Below the pieces are notes generated by a model, which was not told where the DNA came from, made no database searches, and saw nothing but the letters and a program-made list of their open reading frames with translations. From NCBI RefSeq assembly GCF_000374065.1, contig NZ_KB893248.1, forward strand, positions 62,001-126,000: DNA of 64,000 nt. The letters run 5' to 3'. The DNA comes from Spirosoma luteum DSM 19990 (GTDB lineage Bacteria; Bacteroidota; Bacteroidia; Cytophagales; Spirosomataceae). Below are positions 1 through 64,000 of the stretch, in pieces. A program made the translations under genes and the position numbers. Within the stretch, counting starts at the first letter, position 1. Every line of letters begins with the position of its first letter.

Positions 1-647
1 AAGTTCAGAGCCGCTACACAGGCTGTTTCGATAAGTAGCCCGACCATGTAATTCTGGATAACAGCTTTCACTTCGCCTAAAACTTCCTTTACCCGTGCTG
101 TGTGTTTTTCTGAAAAAAGCACAACAACAAAGTGGAGCAGCATGCTGCGGTAATAGAGCAGTAAAAAAACGTAGATCGGAATCAGGGTGAGCGTACCTAA
201 CGGACCCGTAATGAAGCCCAGTGTATCAGTGCTTTGTAAACTGTCGAGGGTTTCGGCTTGTGCCTTCTTTAGGTACTTGTCCTGATCGCGGTAGCTTACG
301 TTGTATTCCCGACGAACCCACTGCTTCATGTCGTGGATAGAATCGCTTAGATTACGACGAATCTTGGGTAGATCGTCGGTAAAATCTGATAACTGCATAG
401 ACATGAAAATCGCTATACCCGATACCAGAATAATTGCCAGCAGGACAGACAGACTGATGGAAATAGCTTTGTGCATACCCCACTGCGTAAGTCTCCTTTC
501 GACGGGGCGCAGTAGTACAGCAATCAGGCCAGATAGGGCAAGCGGTACCAGGATATCCTGCCCCAGATAAATAGCGGCTGTCAGAATAGTCAGTGACAGT
601 AAGGTGAGTGCAAACTGGTGGTAATGGGGACGGGGTTCGACAGTCAT
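1..647 (-). CDS. AI-2E/PerM family permease, 3' part cut off by the window start
   Basis: Reading the minus strand from the ATG at 647 gives an open frame of 215 codons that runs off the window edge. It begins MTVEPRPHYHQFALTLL. The N-terminus has closely spaced hydrophobic segments (about residues 12-50 and 60-85), then a hydrophilic stretch (about 90-135) with QLSDFTDDLPKIRRNL, then another hydrophobic pair with PIYVFLLLYYR and a segment containing VIQNYMVGLLIETACVAAL. That order, and the YMVGLLIE-type motif, are typical of AI-2E/PerM transporters (PF01594), 7-8 TM inner-membrane proteins of about 350 aa. Substrate cannot be told from sequence; family members export AI-2, small metabolites or ions. 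It is divergent from the Sua5-like gene, with a 170-base shared upstream region. Confidence 0.85.
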   Translation of the reverse strand, partial: MTVEPRPHYHQFALTLLSLTILTAAIYLGQDILVPLALSGLIAVLLRPVERRLTQWGMHKAISISLSVLLAIILVSGIAIFMSMQLSDFTDDLPKIRRNLSDSIHDMKQWVRREYNVSYRDQDKYLKKAQAETLDSLQSTDTLGFITGPLGTLTLIPIYVFLLLYYRSMLLHFVVVLFSEKHTARVKEVLGEVKAVIQNYMVGLLIETACVAALN

Positions 648-817
648 CGTGTTAGTGAAAGGGGGAGTAAGAAATAACTTTAATGAAGAAAGTACTGGAC
701 AGAACAAACAACTTGCCAATTATTGATTTGTTCATCGTCTACAGGGCATTATCGGCCATCTTCCCGATAGCCGTCGTGGTTTGGTAAACTTGCCGTATTT
801 TTGTGGTTTACTTAGTC

Positions 818-1399
818 ATGACTTTATCCATACGCGACATCGCTTTTCAGATCCGGCAGGGCCAGCTCATTGCCCTTGCCGATGAAACCGGCTGGTCCAT
901 TGCGGCTGACCCGGTTAATGAGAAGGCCGTTGAGCAACTCATTGCCCTGCTGCCTGTTATGTCCGCCGATATGCAGCCAACGGTGCTGATTGAAAAGACG
1001 GATCAGTTAGGGTTATACGTAGCTAAACTACCCGATGTAGCTTATGACCTGGTCGATTTTGCCGAAGACCCACTCATCGTCGTGTACGATCAGGGCAAAA
1101 ACGTATCATCCGCCGTCTGGCAGTCAGCCGCACAGTCAGCCGCACAGTCGGCTGCGGAAAGCGGGGAGACACCGACGAACGAGCAACTGGCCATTCGGCG
1201 GTCGCTGAGTGCGGATGTACAACGATTGATTGGCAGTTTCGGGCGGGGACTGCTCACTATTCCGTTCGAGTCGCTATCATTACCCGCATCGGTCGAATCC
1301 CTCATCACCATTCGGTTTGGCACCCTGCCTGCCATGCCCAAACGACCCCGTATAGTACGGCTCAAGGTTAATGGGGAGATAAGTTTTATCAGAAAATGA
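818..1399 (+). CDS. Divergent Sua5/YrdC-domain protein
   Basis: A 193-aa protein starting MTLSIRDIAFQIRQGQ. A GTG 15 bases upstream is in frame, but the ATG at 818 fits better because a TATTTTTG string (796-803), matching the Bacteroidota -7 box TAnnTTTG, would overlap the GTG. The order of segments resembles YrdC/Sua5 (threonylcarbamoyl-AMP synthase): GQLIALADETGWSIAADP corresponds to the GGVVAYPTDTVYGL-like region, EKAVEQLIALL to the helix after it, and DPLIVVYDQGKN to the later strand. The KR.. and SAN-type substrate-binding motifs of true Sua5 are not evident, so it may be a non-catalytic paralogue. An Ala/Ser/Gln repeat lies at about residues 102-114. Its stop overlaps the next start (ATGA at 1396-1399), implying translational coupling with the CCA-adding enzyme. 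Confidence 0.7.
   Translation: MTLSIRDIAFQIRQGQLIALADETGWSIAADPVNEKAVEQLIALLPVMSADMQPTVLIEKTDQLGLYVAKLPDVAYDLVDFAEDPLIVVYDQGKNVSSAVWQSAAQSAAQSAAESGETPTNEQLAIRRSLSADVQRLIGSFGRGLLTIPFESLSLPASVESLITIRFGTLPAMPKRPRIVRLKVNGEISFIRK
1121..1156 (+). repeat. Three tandem 12-bp units inside the Sua5-like gene
   Basis: Units CAGTCAGCCGCA at 1121 and 1133 are identical and a third, CAGTCGGCTGCG, follows at 1145. They encode QSAA repeats. The 12-bp length keeps the frame, so slippage would change linker length without disrupting the gene. Confidence 0.8.
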
Positions 1400-2862
1400 A
1401 TTTCAGCGATACGTTACATAAGAATCCAGTCTTTGATATCATTGCCCATCAGGCCGATCTTCTTGGTTTGCAGGCTTACGTCATTGGTGGGTTCGTGCGC
1501 GATTTAGTCCTGGGCCGCCCATCGAAGGATATTGATGTGGTGTGCATTGGGAGTGGTATACGGCTGGCCGAAGCGGTTGGGAAATCGGTGCAGGCCCCCG
1601 TAGCGGTATTCCCAAACTTCGGTACGGCCATGCTGCGGATTAATCAGGAAGGGGAGGGGATGGAGGTTGAGTTCGTTGGTGCCCGCAAAGAATCATACCG
1701 GGCCGAGTCGCGAAAACCGATTGTAGAAGACGGCACCTTGGAAGACGATCAGAACCGCCGGGATTTTACGATCAATGCGATGGGAATCAGTCTGAACAAG
1801 GCTGATTTTGGCGAACTGCTCGATCCGTTCGATGGCCTGAAAGACCTGAAACGGAAACTTATCCGAACCCCTTCAAGCCAGGTTCAGGGCGGGCCGGACA
1901 GTACTTTTTCGGATGATCCCCTGCGCATGATGCGGGCCATTCGGTTTGCGTCGCAGTTAAGTTTTGATATTGAGCCGGATACGTTCGATGCCATCGTTCG
2001 GATGAACGAACGGATATCCATTGTATCGCCGGAGCGGATAATCGATGAACTGAACAAAATTATTCTGTCGCCTACGCCTTCGTATGGGTTCAAACTGTTG
2101 TACCATGCGGGCCTGCTGGAGCGGATTTTCCCTGAGTTGATTGCGCTGAAAGGCGTTGAAACGATTGAAGGAAAAGGGCACAAGGATAATTTTTACCACA
2201 CGCTACAGGTTCTTGACAACATTGCTGCCCGCGCCAATCCGGTTGACCCGGAAAATGAACTTTGGCTTCGCTGGGCGGCTTTGCTACACGATATCGCCAA
2301 GCCCGCTACTAAACGTTTCGACGCCAAAGTGGGCTGGTCATTTCACGGCCATGAGGACATGGGTTCCCGGTGGGTACCCACTATTTTTCGCCGACTGAAA
2401 TTACCCCTCAATGAACACATGCGCTTTGTGCAAAAGCTCGTACGGTTGCATCTGCGACCCATCGCGCTGACAAAAGAGCAAATCACCGATTCGGCGCTGC
2501 GCCGGTTGCTGGTCGATGCGGGCGATGATCTGGAAGGGTTGATGGCGTTGTGCCGGGCTGATATCACCTCGAAAAATTACGAGAAAGTGCAGAAACACCT
2601 GCGCAATTTCGACCGGGTCGAACGAAAACTGCTTGACCTGGAAGAACGCGACAAGCTGCGTAATTTTCAGCCGGTGATAACGGGGGAGTTGATTATGGAA
2701 ACATTTAATCTGACCCCATCCAAAGAAGTTGGTGAACTAAAAACGGTGATGCGGGAAGCGATTCTGGATGGGCTTGTCCCTAATTCGCTTGATGAAGCGT
2801 ACGCATTTTTGCTGGAAGAAGGGCGCAAGCGTGGGTTGCATACAAAAACAAACGCAGCATGA
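1396..2862 (+). CDS. cca: CCA tRNA nucleotidyltransferase / poly(A) polymerase family with HD domain
   Basis: A 488-aa class II nucleotidyltransferase that adds or repairs the 3' CCA of tRNAs in the cytoplasm. Near residues 28-50 it has YVIGGFVRDLVLGR and KDIDVVCIG, the GG(x)VRD and DxD metal-binding motifs of the polymerase-beta fold head. RRDFTINAMG (about 128-137) and DDPLRMMRAIRFASQL (about 174-189) are the next conserved motifs of the neck. An HD domain follows with H298-D299 in LLHDIAKP and HGHEDMGS downstream, suggesting phosphohydrolase activity as in bacterial HD-containing CCA enzymes. Length is normal for this subgroup. Coupled by a 4-base overlap to the gene upstream. A poly(A) polymerase role is the main alternative. 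Confidence 0.93.
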   Translation: MNFSDTLHKNPVFDIIAHQADLLGLQAYVIGGFVRDLVLGRPSKDIDVVCIGSGIRLAEAVGKSVQAPVAVFPNFGTAMLRINQEGEGMEVEFVGARKESYRAESRKPIVEDGTLEDDQNRRDFTINAMGISLNKADFGELLDPFDGLKDLKRKLIRTPSSQVQGGPDSTFSDDPLRMMRAIRFASQLSFDIEPDTFDAIVRMNERISIVSPERIIDELNKIILSPTPSYGFKLLYHAGLLERIFPELIALKGVETIEGKGHKDNFYHTLQVLDNIAARANPVDPENELWLRWAALLHDIAKPATKRFDAKVGWSFHGHEDMGSRWVPTIFRRLKLPLNEHMRFVQKLVRLHLRPIALTKEQITDSALRRLLVDAGDDLEGLMALCRADITSKNYEKVQKHLRNFDRVERKLLDLEERDKLRNFQPVITGELIMETFNLTPSKEVGELKTVMREAILDGLVPNSLDEAYAFLLEEGRKRGLHTKTNAA

Positions 2863-2942
2863 CGAGTGAACAATACACCGCTCGTTTGTTAACACTTACC
2901 GTTTATTCATAGTATTCAGGCTACATTCTATCACGTTACTTT

Positions 2943-3152
2943 ATGGATAATAATAACACTAATTTCCGGCGTTTTTTTGGCGCATCGCTCACCGTGCTGG
3001 GTGTCTTTGTCGTTCTGTTTGCTCTGATTGCGTTCCTGTCGGATGGGAAAGCCGTATTAGGGATGAGCATATCGAAGTTCGAAGCGGCCGCTCCATTCAT
3101 CGTGGGGATGATTTTTCTGGTCACAGGAGTCAACCTGGTACGCGAATCATAA
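2943..3152 (+). CDS. Small two-TM membrane protein, unknown function
   Basis: A 69-aa protein, MDNNNTNFRRFF, followed by a hydrophobic helix (ASLTVLGVFVVLFALIAFL, about 14-32), a short polar loop with DGKAVLGMS, and a second helix (PFIVGMIFLVTGVNLV). No family recognised. It is 80 bases downstream of the CCA enzyme gene on the same strand and converges on the RidA-like gene; the 52-base gap between them holds a short ACGGTTT/AAACCGT hairpin without a T-run. Codon use and hydrophobic periodicity look like a real gene. Confidence 0.6.
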   Translation: MDNNNTNFRRFFGASLTVLGVFVVLFALIAFLSDGKAVLGMSISKFEAAAPFIVGMIFLVTGVNLVRES

Positions 3153-3204
3153 TCTGGTGCCAGGGTAACTTTCTATTCGTGATACACGGTTTACAAACCG
3201 TCCA

Positions 3205-3660
3205 TCATTTCTTGGATGTTGGCATAGCGGCTGTCATGGTTATTTCAACCGCGGCTCCGTACACAAGTTTAGCGACTCCAACGGTGGTTCGGGCGGGGTA
3301 AGCTCCTTCTGTGAAGAACGTTTTGTAGACCGCATTCATCTTCGGAAAATCATCCATGTTGCTCAGGTAAATCGTTACACTGACAACGTCATTAAGCGAA
3401 GTTCCGGCGTCTTCCAGCACAGTTTTGATATTCTGAATTGTCTGGGCGGTTTCTGCTTCGATACCACCGGCAACCAGCTTACCCGTTTGTGGGTCAGTAC
3501 CCAACGTACCTGATACGAACAGCAGGCCATTGCTAACCACCCCCGGACTGAATGGATAGGGCAGTGAAGGTGCTTTGCGGGGTTGAATAATCTGTTTGTG
3601 CTGCGCCAGAACAGAAATACTGGCACTCATTACAAGTAGCGAAAGAAGCAGATATTTCAT
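3205..3660 (-). CDS. Exported RidA/YjgF/UK114-family protein
   Basis: A 151-aa protein with a signal peptide (MKYLLLSLLVMSASISVLAQ) and a single RidA domain: LPYPFSPGVVSNGLLFVSG, then AETAQTIQNIKTVLEDAG and YPARTTVGVAKL, whose Arg matches the carboxylate-binding Arg of active RidA enzymes. Cytosolic RidA hydrolyses reactive enamine/imine intermediates; here the signal peptide predicts a periplasmic location, so the substrate is unknown. The next gene in the same direction (NIPSNAP) lies 330 bases upstream, so it probably has its own promoter. Confidence 0.9.
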   Translation of the reverse strand: MKYLLLSLLVMSASISVLAQHKQIIQPRKAPSLPYPFSPGVVSNGLLFVSGTLGTDPQTGKLVAGGIEAETAQTIQNIKTVLEDAGTSLNDVVSVTIYLSNMDDFPKMNAVYKTFFTEGAYPARTTVGVAKLVYGAAVEITMTAAMPTSKK

Positions 3661-3864
3661 AAAAGAGCCTGATAAAGTAAAGTAGAAAACGATGGGATTG
3701 GCATAAAAATAAACACTTTAGCTGAATCCCGATTCCATTGACCAATTCTTTCAAATTCTGACCCGGGAAAGCTATTGGTTTCCTCTCTTTTGTGAATAAA
3801 GAATCTAACGCTTCCCCGTGCCTGTTTTCAGGCAACCTATTGAATCTGACCATTGGAAACCAGA

Positions 3865-3913
3865 ACCGGGCTATGTACAGACTGGATAAAATCCGCTCTG
3901 TACATAGCCCGGT
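3865..3913. repeat. Perfect 17-bp inverted repeat with 15-base loop
   Basis: Arms ACCGGGCTATGTACAGA (3865-3881) and TCTGTACATAGCCCGGT (3897-3913) are perfect complements around a 15-base loop (3882-3896). Neither strand has a T-run after it, so it is not a typical intrinsic terminator. It could be an RNA-stabilising hairpin, a protein-binding palindrome or a member of a dispersed repeat family. Confidence 0.8.
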
Positions 3914-3961
3914 CTGTAAGGCTAATCTGAAAAAAAGGCAGGTTGCAAAACAAGCCTGTAT

Positions 3962-3984
3962 CACCCCGATTTCAACCGGGGGTG
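3962..3984 (-). terminator. Possible weak terminator after the NIPSNAP gene
   Basis: CACCCC (3962-3967) pairs with GGGGTG (3979-3984) just after the NIPSNAP stop codon. On the minus strand only a TTGTTTT stretch follows, about 10 bases later, so termination would be inefficient. Confidence 0.3.
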
Positions 3985-3990
3985 CTGGCA

Positions 3991-4779
3991 TTAAATCTCC
4001 GAGTACGTAGTTGGGTGCAACAGGTAAATATCGGCCCGCAGGAAATTATGCGCGTATTCGGGTAGCGAATTGAGCGTTTTCCAGGCTGGGTCGGCGCTGA
4101 ACGCTTTCCAGTGGGCATCCCGCTCGGCCTTGTTCTCGAACGACGTCATATACATCATACTGGGTAGCTTGGCACCCGCTTTTACCTGTCCGCAGAATAC
4201 CGTATTGAAACCCAGTCGGCTGAAAATGTCTAGTTCGCCGTTGTTGAACTGACTGATTTTATTTTCGTGCAGTTTTTCGGTAGCGGCTTCGTAGCGACGG
4301 AGTTCATATATTTTTTCCGCGGCATCCGACTTTAGTTTCGGTACAACCAGCGATGGCATGCCCGCAAACGATTCCATAAAAATAGACTCGAAGTTCTTGT
4401 AGGCCGGGTTGTCGAAGGCGGCATTGAGGTAGTCCTGTCCAGCGGTGGCGTACGCTTTATCCTTTGCCAGCGTTTCGGAAAGATTAATGAACTGATCGGC
4501 CGATTTGAACGGAATCAATACGTACAACAGGGAATCAGTTTCGGTAGCAGGGACGAAAACGCCCACCTTCCCAATCCCCGCCCGGTGCAGCGCCGGGAGG
4601 TAGGCTTGTTTTAAGTAGGTTTCCAGCCGGGTTTTCTGACTGTCGTCTTTTAGATGGTATACTTTAATCTGGTAAAATTCCCGTTTGGGGGCAAAACCAA
4701 CTAACTGTCCTGCCTGTAATACACAGGCTAGAAGCAGGAAAAAAAGAACGCAATTTTGGGTTGTACGATTGCTGAGCAT
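3991..4779 (-). CDS. Exported NIPSNAP family protein, two tandem domains
   Basis: A 262-aa protein with a signal peptide (VLFFLLLACVLQAGQ). The mature part has two NIPSNAP (PF07978) repeats of a ferredoxin-like dimeric barrel. The first begins REFYQIKVYHLKDDSQ (about residue 34). The second begins EKIYELRRYEAATEKLH (about 155) and runs to SFENKAERDAHWKAFSADP with the terminal NFLRADIYLLHPTTYS. In Bacteroidota and planctomycetes such proteins often sit with DUF1501/PSCyt modules; the biochemical role is unknown. It lies 115 bases after the DUF1501 gene in the same direction and may be the last gene of that operon. Confidence 0.87.
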   Translation of the reverse strand: MLSNRTTQNCVLFFLLLACVLQAGQLVGFAPKREFYQIKVYHLKDDSQKTRLETYLKQAYLPALHRAGIGKVGVFVPATETDSLLYVLIPFKSADQFINLSETLAKDKAYATAGQDYLNAAFDNPAYKNFESIFMESFAGMPSLVVPKLKSDAAEKIYELRRYEAATEKLHENKISQFNNGELDIFSRLGFNTVFCGQVKAGAKLPSMMYMTSFENKAERDAHWKAFSADPAWKTLNSLPEYAHNFLRADIYLLHPTTYSEI

Positions 4780-4893
4780 GTTAAATCTGGAAAGAATTGG
4801 ACTGTATTGAATTAGGGTGTAAAGTAAAGCTATCTATCTCACTTTATAAAAAATGAGGGGTGGGCATTGTTACGTAAAAGAAAGAGGAACCGC

Positions 4894-6345
4894 TCAGGCC
4901 AATATTGGCTTCACTATCTTACCATGCACATCGGTCAGGCGGTAGCGTCGGCCCTGACTTTTAAAGGTTAATTTTTCGTGGTCAACGCCCAGTAGATGCA
5001 GGATTGTTGCCTGGAAATCGTGGACGTGAACGGGTTCGTTGACCACGTTATAGCCAAAGTCGTCCGTTTCGCCGTAAACCATTCCCTTCTTCACCCCGGC
5101 CCCGGCCATCCAGACCGAAAAAGCCCGTGGGTGGTGGTCGCGACCGTAGTTGTCTCGGGTGAGTTTCCCCTGCGAATAAGCACCACGCCCGAACTCGCCA
5201 CCCCAGATAACGAGCGTGTCGTCCAATAACCCGCGCTGTTTCAAATCTATTACCAGTGCCGCCGAAGCCTGATCGACGCTTTTAGCCTGCGTCTTGATAT
5301 CATTCGGCAGGTTGCCGTGCTGATCCCATCCCTGATGGTACAGTTGCACAAATTTCACATCTTTCTCTACTAGCTTACGGGCCAGCAGGCAGTTGGCGGC
5401 AAACGTACCGGGTTTGCGGCTTTCGGGGCCGTACAGGTCAAAAATATAGTCCGGCTCTTTTGAGATATCGAGCGTCTCCGGTACAGAAGCCTGCATTCGA
5501 TACGCCATTTCGTACTGGGCCATGCGGCTGTTAATTTCCGGGTCCAGCACCCGCTTAAACTGTTCCTGATGCAATTTCCCCAGATAGTCGAGCATTCGCC
5601 GACGGCTGCTTTTGTCAACTCCCGGCGGATTGTTCAGGTAATAAACCGGGTCCGGCCCCGACCGAAACACTACGCCTTGATGGACCGATGGTAAAAATCC
5701 GTTACTCCACAATTTGGCGTACAGCGGCTGGTCGCCATCCCGCCCTTTGGACAGCAACACCACAAAAGCCGGAAGATTCTGGTTATCCGACCCTAATCCG
5801 TAACTGACCCACGACCCAAAGCTGGGGCGTCCGGCCTGCTGGCTTCCGGTTTGAAAGAACGTGATGGCCGGGTCGTGATTGATAGCTTCGGTATGCAGTG
5901 AGCGGATAAAGGTCAGGTCACTGGCAATGCGGGCGGTATGGGGCAGCAGTTCGCTGAGCCACATCCGGCCGGGGCCGTACTGGGCAAACTTGTACTTCGA
6001 TGCCGCCAGCGGGAAACGACTCTGCCCCGCACTCATACCCGTCAGACGTTGCCCGTTTCGCACCGATGCGGGCAAATCCTGCCCCCACATGGCTTCCAGT
6101 TTCGGTTTATAGTCAAACAGTTCCAACTGCGAGGGCGCACCACTCTGAAACAGATAGATAACCCGTTTTACTTTTGGCGGAAAGTGCGGCTTCCCTACGG
6201 TAGGGTTGTCCGAAGAAGAAGTACCCGCAAATAAATTGACCGGATTTAGCAACGACGCCAACGCAATGGTTCCTAAGCCCGCGCTGGCCTGCCCCAGAAA
6301 ATTCCGGCGACTCAACTGGTCATGTATTTGGTCCTGAATGTCCAT
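4894..6345 (-). CDS. DUF1501 (sulfatase-fold) exported protein
   Basis: A 483-aa protein with a twin-arginine signal (SRRNFLGQASAGLGTIAL). The DUF1501 domain (PF07394, alkaline-phosphatase/sulfatase-like fold) fills the rest: VIYLFQSGAPSQLELFDYKP near residue 62, HDPAITFFQTGSQQAGRPS near 157, LVIWGGEFGRG and DNYGRDHHPRAFSVWMAGAG near 383-413, and the C-terminal VHDFQATILHLLGVDHEKL. The HHP and GGEFGR motifs are usual in the family. No enzymatic activity is established. In planctomycetes DUF1501 is almost always paired with PSCyt1/DUF1549/DUF1553 proteins, and here that partner is the gene immediately upstream (99-base gap). Confidence 0.92.
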   Translation of the reverse strand: MDIQDQIHDQLSRRNFLGQASAGLGTIALASLLNPVNLFAGTSSSDNPTVGKPHFPPKVKRVIYLFQSGAPSQLELFDYKPKLEAMWGQDLPASVRNGQRLTGMSAGQSRFPLAASKYKFAQYGPGRMWLSELLPHTARIASDLTFIRSLHTEAINHDPAITFFQTGSQQAGRPSFGSWVSYGLGSDNQNLPAFVVLLSKGRDGDQPLYAKLWSNGFLPSVHQGVVFRSGPDPVYYLNNPPGVDKSSRRRMLDYLGKLHQEQFKRVLDPEINSRMAQYEMAYRMQASVPETLDISKEPDYIFDLYGPESRKPGTFAANCLLARKLVEKDVKFVQLYHQGWDQHGNLPNDIKTQAKSVDQASAALVIDLKQRGLLDDTLVIWGGEFGRGAYSQGKLTRDNYGRDHHPRAFSVWMAGAGVKKGMVYGETDDFGYNVVNEPVHVHDFQATILHLLGVDHEKLTFKSQGRRYRLTDVHGKIVKPILA

Positions 6346-6444
6346 AATTTGGTGTCATTAGCTAGTCATTGGCTTCGCTTCCTCGGTATCACACCTTGTT
6401 ATCCGTCAATAAATGACGATGAACAACCCGAAGCGGATAAATGA

Positions 6445-9400
6445 CTAGCGCTTTATAATTGCTTCGTCGAAGTTCATAATAGTACTGGATACTACCGTCA
6501 TGGCGGCCAACTCGGCAGGGTCTTTCGTTTTATCAATCGGGTACTCGCCCACGGCCAATAACTCCCGCGCCCGTTGCGGATTCTTTCGGAAGTCTGCCAG
6601 TTCTTCCGTGTAGAGTTCCTGCATCAGGGCCAACTCATCTGGCCGGGCCGGGCGGCTGATAACGGCCTTGAAAATCCGGGTGATACCGTTGTCCGATGCG
6701 CCGGAGGGCACTAAGCGTTGGGCGAGTACTCTGGCCGCTTCCACAAACTGCGGGTCGTTGAGCGTGACGAGAGCTTGCAGCGGTGTGCTGGTTTTCTGTC
6801 GTTTAACGATGCAGGTATGCCGCTCAGCCGCGTCGAAATTGAGCATCATCGGCGCGGGCGACGACCGTTTCCAGATGGTGTACATACTCCGGCGGTATAA
6901 ACTATCGCCGTGGTCCTGCTCGTATTTTACGGCGTTTCGGGTAGCCAACGCTTCCCAGATACCCGCTGGTTGATAAGGCAAGACACTCGGCCCGCCAATC
7001 TGCCTAACAAGCAAGCCGCTAGCCGCCAGCGCATTATCACGCACCTGCTCTGCCGACATCCGATAACTGGCCCCCCGGGTCAGAAATAAATTGTCCGGAT
7101 CGGCCTCCCGCGCTTTCTCCGGTACCGCCGATGCCTGCCGATAGGTAGCCGATAGCACAATCAACTTGTGCATAGCCTTCGTGTTCCAGCTCGTCTGCCG
7201 GTCGTTTGGGTCACCTTTACCCCGGAAGGTAAGGGCGAGGTAGTCCAGTAATTCGGGATGGGTGGGCAAGGCGCCTTGATTACCAAAGTCGTCGCTGTTA
7301 CTGGCCAGACCCTGTCCAAAGTACTGCTGCCACATCCGGTTTACCATTACCCGGCTAAATAAGGGGTTCTCGGGAGCAAGCAACCACCTGGCCAGACCAA
7401 GCCGGTTTTTGGGTGTTCCTTCCGGTATGGGATTCAGGCTGTGCAACACGGCGGGCTTGACAACTTCACCGGGAGCGTCGTACGCACCCCGGTTCAGCAA
7501 ATGCGTTACACGTGGCTCCGACCGTTCGGCCATAATCATCACCTGGTCGGAGTTGGTGTAGAGCATAATTTGTTCCCCCCGCAGTTTCATCGCTTTTGCC
7601 ACTATATCCTGATAAGTGGGGTCCTGCGTTTTGACGTAATACGCGTACAAGCCTGCTTTTTGAACCGGAGTCCGACTGGCAGCGGGGATTTTCAACGCGT
7701 TTGCCAGCGCATCCGGCTGACCGGCCAGAGCTGGTATTTCCAGCGGGGTCAGGCAGCGATTATAAATGCGTAGTTCATCGACCGCAAAATCCTTGAAAAA
7801 GTCGTCGTGCATACGGCCCACGTAAAAAGGATGCTGCGCCCAGTGCGATTTGTTTCGGCCATACACCATACTGTGAATCAGATGGTCGGTGATAACTTTT
7901 GTGCGAACGGGTTTGCCGTTTAAATACACCGACAGCCCCTTTGCCTGACCGGTTCCATCGTAGGCAAAGGCTACCTGAAACCACTGATGAACCGGTACTT
8001 TTTCGGTGGTTTCAATGTCGATGGCATTGGCAGGCCAAACATGATTGAGCGTCAGTTTTAGCCGTCCGTCGGCCAGTAAATCGAGCTGGTAGCCGCGTTG
8101 CCCATCCATGGGCCCGGTGGTGCGGCCCAGCAGAGTGAGTGCCATACCGGGTTTGGCCAGATTGAACCAGCTGCTGATGGTGAACGGTTCGTTTTGTTCG
8201 AACGCCCCAAAACTTCCGGGCAGTTCGATGAAGCTGTCACCCGCCAGGTACCGCGCCATACCAAACCGTCCCGGCACGGGGTAAGGCACCTTGTCCGGGT
8301 CTCCCCCCAGGCGGGCGGGCAGCGTGTCATTCACCGAATTAGCGAAGGCATTGCGGGGGTCTTTCCAGAGTTCCTCCTTTGTTTTGGGCTTGGGCGCTTC
8401 CTTTTGCTTCGGCTTTTGGGCTACAATTCGTTTAGCCTGTTCTGCTTGTTTGCGTTTGGCATCCTCCAGCTTTCTTTTCTCGTTTTGCTCCTTTACAAAG
8501 GCACTGATATTCGTCCGGTCCGCTTCGTCGAAGGTGTAATGGGCCAGCAGTCCTGAATCAATCGACGTTACGGAACGCGTCCTGGTCAGCCACTGATGGA
8601 ACCGCTGCTGATAACCGGGACGGTTCAGGCTAAGCTGCTGCTCGAGCGGGGTGAGCTGCTCCCGGATGAATTTCAGTTTGGCATCCGTTTCGGGCTTCGT
8701 CAGCGTGATGGTGGGAGCGGCTTCGCCATTATAGGGAATCTGCCCCCGCTCGTTGTTGCTGTTGAAAAAGGCAAACAGACTGAAGTAGTCCTTCTGACTA
8801 ATCGGGTCGTACTTGTGGTCGTGGCAGCGGGCGCACTCAACGGTTAAGCCCAGCATGGCTTTTCCAAACGTATTCGTGCGGTCGGCTACGTACTCGGTCC
8901 GGTATTCTTCATCCACGATACCGCCTTCCTGACTTTGCTGGTGATTTCGGTTGAAGGCCGTAGCAATTAGCTTCTCCTTTCTATCGGCCGATGCGTTCAG
9001 ATTGGGCAACAAGTCCCCGGCCAGTTGCCAGGTAATAAACCGGTCAAACGAGAGGTTGCGGTTAAAGGCACGAATAACCCAGTCGCGGTAGGGCCAGATG
9101 GTTCGTAAGCCATCATCCTGATAGCCGTCCGTGTCGGCATAGCGGGCCACGTCGAGCCATTCCACCGCCTGCCGCTCGCCGTAGTGCGGGCTGTTCAGCA
9201 GTCGGTTTACTACTTTTTCGTAGGCATTGGGTGATTTATCGGCCAGAAATGCATCTACCTCCGCCGGAGTAGGGGGCAAACCAGTCAGGTCGAGGCTCAC
9301 CCGCCGGAGCAAAGTCGTTTTATCGGCTTCGGGCGCGTGGGGCAATCCTTTGGCTTCCTGCTTTGCCAGCACAAACCGGTCAATGTCGTTACGGACCCAC

Positions 9401-9912
9401 TGCTTGTCTTTTACGGCTGGCAGGTCGGTTAGGGTGGGTGCAATCAGCGACCAGTGTTCTTTGTACTCAGCCCCCTGTTCAACCCACCGAACCAGCGTCG
9501 CTTTTTCCTCCGCATTCAGCGTCAGATTCGATTTTGGAGTGGGCATCATTTCTTCCGGGTCATTGGAAAGGATGCGGTTTACCAGTTCACTTTTGGCCAG
9601 ATTGCCCGGCACAACGGCTGTATGGCCACTTTTGGCCAATGCCTCGTACGCACCTTCCGGCGTATCCAACCGCAGCCCAGCCTGCTGTTTGGCCTTATCC
9701 GGCCCATGACAGGCAAAGCACCGATCCGATAAAATTGGCTTCACGTGCAGGTTATAATCAACCTTTTTGGGAAGCTTTATCTCAGCGGCAACAATATCGG
9801 CTGGTTTTTCGATGGAACTACGGCAGGCCGTCAGCCAGACGGATGCGCCGAACAGACCGACTGTTGCGGTAAGCAACAGGTAGCGTAACCGTATGTTGGG
9901 CCATCGTATCAT
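6445..9912 (-). CDS. PSCyt1-DUF1549-LamG-DUF1553 lipoprotein (planctomycete-type cytochrome protein)
   Basis: An 1155-aa protein. The frame stays open to 9996, but the ATG at 9912 places MIRWPNIRLRYLLL directly before a lipobox (ASVWLTAC), so I chose that. Next comes a planctomycete cytochrome-c domain (PF07635) with the haem site CFACH and KQQAGLRLDTPEGAYEAL, then DUF1549 with DRFVLAKQEAKGL and RRVSLDLTGLPPTPAEVDAF. A second CxxCH (CARCHDHKYDP) lies near its end. A Lys/Glu-rich linker leads to a LamG-like concanavalin fold (FIELPGSFGAF, FTISSWFN, YQLDLLADGRLKL), then DUF1553 (NRLGLARWLLAPENPLFSRV; RNAVKYEQDHGDSLYRRSMY). It is predicted to be membrane-anchored, haem-binding and paired with DUF1501. 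The role is unproven; polysaccharide oxidation or metabolite redox is often suggested. Confidence 0.92.
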   Translation of the reverse strand: MIRWPNIRLRYLLLTATVGLFGASVWLTACRSSIEKPADIVAAEIKLPKKVDYNLHVKPILSDRCFACHGPDKAKQQAGLRLDTPEGAYEALAKSGHTAVVPGNLAKSELVNRILSNDPEEMMPTPKSNLTLNAEEKATLVRWVEQGAEYKEHWSLIAPTLTDLPAVKDKQWVRNDIDRFVLAKQEAKGLPHAPEADKTTLLRRVSLDLTGLPPTPAEVDAFLADKSPNAYEKVVNRLLNSPHYGERQAVEWLDVARYADTDGYQDDGLRTIWPYRDWVIRAFNRNLSFDRFITWQLAGDLLPNLNASADRKEKLIATAFNRNHQQSQEGGIVDEEYRTEYVADRTNTFGKAMLGLTVECARCHDHKYDPISQKDYFSLFAFFNSNNERGQIPYNGEAAPTITLTKPETDAKLKFIREQLTPLEQQLSLNRPGYQQRFHQWLTRTRSVTSIDSGLLAHYTFDEADRTNISAFVKEQNEKRKLEDAKRKQAEQAKRIVAQKPKQKEAPKPKTKEELWKDPRNAFANSVNDTLPARLGGDPDKVPYPVPGRFGMARYLAGDSFIELPGSFGAFEQNEPFTISSWFNLAKPGMALTLLGRTTGPMDGQRGYQLDLLADGRLKLTLNHVWPANAIDIETTEKVPVHQWFQVAFAYDGTGQAKGLSVYLNGKPVRTKVITDHLIHSMVYGRNKSHWAQHPFYVGRMHDDFFKDFAVDELRIYNRCLTPLEIPALAGQPDALANALKIPAASRTPVQKAGLYAYYVKTQDPTYQDIVAKAMKLRGEQIMLYTNSDQVMIMAERSEPRVTHLLNRGAYDAPGEVVKPAVLHSLNPIPEGTPKNRLGLARWLLAPENPLFSRVMVNRMWQQYFGQGLASNSDDFGNQGALPTHPELLDYLALTFRGKGDPNDRQTSWNTKAMHKLIVLSATYRQASAVPEKAREADPDNLFLTRGASYRMSAEQVRDNALAASGLLVRQIGGPSVLPYQPAGIWEALATRNAVKYEQDHGDSLYRRSMYTIWKRSSPAPMMLNFDAAERHTCIVKRQKTSTPLQALVTLNDPQFVEAARVLAQRLVPSGASDNGITRIFKAVISRPARPDELALMQELYTEELADFRKNPQRARELLAVGEYPIDKTKDPAELAAMTVVSSTIMNFDEAIIKR

Positions 9913-10132
9913 ATTACTGAATGCGTTGTGGAGTAATAAGTAGAACGAAAACAAGTGTTGTTTCCTGTCAATCTTTTGGGTTCGTATAAAAAGCAAAAGA
10001 CACTATACGCGTAGTTTACGAACTCGGTGGGTAATTTCTCTCTAAACAACCTTATCGCTTATTTTGGTTCTGCTATCAGGATAAAGCGGATTACAAATAG
10101 GATTTTTGCCAGTTCAGCCTCAAAGGATGGGG

Positions 10133-11674
10133 TCAGTTCTTTTTCGGTTCCTCTTCCTTTGTTTCAGCTGATGAGGCCTTATTGAAGGCCGCCACTTCCT
10201 GTTCGTTGATACCACTGATTACGTCAAGGTCAGGGCGGTTTTTCCTCAGCGTAGTGAGTCCCTGCTCCGTTACTTTTGTCTGCCAGAGATAAACGGTTTT
10301 CAGGTTTTTTAGCGCAACCAAATCGGCTAAACCAGCATCTGTAACGGCCGTTCCATATAGGTTCAGGTATTCCAGATTGGCGAGTCCTTTCAGTTGCTTC
10401 AATCCCGCATCGGTCACCTTTGTCTGCTCCAAATGCAGTTTCTGCAGGTTTTTGAGTTTGGCAATCTGCGCCAGGGCAGCATCCGATATGTTAGTATCAC
10501 CCAGTTTCAGCCATACGAGTTGATTGCTCACTTTAGGCAATAAGGCAGCCTGCGCATCATTGAAGTTGCGGGCGTTTACGGCGCTCACCTCCAGTTGATT
10601 CTTTTCCTTGGAGAGGGGCAGTACCAGTAGCCCGGCTTTTTTCAGTTCCTCCATAACTGCTGGGTTGGCAGCGGGCACCTTCATCGTCAGCACCGGCGAT
10701 TCGGGGGCGGGACCGTCCGGGCGACTGGCAACCGCAGCACCGCCTGCGTCTACCGGTCCTCCTCCGGTTAGGGATGCCAGCACCGGGCGAATAGCCTCGT
10801 TTACGGTTAATTCCGATACTTTCCTGTTGAAGGGGGCCCCCTGGTCAATCCACCAGGTTAGTAGTGCAATCTGACTCTCTTTTAACTGGGTTTTACCCTT
10901 TGGCGGCATGTGGTGGTCGTCGTCTTCAGGAAGCAGACAGACCTTGATCAATTCACTGGCGGTTGCTTTTCCCGCTACGAACACCGGGCCATCTTCATAT
11001 CCCTTTTTGAGCATGTCGGGCGTATCCATCCGCAACCCGCCTTTCGATTTCTGGGCGTTGTGGCATTGCACACAGCGGGTCTGTAGAATTGGATTGACAA
11101 TCTGCTGGTACACCATTGCCTGATTCACATCCGTTATCGGTTCCGCTTTGAATACGGGGGCTTTTGGCGGCACGCCCGCCAGCGTGCGGAGTGGGCTGGG
11201 CATATATTGCGTCAGGTAATCCGAACCGTGTGTCAGGTTGCCCCCCAGGTGTCCGGCGGCCAGCAACAGGGCCAGCGAAAAACCCAGGGCGGGCAAATAA
11301 AGTAACTGGGCAAAGGGGATAATACGACCCAGATTTTCGGATTTAACGGCCCACGCCAGCCAGGCAAATACGGCCACCCCAATACCCTCCCACTTGTGCG
11401 TATCGAGCGTATCGGCTTCGTAACCACCCCCCTGTGATAGCATGTAACCCGCTATACAAGCCATTGTCGCACTCACCGCCGACCAGAATAAAATCAGGGT
11501 AATGGTATGCGAACTAACGGAATTACGACGGGTTAACCGGTCCAGTTCAAGCAAACCCGCAATCAGCAGGAAACCAATTGGCAGGTGAACGATAAGCGGA
11601 TGAAAATGCCCGAAAAACAACACCCAGTCGGCGGGGGCTGCGCCACTGGCTTGTGCAAGAATCAATTGAATCAT
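10133..11674 (-). CDS. Membrane protein: DUF2231-like TM domain + PSCyt1 cytochrome + leucine-rich repeats
   Basis: A 513-aa protein. Four predicted TM helices in the first 150 residues (HPLIVHLPIGFLLIAGLLEL; LILFWSAVSATMACIAGYML; a WEGIGVAVFAWLAWAV segment; LLYLPALGFSLALLLAAGHL) resemble DUF2231, with HxxxVHLP histidines that could ligate haem. A planctomycete cytochrome-c motif follows (CVQCH, about residue 202, with KGGLRMDTPDMLKKG and HHMPPKGK). After a variable linker come four LRR-like repeats (LKNLQKLHLEQTKVTDAGL, LANLEYLNLYGTAVTDAGL, LKNLKTVYLWQTKVTEQGL). It is 13 bases downstream of the NHL gene and 220 bases ahead of the DUF1553 protein. Probably a membrane electron-transfer partner of that protein. 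Confidence 0.88.
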   Translation of the reverse strand: MIQLILAQASGAAPADWVLFFGHFHPLIVHLPIGFLLIAGLLELDRLTRRNSVSSHTITLILFWSAVSATMACIAGYMLSQGGGYEADTLDTHKWEGIGVAVFAWLAWAVKSENLGRIIPFAQLLYLPALGFSLALLLAAGHLGGNLTHGSDYLTQYMPSPLRTLAGVPPKAPVFKAEPITDVNQAMVYQQIVNPILQTRCVQCHNAQKSKGGLRMDTPDMLKKGYEDGPVFVAGKATASELIKVCLLPEDDDHHMPPKGKTQLKESQIALLTWWIDQGAPFNRKVSELTVNEAIRPVLASLTGGGPVDAGGAAVASRPDGPAPESPVLTMKVPAANPAVMEELKKAGLLVLPLSKEKNQLEVSAVNARNFNDAQAALLPKVSNQLVWLKLGDTNISDAALAQIAKLKNLQKLHLEQTKVTDAGLKQLKGLANLEYLNLYGTAVTDAGLADLVALKNLKTVYLWQTKVTEQGLTTLRKNRPDLDVISGINEQEVAAFNKASSAETKEEEPKKN

Positions 11675-11687
11675 AAACAGTCACGTC

Positions 11688-12758
11688 TCAACCAACACGC
11701 TCCAGCTTGATTGGGTACGTTTTTTTGGAGGCCCATTGCGCTACGTACACGCTCTCATCGCCATCAACCAGTACATCGTGCGGGTGCAGAAAGGGGGAGT
11801 TATCCATATCCTTCCGTTGCTCGGCCAGTTTACCATTCTGATAAACCGGTTCGGTACCGCCGGGAGTTGATATCACTTTGTCATTCTTGTCCAGAATGGT
11901 GATATAACCCGAATCGGGGTAGGAGTCGGACGTGCTGCGGAACACGGCCCCGTAGATGTTATCGCCGTGGATAACCGGTCGGCAGATGTACGACCCCGGC
12001 AGAGCAATGGTAGACAGGTATTTCCCGTCTAAAGAAAATCGCTTGAGTGCATTGTGCCGCCGGTCCGTAATTAACAGCGTCGGGTTTGACGCTGTCCGCC
12101 GGTCGACCACGATGCCATGACAACAATCGAACGTATCGTTGCTATCCCCTTTGCCACCCCAGCTCCGAATGATTTTACCCGATTTATCGTACTGCGTCAC
12201 GTAGTTCAGGCCGTAGCCATCCACGATATAAATATCACCGTTGGCGGGGTTTATGGCGGTTTCAGTTGGTTTGAACTGCGTGGGGAAGTCGTATTTGCCG
12301 GTTTCTTTTGGATAGTCAAACTTCATCAGCTCGCGCCCTTTAAGGTCGGTTTTTATCACCTGATGTCGGTCCGTATCGGTAATCAGCAAATACTGCTCGC
12401 TGCCTTCTCCCCCCAGCGTTAGGCCATGCGCGCCGGGGTACTCATGGCCCCAGGTTTCGAGCAGCTTCCCCGACTTATCGTAAATGATAATATTGTTCTT
12501 CGTTTCGTTGGTCAGCAAAATGATGCGTCCCTTTGCGTCCTGCACCATCTCGTGGCAATCGTTGACTGGGTTTTTGCCGGCATCCAATACACCCCAGCCC
12601 GGCACCACCCGGTATTTGTAGCCGTTGTGCCCAACCATCATGGTTTCGGCTTGGCGACGGTACGGATTAGCCGTCAAAATAGTGGGGGCAGCAACACCGG
12701 CCGCTACCGCCAGCGAACCCTTCTGCAAAAATGACCGACGTGATAAGGGAGATGGCAT
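11688..12758 (-). CDS. Tat-exported NHL/6-bladed beta-propeller protein
   Basis: A 356-aa protein with a twin-arginine signal (SRRSFLQKGSLAVAAGVAA). The rest is NHL-type propeller blades: NDCHEMVQDAKGRIILLT, WGHEYPGAHGLTLGGEGSEQ, NPANGDIYIVDGYGLNYVTQ, DTFDCCHGIVVDRRT, FLHPHDVLVDGDESVYVAQW. The repeated H-x-(L/I)-xx-D pattern and paired His residues recall peptidylglycine alpha-hydroxyglycine lyase-like and related sugar-binding propellers; no catalytic function can be assigned. As the first gene of the run that continues into the cytochrome/LRR, DUF1553, DUF1501 and NIPSNAP genes, it probably belongs to that functional module. Confidence 0.87.
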   Translation of the reverse strand: MPSPLSRRSFLQKGSLAVAAGVAAPTILTANPYRRQAETMMVGHNGYKYRVVPGWGVLDAGKNPVNDCHEMVQDAKGRIILLTNETKNNIIIYDKSGKLLETWGHEYPGAHGLTLGGEGSEQYLLITDTDRHQVIKTDLKGRELMKFDYPKETGKYDFPTQFKPTETAINPANGDIYIVDGYGLNYVTQYDKSGKIIRSWGGKGDSNDTFDCCHGIVVDRRTASNPTLLITDRRHNALKRFSLDGKYLSTIALPGSYICRPVIHGDNIYGAVFRSTSDSYPDSGYITILDKNDKVISTPGGTEPVYQNGKLAEQRKDMDNSPFLHPHDVLVDGDESVYVAQWASKKTYPIKLERVG

Positions 12759-12850
12759 TGGCTTATTAATTTTTTTATGAAAAGGAAATGAGCGGCTACC
12801 CCTACTGTACTGGTGCAGATTACTGCTTTGGGAGTGTCTGCGCTACCGAT

Positions 12851-12895
12851 AAAAAAACGCCCGGTGTGACTTTAGGTCAACACTGGGCGTTTTTT
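12851..12895. terminator. Strong bidirectional intrinsic terminator
   Basis: Seven A residues, then CGCCCGGTGTGAC (12858-12870), a short loop, GTCAACACTGGGCG (12876-12889) and a run of T. The stem has one G-T wobble and one bulged base. It ends minus-strand transcription of the catalase unit before the NHL gene and would also work on the plus strand. Confidence 0.88.
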
Positions 12896-12910
12896 GCATT
12901 TGTATTTTAC

Positions 12911-12994
12911 CTAGTTGTCCTGCTTTTCGTTCGTATCAGCACCGGAGCCACTTAGATTACCGCGACGGTTGCCTTTCGTGGATTCCCTAACCAT
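12911..12994 (-). CDS. Possible 27-aa hydrophilic small protein downstream of catalase
   Basis: ATG at 12994 opens MVRESTKGNRRGNLSGSGAD..., ending at a TAG at 12911, between the catalase stop (57 bases upstream) and the strong terminator at 12851-12895, so it is inside the catalase transcript. It is rich in Gly, Asn, Ser and charged residues, a composition like the disordered N-terminal tail of the catalase itself. No family recognised and no clear ribosome-binding site; it could be chance. Confidence 0.3.
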   Translation of the reverse strand: MVRESTKGNRRGNLSGSGADTNEKQDN

Positions 12995-13050
12995 GTCTTA
13001 TCCAGGCAGGTAGTAGTCTCCATACGCTAGCCTGACGGGGTTTGGTCAAA

Positions 13051-15285
13051 TCAGGCAGCCACATGCTCTAACGCAGTTCGACTCCAATGCCGGGTTCCTA
13101 CGCTGTCCACAAAGTTCTGGATGGCCTGCTTTTCTTTGCCAGCATCCGCCCCCGAAACAACACCCATCTTGGTAAGGCTGGCTCCGTCGGGCAACGCCTT
13201 TTTTAGCAATTCTACACTTTCGCCCAGCACGCCAATGGCTTTGCCGTGCTTGTACGATTGTGCCAGAAAAACCTGCGCGTCACCCTTCTTCTTAAGGGCT
13301 TCTGCACCCTTACCACCCGGTACAAATACGGCATCGAAGAGGGCAGGGCTGGCATTGGCCAGGGTTTTTGTCGCTTCCAGCTCACCACCATCACCAGCTA
13401 TCATACCCAGGTGCGGGCCAACAATTTCGCTCATGGCTCCCGCTTTCGTGAGCGCCTGTTGCAATTGCTTGACCTGATTTACATCGATACCGGCAGCGAC
13501 CAGAATGGCCACTTTTCGGCCTTTCGGACTGGTGGGCTGGTTCTCCATGCTCAGCGCCTTCGACTGCTGCACCCCGCCCGATGCCGTGGTTGGCGACGTA
13601 GCGTCGGCCAGTTGCTTCGCCCCGTCAACAGAATCAGCTGTACCGCGTGCCTTGGTCGACGCGTCGCTTTCGGGCATCGTTTCGCCCAGTGCCGCAGCTA
13701 CCTGTGCCGCCAGCATGTCGTTGACTTTACCCAGATGTTCGACCATCCGCTGCCGGACTGCTCTGGTCTCCACCATACTCAGCTCAAATTGAAGCGCTTT
13801 AACAATGTGTTCCTTTTCGGGGCCGCTCATGCTGTTCCAGAACAGTTTCGCCTGCCCATAGTGGTCATTGAAACTTTGACTACGGGCCCGTATTTTTGGC
13901 CCGTTTACCCGTTCCGGGTAACTCGTAAAGCCACCTCTGGCCGGTGTAACCTCATCGGGCGAGTGACCATCGAGCGAAGCCGGTGCGTAGGACACCCGAC
14001 CTTTGTTGATGGTGTACCGCATCTGGGCATCGCGTTGGTTGTTGGATACCTGAACCAGCGGGCGATTGATTGGTAACTCCGTGAAATTGGGGCTTCCCAG
14101 TCGGCTGAGTTGCGTATCGAGGTAGGAGAAATTGCGGCCCTGCAACAGCGGGTCGTTACTGAAGTCGATGCCTGGTACTACGTTGGTCGTGTTGAATGCT
14201 ACCTGCTCGGTTTCGGCGAAGTAATTGTCAGGGTTGCGGTTGAGCGTCATTTTACCCACCCGCCGAACGGGTAGTAACTCTTCGGGCCACAGCTTGGTAG
14301 CATCCAGAATATCGAAGTCGAACTTCTGCTCATCCTCTTCGGATAGGGTTTGAATGCCGAGTTCCCATTCGAATGCGTTGCCCATTTTGATGGAGTCCCA
14401 CATATCACGCCGGTGAAAATCGGGGTCGTGGCCGGCAATCTGCTGAGCCTCGTCCCATACCAGGGAGTGAACGCCAAGCAGGGGCTTCCAGTGGAACTTC
14501 ACAAAGGTCGATTTACCGGCTGCGTTGACCAGCCGGAACGTGTGAACCCCAAACCCTTCCATCATGCCAAAACTGCGGGGTAGCGTCCGGTCGCTCATGA
14601 TCCACATCAGCATGTGCATGGATTCTGGTGTGAGGGAGAGGAAATCGTAAAAGGTATCATGCGCCGTGGCCGCCTGGGGAATTTCGCGGTCCGGTTCAGG
14701 CTTGGCGGCATGAATCAGGTCAGGAAACTTGATGGCGTCCTGAATGAAAAACACGGGAATATTATTGCCAACGAGGTCCCAGTTGCCCTCGGGCGTGTAC
14801 ATCTTAACGGCAAAGCCACGTACATCGCGGGCGGTATCGGCCGACCCTCGTGACCCAGCCACCGTAGAAAACCGTACGAAGACGGGCGTTTGGGCCGACG
14901 TATCGGTTAGTACTTTAGCCGTCGTCAAGTCCTGCAGCGACTCATAAAGCTCAAAATAACCATGGGCGGCTGCGCCCCGTGCGTGTACAATACGCTCAGG
15001 AATACGCTCATGATCGAAGTGTTGTAATTTTTCGCGCAACACATAATCTTCCAGTAAGACAGGTCCGCGCTCACCCGCCTTCAGCGAGTTTTGATCATCG
15101 GCAATGGGCTGGCCAACGTTGGTTGTCAGCGGGGACGAATCATCGGTTCGCAACGGGCTGCTTGCCGGAATCTGTGGTTGCTCCGGATTTTTGTTGCCCT
15201 TCATGGACGTAGGTTTCGGGGCACTACTGCCCATGGCTGATCCGACTTTATCGGATTGATCGACATCTTTCTGGTTCTTATTCAT
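13051..15285 (-). CDS. katE: Large-subunit monofunctional catalase (HPII/KatE type) with C-terminal DJ-1/PfpI-like domain
   Basis: A 744-aa catalase (two extra residues if the ATG at 15291 is used). It breaks hydrogen peroxide to water and oxygen. A disordered N-terminal 70 residues rich in Asn, Lys, Pro and Ser precede [20 protein letters not shown] with the distal His (about 101). [20 protein letters not shown] and [17 protein letters not shown] follow, and the proximal haem Tyr lies in [14 protein letters not shown]. The catalase-rel segment ([20 protein letters not shown]) precedes a linker and the class-I glutaminase-like domain ([18 protein letters not shown] through [15 protein letters not shown]), the hallmark of clade 2 catalases. 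Length matches that clade (about 700-760). No signal peptide, so cytoplasmic. Confidence 0.96.
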
Positions 15286-15774
15286 AAACATTGTTTTATT
15301 CGGACTCTTATTGGCTATAAGCTGGTATATGTCTGGGTTGTTTTGAGATACCCCTGTGTTTATATAGTTTTAGTAGCCTGCAGTTTTCCGACACCGCTCA
15401 GGCTTTCGTGTGCTGCCAGCGGTGTTTATCAACAACTAAAATTGCAAACGCCATTTCTACCAATTTAATCGGACGTTTAGCTGAGCGGTGGTTGAGCAGG
15501 AGGGAAGTGACCGGAAGCAATGCTGTTTATAAACGATTTAGCGCTAAGGTGAGAGTAACGCAAACCATTTGCAGCTAGTAGAGCAAGAGCCCAACAAATA
15601 GAGTTGACCACCTCTTGTTCTGGCTGAGTTGAGGGGGAAATGGTACAGAAACAAACATAGCTTCTAAGTCAGGATATGACCATGTATCCTAACTTAGAAG
15701 CTATATGGACTGGTAATGAGTTAGTTGATGCGTATATAAAAAGAGACTGTGCTTTACTTCCGCTAGCCTGACTA
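15286..15774. other. 489-base gap upstream of the catalase gene
   Basis: No supportable gene; the small plus-strand frame at 15256-15468 has no family signature. The part next to 15285 should carry the catalase promoter, but I see no clean TTTG/TAnnTTTG pair. The distal part holds the long hairpin at 15657-15704. Confidence 0.5.
15657..15704 (-). terminator. Long hairpin, probable transcription end of the xylan gene run
   Basis: The 20-base arms at 15657-15676 and 15685-15704 contain AGCTTCTAAGTCAGGATA and its near-complement; they pair with one C/A mismatch around an 8-base loop. It is 70 bases after the CE15 stop codon. On the minus strand TGTTTGTTTCT follows, a loose U-rich tract, so it is a plausible terminator for the long PUL transcript. 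Confidence 0.6.
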
Positions 15775-17325
15775 CTATTTGGCCGTTCGGTCGTACTTCA
15801 GCAGCTTGCTGGCCCAGGGAATGAAGTACTGAAAATTGGGGGCATCCGTATGGCCGCCAGCGTGTTGCCGCCACGCCAGTTCGCCGTCCATGAGGCCGCT
15901 CAGAACGGGAGGCATTTTTTCGGTCATGTACGCATTACTCACCCCTAAATCCCGTGCTCCCAGCAGTTTAAATACGGGTCCGGCAGCCACGGTGGCCTTA
16001 TAGCTACCGTTCTGGTCAAGCCATTTGGCATCGCCTTTTTCGGGTATGCCATAGCTGACGAAGGTAGGGCGTGGCGCACAGAGGGCTAGCAACTCGTGCG
16101 AATCAACGGAAAGGTCGCAGCCGGTCTTACGGCCAAAGGATGATTCGTCGGTCGCGTATTTCAGGTAGTTACCGGCCATCCAATGGTATTCTCCGCTACT
16201 GGCAAGGCTTTCAACGGCCTCCCCAAATACCCTGCGCTGGAGCGTTGTACCACCCTTACCCGATGAACCAATAAGGCCCAGCGCAAAACGCTGGTCGAAA
16301 GCCATCGTGACCAGGGCCGCTTTACCATACCTCGAAACCCCTTCGATACCGACCTCTTTGGCGTTTACCTGCGGTTCGGTCTCCAGGTAGTCCAGCGCAC
16401 GGGAGGCACCCCAGGCCCAGGCCCGCAGGGAACCCCAGTCGTCGGGTTTGCGGGGCTGGCCTTTGTTCACCAGACCAATAATACCCCGCGTCAGGCCAGC
16501 CCCGTTGTCAGCCTGAATACTGTTCGGCTCTACGGCGCAATAGCCCCAGCCAGCCGCCAGCAGTTGCTCGGTTGGCGGTGAATCGCCGGTTGGTGCGGGG
16601 GCGAAGAAGTTCGGGCCGGGCAGTCTGGTTACGGGCGCATAGGCCGGGTACTTGTCAAAAATGGCCTTCATCTCCGGGTTCTGCCTGATCATCATCTCCT
16701 TGAACGCCGTATTGATTTTCTCCATGTCGGCGAGTGATGGCTGGGCCGGGGCGGGTAAGGCCGGGGGGAAGAAGCCAAACATCATCAGGACCGGAACGGG
16801 GCCTTTTACATTCTGGGGCAGCACCAGCACCATGTTGATATTGACGTCAATCAACGGGTAGTTACTGTTGTCGACATGGCCAATCAGGTGTTTAGCCACC
16901 ACCGGAATACGGCCGACCATTTCGGTATCGGTGACCTTTGTTGTCCAGGTTACGCTGGGTACGTTCGTAGGCATTTTGCCATACATTTCGCGCTCAAACG
17001 CGTCGACTAGTTCGGGCCGACGGACGTTCCACCACTGCTCGGGGGTGGTTACTTTTTTGCCATTCTTTGCGGTAAGCACATCGGGCAATTGCGGACAGGG
17101 ATCGGCCTGCGATTCATCATAATTGGCGTGGTTAGGTTCCGACTCGTTGCCGCTCGGGCCGGGCCGTAGCTTTTTGATGCCCAATTGCTGCATCATGTTG
17201 GCCTGGTCCTGAACGGCCGTCCAAGTTTTAAGCGGAGGGTACTTACTACTGTCGATGGCTGTTTGTTGGGCTATCCCGTTGTAACAAAGGCTCATGAACA
17301 GCGTGAATGCCAGGTGTTTTTTCAT
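15775..17325 (-). CDS. CE15-type glucuronoyl esterase
   Basis: A 516-aa exported protein. The start at 17325 is chosen because MKKHLAFTLFMSLCYNGIAQ is a clean signal peptide; the longer frame would run back into the SASA gene. CE15 enzymes cleave the ester between 4-O-methylglucuronic acid of xylan and lignin alcohols. The nucleophile motif GVSRYGKAAL has S331; FALGLIGSSGKGGTTLQRR follows, and SVDSHELLALCAPRPTFVSY and HTDAPNFQYFIPWASKLL supply the acid/His region. About 400 aa is usual for the catalytic domain; here about 60 extra N-terminal residues precede ADPCPQLPDVL. It closes the xylan locus, 25 bases after the SASA stop-start junction. Confidence 0.9.
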   Translation of the reverse strand: MKKHLAFTLFMSLCYNGIAQQTAIDSSKYPPLKTWTAVQDQANMMQQLGIKKLRPGPSGNESEPNHANYDESQADPCPQLPDVLTAKNGKKVTTPEQWWNVRRPELVDAFEREMYGKMPTNVPSVTWTTKVTDTEMVGRIPVVAKHLIGHVDNSNYPLIDVNINMVLVLPQNVKGPVPVLMMFGFFPPALPAPAQPSLADMEKINTAFKEMMIRQNPEMKAIFDKYPAYAPVTRLPGPNFFAPAPTGDSPPTEQLLAAGWGYCAVEPNSIQADNGAGLTRGIIGLVNKGQPRKPDDWGSLRAWAWGASRALDYLETEPQVNAKEVGIEGVSRYGKAALVTMAFDQRFALGLIGSSGKGGTTLQRRVFGEAVESLASSGEYHWMAGNYLKYATDESSFGRKTGCDLSVDSHELLALCAPRPTFVSYGIPEKGDAKWLDQNGSYKATVAAGPVFKLLGARDLGVSNAYMTEKMPPVLSGLMDGELAWRQHAGGHTDAPNFQYFIPWASKLLKYDRTAK

Positions 17326-17350
17326 CTGATTTTTAGGGTTTAGGAAAGGC

Positions 17351-19309
17351 TTACTGGTCGGTTCGGAAGGGAGAGGCTGGTAGCCCTTCCTTATTGTACA
17401 GGTTCGGGTTAACCGGATTATCGGCCCAGGCGTAGCGCACATATTGTGGATTATCCACTTCATCACTCTGCACGATTACGGTGTTGCCTTCGATTTTAGC
17501 AGTTGCCCAGACAAACTTTTTATCGCTCCCGGCCACGGCAAACTCACCTAGTGCCTCGCCGTCGCTGGTAACCAGCCCACCGCCGGTATTGGTAAAGCTA
17601 ACCACAATTTTGTTGCCGTCCACCATGGCCGACTGGTAGAGGGGGCCGGAAGAAACCAGGTTTTCGTGGTAAGCCGTTTTCAGTGCCGCCAGGGCCAGCC
17701 GTTCGCCCACATCTTTTTTATTGTCGGGGTGAATGTCGTTCCATTCGCCCAGGTCAATGGCTACGGCCATGGCCGTGTTAGGGGCTGAGAGAGCCTTGCG
17801 TTGGGCTTCCCGCATTAAAGCCCAATTACTTTCGGTGGGTTGATACGTATAGTCCATGAAACCCGGAAGCTGTACGTATAGAAAAGGGAGGTTGCCCTGC
17901 TGCCACTTCTGTCGCCAGTCGCGGATTAGCGTTAATTGCAATTGTTCATATTCCTGTGGCTTACCGGCATTGCTTTCGCCCTGGTACCAGCAAAACCCTT
18001 TGATAACGTAGTTGATTTCGGGGGCTACCATGGCATTGTACAGGGCCGCGGGCTGGTTCTGGGCATTGATGCCCCCGGCTGGATTGCCCCCACCGAAACC
18101 ACCAGCCGTGAGGGGGCGGTTGACGAGGCCCACTTTATACTGCCAGGTTCCTTTCAGATCAACCGTATCGACCCCGGCAAAAATGCAGTAGGGTTTGTCA
18201 GGCACGAAGCCCCCTTTCCCGGCGTTGTTGGTGACTCGTACCACAAATACGTTCTTGCCTGCTTTCAGGACATTGGCCGGTACCGGATACCGACGCTGGG
18301 GGTACATGTACGTCGTTTTTCCAATTGATTTGCCGTTGATGTACAGCTCGTCGGCGTCAACGATTCGGCCCAGGAAAACTCTGGCGGGTTTGCCGACCAT
18401 CGAAGCGGGTATATCAATTTCTTTTCGGTACCACACTACGCCATTCAGGTCTTTGATACCCTGGTCCTCCCAGTACCCCGGCACATTGATCGGATGCCAG
18501 CCTTTGGGTGTGTATGCCGTTTCGTACCACTTTGTATCCCCCGCCAGCCCCAAATCGACGGGAGGAGCAGGCCGGTTGGCAGAGACAGCTGGTCGGCGGG
18601 TAAGACTATTAATATACGTAGTGTCTTTATTTTTCTCAATGGTGGCTTTCAGGGCTGAAAAATCGGTCAGGCCTTCTTCGCTCGTCCAGGCTTCGATGGG
18701 CGTACCGCCCACGCTGGCGTTGATGATGCCAATGGGGATTTTGTACCGCTCGTAAAGTTTCTTGGCGAAGAAATAAGCCACTGCCGAAAACGGCCGGATG
18801 TTCTCCCCGACGGCTGGTTTCCATTGGCCATTCGGAACATCACGCTGGGGACCTTGCAGGCTGGTCAGGGTCGGAACCCAGAACTGCCGTATTTGTGGGT
18901 CGTTGGCTTCGGCAATCTCTCTGGCATACCGCACATCATGAATGTTCATCTGGTGAACCATGTTGCTTTGTCCGCTGCAAAACCACACATCGCCAATTAG
19001 AATATCCTTTACCTGGAGCCGCGACGTACCGGTAATATCCATCGTAAACGGCCCTCCCGGTGGTATGGGCGGCAGCTTTACCTGCCATTTGCCATCCGCC
19101 CCGGTCGTCGTTTTGTAGGTCTTGTTGTTGAACCGAATGGTAATTTTCTCGCCCGCACTGGCCCATCCCCATAGCTTCAGGGGGGTATCGCGTTGCAGCA
19201 CCATGCCATCACTGATGAGTTTGGGCAAACGAAGCTGGGCATGTACGGCTGTTGCCAGCAGCAGACTGATAAGGTACAGGCCAACGGCGGTGTTGAATCT
19301 GAGTTTCAT
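17351..19309 (-). CDS. SGNH/SASA-type acetylesterase (sialate O-acetylesterase family)
   Basis: A 652-aa exported enzyme. MKLRFNTAVGLYLISLLLAT... at 19309 gives a clean signal peptide and a 4-base gap to the GH115 stop. An N-terminal beta-sandwich (LISDGMVLQRDTPLKLWGWA) precedes the SASA core: VWFCSGQSNM with S115, the Gly block IINASVGGTPIEAW, and CWYQGESNAGKPQEYEQL. A jelly-roll insert (GVVWYRKEIDIPASM ... ADELYINGKSIG) sits between, as in the long sialate O-acetylesterase-like proteins. WNDIHPDNKKDVGERLA carries the Asp-x-x-His dyad. In a xylan locus the likely substrate is acetylated xylan or acetylated (methyl)glucuronic acid side chains rather than sialic acid; that is inference from context. 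Confidence 0.9.
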   Translation of the reverse strand: MKLRFNTAVGLYLISLLLATAVHAQLRLPKLISDGMVLQRDTPLKLWGWASAGEKITIRFNNKTYKTTTGADGKWQVKLPPIPPGGPFTMDITGTSRLQVKDILIGDVWFCSGQSNMVHQMNIHDVRYAREIAEANDPQIRQFWVPTLTSLQGPQRDVPNGQWKPAVGENIRPFSAVAYFFAKKLYERYKIPIGIINASVGGTPIEAWTSEEGLTDFSALKATIEKNKDTTYINSLTRRPAVSANRPAPPVDLGLAGDTKWYETAYTPKGWHPINVPGYWEDQGIKDLNGVVWYRKEIDIPASMVGKPARVFLGRIVDADELYINGKSIGKTTYMYPQRRYPVPANVLKAGKNVFVVRVTNNAGKGGFVPDKPYCIFAGVDTVDLKGTWQYKVGLVNRPLTAGGFGGGNPAGGINAQNQPAALYNAMVAPEINYVIKGFCWYQGESNAGKPQEYEQLQLTLIRDWRQKWQQGNLPFLYVQLPGFMDYTYQPTESNWALMREAQRKALSAPNTAMAVAIDLGEWNDIHPDNKKDVGERLALAALKTAYHENLVSSGPLYQSAMVDGNKIVVSFTNTGGGLVTSDGEALGEFAVAGSDKKFVWATAKIEGNTVIVQSDEVDNPQYVRYAWADNPVNPNLYNKEGLPASPFRTDQ

Positions 19310-19313
19310 AGGC

Positions 19314-21950
19314 TTACTTTTTTGAGGCTCGTTCCAATGTCTCTTCTTGACCGAGATAGCGTTGCTCCAGGCCACCAAAATCCAATACCAGTTTCTGCAA
19401 AACGACGCCGGGGTTCACCATCCAGTAGTTGATGGTGTGCCTGCCAGGTTTGTTGATTGTGTGGGTAGTGGACTTAATGATGATGCTCTCCGATACCCAT
19501 TTACTCCAGATGCCTTTGTCGCTGGTTTTGTCCTCTCTGTTGAGGCTGACGGTTTGCGGCTGTTCATCATCTATCGAAATGGCGTATTGCAGGCCATTTT
19601 CATCCCTGAACAGATTCAATGTGGGCGAGAAATAGGCGTTGACGGTACATTCACCCGCGCTATTCGTAACAATGTCATACTGTAGATGCGGAGAATTGCC
19701 CCCCGGTTTTTGTTCGCTGGCCGTTACGGGAAAAGGGGTAATGGCCGACCCTGTCCGGCCATGATCGGGCAGGACTTTCCAGGTAATACCGTTCGTATTC
19801 ACGGCTTTGGTATAGTGATCGGCCCCAATGGAAACGCCCTTTTCTGCGTCCTGATGAAAGACAGGTGCGCCTGCCGCCCCTGGAATTTGTGCCCGCTTAC
19901 CTGCCTGCGCGATGGGGTTCTTACCCGCTACCGTTGAATCGGCAGGCAGGTAACGGACGGCGGGCATTTTCTGCTGGTTGGGCTGTTGCCAGTACGTATA
20001 CCCAATATGCGTCTGACTCATCATATGATTCCACTTTCCGTTGTTCAACTGGTGGTACTGCTGCGTGATTAACGAATCGTTGGCGTACAGTTGTTTCACT
20101 TTGTTGGCATACACGTTGGTCTCTTTGATTTTATCAGTATAGGCCTGCTTATTTAGGGCTACGTTGTAGTACATCGCATACAGGTTAGCGCAGGCTTTTA
20201 TCGGATGCAGCACCAACTGGAAATACGCGTCTTTATAATTGGCGGACAATTCGTCGTTTACCTGCTCCGCTTTTTTCAGTAGTTCTATATACTCGTCAAC
20301 TACGGTTTTCCACTCGCCCGTGGCCAGACTATACGTGTTTGCGTCCAGGAGTTCCGGCTTCCGTCGGGCGTTATATTTCGCGTATTTCGCCAGTAAGTCG
20401 GCAATGGCCTTGGCGTGTTGATTGCCAAACTGGTCAGCCGCCCATTTTTCGGTGTAGGCCGTCAGGTCATCCGCGTCGATTTTTTCGGGATTCCAGGCGT
20501 AGTCCAGGAAAAAGGAAATGGGAAATTCCATGGGTTTTATATCCCCTACATTCACAATCCAGATATCCCGTACCTTGTACTCCCAGGCCAAATGCATTTG
20601 CTCCCAGATGCGGGGCAGTGGATTCGTGTTCAGCCATTTGTAGTTCCGGGGACCCCCGACGTAATCGAAATGGTAGTAGATGCCATACCCTCCTTTTCGC
20701 GGTTTTTCGCTCAGCTTGGGTAGTTTGCGGAGGTTGCCCCAGTTGTCGTCGGAGAGCAATAGCGTAACATCGTCCGGTACCCGCATGCCTTTATCGTAAT
20801 AGTCCTGTACCTCTTTGTACAGCGCCCAGAGCTGGGGCGTTTCGGATGCGGGCTTGCCCGTTACCTCGCTGATGATGGTTCGCTGATCGGCCACAATTTT
20901 TTCCAGCAATGCCGTCGCCGTTTCCCTCGACATGGGCGAATCCCCATCCCCACGCATGCCAACGCTCACGATTTTTTCGTTGGTGGCCCGTTTCATTCCA
21001 TCCCGCCAAAACTGTTGCAGCTTTTCTTTATTTGTTTCGTAATTCCACGGGCCGCCCCCGGCCCGGCGCCACTCATCGTGCGCCCGCATCAGCGGTTCGT
21101 GGTGCGACGTGCCAATGACAATGCCGTAGGTGTCGGCCGCTTTTATGTTCAGCGAATCATCGGCGTAAAAGGCGTTGCCCCACATGGCGGGCCAGATGTA
21201 GTTACCTTTCAGCCGGAGAACCAGTTCAAAAAACTTCTCGTAGAATTGGTGATTGAACCCCCCGAATTTTTCTTTGGTCCAGCCGGACAGTGCGGGTGCT
21301 TCATCGTTGATGAACAGGCCCCGGTATTTCACTTTCGGCGCATCGGTCAGGGTGACGTTCTCGCTGATATAAATCTCTTTTTGCTTCGCAATGGGCACGT
21401 CGGCCCACCAGTACCAGGGCGAAACTCCGAATTGTTTCGACAACTCGAATACGCCAAACGCTGTACCCCGGCGGTCATTACCCGCAATGACAAGTGCGTT
21501 TGTAATGCCTTTGGCGGGGTTACGGATGGTTTGAACCGACGAGGCTTCCCATTTTTCCCGGATGGCGTCGACGTTCAGTTTCTTCTGAGAAACGAGTTGT
21601 TTCAGGAAGGCCGATTGCTGAATTGTACCGATAGCAATGACGTTTTTACCGACTTTGTCAATAACTGTTACGATTGGTATTCTGCGGCCAGTTACCAGTT
21701 CAATGTCCCGTTGCAATAGTGTGGCGGCTGTTTTTACGAGCTCCGGTTCGCCTGGGTCAACGTAGATTACGGCGGTGGTAACGGCAAACGAAGAGTTGTC
21801 AGTCGTGATCGGTTGCGCTAAACCAGCCGTGGATAAAACGAGCAGTAGCGCAAAGAGCAGGTTTGGAAAACCTACATAGCCACCATTAAGCATCACCCGA
21901 CGGTACTGATGGTAAAACCAGAAAGCCGATAATGTTTTGTTTGTTTTCAT
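19314..21950 (-). CDS. GH115 xylan alpha-1,2-glucuronidase
   Basis: An 878-aa exported protein (start at 21950; the frame extends to 22028 without a better signal). GH115 removes (4-O-methyl-)glucuronic acid from internal xylose residues of glucuronoxylan. Recognisable segments: YVDPGEPELVKTAATLL and FAVTTAVIY at the N-terminal beta/alpha domain, RRGTAFGVFELSKQFGVSPW, YRGLFINDEAPALSGWTKEK, LRLKGNYIWPAMWGNAFYAD, IVIGTSHHEPLMRAHDEWRR, LLLSDDNWGNLRKLP and GIYYHFDYVGGPRNYKWLNT, then the C-terminal all-beta domain (DHGRTGSAITPFPVTA, HTINYWMVNPGVVLQKLVLD). Usual length is 800-1000. It follows the GH10 gene by 92 bases, matching the need for backbone cleavage plus side-chain removal. Confidence 0.95.
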   Translation of the reverse strand: MKTNKTLSAFWFYHQYRRVMLNGGYVGFPNLLFALLLVLSTAGLAQPITTDNSSFAVTTAVIYVDPGEPELVKTAATLLQRDIELVTGRRIPIVTVIDKVGKNVIAIGTIQQSAFLKQLVSQKKLNVDAIREKWEASSVQTIRNPAKGITNALVIAGNDRRGTAFGVFELSKQFGVSPWYWWADVPIAKQKEIYISENVTLTDAPKVKYRGLFINDEAPALSGWTKEKFGGFNHQFYEKFFELVLRLKGNYIWPAMWGNAFYADDSLNIKAADTYGIVIGTSHHEPLMRAHDEWRRAGGGPWNYETNKEKLQQFWRDGMKRATNEKIVSVGMRGDGDSPMSRETATALLEKIVADQRTIISEVTGKPASETPQLWALYKEVQDYYDKGMRVPDDVTLLLSDDNWGNLRKLPKLSEKPRKGGYGIYYHFDYVGGPRNYKWLNTNPLPRIWEQMHLAWEYKVRDIWIVNVGDIKPMEFPISFFLDYAWNPEKIDADDLTAYTEKWAADQFGNQHAKAIADLLAKYAKYNARRKPELLDANTYSLATGEWKTVVDEYIELLKKAEQVNDELSANYKDAYFQLVLHPIKACANLYAMYYNVALNKQAYTDKIKETNVYANKVKQLYANDSLITQQYHQLNNGKWNHMMSQTHIGYTYWQQPNQQKMPAVRYLPADSTVAGKNPIAQAGKRAQIPGAAGAPVFHQDAEKGVSIGADHYTKAVNTNGITWKVLPDHGRTGSAITPFPVTASEQKPGGNSPHLQYDIVTNSAGECTVNAYFSPTLNLFRDENGLQYAISIDDEQPQTVSLNREDKTSDKGIWSKWVSESIIIKSTTHTINKPGRHTINYWMVNPGVVLQKLVLDFGGLEQRYLGQEETLERASKK

Positions 21951-22042
21951 AGCTGGGAAGTGCGTTTGTTCATTGACGAAGACGGATGCCAGGTCTGCTG
22001 GATGGAGTAGGTTATACGCGTTGGGCAAAATTTCTGGTTTTA

Positions 22043-23155
22043 TTATTTCGCCGTTGCTATAACCTTGTAAAATGCTGGCTTTGGCTGGCTGTTCCGATCA
22101 AACAAAAGCGGGTAGCTGGTTCGACCCCGGATGGGCCAGTTGTTCAGCCAGCTATTGGCATCATTCACGCCCCAGAACGTGACGCGGGTGACTTTATCCT
22201 TATGCTTCAGGAATAATTTAAATAGCGCTTCGTAATCTGCGGCCAGTTGCTGCTGCACACTGTCGGGTAAAGCGGTTGGATATGGGTTCGACTGGGCGTT
22301 GGCGGTCATCCGCTGACCCACATCGGCCCCCTGAAAATTGCGGGACAATACTTCGATGTCCAGTTCGGTGAACATCACTTTTAGCCCCAGCGCCGAATAC
22401 TGAAGGATACTTTCTTCGATGTCTTTCAGCGGAATTTTCCCCACGTGCCAGTGCCCCTGAATACCCACGCCGTCGATGCGCACCCCGGCGGCCTTGATCT
22501 TTTTTACGAGTTCGATGCAGCCCGCCCGCTTTTTGGGTTGCTCGTTGTTATAATCATTGTAATATAGTTCCGTGCCGGGTGAGGCTTCCTGCGCCAGCCG
22601 GAAGGCTTCGGTCACGAAATTATCACCGAGGTACTGTAGGAACACTGATTTACGCATGGTGCCATCTTCATTGAGAGCTTCGTTCACCACATCCCACGAA
22701 TACACCTTGCCTTTGTAATGACCAGCCACCGTTTTGATGTGATTCGTGAAGAACGTCTGGATGGAATCTTTACTGTGAATACCTCGAATGAAGCCGGGTA
22801 ACTGGCTATGCCATATGAGCGTATGGCCGTTGATTTTGATGTCGTGCTTCTTCCCGAATTCTATTAATTTGTCACCCATCGTGAAATCGTAGGTGTCCCA
22901 CTGTGGATGAAGCAACGCCGACTTCATGACGTTTTCGGGCGTGGCCATGTTGAACTGGCGGGCAATGAATGCCGTCATTTGCGGGTCCCGCTCGTCGATT
23001 TGGGCGTTGTTCAGGGCCGTACCGATGCCGAAATCATTCTTGAACGTCTCCCTCAGCGAAGGAATTGTTTGGGCGAAAAGAGGCCCCGACTGCGCTACTG
23101 CGTTCAGCAGTAGCAGGGCCGCGTATAGTGCGATTGGCTGTTTTTTTTGCAACAT
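22043..23155 (-). CDS. GH10 endo-beta-1,4-xylanase (first copy)
   Basis: A 370-aa single-domain GH10 enzyme with an N-terminal signal (ALYAALLLLNAVAQSGPLFAQ). The acid/base is E159 in WDVVNEALNEDG, the nucleophile E264 in VMFTELDIEVL. HTLIWHSQLPGF and ELYYNDYN are the other GH10 signatures, and VTFWGVNDANSWLNNWP the C-terminal motif. No CBM. It differs clearly from the second GH10 at 47972-49066, so the two likely differ in location or product range. The single domain and signal peptidase I-type signal suggest periplasmic trimming of imported oligosaccharides. Confidence 0.96.
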   Translation of the reverse strand: MLQKKQPIALYAALLLLNAVAQSGPLFAQTIPSLRETFKNDFGIGTALNNAQIDERDPQMTAFIARQFNMATPENVMKSALLHPQWDTYDFTMGDKLIEFGKKHDIKINGHTLIWHSQLPGFIRGIHSKDSIQTFFTNHIKTVAGHYKGKVYSWDVVNEALNEDGTMRKSVFLQYLGDNFVTEAFRLAQEASPGTELYYNDYNNEQPKKRAGCIELVKKIKAAGVRIDGVGIQGHWHVGKIPLKDIEESILQYSALGLKVMFTELDIEVLSRNFQGADVGQRMTANAQSNPYPTALPDSVQQQLAADYEALFKLFLKHKDKVTRVTFWGVNDANSWLNNWPIRGRTSYPLLFDRNSQPKPAFYKVIATAK

Positions 23156-23204
23156 GATGAGTTGGTTTTAACGCTGCTTATGAATGCCTTTATTCTCCTG
23201 GGTC

Positions 23205-23231
23205 TTTTTGTCATCCCGACGCAGGAGGGAT
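23205..23231. repeat. Half copy of the GTCATCCCGACG palindrome family
   Basis: One arm only, starting TTTTTGTCATCCCGAC and continuing GCAGGAGGGAT, in the gap between the GH10 and CE1-CE1 genes. After GGGAT the sequence diverges and no opposite arm follows, so it is a solo or decayed element. Confidence 0.8.
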
Positions 23232-23262
23232 GATAGAATAGGCGGCAAAACACCCCTGTTCT

Positions 23263-25224
<1,962 letters not shown>

Positions 25225-25236
25225 TTATCGCGTATT

Positions 25237-25322
25237 TTTGTCATCCCGACGAAGGAGGGATCTTCGGGTGAGGCTAAAAACCTCCAGCTACAGAAGATCC
25301 CTCCTGTTGTCGGGATGACAAA
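25237..25322. repeat. Palindromic repeat, full copy (loop subtype 1)
   Basis: Outer arms TTTGTCATCCCGAC (25237-25250) and GTCGGGATGACAAA (25309-25322) are perfect complements; inside, GGAGGGATCTTC pairs with GAAGATCCCTCC. The centre reads GGGTGAGGCTAAAAACCTCC, shared with the copy at 35549. It fills the gap between two CE1 genes. Neither strand has a T-run after the stem, so it does not look like a terminator. Confidence 0.9.
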
Positions 25323-25360
25323 TGCTTGGTATGACGAAGGCAGGAGAGAGGCAAAAAATC

Positions 25361-26539
<1,179 letters not shown>

Positions 26540-27847
26540 TCAACGGGTTTGTGGGGTAATAATCTGGTACTTGCCACTCAGGTGCATAATACTGAACAGA
26601 TGCATTAGCCCATCGTAATACGGGTCGAAATAGCCATCATCGAACGGCTCTAGTTTCGCCTTCCACAGTGCATCAACGAAATCCCGGCTGTTCGGCTCTT
26701 TGTTGACGAGCGACAATGTAGCCGCCGTAGATACCAGCCCAATGGAGTGGCGAAGCTTTTTCACCGGCCCCGCCTGCAGGATGAACTCGGGTCGTGAACC
26801 ATCCAGATTGAACTGGTCCTCGAACGTGTCGATACCTTTCGAGCGCAGGAAACCCTGAAACCGTTTGGCGTAGTCTTCCTGCCAGGCTCTGTCTTTCCCC
26901 GACCAGGTATAATCCATGGCAACGTTCATGGGCACGCGCCACGAATCGTACCGAAACGCTGAGGGCGACCAGCGGGTATCGTGCGGTTTACCACTGAATT
27001 CGGTATAGTCGGCGTTGAGGCCGGTGACGGGGTCGCAGGCGCGGTGCAGGAACACCCGCGACGTATCGGCGCAGGCCTTGTAAAATTCTTCGTGGCCGTC
27101 TTTGGCGTACATCACCCAGACATCGTAAAACGCGGGTAGGTGGTACGACGGGTCGGTCCATTTGTAATTGCTGCCTTCGGGGACAAACGATATCTGTTTG
27201 GCGTCTGTATTAATGAGGTTGTAGATGTTGCCGGTGCCATCCTTTTTCCACATCGCATCCAGTATCCGCCGGGCTTCACCGTAGTAATTAATGCCCGTAT
27301 CGTTACCCCATTTGTTGGAGGCAAACAGCAGACTGGTGATGTAATACAACTCACCATCGGACGCTGATCCTTCCGAGTTCTTCTTCAACGTCTCGGGGTT
27401 GATGCTCCAGGCAAAATACGCTTCGCGGGGACCGCTCTGGTGTTGCAGGTACTTTTTCGACCACCGCCATATTCGGTCAAACACGTCTTTCTTGTCGAGT
27501 TGTACGGCTACCATCATCCCGTAGGAAAGCCCTTCGGTGCGGGCGTCGTGGTTTTTTACATCCGACACATAGGCCATCGTATCGCCCACCTCGAAATAAA
27601 CCTTAGTCGGCCCCTCAAATACGTCGTGGTAGGCTTTGGCGAGCTTCGCGTCGATGTCGGCCTGTTTGTAGCCCAGTTCCCGAAACAGATTGCGGTAGTT
27701 AGCTGACTGAATGGCCGTTTTGCTTCGGTTATCCGCTTGCTTCTTTTGGGCCGAAACCGGTTTGGTTATTGTCAGACAGATAAGGGTAAGCATGGACAGA
27801 AACCAGTGCAGACTAGACAGCTTGATCGTGTTCAGATGTATATTCAT
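26540..27847 (-). CDS. GH8 reducing-end xylose-releasing exo-oligoxylanase (Rex-type)
   Basis: A 435-aa protein with a signal anchor/peptide (about 10-34, ending VSAQ). GH8 catalytic acid E105 lies in ARTEGLSYGMM, and D164 in SASDGELYYI is the second conserved acid; FRYDSWRVPMNVAMDYTW holds the probable base. The Rex-like features are DDGYFDPYYDGLMHLF and the (alpha/alpha)6 repeats with WRWSKKYLQHQ. Rex enzymes release xylose from the reducing end of xylo-oligosaccharides of three or more units. Sits 5 bases downstream of a CE1 gene and 27 bases upstream of another, so it is in the same transcript. A chitosanase/endoglucanase GH8 is less likely given the context. Confidence 0.92.
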   Translation of the reverse strand: MNIHLNTIKLSSLHWFLSMLTLICLTITKPVSAQKKQADNRSKTAIQSANYRNLFRELGYKQADIDAKLAKAYHDVFEGPTKVYFEVGDTMAYVSDVKNHDARTEGLSYGMMVAVQLDKKDVFDRIWRWSKKYLQHQSGPREAYFAWSINPETLKKNSEGSASDGELYYITSLLFASNKWGNDTGINYYGEARRILDAMWKKDGTGNIYNLINTDAKQISFVPEGSNYKWTDPSYHLPAFYDVWVMYAKDGHEEFYKACADTSRVFLHRACDPVTGLNADYTEFSGKPHDTRWSPSAFRYDSWRVPMNVAMDYTWSGKDRAWQEDYAKRFQGFLRSKGIDTFEDQFNLDGSRPEFILQAGPVKKLRHSIGLVSTAATLSLVNKEPNSRDFVDALWKAKLEPFDDGYFDPYYDGLMHLFSIMHLSGKYQIITPQTR

Positions 27848-27852
27848 AAAGT

Positions 27853-28977
<1,125 letters not shown>

Positions 28978-29085
28978 TTAGATGAGAAAAAATGCTGTTG
29001 TGTTCAACCATCAGCCCCGATGTCACCCTGAAACGAAGCAGGCATATACTAAATAAGGCTACACAGTTTACGGTAAATGGATGCG

Positions 29086-30030
29086 TTAGTTGGTGATCCA
29101 GAAGTTGATTTTCATCCAGGCAAATAGTGGCTCCATCCAGCCGGGATGTCGGAAAATGAATCCGTGGTCGCCCTTGGGGTAGATGTGCATTTCGACGGGT
29201 ACCTTCAGGTGTCTGAGTTTTTCGAAATAGATAATGCTGTTGTCCACATCGACCACTTTGTCGTCGGCCGCGTGGGTCAGGTACGTTGGGGGTGTGCTGG
29301 CCGTTAGTTGAAGCTCGTTGGAGAACAGTTGTCTGTCGGCTGCCGACGGGTTTTTGCCCAGCAACTTGTCGCGCGAGCCGCCGTGCGCGAGGCTGTCCTG
29401 CATACTGATGACCGGATAAATGAGTATCTGGAAATCAGGCCGCAGGCTGGTGTTGCTGGCGTTGTCGACATACGCCTTGTCAAAATGCGTCGCTGCGGTC
29501 GAGGCCAGATGCCCACCTGCCGAAAATCCCATGACGCCCACTTTACTGACGTCGATTCCCCACCTGGTGGCCCCTTCCCGAACCAGTTTGATGGCTTGTT
29601 GCGCATCCTGCAACGGGCCAATTTTCTTGTCGGGCATAATGGCGTCGCTGGGTAGCCGGTACTTCAATATGAATGCCGCTATGCCTTTTTCGGCCAATGC
29701 TTTTGCAATGTTGATTCCTTCGCCCTGATACACAACCACCCCATAACCCCCACCCGGAATGATGATGACAGCCGCCCCGGACGCTTTGTCAGGCGCAGGC
29801 TTGAAATACTCCAGCGTCGGTTTGGTTATTCCTTTCAGTACGCCCGATGCCGCGCCCGACTCCTGCACGTCGGACGCTTTAGAATTGGGCACCGCACCAG
29901 CGTACAACGGAATGATTTCCTGTGCATTGGCAACAAAAGACAGAGAAATAAAGCAGCCAATCCACGCGGCCCTTATGTTGTTGCCTTTATACCGCTTTCT
30001 TATGGCCATTATTATACTTGAACGCTTCAT
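29086..30030 (-). CDS. Alpha/beta-hydrolase, BD-FAE/acetylxylan-esterase-like
   Basis: A 314-aa exported protein; start at 30030 is preferred because it gives a tighter signal region ending FISLSFVANAQ. The oxyanion motif IIPGGGYGVVVYQGEG (about 91-105), nucleophile S170 in GVMGFSAGGHLAS, and GDHGFIFRHPGW with the catalytic His match the hormone-sensitive-lipase/BD-FAE group that includes PUL acetylxylan esterases. The His-Gly-Gly oxyanion hole is here PGGGY, usual for the group. Predicted to remove acetyl groups from xylo-oligosaccharides. It lies 120 bases upstream of the CE1 start. Confidence 0.87.
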   Translation of the reverse strand: MKRSSIIMAIRKRYKGNNIRAAWIGCFISLSFVANAQEIIPLYAGAVPNSKASDVQESGAASGVLKGITKPTLEYFKPAPDKASGAAVIIIPGGGYGVVVYQGEGINIAKALAEKGIAAFILKYRLPSDAIMPDKKIGPLQDAQQAIKLVREGATRWGIDVSKVGVMGFSAGGHLASTAATHFDKAYVDNASNTSLRPDFQILIYPVISMQDSLAHGGSRDKLLGKNPSAADRQLFSNELQLTASTPPTYLTHAADDKVVDVDNSIIYFEKLRHLKVPVEMHIYPKGDHGFIFRHPGWMEPLFAWMKINFWITN

Positions 30031-30057
30031 AGTAAAGAGCTGAGTGTGATGTAGAGG

Positions 30058-30129
30058 TTTTGTCATACTGATGAAGAACGTATTTTCGGTAGGCGGCTTT
30101 GAGGTACTTCCTTCGTCAGTATGGCAAAA
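30058..30129. repeat. Palindromic repeat of a sister family (GTCATACTGATGAAG)
   Basis: Arms TTTTGTCATACTGATGAAG (30058-30076) and CTTCGTCAGTATGGCAAAA (30111-30129) pair with two G-T wobbles. It has the same outer TTTTG..CAAAA frame as the GTCATCCCGACG elements but a different core. Located between the acetylesterase start and the SASA gene stop. Confidence 0.75.
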
Positions 30130-30237
30130 ACTCAGTTAGAGATACTATCATGTAAATTGGCCCGGAGACTTGTTGAGTTCCAGCCAGTGATCTGTTCAAC
30201 CGTAAGTAACTTCCCACTCACGGCAATCCAGGTATCC

Positions 30238-32674
<2,437 letters not shown>

Positions 32675-32694
32675 GGAGGTAAGGGTGCCGTCGG

Positions 32695-33243
32695 TTATTG
32701 AAGTGGGCCAATCAGTTCCACAAAAGTACCGTCGGGGTCCTGCACGAAAACGAAATGCGCTTTGTCATTCAGGGGCGTAGGCGTACTGCCCAGAAAAGGC
32801 ACCTTCATCTGGGTCAATCGGTCGATGATGGGCTGGAGGGCTTTCACGTTGATGGTGATGTATTGCATGCCCGTATCGTCCTGAATCTTTTTTGGCTTCG
32901 GGTGTGATGCTTTACTGCCAAAACTCATTAGTTTCCAGTCGGTGGCGTCAGGGCTGTTTTCGAGCTTTAGGATGGTGACCACCACCGATACGCCATTAGT
33001 CAGGCCGGAGCGTTTGCCAAAATCTTCGTTGATGGTGAAGTTGCCGGTTTTGACCATCCCGATGCCATTCACATAAAAGTCCAGTGAACGTTCCAGATCG
33101 GCGACAACGACTCCAATGCCAATTGTTTTGCTGGTAAAATTAGATTGTGCCTGCGCACTTAGTCCGCATAAAAACACCAATAGTGTTATTTTGACACATT
33201 TGTAGGCAAGTACCATCCTGTTGTTCATAGTGAAACGAATCAT
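32695..33243 (-). CDS. Exported VOC/glyoxalase-fold protein
   Basis: A 182-aa protein (ATG at 33243, or 33228 for a shorter lead) with a hydrophobic signal (CVKITLLVFLCGLSAQAQ). It has one vicinal-oxygen-chelate unit: IGIGVVVADLERSLDFYVNG, ILKLENSPDATDWKLMSFG, ITINVKALQPIIDRL and FVFVQDPDGTFVELIGPLQ, the last with the metal-type Glu. VOC enzymes act on many small molecules (glyoxalase, dioxygenase, binding proteins). An exported one inside a xylan locus is odd; possibly it binds or processes ester-released phenolics, which is speculation. It starts 3 bases after the GH127 stop. Confidence 0.87.
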   Translation of the reverse strand: MIRFTMNNRMVLAYKCVKITLLVFLCGLSAQAQSNFTSKTIGIGVVVADLERSLDFYVNGIGMVKTGNFTINEDFGKRSGLTNGVSVVVTILKLENSPDATDWKLMSFGSKASHPKPKKIQDDTGMQYITINVKALQPIIDRLTQMKVPFLGSTPTPLNDKAHFVFVQDPDGTFVELIGPLQ

Positions 33244-33246
33244 TTG

Positions 33247-35529
33247 TTAGCGCGTTAAAAGTCTGATTTGATTGAAGCGGGGTGTAGCCTTTCCATTCTG
33301 GGCCACAATTTTCAACGTAATTACCTCCTCTGTACCCGCCTTCAGTCGGGTCGTTTTTCCTCGATTGGCAAGGATTTCGGCGGGCTTTTCATTGATTAGA
33401 AAGCGTACGTTTTCTGGATTGATATCATTTAAAGCTATGATGTCAAGGTATTTACCTGTCTGCTCTTTGTTCTGAAACTGGTACGTAATATAGGATCGGG
33501 TGAGTCGCCAGAAGCGCTCGTCGTCATAGCCCGACTCGCTCTTTTCGCCTTTGTACCCATGGTCGACCTCGGGTTGTTGTTCTCCGCAGTTCACTTTGTC
33601 AACGGTGTTGGCTTCCAGGGCCAGGGCTTCCGCTTCCTGCTGTTTTAGTCGGGCCTGCTGCTCGGCAAAGGCGGCTTTGGTAAACGTAGGGAAGTACATC
33701 TGGTATCGAGCATCGTGCACCTCATAAAACGGTTGCAGCGTCAGTGTGTCCAAAGCGAAACGCAGCCTGGATTCGGGCTTGAGTCGCGCCAGGTACGTGG
33801 CCGGATCACCCACGAGCGCGTAGGCACTGGTAAGCGGATACAGTTTGCCTTTTGTTTCATGACCCATCCGGCTGTCGTCGGCAAAAAGCCCGGTCAAATC
33901 TTTCGTCGACGTTTTGGCGGCCAGCACAATGGGACCGTGTACAAAGGCAGACCAGTTAGAGCCATCGGGTAGTTGTTCCAGGCGGGTGGCGGTTGTGAAG
34001 CGAACCGTGACTTTATCGCCCGATTTCCATTTGCGCGAAACAGCTACGTAACTCGACGGGTTACCATCAACGGGTTGAGCCTTCCCATTGACCAGTATCG
34101 TCAAATTTTCAGCCCATTTCGGGTAACGGATGTGTACCGAAAATTCCTGTGGTTTCGCTGGCTCGATAAGCAGCTCTGTCTGGTTCTGATACGGAAATTC
34201 GGTACGCTGGGTAAGCTTAATCTTTTTGTCTGCCCAGTTTACCGTCGACGGGATGAATAGGTTGACAAAAAGGTCGTTGTCTGAATGGCTATAGATTAGT
34301 TCGCCGTATTTGGTGTGGTTCTCTATCCCCGATCCCACGCAGCACCACATGCTGGTTTCGGGTTGCGAATACACCCGGTAGTGATTAGGCCTGATGGGCG
34401 TGAAATAGACAAACCCGCCTTTTTCGGGGTGCTGACTCGACAGAATGTGGTTATAGAGCGTGCGTTCGTAAAAATCGAGGTAACTCACGTCGTTTTTATC
34501 CAGAAACAGGGCTTTGCTCAGCCGGAGCATATTGAAGGAATTGCAGGTTTCGGGTCCCTGATTCGATCGTAACAGTTGATTGAAATCGGTAGTAGGGTTG
34601 AAATGCTCGCGGACGCTGTTGCCACCGAAAGCCACACTACGCGTCTGCGATACGTTTTGCCAGAAATACACTGCCGCTTCCGACCAATCCGACTTGCCCG
34701 TTAGGGTGGCAATTTTCTCCAAGCCAATCACCTTCGGAATCTGCGTGTTGGCGTGTAGGCCGGTCAGCTTATCCTGTTTTTCGAGCAGGGGAATCAATAA
34801 CGCCCGGTGCGAAATCCGCTGCGCCGTTTCGAGGTATTTTTTGTCCCTGGTTAGTACATACAGGTCGGCAAACGTTTCGTTGATGCCGCCGTGTTCGGTG
34901 CGAAGGACCTGCTGAATCTGCTCGTCGGACAGGGGTTTGATCAGGTCAACGAACCAGTCGCCCAAACCAATCAGTACCTGTTTTGCCTGCTGATTACCGG
35001 CGTATTCGTAGGCGTCGCGCAGGCCCGCAAACAGCTTGTGGATGTTGTAAAGTGGCACCCAGGTATTATTCAGACCAAAGCTGCTGCCATCGATGTCGCC
35101 CTTATGGATTCGCTCCCAGAACACCTTCCCCTCGGGAATGCCCCCCACGTAGCCATTTCCGTTTTTTGCCTGACAGCGGGCCAGTTCGGCCACCATGTAA
35201 TCCAGCCGTTTTTTCAACTCCGGCTCGCCCGTCGAAGCATACATCATGGCCAGCGCCGACAGGTAGTGCCCGCCGATATGGCCATCCAGCCCTGAGCTCT
35301 CCCAGTTGCCATAGCGTTGCGCTTCCAGGGGCAGTCCGGCATCAATCAGGTAGGGGGCCAGGAGTTTGTCCGGGTCCAATGCCAGGATATACTTCAGATC
35401 AACGTCCTGCGCGTTTTTAAATGGGCCACCCGTCAGCTTTACTTCCTGCAAGGCAAACGGCTGCATCTGAGCCAGCGCGGAAAGGCTGGACAGTAACAGG
35501 AGAGCGATATGAAGTACGTTCGTTTTCAA
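33247..35529 (-). CDS. GH127/GH146-type beta-L-arabinofuranosidase (DUF1680)
   Basis: A 760-aa exported enzyme from a TTG start at 35529: KTNVLHIALLLLSSLSALAQ is then the signal peptide. A longer frame starts at an ATG at 35643, but that ATG lies beside a palindromic repeat and the extra residues are repeat translation. Domain: LQEVKLTGGPFKNAQDVD, GLDGHIGGHYLSALAMMYAS, EHGGINETFADLYVLTRDKK, the Cys-rich metal/nucleophile segment SMWCCVGSGIENHTKYGEL, then beta domains (VHIRYPKWAENLTILVNGKA) and a C-terminal tail. GH127/GH146 hydrolyse beta-L-arabinofuranosides with a zinc-bound Cys nucleophile. Possible targets are arabinosylated xylan or hydroxyproline-rich glycoproteins. Confidence 0.92.
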   Translation of the reverse strand: MKTNVLHIALLLLSSLSALAQMQPFALQEVKLTGGPFKNAQDVDLKYILALDPDKLLAPYLIDAGLPLEAQRYGNWESSGLDGHIGGHYLSALAMMYASTGEPELKKRLDYMVAELARCQAKNGNGYVGGIPEGKVFWERIHKGDIDGSSFGLNNTWVPLYNIHKLFAGLRDAYEYAGNQQAKQVLIGLGDWFVDLIKPLSDEQIQQVLRTEHGGINETFADLYVLTRDKKYLETAQRISHRALLIPLLEKQDKLTGLHANTQIPKVIGLEKIATLTGKSDWSEAAVYFWQNVSQTRSVAFGGNSVREHFNPTTDFNQLLRSNQGPETCNSFNMLRLSKALFLDKNDVSYLDFYERTLYNHILSSQHPEKGGFVYFTPIRPNHYRVYSQPETSMWCCVGSGIENHTKYGELIYSHSDNDLFVNLFIPSTVNWADKKIKLTQRTEFPYQNQTELLIEPAKPQEFSVHIRYPKWAENLTILVNGKAQPVDGNPSSYVAVSRKWKSGDKVTVRFTTATRLEQLPDGSNWSAFVHGPIVLAAKTSTKDLTGLFADDSRMGHETKGKLYPLTSAYALVGDPATYLARLKPESRLRFALDTLTLQPFYEVHDARYQMYFPTFTKAAFAEQQARLKQQEAEALALEANTVDKVNCGEQQPEVDHGYKGEKSESGYDDERFWRLTRSYITYQFQNKEQTGKYLDIIALNDINPENVRFLINEKPAEILANRGKTTRLKAGTEEVITLKIVAQNGKATPRFNQIRLLTR

Positions 35530-35548
35530 GAGTGATGCGTTGTTTGAG

Positions 35549-35640
35549 TTTTTGTCATCCCGACGCCAGGAGGGATCTTCGGGTGAGGCTGAGAACCTCC
35601 GGCTACCGGGGATCCCTCCTGGCGTTGGGATGACAAAAAA
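35549..35640. repeat. Palindromic repeat, full copy (loop subtype 1)
   Basis: Arms of about 29 bases starting TTTTTGTCATCCCGACGCCA and ending TTGGGATGACAAAAAA pair with one G-T; the centre carries CTTCGGGTGAGGCTGAGAAC, matching the copy at 25237-25322. Lies between the GH127 and GH43 genes. Confidence 0.9.
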
Positions 35641-35655
35641 CATGGGACGACAAAA

Positions 35656-37338
35656 TCATTTCCTATACATGGGGTCGTCGCCTTTATAAGTCAGGTACTG
35701 GAAAGATGCCGAATTTGTCGTTGGTTCACCCGACGACGTGGCGTACATGCCGTACAGACAGCCGATAAAGCCACCCGCTTCTTTGGTGCTCAGGAATTTG
35801 GCATCTACATCGTCTTTCAGGAGTTTCCAGTTTTTGGTATCGTCCGAAAACGAGAAGCTATACGTACCTCCCTGAGAGGCAATCCGCAGCCCCACTTTAC
35901 CCGCTTTCGACGTTAGCGGCACCTCCGTGAGCAACTCCATCGACTTGTCCTTAGGGTTGCTCCTGAACAGTTGCAACACCTCTTTACCCTGCGCGGTCGA
36001 TTTACTCAGCAGGTAGAAATGGCGTTCGTCCTGAAAAATCATTAGACCGGCTTTCTCCTTCTCCGATTTGGGCGCAAACGTCAGTTCGGTCTCAGCCGTG
36101 CTATACAGGTGCTGTTGCCGTTTCCCAATAAACGACGGGTTACCCATATCCATAACGGTTTCTGGCTTTAGTTTGAGGGTCAACCCATTCTTTTTCGATA
36201 GCGAGAACGAACTGCTGTCTACCGTTCGCATGAACAGCAGCGATGGGTCCAGTGTCTTGTCGAAGCGCAGGGTGTAAGAAAAATTACCCGACTGCGGTAG
36301 GGCGTCTTTCGGCTTCACTTCCTTCCAGGCGGCTGGGTAGGTGTATTGAATCACTTTATGGTCGGGGTCCACAATGGGCCACTCGTCTTTCCAGGTGACG
36401 GGCGCGATAAAGGTCTCCCGGCCTGTGTTGTAGTAGTCGCCCTCGTACGGACGAACGGCCAGGAAAATAGCGTACCACTTCCCATCGGGCCCTTCTATAA
36501 ACTGCGCGTGACCCGCCGACGTAATCGGGTCTTTCCGGTCGGCGGGTAGTCCGCGCTGGGTCAGAATCGGGTTGTTTTCATAGGGTACAAAAGGGCCCCA
36601 CACCGATTTGCTACGGAAAACCACTTCGGTGTGGTTGAGCGACGTACCGCCTTCAGCGGCATAGAGGTAGTACCAGTCGTTCCGCTTCATGATATGCGGG
36701 GCCTCAATCCAGACGGGCTTTTTCGACAAATCGACCCCGCCATTGACGAGCTGTTTCTGTTCACCAACCACTTTCAGGGTTTTGTAATCGAGTTCGTAGA
36801 TCTGAATAGTCCGGTGGCCGGAGTACAGGGGCTTCCGGTCGGGAGCATCGCTGTTGTAAATAACGTACGCTTTGTCCGTTGCTTCGTCGAAGTAGAGGGA
36901 GGGGTCAATGCCACGTACCTGAGGCAGTTTAACCGGGTTGCTCCATGGCCCGGCTGGGTTTTTGGCTGTCGCGATGAAGTTGCCGTCATGATCAATGTCG
37001 GTGCAGGTGACGTAGAACAGGCCTTTATAGTGGTGAATAGCGGGAGCAAACAAGCCACGGGTCAGTCGTTCGCCCATGAAATCCATCTGCGAGGGGCGGT
37101 CGATCACATTGCCAATCTGCTTCCAGTTCTTTAAGTCCTTGCTGTGCAATACCGGAATGCCGGGGAAATAGGAAAATGTGGAGTTGACCAGGTAGTAATC
37201 AGTACCTACCCGTACAATGCTCGGGTCGGGGTAAAAGCCCGTCAGGATTGGGTTCACCAAGGTGGTTTGGGCGAAAGTCCTGTTGATTAAAACCAGGCTA
37301 AGGATTGCGAAAAGAGCCGTAAAAAGGCGATTTCTCAT
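35656..37338 (-). CDS. GH43 beta-xylosidase-type enzyme with C-terminal beta-sandwich
   Basis: A 560-aa exported protein from the ATG at 37338 (MRNRLFTALFAILSLVLINR). GH43: NPILTGFYPDPSIVRVGTDY with the base Asp, GLFAPAIHHYKGLFYVTCTD, RGIDPSLYFDEATDKAYVIY with the modulating Asp, and WIEAPHIMKRNDWYYLYAAE with the acid Glu. The C-terminal domain (SGNFSYTLRFDKTLDPSLLF; IASQGGTYSFSFSDDTKNWK) is the GH43_C2-like sandwich, as in XynB-type beta-xylosidases. It is distinct from the other GH43 in the locus, so the two probably divide beta-xylosidase and alpha-L-arabinofuranosidase work. Confidence 0.94.
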   Translation of the reverse strand: MRNRLFTALFAILSLVLINRTFAQTTLVNPILTGFYPDPSIVRVGTDYYLVNSTFSYFPGIPVLHSKDLKNWKQIGNVIDRPSQMDFMGERLTRGLFAPAIHHYKGLFYVTCTDIDHDGNFIATAKNPAGPWSNPVKLPQVRGIDPSLYFDEATDKAYVIYNSDAPDRKPLYSGHRTIQIYELDYKTLKVVGEQKQLVNGGVDLSKKPVWIEAPHIMKRNDWYYLYAAEGGTSLNHTEVVFRSKSVWGPFVPYENNPILTQRGLPADRKDPITSAGHAQFIEGPDGKWYAIFLAVRPYEGDYYNTGRETFIAPVTWKDEWPIVDPDHKVIQYTYPAAWKEVKPKDALPQSGNFSYTLRFDKTLDPSLLFMRTVDSSSFSLSKKNGLTLKLKPETVMDMGNPSFIGKRQQHLYSTAETELTFAPKSEKEKAGLMIFQDERHFYLLSKSTAQGKEVLQLFRSNPKDKSMELLTEVPLTSKAGKVGLRIASQGGTYSFSFSDDTKNWKLLKDDVDAKFLSTKEAGGFIGCLYGMYATSSGEPTTNSASFQYLTYKGDDPMYRK

Positions 37339-37397
37339 GTGCGTTTGTGTTAATTTCTTCAACCTGTTTTAGCTTATTTGCTCTTTGGTCTCTCCGC

Positions 37398-37482
37398 TTT
37401 TGTCATCCCGACGCAGGAGGGATCTTCGGTCGCAGGCATTTTTCGGCATTTACCGAGGATCCCTCCTGCGTCGGGATGACAG
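37398..37482. repeat. Palindromic repeat, full copy (loop subtype 2), right of the GH43 gene
   Basis: Perfect 24-base arms: TGTCATCCCGACGCAGGAGG (37401-37420, continuing GATC) and its complement at 37458-37481. Inner TTCGGT pairs with ACCGAG by one wobble. The loop begins CGCAGGCATTTTT, shared with the copy at 37902. The right flank reads CACGGGATCACAAAAACACG. Confidence 0.92.
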
Positions 37483-37533
37483 GAAAACACGGGATCACAA
37501 AAACACGGGAGGATAGAAAAAGAAAACGTATTT

Positions 37534-37836
37534 TCATTCCTGGATTTCATCGTTTAAAAAGCGCCATTCGGGATTTATTGAATTGATTAGTTCCACTTTC
37601 TTTTCCCTCCGCCATCCCTTGATCTCCTTTTCACGAGTAATCGCGTTGCGAACGTACTGGTGATGCTCCCAATAGATCAACCGGTGACAGTAGTATTTAC
37701 CGGCGAACTTTCCCACTTGTCCGCGCGATTCATAGTGCTCCTGTATCCTTCTGACCAGATCATTCGTCATGCCCGTGTATAAAGCCGTTCGTTCGGGATT
37801 GGTTACGATATAGACGTAAAAAGCATAACCATTCAT
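37534..37836 (-). CDS. GIY-YIG nuclease domain protein, solitary, flanked by palindromic repeats
   Basis: A 100-aa protein made only of a GIY-YIG domain, UPF0213/YhbQ-like. The two core strands are Y9-I10-V11 in FYVYIVTN and Y20-T21-G22 in LYTGMT; R29 in LVRRIQEH and an Asp/Glu near 70 in EKEIKGWRREKKVEL complete the usual set. These are endonucleases, but the free-standing short ones have no settled role. No signal peptide and no partner gene; its neighbours are xylan-degrading glycosidases with which it shares no logic. It sits between two same-type, same-orientation palindromic repeats (37398-37482 and 37902-37985), suggesting insertion or co-mobilisation. Confidence 0.88.
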   Translation of the reverse strand: MNGYAFYVYIVTNPERTALYTGMTNDLVRRIQEHYESRGQVGKFAGKYYCHRLIYWEHHQYVRNAITREKEIKGWRREKKVELINSINPEWRFLNDEIQE

Positions 37837-37901
37837 GACACTACATTTTTAGACTTTTTAGCTTTTTTTTAAAAGGCACCCTTTTTTATATATCATCCCG
37901 T

Positions 37902-37985
37902 GCTTTTGTCATCCCGACGTAGGGGGGATCTTCGGTCGCAGGCATTTTACTATTCCCGAAGGTCCCTCGTTCCTCGGGATGACAA
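37902..37985. repeat. Palindromic repeat, full copy (loop subtype 2), left of the GH95 gene
   Basis: Left arm TTTTGTCATCCCGACGTAGG, right arm ending TTCCTCGGGATGACAAA. The loop begins TTCGGTCGCAGGCATTTT, the same orientation and subtype as the copy at 37398. The arms are less perfect (a more decayed copy), and the right flank repeats ACGGGATCACAAAAA seen beside the other copy. An extra TCATCCCGTGC fragment lies just to the left. Confidence 0.9.
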
Positions 37986-38007
37986 AGAAAACGGGATCAC
38001 AAAAAAA

Positions 38008-40479
38008 CTATTGAGCGACCAGCGTGTATGATTTACCGGCTTGCGTTGGCAGGTCGTAAAGTATGGTTTCTTTTAATACAGGCGCTGCCGCTGTTGCCTT
38101 CTCCGACACAATAGGTGCTGGCGTTGGCTCGATCTGGTAGAACGGGTTTGGGTTCTGACCGGATGCTATTTTTGGCGCAGCTCCCTTGTTGATTGTTAGT
38201 GCATTCGGCGTCCGTACACGCAGGTTCCCGCCTAGGTTCGACTTAACGACAACCTTCGCCAGTTTCCCTGCTTTCCACTCCATACTGACCACCTCGAATC
38301 CACCAATTGCCCGCAGTCCGCTGATACTGCCGGTTGGCCATACATCGGGCAGAGCAGGTAATAAGTGAATAGCCCCGTCGGCACTTTGCATCAGCATTTC
38401 GGTGATGCCGGATGTGCAGCCAAAGTTGCCGTCAATCTGGAACGGCGGGTGCGCATCGAACAGGTTGTTGTAGGTACCGCCCCCGTCTTTGGTAACGCCC
38501 AGCGGGGTAAGTTGATTCTGAATCAGCGTATAAGCATGATTGCCGTCCTGCAACCGCGCCCACCAGTTCACTTTCCAGCCCATACTCCACCCCGTCGACA
38601 CATCGCCCCGGTGAATCAGCGTCGTTCGGGCTGCGTTGAACAGCCCGGGCGTGCGGTAGGGCGAAAGCTGGTTCGACGGAAACAGGCCGTACAAATGCGA
38701 AATATGCCGGTGTTTATCGGTTGGATCGTCGATGTCTTCCAGCCACTCCTGCAATTGCCCGTGCTGACCAATGTGCATGGGCGGTAGCTTGCTGCGCATC
38801 TGCTTCAGGGTATCCACGAAAGCAGCATCTTTCTTCAGCACTTCAGCAGCCCGAATGGTAGTGGTGAATACGTCGAAGGCAATCTGGTTATCCATCGTAG
38901 TACCCGCATCCAGCGAGGAACCTCCGTGTGCTTTGGGAGCATTCTCGGGCGACGTACCCGGCGTGACAACCAGCCAGTGGTATTTGGGGTGCTCAACGAG
39001 GTAATCGGTGTAAAACAGGGCGGCTCCTTTCAGAATCGGGTATACTGACGCCAGGTACATCTCGTCGCCATTGTAGAGGTAATGCTCCCACAAGTGCTGA
39101 CTGGTCCAGCCGCCACCGGCCACCCACATACCCCACATCGCGCCATCGACAGCACCCGTTGCCCGCCAGATGTCGGTGTTGTGGTGGGCCATCCAGCCCC
39201 GTGCCCCGTACATCACCCGCGCCGTTTCCTGCCCCGTCTCCGACATGTCGCGAACCATCTGCAAAAACGGCTCGTGCAGTTCGGCCAGGTTCGTTTTTTC
39301 GGCGGGCCAGTAGTTCATCTGGGCGTTGATGTTGATGGTGTATTTGCTATCCCAGGGGGGCTTCATTTTGTTGTTCCAGATGCCCTGAAGGTTAGCGGGC
39401 TGTCCCCCTGGTTGCGAGGACGAAATCAACAAATACCGGCCATATTGGTAATACAGCGTCACCAGTTGTGGGTCGCTGACCGACCGAAAGTTTTTCAGTC
39501 GCTCGTCGGTGGGGAGCTTGGTGGCATCGACTGAAGGCCTGGTAGTAGTGCCCAGGTTGAATTTAACCCGGTTAAAATAATTTTGGTAAGCGGCAACGTG
39601 TGATGTCAATAGGGTCGCGTATGACTTCGGATAAGCCCTGGTTAAATAGTCGGTTGCCCGCTGGTTTTCGTCGCCATTGACGTCGTGGTAATTCGTAAAA
39701 TTGGTGGCAATGGAAATGTAGATGGTGGCACTGTTTGCTCCGCGTACCGTAAGCGCCGTATCACTGGCAGACAGGCTGCCGCCCTGCGTTTTAATGCGGG
39801 TAATGCCTTTGAACCGAACCACGCTTTTTACGCCTTCGTGGTCCGACGTTGTAGCCGCAATGGTCAGTTCATTGGCGGATGTTTTAATGACTGGTTGATT
39901 ATGCTGGGTGGTGTAGGAAGCGGAAAACGAGATAGCCCCGGGCTTGTTTGCCGTTAGTTGCATGACAATAATGCGGTCGGGAAACGAAGCCAGCACTTCG
40001 CGGGTGTACGCAACGCCATCGACGGTATAGGTCGTTTTGGCCACAGCCCGCTCAATATCCAGTTCGCGGTAATAATTCGTGTAGTTCTCGTGTCCGGCAA
40101 ACGTCAGATTCAGGTTACCCATAGGCTGAAACATTTGCCCGTTCGACTTTTTGGAGATAATGCTCTTGTTGGCCAGCTGCTCCGCTTCTTTTTGTTTGCC
40201 ATCAAAAATCAGTCGCCGTACTTCAGCTAAAGCCGCCAGTGCATTCGGGTTATCATTTCGGTTCGGGCCACCTGACCAGAGGGTATGTTCGTTGAGCTGG
40301 ATCGTTTCTTTCTCTACGTTTCCGTAAACCATTGCTCCCAGTCGGCCATTGCCAATGGGCAGGGCATTTTCCCAGGTTTGGCCCGATGGGTTATTATACC
40401 AAAGTTTTAGCGGTGACTTTGTTTGCGAGAAACAAGCCGATGATACCGTCAGAAAAAAGAAGCAGAAAAATTGTCTCAT
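38008..40479 (-). CDS. GH95 alpha-L-fucosidase / alpha-L-galactosidase
   Basis: An 823-aa exported enzyme (signal [19 protein letters not shown]). N-terminal beta domain: [40 protein letters not shown]. (alpha/alpha)6 core: [20 protein letters not shown] with the catalytic Asn pair, [34 protein letters not shown] and [20 protein letters not shown] with the Asp. GH95 are inverting 1,2-alpha-L-fucosidases; in the xylan PULs of Bacteroides a GH95 acts on alpha-L-galactose on highly decorated xylan, so that role fits here. First gene after the SusD lipoprotein, with a 172-base gap. Confidence 0.94.
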
Positions 40480-40591
40480 TGAACGTTTACGGAGCTACCC
40501 ATTACCACATATACTTTGTTCAGGCAGGCACCTACGCTTATAATTAGAGGAGGTATATACCTGTAAACCAACCACCATGACACCTGAAAAG

Positions 40592-40624
40592 GATGGAAGA
40601 GGACAAGGAATGGCCTCTTCCATC
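40592..40624 (-). terminator. Hairpin after the SusD gene, partial terminator
   Basis: GATGGAAGAGG (40592-40602) pairs perfectly with CCTCTTCCATC (40614-40624). On the minus strand CCTTTTC follows, a short U tract, so it may only attenuate between the SusC-SusD unit and the glycosidase genes. Confidence 0.5.
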
Positions 40625-40650
40625 ACTCGATTTATGTTGCCTGCTAATCG

Positions 40651-42471
40651 CTAATACCCGGGGTTCTGCGGGAATGCAGGGCCATCAACTACCCGGTCGA
40701 TCTGGTTCTGCGGAATTGGCCGCAGCATGTGATAATCCTGAATGTTGGCGGCCGCTTCCGGATTCCAGGCCTTCACCCGACGAACCAGCGAACGGGTGCG
40801 GACCAGGTCGTGCCAGCGCTGCCATTCCCCAAAGAGTTCACGGCTGCGTTCATCCAGAATGAAGTCCACTGTCACGTCGGCAGCGGTAATGGCCATGGCG
40901 GTTGCGGCCGCTGCGTTTTGAGCCGCCGTGTTCGTTTTCCGGAAGGCAGCCCGCTGTCTGACAACGTTGAGCAGAGTGGCTGCCTGGGTGGTATTGCCGG
41001 CTTTCAGATACGCTTCGGCACCCGTCAGGTAAACGTCCGCGAAACGATACAGCACGGCAGGCCGCGTTGACGGGTCGTTGAAGTTCGAGCCCCGGCTGGG
41101 GTCCATGAACTTCTTTAGGGCCGGAAAAATTCCGTTATTCCACAGGCTGGGCGGTACCACTATGCCCTTAAATGGACGGGTTCCCACGAACTGGGGCGCG
41201 CCAGCCACTTCGAAATCAGGCAACCAGACGGCAGTGTCGGCTCCAACTACCGTTGTATAGCTAATACCCCGCTTGTTATTGGCAGCGGTAGCTGGGTTGG
41301 TAACAGCCGTATTAGCGATGTACACTGTGTAGAACGAGTTGGCAAACCGGGTGTCGACACTCCGATTCGTGAATGCCTGATCGAGGAAATAACTCTTACC
41401 CACGTTAGGACCCGTTTTCTGTTTGTCACTGTTGGGACGCATCCGAATGTAAGGGCGTCCGTACTGCGAGTCCCGAATCATACCCGACGTGCCACTATTA
41501 ACAAAGTTACCGGCTGCATTGACGAATGAGTTGATGCCACTGTTGTTCGGATAGTTCCAGTTGGTGAACCAGGGTGATAAGTTTTGAGCGGCTCCGCCAC
41601 CAGCGGCCCCGCCGACGGTGTAGTAACCAAACTTGGGGTCTAGTACGTGATCGCTCACAAACATGCTCTCTTTACCGTAGTCGTTGGCGGGCACAAACGC
41701 ATCGCCGTAATCGGCCCATAGGTCAAGACCATACGTCCCTTTGTTGGCAATAATGTCAGCGCAAATGGTGGCTGCCTGCGTAAAGTCTGCGGCTGTGTTG
41801 TTGAGCCAGCCACGAGTCAGGTAGGCTTTGGCCAGCAGCAGTTGCGCTACGGGTTTGGTGGCGGCTTTACCTAGGAACGGAGCTGTTGGGGTATTGGGCA
41901 GGTCGGCCGCTGCTTCGGTCAGGTCCTTGATAATCTGCTCGTACACCTGCGCTACCGGCTGCCGCGATGCTGCCTGAGACGGCACCGTAATGAACGTGGT
42001 ACTCAGCGGTACATCGCCCCAGGTCTGCACCAGATAGAAGTACCAGAATCCGCGTAGAAACTTGGCCTGCGCCAGGTATTGCTTACGGGTCGCTTCCGGC
42101 AAATCAATCGTAGCACCATATTGCAATACGCCGTTCAGGGTGTTGATGTCCTGGAACGCTACGCCCCATGCCGCGCCGAAGTTACTGCCATTGAGACCGT
42201 TGTAGGTGTAGGCAGGCCCCCCGCCCGAGCTGGCACCCTGCAAAAAATCATCGGTACCAGCCTGCATTTCAACAGTAAACCCTTCGGTTGCCCACTGACC
42301 CCGGATGTCGTTATACACCCCGGCAATACCCCCCAGTACACCCGCGGAGCTGTTGAAATAGGAAGGGACAATCTGAGACTGTGGGTTCTCTTCCAGAATC
42401 TTTTCGCAACCGGAGCCAAGAAAGGCGGTCAGACAGAGGATCAGGCCAATTTTTATCGTTTTCGTTGTCAT
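40651..42471 (-). CDS. SusD/RagB-family outer-membrane lipoprotein (xylan locus)
   Basis: A 606-aa lipoprotein: lipobox LTAFLGSGC at about residue 22, EKILEENPQSQIVPSYFNSS typical of SusD N-termini, then TPR-like helical repeats (FLRGFWYFYLVQTWGDVPLS, AKAYLTRGWLNNTAADFTQA) and the C-terminal RSRELFGEWQRWHDLVRTRS and IPQNQIDRV, with the usual closing PQNPGY. It is the cell-surface glycan-binding lid over the SusC pore 8 bases upstream. Length is near the family upper range (500-620) owing to a Gly/Ala/Asn-rich middle insert. Confidence 0.95.
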   Translation of the reverse strand: MTTKTIKIGLILCLTAFLGSGCEKILEENPQSQIVPSYFNSSAGVLGGIAGVYNDIRGQWATEGFTVEMQAGTDDFLQGASSGGGPAYTYNGLNGSNFGAAWGVAFQDINTLNGVLQYGATIDLPEATRKQYLAQAKFLRGFWYFYLVQTWGDVPLSTTFITVPSQAASRQPVAQVYEQIIKDLTEAAADLPNTPTAPFLGKAATKPVAQLLLAKAYLTRGWLNNTAADFTQAATICADIIANKGTYGLDLWADYGDAFVPANDYGKESMFVSDHVLDPKFGYYTVGGAAGGGAAQNLSPWFTNWNYPNNSGINSFVNAAGNFVNSGTSGMIRDSQYGRPYIRMRPNSDKQKTGPNVGKSYFLDQAFTNRSVDTRFANSFYTVYIANTAVTNPATAANNKRGISYTTVVGADTAVWLPDFEVAGAPQFVGTRPFKGIVVPPSLWNNGIFPALKKFMDPSRGSNFNDPSTRPAVLYRFADVYLTGAEAYLKAGNTTQAATLLNVVRQRAAFRKTNTAAQNAAAATAMAITAADVTVDFILDERSRELFGEWQRWHDLVRTRSLVRRVKAWNPEAAANIQDYHMLRPIPQNQIDRVVDGPAFPQNPGY

Positions 42472-42479
42472 GTCGGAAA

Positions 42480-45400
42480 TTAGAATTTAAGATTTACGCC
42501 GAATGTGAATTGCCGAATAGGCGGGTTGTTCAGGTTTACAGCGATTTGACGCTCAGGGGTTGCCCGGTTTCCCGACTGGTCATTAAGTGTTGACTGACCG
42601 GTAGCGTAGCTGTTCCCCTCAGGGTCGATAGCCAGATTCTGGCTCACCAACGGCGAATACAGGATGAACGGGTTCGTGGCGTTGAAGTAGAGTCGGGCCG
42701 AGCTGGCACCCACCTTCTTAAGCAACTGGCTGGTAAAGGTGTAGCCCAGGTTGATACTTCTTACTTTGACGAACGAACCGTCATAATAACCCAGGGTCGA
42801 TCCGAACCATTGAACAGCGCCACCGGCATCCGGTGCCGGGAAAGCGTTGGTTGGGTTGGTATCGGTCCAGTAGTCTGTTTTTACCTGGTTTATCCGGCCC
42901 TGGTTGAAGAACGCAAATCCGCCCGAACCAGTCGAGTTACCCGTCAGGTAAGGGACAACGACTTTCATCCCCATCCGGGCGAAGGTTACGATCGAGGCAT
43001 CGAAGTTTTTGAACGTAAACCGGTTAGTAAGACCCCCTTCCCACTTGGGCTGGAAATTGCCCAGTATTTGCCGGTCAGCCGGGTCAATTTTATTATCACC
43101 ATTGATATCCTGAACCCTGATTTGTCCGGGAAACTGCAGGGGCGAGGTTTGCCGGGTTATGTCCGGCTGATCGGCTGTTTGCCAGATACCAATCTTGTTG
43201 TAGTCGTAGATGACCGAAAGGGGTTGTCCAACAAACCAGCCCGCTCCTACGTTCGACTGTTCGGTTGGGGTGGTAAGCTGGGTAATTTTTTCCCGGTTAA
43301 AGAAATAAATCACATCGGCACTCCAGTTGAATCCACCGGGCTTTCTGAAAATATCAAACGTCAGCGATGTTTCCAGACCCCGGCCTTCGGTTTTTCCCAG
43401 GTTTTTCAGGGTCGAACCAGCCCCGTTGCTGGGGGGCAGCGGAACAGACAGCAGAATGTCTTTGGTTTTCTGAAGATACCAGTCGACCGTACCCGTGATA
43501 CGGTTATTTAGGAAGCCAAAATCAACCCCGATATCAACTTGCGACGTTGACTGCCAGCCGAGGTCGGAAGCAGGCAGGCTGGTAACGGTATAGGCCAGTT
43601 GCTGACCGGCGGTGCCAAGGCCGAAATTGTAATAACCCGCCGATAGCGCCCCCAGGGTAGAGTAGGCGCCTACGTTCCGGTTTCCGGAGATACCCCAGCC
43701 ACCTCTCAGTTTCAGGTTCGATATGGCAGGAACACGTTTCATGAACGGCTCATCGATAATATTCCAGCCTGCCCCAACGGCGGGGTAGTTGAAATACCGG
43801 TTCTGTGGCGACAGCGTAGACGAACCATCCCGGCGCAGCGTTAACGTCAGCAGGTAGCGGTCGTTGAAGCTGTAATTGACCCGACCCATATAAGACAGCA
43901 ACCCGGTTTCGGTAAACGAGTTACCAAAGTCCGAATTGGCCAGTGGTGTACCGGATGCCAGCGAGAAGTTGGACGTTTTGATGTAGTCGGCGGGCACCCC
44001 CGTTATCGTAAACCGGCTTCCCAACGAGTGGTTTTGCGTAATTTCATACAACCCTGTAAAGCCAAATTTGTGCTTGCCAACCGTTTTGTCGTAGTACAAC
44101 AAGTGCTGAAGGTTGATATCCCAAAACTCCGTATTACTGATCTCGGCATTAGAGGAGGACTGAACCGTGGCCTGGTTAAAATAGGTGAGCGGACCACCGT
44201 ACCCATTGTAGTTCGACTGGCTGAAGTTCAGACCGGCATTGAACCGATAGCGCAAGCCATCAACAATATTCACTTCGGCATACAAACTATTGAACGTCCG
44301 TATAGACCGCGTCCGTCCCAGATACGCATCTTTTTTGGTGATGATGGTTAGCGGGCTTATCCCGGCCGCATCGATTGAGCCTTCCGAGGGAAACAGGTTT
44401 ACGGAGCCATCGGCAGTGTATGGAGAAGCCAGTGGGGTTAGCCGGACTAAGCCACCCGGAATACCACCACCGCCCGGCGTGTTTGTGTAGGTTAGCGTGT
44501 TCAGGGTATTTAGACCAATCTTGATCCGTTTCCCAAGGCGTTGATCAATGGTAGCGCGTATAGTATACCGTTCGAATTTCTGGCTGGGGATAATACCGGT
44601 TTCATTGAAATAACCGAGGCCGAGGGAGTACTGCGTATTTTCAACCCCACCCTGCAAACCCAACTGGTGATTGGTGTTGAAGCCGGGTTTATAAATCAAG
44701 CCCTGCCAGTCGGTAGAAACACCGGCGGCCAGTGCTTCCTGCTCTTTTGCTGTAAGCGGATAGGCGGTGGTTCCGGGAGCCGTACGATTGTATTTAGCCG
44801 CATCCTGTTTGAACTGAGCATACTCGGTACCATTCATCACGTTATACTTGCCCATGATGTTGGTGATACCATGATAGCCGTCGTAGCTAAGAACAGGTTT
44901 TCCTATTTTCCCCCGTTTGGTCGTTACCAGAATAACCCCGCCTGCTCCCCGCGAACCGTAAATGGCCGTTGCTGAGGCATCTTTGAGGATTTCAAGGCTG
45001 GCAATATCATCCGGGTTAATGTCATTCAAACCCCCATAGGGGATTCCGTCGACCACGACCAGGGGACCATCGAGACCATCTCCATTGCCGGTTGTCAGGG
45101 AACGGTTACCCCGGATACGAATTGAGCCCTGCGAGCCGGGTGTCGAGCCGTTGCTGACAACTGTAACTCCGGCAGCACGGCCTTTCAACTGGTTGACCAG
45201 GTTAGGAGCGGGAACTTCCTTCAATGTAGCTTCATTCACCGAAACTACCGAGCCGGTAACGTCCCGTTTCCGCTGGGTTCCGTAGCCCACTACCACTACT
45301 TCTCCCAGGGTTTTATTGTCGACGGCCAGGGTTACATTGATGGTTGACTGCGTACCGATGGGTATCTCCTGGGTGGCGTAACCGATGTACGAAAAAACCA

Positions 45401-45971
45401 GTACGTTACCAGCCTGACCAGGAACGGTAAGCCTGTAGTTGCCAGTCACGTCACTGGTTGTACCGCGCGTGGTGGATTTTATCTGAATGTTCACCCCCGG
45501 TATACCCTGCCCATCTTCTCCCGTTACCCGGCCCGAAATCTGTCGGTCCTGAGCCGCTTCCGATTGTCCATCGCTAAAGCTGGTTTGCTGAGTTGGAAGA
45601 GCCGTGGCTGTTTCCCTCTTTATCACGATTTGTTGACCAACTACTTCGTAACTCAGATTTAAGGGCGTCAGAATTTGCGCCAGTACCTGCGAGAGTTGTT
45701 CATTTTTGGCCTGATAAGTGACCTTGCGTTTGGACTGAATAATTTCCCGGCTGAAGAGGAACTGAACATTAGCGAGTTTTTCAATTCGCTTGATAATCGA
45801 CTCCACATCCTGGTTTTGTGCCGAGATGCTGACGCGCCGGTTCAGTAATTCCTGAGCGTTGCCGTCGAAGGCAAAATTGATGTTCGTCAGGAAGATAGCA
45901 AGTATGATTTGCAGGCTCGAGATTTTCATGATCCTGACCCATACGTTGCGGTTAATTGAAAGGTAGTGCAT
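42480..45971 (-). CDS. SusC/RagA TonB-dependent receptor with N-terminal STN signalling domain
   Basis: An 1163-aa outer-membrane importer (the signal sequence begins at MKISSLQIILAIFLTNINFA, about residue 15). Domains: STN (about 40-115; NRRVSISAQNQDVESIIKRI), the FecA-type domain used for anti-sigma signalling; a carboxypeptidase-like Ig domain (about 145-225; ISGRVTGEDGQGIPGVNIQI); plug (VVVGYGTQRKRDVTGSVVSV, IRIRGNRSLTTGNGDGLDGP, EILKDASATAIYGSRGAGGV); then the 22-strand barrel to FTFGVNLKF. The STN domain plus the FecR/sigma genes just upstream indicate substrate-sensed transcription. Likely imports xylo-oligosaccharides. Confidence 0.96.
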   Translation of the reverse strand: MHYLSINRNVWVRIMKISSLQIILAIFLTNINFAFDGNAQELLNRRVSISAQNQDVESIIKRIEKLANVQFLFSREIIQSKRKVTYQAKNEQLSQVLAQILTPLNLSYEVVGQQIVIKRETATALPTQQTSFSDGQSEAAQDRQISGRVTGEDGQGIPGVNIQIKSTTRGTTSDVTGNYRLTVPGQAGNVLVFSYIGYATQEIPIGTQSTINVTLAVDNKTLGEVVVVGYGTQRKRDVTGSVVSVNEATLKEVPAPNLVNQLKGRAAGVTVVSNGSTPGSQGSIRIRGNRSLTTGNGDGLDGPLVVVDGIPYGGLNDINPDDIASLEILKDASATAIYGSRGAGGVILVTTKRGKIGKPVLSYDGYHGITNIMGKYNVMNGTEYAQFKQDAAKYNRTAPGTTAYPLTAKEQEALAAGVSTDWQGLIYKPGFNTNHQLGLQGGVENTQYSLGLGYFNETGIIPSQKFERYTIRATIDQRLGKRIKIGLNTLNTLTYTNTPGGGGIPGGLVRLTPLASPYTADGSVNLFPSEGSIDAAGISPLTIITKKDAYLGRTRSIRTFNSLYAEVNIVDGLRYRFNAGLNFSQSNYNGYGGPLTYFNQATVQSSSNAEISNTEFWDINLQHLLYYDKTVGKHKFGFTGLYEITQNHSLGSRFTITGVPADYIKTSNFSLASGTPLANSDFGNSFTETGLLSYMGRVNYSFNDRYLLTLTLRRDGSSTLSPQNRYFNYPAVGAGWNIIDEPFMKRVPAISNLKLRGGWGISGNRNVGAYSTLGALSAGYYNFGLGTAGQQLAYTVTSLPASDLGWQSTSQVDIGVDFGFLNNRITGTVDWYLQKTKDILLSVPLPPSNGAGSTLKNLGKTEGRGLETSLTFDIFRKPGGFNWSADVIYFFNREKITQLTTPTEQSNVGAGWFVGQPLSVIYDYNKIGIWQTADQPDITRQTSPLQFPGQIRVQDINGDNKIDPADRQILGNFQPKWEGGLTNRFTFKNFDASIVTFARMGMKVVVPYLTGNSTGSGGFAFFNQGRINQVKTDYWTDTNPTNAFPAPDAGGAVQWFGSTLGYYDGSFVKVRSINLGYTFTSQLLKKVGASSARLYFNATNPFILYSPLVSQNLAIDPEGNSYATGQSTLNDQSGNRATPERQIAVNLNNPPIRQFTFGVNLKF

Positions 45972-46076
45972 ATGTTTGCGTTATTTGTCGTTTTCTTACC
46001 GTGAAAATGTCAATAAAAACCCTGCCCTTCGCCTGAAGGGGAACATGCTGGAAGTAGCACATCAACTGGGTTATTA

Positions 46077-46107
46077 CAGGCGGTAGTGTTAGACGCACTA
46101 TCGCCTG
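46077..46107 (-). terminator. Hairpin between the anti-sigma gene and susC
   Basis: CAGGCGGTAGTG (46077-46088) pairs with CACTATCGCCTG (46096-46107) with one wobble around 7 bases. No T-run follows on the minus strand; it may be a processing or attenuation site separating the regulators from the susC transcript. Confidence 0.35.
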
Positions 46108-46167
46108 CTTTCTGCTAATTGGCGGTGATTGTTATAGCATAGTTGCAGGGTTTAGAGTAGTTAGGTT

Positions 46168-47241
46168 TTAATTACAGCCCAGGCTCTGAATGACCACTTT
46201 GTTGTCGACAACTTCGTACGACGATTCGATGGCCAGGCAGATAAGCTGAATCTTTTCGAGAAAAGGTACACCATCCAGCTTCCCGGTAAATGTGCAGCGG
46301 CTAAGCAATGAGCGGTCGTAGTGAATGGGCATGTGGTAGCTCGCTTCAAGCTGGTCAAAAATTTCCGGAACGGCCGTGTAGCTGAAGACAAATGGTCGGG
46401 CGATAATAGCGGATGGGTTTTCATCCGACAAAAAATCTGCGCTCTTCACTCCTTTCCCCGCTGTAGACCCAAGTTTTAGTGCCTCGTTTACATTGAGCAC
46501 TACCGCTTTGTCCGGCGCGTTAACCGGTGTGACGGTTACCTTACCCGTTTTTACTTTCACGTAGGCCGTTTTATCCTGATCGGAAGAATGCACCTGAAAG
46601 CTGGTCCCCAGCACTTTAGTCGTTAAACTGGCCGTGTAAACGATAAAGGGCTTGCCGGGGTCTTTAGTCACTTCAAAAAAACCATCGCCCTGTAAATATA
46701 CCTCACGCAGTGCATGACTGGCCTGTTTACGAAACCGGAGCTGGCTATTGGTGGATAGTAATACCGACGATTTGTCGGGCAGGAGAACGACAAGGGCCTG
46801 CTCCGTCACATTCCGGACAGTCGTCCATTCCGCTTCGGGCGGGGTTTGTACTACCGGCTCATTTGTTTTGGTGAATGGAGCCAGGATAAGGTTGCCGGAC
46901 TGCCACCAGACTACAAGACTAATGACCGCAGCAGCAGCAACCCAGCGGCCCCACTGCCAGTTGATGAACGGCTTTCGGACGATGTACGCATCGGGCAACC
47001 GATCCAGAATACTCGCTGTCCGGTCATTGACCTGCTGGTCAGACAGAGTGATTTTTTTCCCCTGAATCAGGAGGAAAGTAGCTACTGCCTGCTCGTATAA
47101 CTCCCGCTTTTCAGGATTTTGAGCCAACCATCGATTCCATAGCTGCCGGTCTTTGGGCCGTCTTTCCGTTACCCACAACCGGAAAGCGGCATTGCCTATA
47201 AAATCTTCAACGGTTGTAGCGTTTTCGGGAAGCAGGTCCAT
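46168..47241 (-). CDS. FecR-family anti-sigma factor
   Basis: A 357-aa inner-membrane protein. N-terminal cytoplasmic region (WVTERRPKDRQLWNRWLAQN, about 30-49) for binding the sigma factor, one TM helix (WVAAAAVISLVVWWQ, about 108-122), a FecR domain (TVRNVTEQALVVLLPDKSSV; LREVYLQGDGFFEVTKDP; TKVLGTSFQVHSS) and a C-terminal DUF4974-like secretin_N domain (FSYTAVPEIFDQLEASYHMP ... TFTGKLDGVPFLEKIQLICL) that contacts the STN domain of SusC. It follows the sigma gene by 58 bases and precedes the SusC gene, the usual Bacteroidota order. Confidence 0.95.
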   Translation of the reverse strand: MDLLPENATTVEDFIGNAAFRLWVTERRPKDRQLWNRWLAQNPEKRELYEQAVATFLLIQGKKITLSDQQVNDRTASILDRLPDAYIVRKPFINWQWGRWVAAAAVISLVVWWQSGNLILAPFTKTNEPVVQTPPEAEWTTVRNVTEQALVVLLPDKSSVLLSTNSQLRFRKQASHALREVYLQGDGFFEVTKDPGKPFIVYTASLTTKVLGTSFQVHSSDQDKTAYVKVKTGKVTVTPVNAPDKAVVLNVNEALKLGSTAGKGVKSADFLSDENPSAIIARPFVFSYTAVPEIFDQLEASYHMPIHYDRSLLSRCTFTGKLDGVPFLEKIQLICLAIESSYEVVDNKVVIQSLGCN

Positions 47242-47299
47242 TGGTACTATTCTACTATATTCAATGATAGTATGAAGATTAGGCCCGGCAATACCCTCG

Positions 47300-47890
47300 T
47301 TAAAGGAAAATAGTTTGACAAATAATGCAAATCGCGAAAAGAACAGGAGAAAGCCTGCTTTTCCGGAGTTTGGTAATTGCCTTCTGTAAAAAGTTAGACA
47401 CCGACTGGCGGTTTACGTTCATAACCTCCGCTATCTCCGGAATGGATAAATCACTGTAATAACGCAGGTACAAAGCCTCCCGCTCGCGGGCGGGCAATGA
47501 ATCCAGTTGGGCCTGCAAGGCATTGGTAAGCTGAGAGAGTGACTCCCGCTGGATGAGCAGGGTTTCGGAGTCGGTTTCTTCCGTAATTGATGTATCCCAG
47601 TCGAGTTCCTGAGTAGGCACCCTTTTTTGGGAGCGCAGGTACTGAAGAACATGGTGCCTCAGTGCCTTGAACAGGTAATGCTTTACGGAAACGGTAGCAT
47701 TTATCTGGTCGCGATTCTGCCACAATTGCAAGAATAACTCCTGCAGACAGTCTTCCACAACGGCTTCATCGACCATAAATTTCAGGCCATAGTGCTTCAG
47801 CGCCCGGTAGTAGCGTTCTACCAGGTAGCCAAGTGCCTGCTTATCGCCCTCACGATATAATTGCCATAAAGTCTGGTCCTGGGTAGTCAT
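47300..47890 (-). CDS. ECF RNA polymerase sigma factor (Bacteroidota type)
   Basis: A 196-aa sigma-70 family factor with region 2 (LGYLVERYYRALKHYGLKFM; VVEDCLQELFLQLWQNRDQI) and region 4 (LDSLPAREREALYLRYYSDL; IPEIAEVMNVNRQSVSNFLQ, a helix-turn-helix). The C-terminal tail (LSPVLFAICIICQTIFL) is hydrophobic. With the FecR gene downstream and an STN-bearing SusC it forms a trans-envelope relay that would switch on the xylan genes when substrate is imported. It lies after the GH10 gene (81-base gap) rather than at the start of the run, so it may be co-transcribed with that enzyme. Confidence 0.95.
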   Translation of the reverse strand: MTTQDQTLWQLYREGDKQALGYLVERYYRALKHYGLKFMVDEAVVEDCLQELFLQLWQNRDQINATVSVKHYLFKALRHHVLQYLRSQKRVPTQELDWDTSITEETDSETLLIQRESLSQLTNALQAQLDSLPAREREALYLRYYSDLSIPEIAEVMNVNRQSVSNFLQKAITKLRKSRLSPVLFAICIICQTIFL

Positions 47891-47971
47891 GAGGTTTATG
47901 AATGTATGGGTCGATCAAAAAACGCAGGACACACTATTTACTAAGTCCTACGGGTCTATGCAGCCTGATGA

Positions 47972-49066
47972 TTAGTAGTTGACCACGCCCCAAAAGGCTT
48001 TCTTGGGTTGGTAATTCTGGTCAAAAAGTAGGGGGTAATCCTTACGACCGGGGACGGGGAAATTATCCAGCCAGGTCGATTTATCCGATACGTTCCAGAA
48101 TGTTACGCCCGTTACCGTTCCCTTATGCTTCCGGAATTGCTCAAACAGCATTTTGTACTGGGCAGCCTGTTTATCAGCCATCTCCGGGGTGAATTCGGAC
48201 TTGTCCGTGTCTTTCCTCTGACGTCGCACGTGCTCCTTCGGATAAACGGACAGGTCGAGTTCGGTGATTTGTACGACCAGTCCAAGGCTGGCGAATCGAT
48301 TGATAGATGCGTTTATTTCCTGAGCGGTTGGCTCATAAATGGACCAGTGCCCCTGTAAACCCACGCCGTTGATGGGCACCTTTTTCGCTTTCAGTTTCTG
48401 GAGTAGCCGGTAGATTTTATCCTGTTTGGCTGCGTTTTCGGTATTGTAATCGTTGTAAAACAGCATGGCATTCGGGTCGGCCGCGTGCGCGTACTCGAAT
48501 GCTTTTTCGATGTATTCCTCCCCCAGAATCGAATAGAACTTAGACTGACGGTAGATGTCGGTTCCTGTGTCGGGTACCGCTTCGTTGACTACATCCCAGG
48601 CGTACACTTTGCCTTTATAGCGACTCACTACGTCGGTGATGTGCCGTTTGAGCCGCCCCAGAAGCACCTCCCGATTTACCTGCTTGCCCAATGAGTCAGT
48701 AAAAAACCACCCCGGCGTTTGATTATGCCAGCAAAGCGTGTGCCCCCGGACTTTGAGCCCATTTTTACCGGCAAAGTCAACGATGGCATCCGCATCCTGC
48801 CAGAAATAGGTATTCTCCTGCGGATGGATAGGCCCCATTTTCATCGCGTTTTCGGGCGTAACGCTACTGAATTGTCGAACAATCAGTTCTGCTTCCGGCC
48901 CCGTTAGGTTGCGGGGTGCTACGGCTACACCAACAGGAAAGTAATTTTTATAGGCTTCCCGTAAGGTTTTATCCGCTACAGCACCAGAGGGTTTGATTTG
49001 GGCACTAATCAGGATAAGGCTGCACAGAATGGCTGTCAGGCCAACGGTTTTTTGTATTGTTTTCAT
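47972..49066 (-). CDS. GH10 endo-beta-1,4-xylanase (second copy)
   Basis: A 364-aa single-domain GH10 (signal MKTIQKTVGLTAILCSLILI... ending SAQ). Acid/base E162 in AWDVVNEAVPDTG, nucleophile E269 in LVVQITELDLSVYP; HTLCWHNQTPGWF, MLFYNDYN and GVTFWNVSDKSTWLDNFPVP confirm the fold. Typical length without CBM. Being the first gene of the SusC-bearing run (upstream region with a TGTC-N5-GACA palindrome), it could be an induced or constitutive scout xylanase; the other GH10 sits deep inside the esterase/GH block. Confidence 0.96.
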   Translation of the reverse strand: MKTIQKTVGLTAILCSLILISAQIKPSGAVADKTLREAYKNYFPVGVAVAPRNLTGPEAELIVRQFSSVTPENAMKMGPIHPQENTYFWQDADAIVDFAGKNGLKVRGHTLCWHNQTPGWFFTDSLGKQVNREVLLGRLKRHITDVVSRYKGKVYAWDVVNEAVPDTGTDIYRQSKFYSILGEEYIEKAFEYAHAADPNAMLFYNDYNTENAAKQDKIYRLLQKLKAKKVPINGVGLQGHWSIYEPTAQEINASINRFASLGLVVQITELDLSVYPKEHVRRQRKDTDKSEFTPEMADKQAAQYKMLFEQFRKHKGTVTGVTFWNVSDKSTWLDNFPVPGRKDYPLLFDQNYQPKKAFWGVVNY

Positions 49067-49251
49067 CGTGTTAAGCTATGTTTTCCGTCACTTTATAAAT
49101 TTTCGTACTCATTATTTCCTGTAGCTCAGGCCGGGTCCGATGGTCGACGAAGTATAAACGCCTGTTCATTCCTGTCGTTAGCTATCAAAACCAGAAAAGG
49201 TCTTTCAGGTAGCTGCCCGATCATGACTTGAACAGGTACCTTATGCAATGG

Positions 49252-49264
49252 TGTCTTTTTGACA
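49252..49264. promoter_or_regulatory. Candidate operator TGTCTTTTTGACA upstream of GH10
   Basis: A 13-bp palindrome TGTC-N5-GACA (flanked G/C), 186 bases upstream of the GH10 start and just after the terminator in transcription order. It matches the site at 54304-54316 upstream of xylose isomerase in both half-sites and in the CT that follows. Predicted regulator: the NUDIX or LacI gene nearby. Confidence 0.45.
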
Positions 49265-49276
49265 CTATTACGGGGA

Positions 49277-49308
49277 TAAAAAAAGAGCATTTTGCTTAAC
49301 TATGCTCT
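49277..49308 (-). terminator. Intrinsic terminator of the pentose block
   Basis: On the minus strand AGAGCAT (from 49308) pairs with ATGCTCT (to 49284) around 11 bases, followed at once by a T-run (the A-run at 49277-49284 of the plus strand). A classic rho-independent terminator, separating the oxidoreductase transcript from the GH10 unit. Confidence 0.8.
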
Positions 49309-49618
49309 GTAGTGATCACCTTATCGGAAGAAGCCTGCCTATCGCTTACTACGTAACGTCACTCGATTGCTCTATAAGAGAAACAACGTATCTCCATTAC
49401 CCTGGTTTGCTGCTCTAATAGAGAATACAATTTTACAATGAAATAGTTATAATAACTAAACTTATTTTACCCGTTTCTGATTCTATTTTACCATTTCTAT
49501 TTATTGCCTCAATGGCCGGACAAACAACTCCGCCAGGCTGGGACAGACACTGATCTAACACCCGGTTATCGGCCTCGATAAAGAGCCAGTGGGTCTAAGT
49601 CTGCTTATGAACGGCTGA

Positions 49619-49655
49619 AAATGGGTCAAACGACACTAAGTCATTTGACCCATTT
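49619..49655 (-). terminator. 12-bp hairpin just after the oxidoreductase stop
   Basis: AAATGGGTCAAA (49619-49630) pairs perfectly with TTTGACCCATTT (49644-49655) around 13 bases, 40 bases downstream of the stop at 49696. Only a short TTTT follows, so it may protect the 3' end or act with the stronger terminator at 49277. Confidence 0.45.
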
Positions 49656-49695
49656 GTACTATTCATGCACACCCCGTCTGGGATTCTATTTCGTT

Positions 49696-50862
49696 TTACA
49701 CCTCAAAAGGAGTCCATTTCTCACTACTCTGGTGGCTTTTTATGACATTGTCAATGAAGGCCATACCCCGAATTCCTTCGTTCACCGAGGGGTAATCCAG
49801 TGCTTCTTCCGAAGGGGTAGTGCCGTCGATACGCGCTGCCAGTACCTGAGAAAAATTCCGGTATAAATTCCCGAATGCTTCCAGGTATCCTTCCGGATGC
49901 CCACCCGGTGTGCGGCTGCTTTGAATAGCGTAGGAGGACAGGTAGTTGCCGTAGCCCGTACCGGTCCGGTAAATCTGGGTCGGCTTACCCTGCCATTTTA
50001 CGAGCAACGTATTCGGCTCCTGCTGCGCCCATTCGACGCCCCCTTTTTCGCCGTAAACCCGGATTTTTAGGGCGTTTTCTTCGCCAGCTGCTACCTGAGA
50101 GGCCATTAGTACCCCGGTTGCTCCCTGCTCAAATTTTAGTAGTACATTACCGTCATCGTCCAGGGCGCGGCCTTCCACCATAATCGACAGGTGGGCGCAC
50201 AGGTCCGTAATTTTCAGGCCGGAAATGTACTCCGCCAGGTGAGCCGCGTGGGTACCGATATCGCCCATGCAGCCACTTTTGCCGGACTTTGTGGGGTCGG
50301 TACGCCAGGCAGCCTGTGCATTGCCCTCCCGTTCCGTGAGTTGACTGAGCCAGCCCTGCGGGTACTCTACCCATACTTTGCGAATCTTGCCCAGTTCACC
50401 AGCCTGAATCATCTGCCGCGCCTGCTTCACCATGGGATAACCCGAATAGGTATGCGTCAGCAGTAAGAGCAGGCCGGTTTCTTCCACCTTCTGCTTTAGT
50501 TGCCGGGCTTCATCGAGGGTGAAGGCGATTGGTTTTTCAATTACCACGTGAAAGCCTTTTTCCAGCGCGAGCATAGCCGGGGCGAAGTGAGCGAAGTTCG
50601 GCGTAACGATGGTCACGAAGTCCATGCGCTGCTCAGCCGGTAGTTGGCTCTCTTTCTCCAGCATGTCCTGATAAGTCAGGTAGCTGCGTTCGGCGGGTAA
50701 AAACAAAGACTGAGCACTGGCCATCGCAACGTCCGGGTTGATGCTGAGGGCACCACAAACCAGTTCTATGGTACTATCCAGGTTGGCGGCATGGCGGTGG
50801 ATAGCGCCAATAAATGCATCTTTACCTCCGCCAATCATGCCCATTCGCAATTTTCTGTTCAT
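49696..50862 (-). CDS. Gfo/Idh/MocA-family oxidoreductase
   Basis: A 388-aa cytoplasmic NAD(P)-dependent sugar-type dehydrogenase. The ATG at 50862 gives MNRKLRMGMIGGGKDAFIGA, placing the GxGGG nucleotide motif at the N-terminus; a TTG-initiated extension is less likely. Rossmann half: VTIVTPNFAHFAPAMLALEK, then HVVIEKPIAFTLDEARQLKQ with the EKP motif. C-terminal half: THTYSGYPMVKQARQMIQAG, GCMGDIGTHAAHLAEYISGL. Substrate unknown; neighbours (split transketolase, xylose isomerase) suggest a pentose or uronic acid derivative. Last gene of the pentose block. Confidence 0.93.
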   Translation of the reverse strand: MNRKLRMGMIGGGKDAFIGAIHRHAANLDSTIELVCGALSINPDVAMASAQSLFLPAERSYLTYQDMLEKESQLPAEQRMDFVTIVTPNFAHFAPAMLALEKGFHVVIEKPIAFTLDEARQLKQKVEETGLLLLLTHTYSGYPMVKQARQMIQAGELGKIRKVWVEYPQGWLSQLTEREGNAQAAWRTDPTKSGKSGCMGDIGTHAAHLAEYISGLKITDLCAHLSIMVEGRALDDDGNVLLKFEQGATGVLMASQVAAGEENALKIRVYGEKGGVEWAQQEPNTLLVKWQGKPTQIYRTGTGYGNYLSSYAIQSSRTPGGHPEGYLEAFGNLYRNFSQVLAARIDGTTPSEEALDYPSVNEGIRGMAFIDNVIKSHQSSEKWTPFEV

Positions 50863-50930
50863 TTGGTTTAGGGGTTTCGTCAACTTCCCGGCACTGGCTA
50901 ACCAGAGCCCGTCATTGACCGGTTTATTAC

Positions 50931-51887
50931 TTATTTTTTTCGTTGAATAACGGCCAGCGCTTTGGCCACAATCGAAGCCGCTGTCAGACCGTATTTTTCC
51001 ATGAGTTGTTCGGGCGTACCGCTTTCTCCAAATGAATCATTGACGGCTACCATGTCCAGCGGGGCTGGATAATTCAGCGATAATACCTGCGCCACACTGT
51101 CGCCCAAACCACCATTCATCTGGTGCTCTTCGGCGGTTACGGCACAACCCGTTTTACGAACAGATTGTAGAATCGCTTCCTTATCCAGCGGTTTGATGGT
51201 GTGGATGTTGATAATTTCGGCTTCGATACCCTGCTCGGCCAGTAGTTTACCCGCTTCCAGCGCCTGCCAGACCAGATGGCCCGTGGCAAATATAGAAACG
51301 TCCGGCCCTTCATTCAGCACAATTGCTTTTCCAATCTCAAAAATCTGGTCGGCGGGGGTGAAGTTGGGCACCACGGGGCGACCAAATCGCAGGTAAACCG
51401 GTCCTTCGTAATCGGCGATGGCTATGGTAGCAGCCCTGGTCTGGTTAAAATCGCAGGGGTTAATAACGGTCATGCCCGGCAGGGATTTCATCATGCCGAT
51501 GTCTTCCAGTATCTGGTGCGTAGCCCCGTCTTCGCCAAGGGTCAGCCCCGCGTGCGACACGCAGATTTTGACATTCTTGCCGGAGTAGGCCACCGCCTGC
51601 CGAATCTGGTCGTACACCCGGCTCGACCCAAAGTTGGCAAAAGTGGTGGCAAAGGGAATCAGACCGCTCAGAGTGAGGCCAGCCGCTACGCCAATCATGT
51701 TGGCTTCGGCAATGCCGCACTGGATGAACCGGTCGGGGTTTTCTTTAATGAACGTATCCAGCTTGAGCGAAGCCACCAGGTCGGCGCACAGCGCTACCAC
51801 ATCGGAATTGGTTCGGCCGAGTTCGGCCATGCCCGCGCCGAAGCCGGAGCGGGTATCTTTCTTTTCAGTAAATGTGTATGTTTTCAT
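50931..51887 (-). CDS. Transketolase, C-terminal subunit
   Basis: A 318-aa protein: the pyrimidine-binding and C-terminal domains of a split transketolase. TRSGFGAGMAELGRTNSDVV and VALCADLVASLKLDTFIKEN open it; QCGIAEANMIGVAAGLTLSG has the TPP-activating Glu; DGATHQILEDIGMMKSLPGM and PVYLRFGRPVVPN follow; TAEEHQMNGGLGDSVAQVLS is the C-terminal domain. Works only with the partner subunit, whose gene ends 9 bases upstream. Together they link xylulose-5-P to the non-oxidative pentose phosphate pathway. Split transketolases are known in archaea and several Bacteroidota sugar loci. Confidence 0.94.
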   Translation of the reverse strand: MKTYTFTEKKDTRSGFGAGMAELGRTNSDVVALCADLVASLKLDTFIKENPDRFIQCGIAEANMIGVAAGLTLSGLIPFATTFANFGSSRVYDQIRQAVAYSGKNVKICVSHAGLTLGEDGATHQILEDIGMMKSLPGMTVINPCDFNQTRAATIAIADYEGPVYLRFGRPVVPNFTPADQIFEIGKAIVLNEGPDVSIFATGHLVWQALEAGKLLAEQGIEAEIINIHTIKPLDKEAILQSVRKTGCAVTAEEHQMNGGLGDSVAQVLSLNYPAPLDMVAVNDSFGESGTPEQLMEKYGLTAASIVAKALAVIQRKK

Positions 51888-51896
51888 GGGGGAGCC

Positions 51897-52754
51897 TTAA
51901 TAATCGCCGAGGGTTTCGTCCAGTTGAGCCAACGCAGCGGTCAACTGCTCGTTGTTAGGAGCCGTGCCGTGCCATTTGTGGGTGTGCATCATAAAATCAA
52001 CGCCCTGCCCCATCTCCGTTTTCATGATAATGCAAACGGGAACGCCCTTCCCACCGGCTGCGTGAGCCTTGGCCAGTGTGGTTACTACGTCATCCAGGTC
52101 GTTGCCATCCATGTGCAATACCTTCCAGCCAAATGCTTCGTATTTAACGCCCAGGTCGCGGTTGTTCAGAACCACATCCGTAGGGCCATCGATTTGCTGA
52201 CCGTTGAAGTCGATGACAGCAATCAGGTTATCCAGTTTCCGGTGGGGAATAAAGGCAGCGGCTTCCCATATCTGACCTTCCTGCTGTTCGCCATCGCCCA
52301 TCAGGCAATACACCCGGTGTGAATCATTCCGAATTTTTTTGCCGTAAGCAGCGCCGGCCGCAGCCGAAAGTCCCTGCCCCAGCGACCCGGAAGCAATCCG
52401 GATACCGGGCAAATGCTCGGCCGTGGCCGGGTGACCCTGTAGCCGGGAATCCAGCTTACGGAACGTTGCCAGTTCGCTGACGGGGAAGTAGCCCCGGCGA
52501 GCCAGAACGGAATACAGCACCGGCGAGATGTGGCCGTTAGACAGGAAGAACATATCCTCCCCCGTGCCGCTCATATCGAACACCACCGAATCCGTCCCGT
52601 CTGTTTTCAGCTTCATCGTCTGAAAATAGAGGCTTACCAACAAATCCGTACAGCCAAGTGAGCCACCCGGATGCCCGGATGCCACACCATGTACCATCCG
52701 GACAATGTCCCGGCGTACCTGAGAAGCTACTTTTTTTAACTCGTCCGTTTTCAT
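51897..52754 (-). CDS. Transketolase, N-terminal (TPP-binding) subunit
   Basis: A 285-aa protein. The ATG at 52754 is chosen because AAAGGAAACGC sits just ahead, an unusual Shine-Dalgarno-like AGGA for this genome. Contents: VHGVASGHPGGSLGCTDLLV, EDMFFLSNGHISPVLYSVLA, GSLGQGLSAAAGAAYGKKI and the TPP/Mg motif MGDGEQQEGQIWEAA, then AVIDFNGQQIDGPTD. Only the first transketolase domain is present, complemented by the downstream subunit. Separated from the xylose isomerase stop by a 15-bp hairpin (52781-52816). Confidence 0.94.
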   Translation of the reverse strand: MKTDELKKVASQVRRDIVRMVHGVASGHPGGSLGCTDLLVSLYFQTMKLKTDGTDSVVFDMSGTGEDMFFLSNGHISPVLYSVLARRGYFPVSELATFRKLDSRLQGHPATAEHLPGIRIASGSLGQGLSAAAGAAYGKKIRNDSHRVYCLMGDGEQQEGQIWEAAAFIPHRKLDNLIAVIDFNGQQIDGPTDVVLNNRDLGVKYEAFGWKVLHMDGNDLDDVVTTLAKAHAAGGKGVPVCIIMKTEMGQGVDFMMHTHKWHGTAPNNEQLTAALAQLDETLGDY

Positions 52755-52780
52755 GCGTTTCCTTTTTGTAATCACTTGAG

Positions 52781-52816
52781 AATTTTGCCAGACCGGACTA
52801 TCGGTCTGGCAAAATT
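52781..52816 (-). terminator. Perfect 15-bp intergenic hairpin between xylA and the transketolase genes
   Basis: AATTTTGCCAGACCG (52781-52795) pairs perfectly with CGGTCTGGCAAAATT (52802-52816) around a 6-base loop, right after the xylose isomerase stop. No T-run follows on the minus strand, so it more likely stabilises the xylA 3' end or sets differential expression than ends transcription. Confidence 0.55.
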
Positions 52817-52819
52817 GGG

Positions 52820-54151
52820 TTAAATGTATTGATTAATGATGCTTTCGAGCCATTCCTGTTTGCCACTACGCAGTTGCGGTTCACCGTTTTGGAAGGTATA
52901 GGTTCGCAGGTCTTCCAGCGATAGTTTCCCCTCTTCGAACGCTTTCCCCTGGCCCTTATCGAACGATGCGTAACGCTCGGTGCGAAACTTGAGGTAATCG
53001 GATTCTTTCAGTATCGTGTCGGCTACGATGAACGCGCGGGCAAAAGCATCCATGCCGCTGATGTGGGCCACAAACAGGTCTTCCAGGTCCGTTGAGTTCC
53101 GGCGTACTTTCGCATCGAAATTGATACCACCGGGTTTGATACCCCCGGCCTGATGAATCACCAGAGTTGCTTCGATGAGTTCGTACAGGTTGATGGGGAA
53201 CTGGTCCGTATCCCAGCCGTTCTGATTGTCGCCCCGGTTAGCATCAATACTGCCCAGCATACCGGCATCAGCCGCCACCTGTAGTTCATGATCGAAGGTA
53301 TGACCGGCCAGTGTGGCGTGGTTAACTTCTATGTTTAGCTGGAAATCTTTATCCAGCCCGTACTGCCGCAGAAAACCAATTACCGTGGCCGCGTCGTAAT
53401 CGTACTGGTGTTTAGTGGGCTCCATGGGCTTTGGTTCGATGAAGAACGTGCCGGTGAAGCCCTGCTTACGGGCGTAGTCGCGGGCCATGGTTAGAAACCG
53501 GGCCAGGTGCTCCACTTCGCGCTGCATATTGGTGTTGAGCAGTGACATATAGCCTTCCCGGCCACCCCAGAAAACGTAGTTCTCGCCACCCAGCGCAATG
53601 GTTGCATCGATGGCGTTTTTAACCTGCGTACCGGCGTAGGCCAGCACCGAAAAATCGGGATTAGTTGATGCGCCGTTCATGTAGCGCGGATTTGAAAACA
53701 CGTTGGCTGTGCCCCACAGCAGTTTTACTCCGCTTTCTTTCTGTTTCTGCTGGCCATAGTCAACAATGGCCTGTAGCCGCTTTTCGTAATCGCCAGCCGA
53801 CGGGCCTTCGTCTACCAGGTCGATGTCGTGAAAACAGTAGTACGGCGCCCCCATTTTGGTGATAAATTCGAAGGCTGCATCCATCTTCAATCGGGCACGA
53901 ACGTTGGCGTCATTATCCTGGTCCCAGGCAAAATCGCGGGTGCCGGGTCCGAAGGGGTCACCACCGGTTCCGCAGAAGGTATGCCAGTAGCTGATAGAAA
54001 AGCGGAGTTGTTCCCGCAGGGTTCTGCCACCTACTACCAGTTCGGGGTTGTACCATTTGAACGCTAACGGATTTTTAGATTTAGGGCCTTCGTACCCAAT
54101 AGCGCCAATACCCTTGAAGTATTCCTGGTCGCCTAACGTGATTGCTGACAT
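52820..54151 (-). CDS. xylA: Xylose isomerase
   Basis: A 443-aa enzyme converting D-xylose to D-xylulose in the cytoplasm. Start at 54151 ([20 protein letters not shown]) gives the family length (about 440); a GTG 48 bases further up is less likely. H108 and D111 in [13 protein letters not shown] are the catalytic His-Asp, [12 protein letters not shown] follows, and metal ligands are in [33 protein letters not shown] and [18 protein letters not shown]. Residues [20 protein letters not shown] close the barrel. No xylulokinase gene is nearby, so phosphorylation must be encoded elsewhere. Its 242-base upstream region carries two candidate operators. Confidence 0.97.
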
Positions 54152-54276
54152 GAACTGACTTGTTTTTATGCGTTGGTTAATTGTACGTGTGATTGCCACT
54201 GGTCGAAGGCTTCGGCGTGAGTGGCCTGTGTCGTAAGTTTCGGTTTAGCGGTATCCTACGGGTAATGAATAATTGA

Positions 54277-54316
54277 TGTAAAAGTGACACTTATTTTATT
54301 CAATGTCAATATGACA
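54277..54316. promoter_or_regulatory. Two candidate operators upstream of xylA
   Basis: TGTAAAAGTGACA (54277-54289) and TGTCAATATGACA (54304-54316), 27 bases apart, each followed by CTTAT. The second is a perfect TGTCA-N3-TGACA palindrome and matches 49252-49264. They sit about 130-165 bases upstream of the xylA start, between it and the NUDIX gene, so the NUDIX regulator is the natural candidate binder. Confidence 0.5.
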
Positions 54317-54393
54317 CTTATCTTTTTTTAGAAATTTCCGTATCCTTTAGTCAGGATTAAAGCGGTATGCAACACGATGGGTTGGCTACGAGG

Positions 54394-55095
54394 CTAAAGG
54401 CCAAGTTCTGAATTGGGGATGAAGTTCAGGAAAGAGTTGGTTATTGCCTGGTATTTGCACCTGTCAACCTGATAATAATAAGCGCCCCGGCGGGAGAAGC
54501 CCTTCTGCTTCTCATCCAGTTTGATGAGCAGATCGGTGGAGAGAATCTTGCGGCTAAAATTCCGTTTGTCGAATTCAGTATTGTAAATAGCGTCGTACAG
54601 TTTCTTGAGCTGGGGGATGGTGAATTTGTCGGGAAGCAGTTCAAGGCCGATTGGGTGCTGGGCGGCTTTGTAGCGCAGGCGTTTTATAGCCAGCTCAACC
54701 ATATCCCCGTGGTCGAATAACAGCGTGGGCAAATCGTAGATTGAAAACCAGCGGGCCTGAAACTCTCCCGAAATTTTCGTTTCGTAATCGGCGATCCGGA
54801 CGAGGGAGAAATAAGCAACCGATATGGTTCGGACGATGGGGTCGCGGTGGGGATCCCCAAAGGTGTACAACTGCTCCAGATACACGTTGGTCAGGCGCGT
54901 CAGGTCAAACAGAATTCGGGCTGCCGCCTGTTCCAGCCCTTCGTCGGGCCGCAGCCATCCCCCCATCAGCGACCAGGTTCTTTCTTCTACCCCCCGTTTT
55001 ACGAGCAGAACTTTTAACATCTCGCCATCGAAACCGAATATGATTGAATCTAAGGCCAGTAAATAAGGTTGCTGCTGTGTATATTGATCTAACAT
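54394..55095 (-). CDS. NUDIX-domain transcriptional regulator (NrtR/AraR-like)
   Basis: A 233-aa protein from the ATG at 55095 (MLDQYTQQQPYLLALDSIIF). The N-terminal half is a Nudix fold, but the Nudix box GGWLRPDEGLEQAAARILFD lacks the REUXEE glutamates, so no hydrolase activity is expected. The C-terminal half (FTIPQLKKLYDAIYNTEFDK, RNFSRKILSTDLLIKLDEK) is the winged-helix DNA-binding part of NrtR-type regulators. In Bacteroides, AraR of this type senses L-arabinose. Here it sits between xylA and a LacI gene, so it probably controls pentose genes, with a pentose or pentose phosphate as effector. It is 242 bases from xylA, same direction. Confidence 0.9.
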   Translation of the reverse strand: MLDQYTQQQPYLLALDSIIFGFDGEMLKVLLVKRGVEERTWSLMGGWLRPDEGLEQAAARILFDLTRLTNVYLEQLYTFGDPHRDPIVRTISVAYFSLVRIADYETKISGEFQARWFSIYDLPTLLFDHGDMVELAIKRLRYKAAQHPIGLELLPDKFTIPQLKKLYDAIYNTEFDKRNFSRKILSTDLLIKLDEKQKGFSRRGAYYYQVDRCKYQAITNSFLNFIPNSELGL

Positions 55096-55252
55096 TCGGT
55101 GGTACTTGTTACGCCAGATATTGCCCACGAAGGTAATCAATAGATTTTTTCGCTGACATATTCCCATCTCTTTCTCTAGTTTGGCATACCAACACCTTGG
55201 CCAGAATTGACTACCCGCTCGTAACCTTTATGTTAGGTGTTTGCGGCCTGGG

Positions 55253-56284
55253 TCAAATCCCTTTTTTTAGCGATGATTTCCGGATAACGAGGTCAGACCG
55301 GATAATAATGGTACTTATATCATTAAGAGTCGAAAGGCCCCGCAGGTGATTGGTTAAATGACGGGCTGCCACTTCACCCATTTCTGTGCCAGGGTAGTTT
55401 ATCGTTGTGAGTTGAGGCTCGATAATTTTTCCAATGGTGTCATTGTTAAACCCTACAATGGCAATATCATCCGGAATATTGAGACCATACTCTTTTAGGG
55501 TTTTCATGCAAACCGCAGCTGAAAAGTCATTGGTGAAGAAGGCCCCGTCTGGCATGGGGGTCATTTTCAGTATTTGTAAAGCCGCTTCATTACCGCTCTG
55601 TTCGCTCAAATCTTTGATGAGAACGTACTTGCTGTTGAAGGGTATTCCATTGGCAGAAAGGGCATCTTTATAGCCTTTATGGCGTCGCTCATACACATTT
55701 CGCTGCAAGTTGGCGGTCACTAATACAATTCGTTCACACCCCTGATCGATCAGATGCTGGGTAGCCTGATAACCACCACTGTAATTATCAATGATAACTT
55801 TTGTACTGGCTGATTTTTCTTCAACCCGGTCGATGTATACCACAGGGATACCCTTTTCCTCAAATTGTTTGAAATGATCCAGGCCTTTCGTCTCCAAGGA
55901 TAACGACGCAATCAGACCGTCTACCCGTTTGTGAAAAAGGTTGAGCGCATTGGCGGCTTCTTTCTCGAAGCTTTCCGATGAGTGCGCAATTAGGATGTCG
56001 TATCCGGTTTTGTAGGTAACCCGTTCAATGCCAGCCAGGACGGACGTAATAAAACTGCTATTCAACTCATGCACGATGACTCCAATCGTGTTCGTTTTTT
56101 GTTTGCGCAGGCTGCTCGCAAATGTATTGTGCCGGTACCCCAGTTCGCGGGCTGCTTCGTGAATACGCTCCCGTGTTTTTAAATTTATGGTCGGGTTGTC
56201 TTGTAAGCCACGGCTAACGGTTGATGAGGAAAGTTGTAGTTTTTGGGCAATATCGTATATGGTAATTTCCTTTCTGGTTTCCAT
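55253..56284 (-). CDS. LacI/GalR-family transcriptional repressor
   Basis: A 343-aa regulator. LacI HTH at about 5-27 (EITIYDIAQKLQLSSSTVSR), hinge helix NTFASSLRKQKTNTIGVIVH, and a periplasmic-binding-protein-like effector domain: SFITSVLAGIERVTYKTGYD, FHKRVDGLIASLSLETKG, IVLVTANLQRNVYERRHKGY, AIVGFNNDTIGKIIEPQLTT. Full length. It lies 157 bases upstream of the NUDIX gene start, in the same direction, and after the giant FG-GAP lipoprotein gene. Target genes cannot be assigned; either the xylose block or the second SusC/SusD unit is possible. Confidence 0.95.
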   Translation of the reverse strand: METRKEITIYDIAQKLQLSSSTVSRGLQDNPTINLKTRERIHEAARELGYRHNTFASSLRKQKTNTIGVIVHELNSSFITSVLAGIERVTYKTGYDILIAHSSESFEKEAANALNLFHKRVDGLIASLSLETKGLDHFKQFEEKGIPVVYIDRVEEKSASTKVIIDNYSGGYQATQHLIDQGCERIVLVTANLQRNVYERRHKGYKDALSANGIPFNSKYVLIKDLSEQSGNEAALQILKMTPMPDGAFFTNDFSAAVCMKTLKEYGLNIPDDIAIVGFNNDTIGKIIEPQLTTINYPGTEMGEVAARHLTNHLRGLSTLNDISTIIIRSDLVIRKSSLKKGI

Positions 56285-56338
56285 GGTAATTGGAATGGTA
56301 GTATGTAAACCCGGGTGAAAAGTAGAATGCTGATGATG

Positions 56339-59300
56339 CTACTTATTCCCCGATGCATTTGCGCGACCCGATAGTAAGCACTGGTTTAGTCGTAACCCCT
56401 GCGAGTTGACCGCTGTTACCAACAGCAGTTGATTATTTTTTCTCCGCAGCAGCGCCGACGACCGGGCATCACCTTGAATTATCAGGCCACTGGCTACCGG
56501 GTTGAGCGACTTGAACTGCCCCCTGCCATTGCCCAGCAGCACTGTGCCCACAGAAGCATCTTCCCGACCCATGTTTACTTCATTAGGGTAAAAATTCCCC
56601 GTGAGCACGGCGTCCAGATGCCCGTCGTGGTTGACGTCATGCACCACAATGCCGAACACCGGTGCTACCTGGGCCGGTAGGGGCAGGGCGTGGAGAACAA
56701 AGTTTCCATTCCCCTGATTTTCGATGTACGCACTCTTCAGGTAGGTGGCCTGCGTCTGGTACGCACCTTTGCGCTCATCAGCCGAGAGGAGTTCGTCGAA
56801 CGTAACGGCCGCGTACTCGTCAAATCGCTTATACTTCCGCCGAAACTGGATAACCTGCTGGTTTAGGGCATCGCGCGGGAGGGCCGGGTAGCAGATGCCA
56901 CTGATGTAGTAGCCCATAAGCGGGTCTATCGTGCCGTCACTATTGAAATCCTTGGCAACAATCCTGACGGGTTCATCGGCCGAAGCATGGTACAGGGTAT
57001 TCAGCCCTTCGTTACCAGCCATATAGTCCATATCGCCATCGTGGTCAAAATCGCCCTGCGCCAGGCAGTTCCACCACCCTGCCGAATTCAGAACCTGCAA
57101 GGGCGATGCGGCTGTATTGAATGTTCCTTTCTGGTTTTTGTAGATGGTCAACGGCATCCACTCCCCGGCCAGCAGTAAATCGTCCCAGCCGTCGTTGTCG
57201 TAATCGGACCAGAGTGCCGAGCAAACCATACCCACCTGCATCAGTGATGGGCAGCGTTGTTGGGTTACATCGGTAAAGTGAATGCCCTTTAGTGATGTGT
57301 CATTCTGAAGGAGGTAGCTACGGGCAGGTAGGGGATACTGGCCGGGAATCTGGCGGCCACCGACAAATAAATCCAGGTCGCCGTCGTGGTCGAAATCGCC
57401 CGCAACCACGCATGAACCACTGCCTGATAAGTCGGGTAGCGTTCCGGCAGAGGCTTCCATAAAATTACCCTGGCCATCGTTCAGGTAAAGCTGGTCCTGG
57501 TAAAAAGCCTTGTCGGTAACGGGTCGTTCGTTTCCGCCGTATACCACGTACAGGTCCAGGTCCTTGTCACCATCAGCATCAAAAAATAAGGCATTGGTTG
57601 CTTCCCGGCTTCCCTGCGTCGGGAATGCTTTCTTTGTTAATCTACCCGCAGCATTCTGCCAGAATAAAGCGGCTTCGCTGCCCCGGTACGAACCACCCAC
57701 AAAACAGTCGTCCAGCCCATCGCCATTCACGTCGCCAACGGCCAGCGCAAAACCCGACCGCGAGCGCATTTTGTGCATGGCCGCCGTCTGTTTAAAATCT
57801 ACATAATCCGACTCACGGTGTGTGAAGTTGATTGGATATTTCTCCGTTACATCGGCGAAAAGCGGTTGGGCCACCAGTGCCGGATTAAGCTTGTCTATTT
57901 TCTGTGCCTGTTTGTAGGCGAGTGTGAGGACCGTATCGACCGGTACGGCACGTCGGATTTCCACCCACCCCCCCGGCCACTGAATCCGCAGCGAGTCAAC
58001 CGCGCGGGCTTTCCCCAACCCAAAATGCAACACCGGTTCTATGGAAGACAGATAGCCCCGCACCACGTTCAGTTCACAATACTGAATTTGCCCCCCCGAC
58101 CAGACCGTTACGTTGGCCCCGATACCCTGCCGGTTGGCCGAATCGCCCTGTAGTTGAATGGTCAGGTAATGCTGTGCCGGATGCTGCTCCCGGCTATTGT
58201 TCCGGTAAATGAGAGCCTCCGCATCAACGTTGTTCACCACTAGATCCAGGTCGCCGTCGTGGTCGAAATCAGCGTAGGCGGCTCCGTTGGCGAACGACTT
58301 TGTGTTAAGTCCCCAGGCTTTAGAAACATCGGAGAAGGAACCACCGCCCACGTTCCGAAAGGCATAGTGCTCAAGCGGGATCTCGGGCACTTTTTCTAGT
58401 AAATCGAGTCGTTTCTGCGTGTTGTATTCGGTGGTGCCAAAGCCGGAAAAATCCTCGCTGAAATTGATGAAATCCCGGTCGGTGACATTTTTACGGTAGC
58501 CATTGGTGATGTACATGTCCTTCCAGCCATCGTTGTCGAAATCGGCCAGCAAGGGTGCCCAGCTCCAGTCGGTTTGCGCCACACCCGCCAGCAGCCCAAT
58601 TTCGCTAAACAGCGGTACGTTCATTCCGCCCGGATTGCCCCTGTTTAGTTGAAGCGAGTTGCGCATGTACTGCATCTGGTTGCCGTATTGGGGCGACACG
58701 CTCATCTCCTTGCGGTCGTAGTCCTGACCGGCCAGCATCATTTTGAGCCGGTTGTTCTCCTTCGGCAGCATGTCTACCTGCATCAGGTCGGGCAGGGCGT
58801 CGTTATTGACATCAGCCGCATCAACGCCCATACCATACATACTGGTGTGGGCCATGGCCCGTTTGATTACGTTGGTGAAGTTCCCCTTCTCATCATTCAG
58901 GTAAAGAATATCACTGCTGGTGAAGTCATTGGAGCAGTAAATGTCCGGGTAGCCATCGTTGTTGATATCACTGATAACCAGGCCAAGCCCTAACCCGTCG
59001 TAGGTGATGCCCGCTTCGGCTGATACATCGCTGAACACCGGATGCCCCGCCGGGCCAGTACCGTTGTTTCGGTACAGTTTGCCCGTGCTGGGGTGCGTGC
59101 CGTTCGACACGACTGGCCGAACGTGGGACGGGTTCTGAAAATCGGGGGCCGTATTGAGCAGAAATACGTCGAGGTCGCCGTCGAGGTCGTAATCAAAAAA
59201 AGCAGACTGTGTGGTAAAGGCCGGGTCGGCCAGCCCGTAGGCTTTCGCCATTTCCCTGAATACGGGTTTCCCAGCCCGAAGGCCCTGATTCACGAACAGC

Positions 59301-59767
59301 AGGTTTTCAGTTTGTTTCAGGGCTGAGTGGCTGGCTACGGAGATGTAGATATCGAGCCAGCCGTCCTGATTGATATCGGTCATGACTACGCCCGAACACC
59401 AGCGGTCCGTAGTTAGTCCGGCCGCTTCCGTAATGTCATTGAAGACGAATGCGTTGTTTTCCTGGCTACCCTCATTCAGATACAGCCGACAACTGACCTG
59501 GTTACCGGTAAAAAATACGTCCGCAAACCCGTCGTTATTGACATCCCCCACGGCTACGCCCCCGCCGTTGTAGAAATTGGTGAAGGTAAACCCATTCAGT
59601 TTCTCGCCGGGGGTCAGATTGTTGGCGAACGTTACGTGGGTCTGGCTACCGGGAAGTTGCTCGAACAGGGTAGGAGTAGAGGGATGACAGGCCCCTAACA
59701 GGCTACTCATCAGAGCAATACAGCGTACTATTGTCCAGTCAGTATTTATCATCACCCGTAAACGCAT
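56339..59767 (-). CDS. Giant FG-GAP/VCBS-repeat lipoprotein with ASPIC/UnbV domain
   Basis: An 1142-aa lipoprotein (lipobox MSSLLGAC, about residue 27). Calcium-loop FG-GAP/VCBS repeats recur through both halves: VGDVNNDGFADVFFTGNQ, ISDINNDGYPDIYCSNDFTS, YADFDHDGDLDLVVNNVD, VGDVNGDGLDDCFVGG, AGDFDHDGDLDLFVGGRQ, VVHDVNHDGHLDAVLTGNF. Between them is the UnbV/ASPIC segment (YLTIQLQGDSANRQGIGANV, VVRGYLSSIEPVLHFGLG, LRIQWPGGWVEIRR). This architecture is common next to SusC/SusD pairs in Cytophagales, where the protein is thought to be an outer-surface polysaccharide-binding component. It is separated from the SusD gene by a strong hairpin. Confidence 0.93.
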   Translation of the reverse strand: MRLRVMINTDWTIVRCIALMSSLLGACHPSTPTLFEQLPGSQTHVTFANNLTPGEKLNGFTFTNFYNGGGVAVGDVNNDGFADVFFTGNQVSCRLYLNEGSQENNAFVFNDITEAAGLTTDRWCSGVVMTDINQDGWLDIYISVASHSALKQTENLLFVNQGLRAGKPVFREMAKAYGLADPAFTTQSAFFDYDLDGDLDVFLLNTAPDFQNPSHVRPVVSNGTHPSTGKLYRNNGTGPAGHPVFSDVSAEAGITYDGLGLGLVISDINNDGYPDIYCSNDFTSSDILYLNDEKGNFTNVIKRAMAHTSMYGMGVDAADVNNDALPDLMQVDMLPKENNRLKMMLAGQDYDRKEMSVSPQYGNQMQYMRNSLQLNRGNPGGMNVPLFSEIGLLAGVAQTDWSWAPLLADFDNDGWKDMYITNGYRKNVTDRDFINFSEDFSGFGTTEYNTQKRLDLLEKVPEIPLEHYAFRNVGGGSFSDVSKAWGLNTKSFANGAAYADFDHDGDLDLVVNNVDAEALIYRNNSREQHPAQHYLTIQLQGDSANRQGIGANVTVWSGGQIQYCELNVVRGYLSSIEPVLHFGLGKARAVDSLRIQWPGGWVEIRRAVPVDTVLTLAYKQAQKIDKLNPALVAQPLFADVTEKYPINFTHRESDYVDFKQTAAMHKMRSRSGFALAVGDVNGDGLDDCFVGGSYRGSEAALFWQNAAGRLTKKAFPTQGSREATNALFFDADGDKDLDLYVVYGGNERPVTDKAFYQDQLYLNDGQGNFMEASAGTLPDLSGSGSCVVAGDFDHDGDLDLFVGGRQIPGQYPLPARSYLLQNDTSLKGIHFTDVTQQRCPSLMQVGMVCSALWSDYDNDGWDDLLLAGEWMPLTIYKNQKGTFNTAASPLQVLNSAGWWNCLAQGDFDHDGDMDYMAGNEGLNTLYHASADEPVRIVAKDFNSDGTIDPLMGYYISGICYPALPRDALNQQVIQFRRKYKRFDEYAAVTFDELLSADERKGAYQTQATYLKSAYIENQGNGNFVLHALPLPAQVAPVFGIVVHDVNHDGHLDAVLTGNFYPNEVNMGREDASVGTVLLGNGRGQFKSLNPVASGLIIQGDARSSALLRRKNNQLLLVTAVNSQGLRLNQCLLSGRANASGNK

Positions 59768-59781
59768 TATGCTATAATTGA

Positions 59782-59810
59782 CAATGACACCGGGTATCCC
59801 GGTGTCATTG
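59782..59810 (-). terminator. 13-bp hairpin between the SusD and FG-GAP lipoprotein genes
   Basis: CAATGACACCGGG (59782-59794) pairs perfectly with CCCGGTGTCATTG (59798-59810) across 3 bases, 28 bases after the SusD stop. No proper T-run follows, so it attenuates rather than fully ends transcription between the two genes. Confidence 0.5.
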
Positions 59811-59838
59811 GTCAGTAAATCTAACGTATGTAAAACGA

Positions 59839-61383
59839 TTAATAGCCGGGGTTCTGTCCTTTCACGCCAATAGACGGATTATTATCGATTTCCTGCTGAG
59901 GAATAGGCAACAGCTCGGTTTTTCCTTTCACAAAATAGGCAAGAGGCTCCGTTTTTAGTTTGCCCAGCTTCCGCCACCGCAGAAGGTCGTGGTTCCGGAT
60001 TTCTTCGCCACTAAACTCAACCCGACGCTCGTGAACAATGGCGGCAAATACCTGGTCTTTATTCGACACGGGGTAGTTGGCGGTTGGGTACAAGGGCATG
60101 GCTACGCTGGCGCGGGCACGGGTCATGTTCAGGTACGTAACGGCACTGGCCAGATTTCCCAGTTCGTTTTCGCACTCGGCCATAGCCAGCAGAGTTTCGG
60201 CATACCGCATGATGCGCTGATTGATTCCACCGGTCAGGAACCCGCCGGGGTCAATTCGGTACATCAGGCTATATTTCCGCCAGCTCACTTTCTGCTCTAC
60301 ACCATCTACGATGGACGTGTTACCAGCCTGCGCTGCGGCAGTGAGTACGGTTTTACCGCTGTTGAAAAGGTCGCCCGTTGAATAGAACGATTTGGTATAC
60401 CGGGGGTCGAGTTTTGCATCGCCCTTGCTGGGCCGCTCAAATTCGTTGAGCAGACTGTTGGATGGAATGAGGTTGCGCCATCCGATTGCCGAATACTCCT
60501 GCGTCCGAACGGTTTCTTCGCCGGCTGCTGCGCCATCGGCATCGCCGTTCCAGTTGAATGAGCCACCCGATGGCAGAAAATTGATCTCCCAGATTGACTC
60601 TTTGTTGAACTCGGCTTCCTCCGTGAAATTGTCGAAAAATTCGCCCATTAACTGGTACGTACCGGACGTTATCAGTTTCTGCAATTCGGTTTTAGCATTC
60701 GCATAATCACCCTGCTGCATATACACGCGGGCCAATAGCATAGTAGCCGCTCCCTTTGTTGCCCGGCCCTGGTTGGACGCATCGTAGGTAGCGGGTAACG
60801 CATTCTGAGCCGCCTTAAGATCGGCAATAACAAATGCATATACATCGGCTTCCGGTGAACGAGCAAGCGAACCATCCAGCGATGTTACGTAACTTTTATA
60901 GAGCGGAACCCCACCCCACATGCTAACCAGGTCGAAATAAGACCAGGCCCGCAGAAACTTTGCTTCACCCACTGCCTGAGTAGAGACCGCTGCTGACAAG
61001 GCGGTTGCCGTAGCAGCCTTGTCAATAACCACATTGGCCCGGTGAATGACCCGATAGTTTCCCTGCCAGACGGAACTTACCAATGCATTACTGGCATCGT
61101 ACGTACCTATTAGCAACTGGTTGCGTGGAACTTCGAGCCCCGCACCGCCCGGCGCCATATCGTCGGAGCGCAGGTCTTGGGTAAACCACCACTCCCGTGC
61201 TATCAGATTTGTTGATTGAAGCGCTGCGTACACGCCATTTATCGCACTCCTGATCTGAACATCATTCTGAAAATAGCTGTCGGTGGTAACAGCATTCGGA
61301 TTAAGCTGATTTAAGCCTTCCTCTTTACACCCAACTGTTGCGCCCAATATCAGCGCGCTAACCAGCAGATAAGATTTATTCAT
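59839..61383 (-). CDS. SusD/RagB-family outer-membrane lipoprotein (second PUL)
   Basis: A 514-aa lipoprotein: lipobox LILGATVGC (about residue 19), LNPNAVTTDSYFQNDVQIRS, SusD helices (FLRAWSYFDLVSMWGGVPLY; MLLARVYMQQGDYANAKTEL) and the C-terminal ERRVEFSGEEIRNHDLLRWR, IPQQEIDNNPSIG, GQNPGY. Partner of the SusC 32 bases upstream. The carbohydrate is unknown; with the FG-GAP lipoprotein it forms a separate import unit unlike the xylan one, and no glycosidase is linked in this window. Confidence 0.95.
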   Translation of the reverse strand: MNKSYLLVSALILGATVGCKEEGLNQLNPNAVTTDSYFQNDVQIRSAINGVYAALQSTNLIAREWWFTQDLRSDDMAPGGAGLEVPRNQLLIGTYDASNALVSSVWQGNYRVIHRANVVIDKAATATALSAAVSTQAVGEAKFLRAWSYFDLVSMWGGVPLYKSYVTSLDGSLARSPEADVYAFVIADLKAAQNALPATYDASNQGRATKGAATMLLARVYMQQGDYANAKTELQKLITSGTYQLMGEFFDNFTEEAEFNKESIWEINFLPSGGSFNWNGDADGAAAGEETVRTQEYSAIGWRNLIPSNSLLNEFERPSKGDAKLDPRYTKSFYSTGDLFNSGKTVLTAAAQAGNTSIVDGVEQKVSWRKYSLMYRIDPGGFLTGGINQRIMRYAETLLAMAECENELGNLASAVTYLNMTRARASVAMPLYPTANYPVSNKDQVFAAIVHERRVEFSGEEIRNHDLLRWRKLGKLKTEPLAYFVKGKTELLPIPQQEIDNNPSIGVKGQNPGY

Positions 61384-61415
61384 GAAACTATGATTTTAGG
61401 GTGTTGAAAAATCGA

Positions 61416-64000
61416 TTAGAAAGTAAGCTGAAGACCAGCCAAAACTGTCCGGGATTGTGGAAAGTTAGCGTAGTCGATACCATTCCGCAGCAACGTACCA
61501 TTCCGGGAACCGACTTCGGGATCGTAGCCGGTGTACTTGGTCAGGGTCAGCAGGTTCTGGCTTGATACGTACACCCGGACTTTGCTAACAACATTATTAG
61601 TCAAACTGCCGAGTGTTTTAACCGGGATTGAGTAACCAATAGTCAGGTTCTTGATGCGCATGTACGAACCATCTTCGAGAAAACGGTCTGACGTACGGCT
61701 GTTATTGTTGGGGTCACCACTAATCGACCGCGGAACGTCGGTATTCGAATTGGTAGGCGTCCAGGCATTTAGCACGGCCGGTCCTGCATTGAACAGCCGC
61801 AGCTGGCCCTGCGTAACAACTTTGGTACCGTTATAAATCTTATTACCCTGTACTCCCTGCAGGTACAGCGTAAAGTCGAAATTTTTATACGTGCCGGAAA
61901 GATTGGCGCCGTAGTTGAACTTCGGTATGTAACTGCCCAGGTAGGTTCGGTCATTGGCGTCGATCTTACCATCGCCGTTGAGGTCTTTGAACCGGATATC
62001 ACCGGGGGCTGCATTGGCCAGATAAGGCGTTTTGTCGTTACCATCAATAGCATTGGCAGCGTTAATTTCTGCCTGACTCTGAAAAATGCCATCGACCTGG
62101 TAGCCGTAAAACGATTGAACGGGTTGCCCAACTTCGGTTTTTGTTATGTCGTAACCACCGTAATCAGCGTCCTGACCAGCATAGATGGAGGCCGTTGGTG
62201 TCGCCAGGCTTAGTACCCGGTTGCGGGTAATACCGACGTTAGCCGATGCGTTTCCGCGGAAATCACCCTTAGCGAAGTTGTATCCTGCCTGGAATTCATA
62301 GCCCCAGTTTTTCATGCTGCCAATGTTGGCCACCGGCGCGTTGCTATACCCAATGGAGTTCGGAATTGGCACGGCCAGAATCAAACCATTTGTGTTCCGA
62401 TTGTATACTTCAGCCGAGAAGGTGATACGGTTATTAAACAAGCCGCCATCTATTCCCAGGTTGACCATGTCGGTCGTTTCCCATTTCAGGTCTGTATTTC
62501 CCAGCCCATTGAAATACGAACCCAGGCTATTGGCTGAGCCGAAGGGATAAGCCGTTGCATCGGCATTTACCAGCGACTGCCAGGCATAGTTACCAATGCC
62601 ATTAAAGCCGGTTTTGCCATAGCTGGCTCGTAATTTCAGTTCAGAAAATTGGGGCAATCCTTTCATGAATCCTTCCTGATTAATGCGCCAGCCGACCGAT
62701 GCGGATGGGAAGTTACCCCACTTGTTACCGGGAGCAAACAACGAAGAACCGTCGCGTCGAATGGAGGCACTAAGCAGGTACTTACCGGCATATTCGTAGT
62801 TGATACGGCCTACATACGAAATTAATTCCGTCACAAAGCGAGCACTGTTTACCGATGGATTGCTTACGCCCTGAATCACGTTCAGGTCATTGTTTGGCCG
62901 GGTGCCGGAACCGTTCAAATTGGTAAATGTTGACTTTTGGTTTTCGGCCACTGCCAGCACATTAAACTCGTGCTTACCAAATGTCTTATCGAATGTAAGC
63001 TGGTTGGTAAATATCTGCGAGATATTGGTGCTGCGGTTATCGGTAATAGTAGCCGACGTGCGGCCGCTATACCCATCATTATAAATCGGCAAAAATCCGG
63101 TTGTTGTTCCGAAGCCCAGATCAGCTCCGTAGTTGAAGCGGTAGCGGAGATTGCTGGTCAGCTTCACTTCGGCATATACGGTTGCAAACGCTTTCAGGAA
63201 CTTGTTTCTGGTGATATCCAATGCGGGAGCGCGGAGCGGATTTTCAGGGTCGGTTCCATCCAGCGCGGTTGGCGCGCTAAAGCCGCCCATTTTCGTTGGG
63301 TCTGTTGCCGGAAAGTAAGGCACCATCCGCAGGGCGTTCATCAACTGGGAACGGTTCCCCGTGGTTTCAGGGCGCTGGTTGCTGTAAGATGCGGTCAGTG
63401 TCTGGCCAATCGTCAGGAACTTGGCTACCTGGTGATCCGAATTAAGTCGCAGCGACCCCCGCTCGAAGCTGGTACCCTGCTGAATACCCTGTTGGTTGAA
63501 ATAGTTTCCGGAGGCAAAGAACCGGGAAACAGTATTACCGCCCGAAAGCGATAGCTGCTGCTGCTGAATAGGCGCATTGCGGAACAGCTCGTTTTGCCAG
63601 TTGGTTTCTGTCTGGGCAAACGTTTGGGTAGCACCAGGATAGATAGGCGTGTTCAGGTTGCCTAGACGACTTGGCAGCGGAAAACCAGCGTTCGATGTCA
63701 GTGCCGTGGCATACTGAACGTACTGATCGCGGTTAAGCACGTCGATCTTTTTCCAGGCACTTTGCGTACCCACGTACGAGTCGATGGTAATCCGCACCCG
63801 GTTATCCCGGCTTCCTTTTTTGGTGGTAATGAGCACGACGCCATTAGCTGCCCGTGAACCATAAATAGCGGCTGAACTGGCATCCTTCAACACCTCCAAC
63901 GACTCGATGTCATTGGTATTAAAGCTGTTGAGGTCACCAGTTGGTACACCGTCAATCACGTATAATGGGCCAGACCCGTAGTTGATTGAACCAACACCCC
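61416..64000 (-). CDS. SusC/RagA TonB-dependent receptor, 5' part cut off by the window end
   Basis: 860 residues up to the stop at 61416; the frame continues past base 64000, so the N-terminus (signal, any STN or carboxypeptidase-like domain) is outside the window. The last visible upstream residues, [19 protein letters not shown], and then [20 protein letters not shown] are the plug domain, so an apparent start at 63959 (a GTG) is internal. Barrel strands run to [11 protein letters not shown]. Imports an unknown glycan with the SusD downstream. Whether it carries an STN domain, hence an ECF sigma link, cannot be seen. Confidence 0.95.

Follow-up and report, generated by a model that had tools for sequence, protein, structure and literature searches.

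A 64,000-nt stretch of the genome of Spirosoma luteum DSM 19990 (positions 62,001 to 126,000 of contig NZ_KB893248.1, assembly GCF_000374065.1; 6.61 Mb in total), hereafter the window, contains an ORF of 303 bp which encodes a GIY-YIG protein of 100 aa (PF01541, 53.5 bits). On each side, 52 and 68 bp away, lies a head-to-head dimer (REPIN) of a short tagged hairpin (REP), TGTC-ATCCC-GACGCAGGA-GGGAT-CT and its mirror (Table 1). A sequence-only reading had described this arrangement as a nuclease gene framed by two palindromes of one subtype and orientation with a common outer flank, and this is confirmed; the two dimers share a 47-nt left part that runs into the loop CTTCGGTCGCAGGCATTTT (96% identical, same orientation) and the outer flank ACGGGATCACAAAAA, although the right arm of the upstream dimer is decayed. 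The outer flank resembles a broken REP half (the reverse of TTTTTGTGATCCCGT, compared by eye with halves in relatives). The other two full copies in the window have no gene of this kind beside them and share a different loop (CTTCGGGTGAGGCT..AACCTCC). The motif GTCATCCCGACG, allowing up to 2 mismatches, occurs 18 times in the window against 5.1 expected, and none of 100 shuffles was as high. Among 13 REPIN places of the genome (21 half-units found with one pattern, plus one further copy in the window) the only two places 200-800 bp apart enclose this gene; this list is incomplete, as a covariance model shows at least 7 further places. The neighbouring genes belong to the GH43, GH95 and GH127 families by comparison with an annotated syntenic plasmid; noteworthy, the GH127-like ORF as called starts inside a REPIN, so its first ~30 residues are translated repeat and the real start is probably downstream.

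Table 1. Features of the nuclease locus and of related repeats (positions are those of the window)
Position	Strand	Feature	Remarks
37534-37836	-	GIY-YIG nuclease gene	100 aa
37401-37481		REPIN 1, downstream of the gene; head-to-head dimer of TGTC-AT..AT-CT REP units	units 37402-37423 (+) and 37459-37480 (-); arms 37401-37430/37452-37481, 30 nt, 97% complementary
37905-37986		REPIN 2, upstream of the gene; same subtype and orientation	unit 37908-37929 (+), right unit decayed; arms 37905-37935/37956-37986, 31 nt, 84% complementary
37489-37503	+	outer flank ACGGGATCACAAAAA	
37991-38005	+	second copy of the outer flank	
35554-35634		REPIN without a gene at the GH43/GH127 junction	the same junction holds the nuclease unit in three other Spirosoma genomes
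25240-25319		REPIN without a gene, other loop subtype	
23210-23231	+	single REP unit	
33247-35643	-	GH127-like ORF as called	starts inside the REPIN at 35554-35634
35656-37362	-	GH43-family gene flanking the unit	marks the junctions J1 and J2
38008-40479	-	GH95-family gene on the other side of the unit	

In an alignment of the protein with 29 relatives, residues Y9, Y20, G22, R30, H34, E69 and N88 are invariant, which comprises the catalytic residues of the GIY-YIG superfamily (two Tyr, Arg, Glu, C-terminal Asn). The predicted structure (pLDDT 92) is nearest to that of a UPF0213 protein (1zg2; E 7e-4, 28% identity), next to structures of Slx1 (E 0.02-0.1; 15-20% identity), and then, weakly, to UvrC and I-TevI. 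The sequence-only reading had called the protein UPF0213-like, but nothing shows it to be UPF0213 proper. Slx1 cuts branched DNA, which makes a hairpin or cruciform substrate plausible.

To assess whether the association is more than local, the best 80 of 523 homologous loci found in a genome collection were retrieved by protein similarity alone; judged by their titles they are Bacteroidota, and they include some near-identical MAG pairs. The exact motif GTCATYCCGA occurs 106 times in 101.7 kb within 500 bp of the gene (34 of 80 loci) and 61 times in 747.5 kb elsewhere. A generic hairpin pattern, GTC followed by a stem of AT plus three bases, occurs 180 times in 62.9 kb near the gene (54 of 80 loci) and 127 times in 763 kb farther out, that is, 17 times more densely within 400 bp; of 64 tag trinucleotides tried GTC is the most frequent, and the next four (AAG, CAG, TAG, GAG) are read here as the other ends of the same hairpins. 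De novo palindrome counts gave a weaker, 3-fold excess. With 4 of the 80 loci dropped because they lie at contig edges, REPs stand within 250 bp on both sides of 32 of 76 nuclease genes but of 3 of 381 other ORFs in the same loci, and on either side of 50 of 76 against 55 of 381. The link is thus strong but not universal, 26 of the 76 homologs having no REP within 250 bp by this strict pattern, though some of these have palindromes that the pattern misses. A second draw over 296 Bacteroidota genomes, 142 of which had a match, gave 29 further loci, of which 21 have a REP within 400 bp, 12 on both sides; once two loci that repeat the first set are removed, 19 of 27 remain, 11 of them with REPs on both sides, with 44 REPs in 21.6 kb near and 16 in 59.4 kb far. 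All 14 Spirosoma genomes with the gene have REPs within 400 bp of it. In contrast, of 23 other GIY-YIG-domain matches in seven Spirosoma genomes (UvrC, short ones and partial ones) only one has what look like REPs within 400 bp; six, this one among them, have a pattern hit that looks like a tRNA arm, and another has a hit that does not look like a REP.

The repeat is not restricted to GTCATCCCGACG; its stem varies with compensation, and the conserved parts are the GTC tag, the AT at the base of the stem, tandem G/A mismatches and a CT tail. Of 199 REPs within 500 bp of the Bacteroidota genes, 183 have an interior that begins and ends with GA, 125 of those 183 close on a GNA triloop, and CT follows the stem in 173; the tag is preceded by T in 181, by C in 5 and by A or G in 13, and 17 different stems occur. 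The AT is invariant in the subtype termed A1, but there it was part of the search pattern; likewise, the outer stem was part of the pattern, so its pairing is no evidence. The inner closing pair, however, played no part in the selection and is a Watson-Crick pair in 95 of 95 near units with a 9-nt GA..GA interior; in an alignment of 37 of the 44 distinct 26-nt units both sides are changed in 19. A whole REPIN of the window (REPIN 1) folds as single-stranded DNA at -38 kcal/mol (z -10.8), whereas standard DNA folding of single type A REPs is not better than that of shuffled sequences (z -0.53 and 0.26) and that of a CGTC-type unit is (z -4.16). This may be because the programs give little for G/A mismatches with a GNA loop; DNA mini-hairpins of this kind are probably unusually stable, although the folding does not show it. 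An RNA-element reading found no support, as there was no Rfam match in the window or in four other loci.

Outside Bacteroidota, seventeen loci from named records of a plasmid collection were read, picked for variety of organism from the 32, 45 and 34 largely overlapping records matched by three queries (a Spirosoma record is counted apart); the sample is small and uneven, and some records look like chromosomes filed there. Fifteen have REPs around the nuclease: CGTC, with TGTC variants, in Sinorhizobium, Rhizobium, Shinella (two loci), Novosphingobium, Azospirillum, Sphingobium, Neisseria, Photobacterium (one side only), Aeromonas and Neorhizobium; TGTC in Planktothrix; and CCTC in Rhizobium (seen on one side) and in two further Sinorhizobium loci. 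The CCTC repeats, and the downstream copies of the CGTC-bearing Sinorhizobium locus, were recognized by eye. Two divergent relatives, from Sphingomonas and Salinivibrio (40% and 32% identical to their queries), have no REP by the pattern. A tag scan in these seventeen loci did not put GTC first (GTC 36 near and 41 far; TCA 53 and 46; CAT 46 and 48; ATC 45 and 32), perhaps because the stems there contain the same letters in shifted frames, so that for these loci the statement relies on reading the sequences. The Neisseria locus carries repeats such as CGTCATTCCCGCGCAGGCGGGAATC on both sides of the nuclease. In the Planktothrix plasmid the nuclease and REPs sit between a type IIL restriction-modification gene and drmA of a DISARM system, and in several Sinorhizobium medicae records matches of only 30-31 residues to the nuclease look like decayed copies.

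These repeats recall the CGTC-tagged REP superfamily described by Di Nocera et al. 2013 (PMC3733652), which includes Neisseria dRS3 and Rickettsia RPE-6/RPE-4 and is defined by the tag CGTC, often TGTC or CCTC, AT at the first and second stem positions, 8-9-bp stems with 4-5-nt loops, CCA tails and head-to-head dimers. REPs beside most of the proteobacterial nucleases conform to this, with the tail varying and with AT seen, without having been demanded, in all but the Novosphingobium and Sphingobium loci. The Bacteroidota REPs share the tag, the AT and the dimers, the latter seen in the window and at the Spirosoma junctions, but the type found in the window (type A) has a 5-bp stem, tandem G/A mismatches and a CT tail instead. 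The survey found no enzyme associated with the superfamily and named this as future work.

The unit is insertable, as sites that hold it are empty in relatives. In the xylan cluster, 30 of 36 Spirosoma genomes hold the GH43 gene. The REP-flanked nuclease lies between GH95 and GH43 (J1) in seven, the genome of the window included, and between GH43 and GH127 (J2) in three, the last state also occurring in the Spirosoma oryzicola record; one flanking REPIN is incomplete in some. A solitary REPIN lies at the other junction in 8 of these 10 (one other is cut off by the contig end, one has none). The remaining 20 have no nuclease there; some have solitary REPINs or half-units, some have nothing, and five have, by eye, short scars such as GTCATCCC..GGGATGAC, which look like REPINs collapsed by deletion between short repeats inside the palindrome. 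Outside several REPINs, at four loci and at one outer flank of the window's unit, in the Spirosoma GH43 region lie broken REP halves (GTCATCCCGnn before TTTTTGTCATCCCG), as if new REPINs had inserted into old ones. On a GH43 tree gene presence changes 8 times and position at least twice. The nuclease tree of Spirosoma is poorly resolved, and its identities do not track those of GH43 (r -0.08, 13 genomes), which may reflect transfer of either gene. In two loci without the unit at the GH95/GH43 junction, a different fold-back repeat family (ACAGGATTnACA .. TGTnAATCCTGT with T/A runs) occupies this place, and in Spirosoma genome G018, which has many REPs but no nuclease gene of this clade, the junction is filled by a further palindromic family around CCCCCTAAAGGGGG.

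Three Spirosoma genomes have the unit in an ilv operon, between genes read as ilvN and ilvC from their translated ends. Of 30 loci read there, two hold the unit (that of the third genome, G024, was not among the 30, but its flanks align); 19 have a gap of 32-47 bp to the nearest upstream ORF, in 15 of these with the same ilvN-like end and 35-45 bp, and degenerate REP remnants without a gene are seen by eye in five genomes. In Azospirillum lipoferum 4B the unit lies between sufB and sufC; all four relatives retrieved (A. oryzae, A. ramasamyi, sp. B510 and A. argentinense) lack it, three of them with 95-96% identical matches. Interestingly, Shinella sp. PSBB067 has a different nuclease with a different REP type in the same gap. 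One genome (G101) has three units in tandem with a period of about 420 bp. No target-site duplication was recognized by eye.

The architecture of the REPs follows the nuclease clade and not the host. In one Bacteroidota genome (8 of its 9 matches retrieved) five nuclease genes with typed flanking REPs carry four architectures (C, C, B, D, E) and three have no typed REP; a second (6 of 7 retrieved) carries B, C, D and three without, and a third (5 of 10 retrieved) A, B, E and two without. One Sinorhizobium meliloti record likewise has two nucleases, one with CGTC and one with CCTC repeats. On a tree of 109 nucleases that have a typed REP (from 162 rows; 42 without a typed REP and 11 duplicate or doubly broken rows were left out), the type changes 8 times against a mean of 34.5 in shuffles, 0 of 200 being as low. 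The Watson-Crick types D and E fall in one supported clade (SH-aLRT 97) which mixes Bacteroidota and Proteobacteria. It should be noted that types A-E were defined after the sequences had been seen, that the tree was built by a quick method and has many open forks, and that near-copies inflate the contrast with the shuffles.

REPs are also more numerous in genomes with the gene, with exceptions. In Spirosoma, REP pattern counts have a median of 29.5 in 14 genomes with the gene and 2.5 in the 22 in which it was not found (Mann-Whitney p 1.2e-4, not corrected for phylogeny). When phylogeny is controlled for the result is only suggestive: 7 independent pairs give on average 4.5-5 in favor and 0 against, with a median p of 0.06-0.125. 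G018 has 85 REP matches and no gene of this clade, while its sister has the gene and 25 REPs; G024 (84% complete) has the gene and 1 REP of this pattern; and G008, with the most REPs (111), has an in-frame stop in its copy of the gene. Over the 296 Bacteroidota genomes, 96 have both gene and REP, 41 REP only, 46 gene only and 113 neither (E 0.1; OR 5.8, p 1.3e-12), falling to OR 2.8, p 0.009 at E 0.001. Thus, 41 of 137 REP-bearing genomes have no detected gene and 46 of 142 gene-bearing ones no detected REP. As the REP model is tuned to type A and counts saturate at 26, these are presence data, and they are not corrected for phylogeny.

Taken together, these data make it likely that the gene and its flanking palindromes form one autonomous mobile unit, REPIN - GIY-YIG nuclease - REPIN, of which the solitary REPINs elsewhere in the genome would be the non-autonomous offspring. 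The sequence-only reading had proposed a mobile or self-maintaining unit of nuclease and repeat comparable to REP elements with a RAYT transposase, and is supported in this: the repeats are enriched beside homologs, there are syntenic loci that lack the unit, and the repeat type goes with the nuclease clade. How the unit moves is inferred only, no cleavage, binding or transposition having been observed. The nuclease may recognize its cognate REP hairpin (unpaired GTC tag, AT-based stem, tandem G/A mismatches or a 4-5-nt loop) when the DNA is single-stranded or extruded as a cruciform, probably during replication, and nick it at the tag or tip. Since a GIY-YIG enzyme is expected to hydrolyse DNA and not to rejoin strands, copying would depend on host repair or replication, the cut leading to gene conversion or copying of a REPIN, or of the whole unit, into a new site or into an existing REP.

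In REPIN/RAYT (TnpA-REP) systems, short tagged hairpins likewise form head-to-head dimers scattered between genes, one dedicated nuclease gene is flanked by the repeats, and enzyme clade and repeat type are paired. The system described here would work like these but does not belong to that family, as its enzyme is a GIY-YIG nuclease and not an HUH tyrosine transposase (IS200/IS605-like) and its tag is GTC (TGTC, CGTC or CCTC) and not GTAG. With GIY-YIG homing endonucleases (I-TevI family) the unit shares the catalytic superfamily, the mobile gene and possibly gene conversion, but no second domain was found in the 100-aa protein, there is no intron, and the repeats beside the gene are multicopy hairpins. 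The nuclease would fill the place which RAYT transposases hold for GTAG REPs, for the CGTC/TGTC REP superfamily that was thought to lack an enzyme. No paper that links GIY-YIG to REPs was found in the PubMed Central literature searched (which included PMC3733652, PMC12306157, PMC5082802 and PMC1564403). Going further, it is somewhat more likely than not that a clade of small GIY-YIG nucleases provides the dedicated enzymes of the whole CGTC/TGTC/CCTC REP superfamily, from Bacteroidota through Alpha-, Beta- and Gammaproteobacteria to Cyanobacteria, with dRS3 and, by extension, the Rickettsia RPE-4/RPE-6 repeats among their products. Together these would form a class of mobile DNA that spreads by hydrolytic nicking of a DNA hairpin plus host repair, without any transposase, each nuclease lineage having co-evolved with its own hairpin architecture. 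A role of this kind would give a function to many proteins annotated as "GIY-YIG nuclease family protein" (in some records "excinuclease ABC subunit C"), would bear on the dRS3-type repeats of Neisseria, and would show that hairpin-driven mobile elements arose with at least two unrelated nuclease chemistries.

The main alternative, which is considered unlikely, is that the REPs spread by some other means and that the nuclease gene is a free-standing homing gene which cuts REPINs and is copied into them, and so ends up flanked by REP halves or REPINs. The change between J1 and J2 in Spirosoma, with a solitary REPIN mostly at the other junction, and the fact that GIY-YIG is a homing-endonuclease fold, speak for this scenario. 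However, the number of REPs goes with presence of the gene and each nuclease clade has its own REP architecture, which a mere lodger would not need; in part the two views are compatible, as the same cut would do both. Still less likely is a cellular repair nuclease that removes REP cruciforms, the REPs beside its gene being regulatory (terminators, mRNA stability, autoregulation). While the fold is close to UPF0213 and Slx1, and hairpins of other REPs can act on mRNA, the unit sits at different and unrelated places, is missing from empty sites and forms a tandem array in G101, the gene is not found in 22 of 36 Spirosoma genomes, and other GIY-YIG genes of the genus are, with 1 exception in 23, not flanked by REPs. 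That REPs merely gather in intergenic space, so that any small inserted gene would be flanked by them by chance, is contradicted, abundant as REPs are around some loci, by the finding that only 1 of 118 control ORFs of 100-200 aa in the same loci has REPs on both sides and that in a further genome (G001), of 35 REPIN places of one pattern, the only pair 200-800 bp apart encloses this gene, as it does among the 13 listed places of the window's genome.
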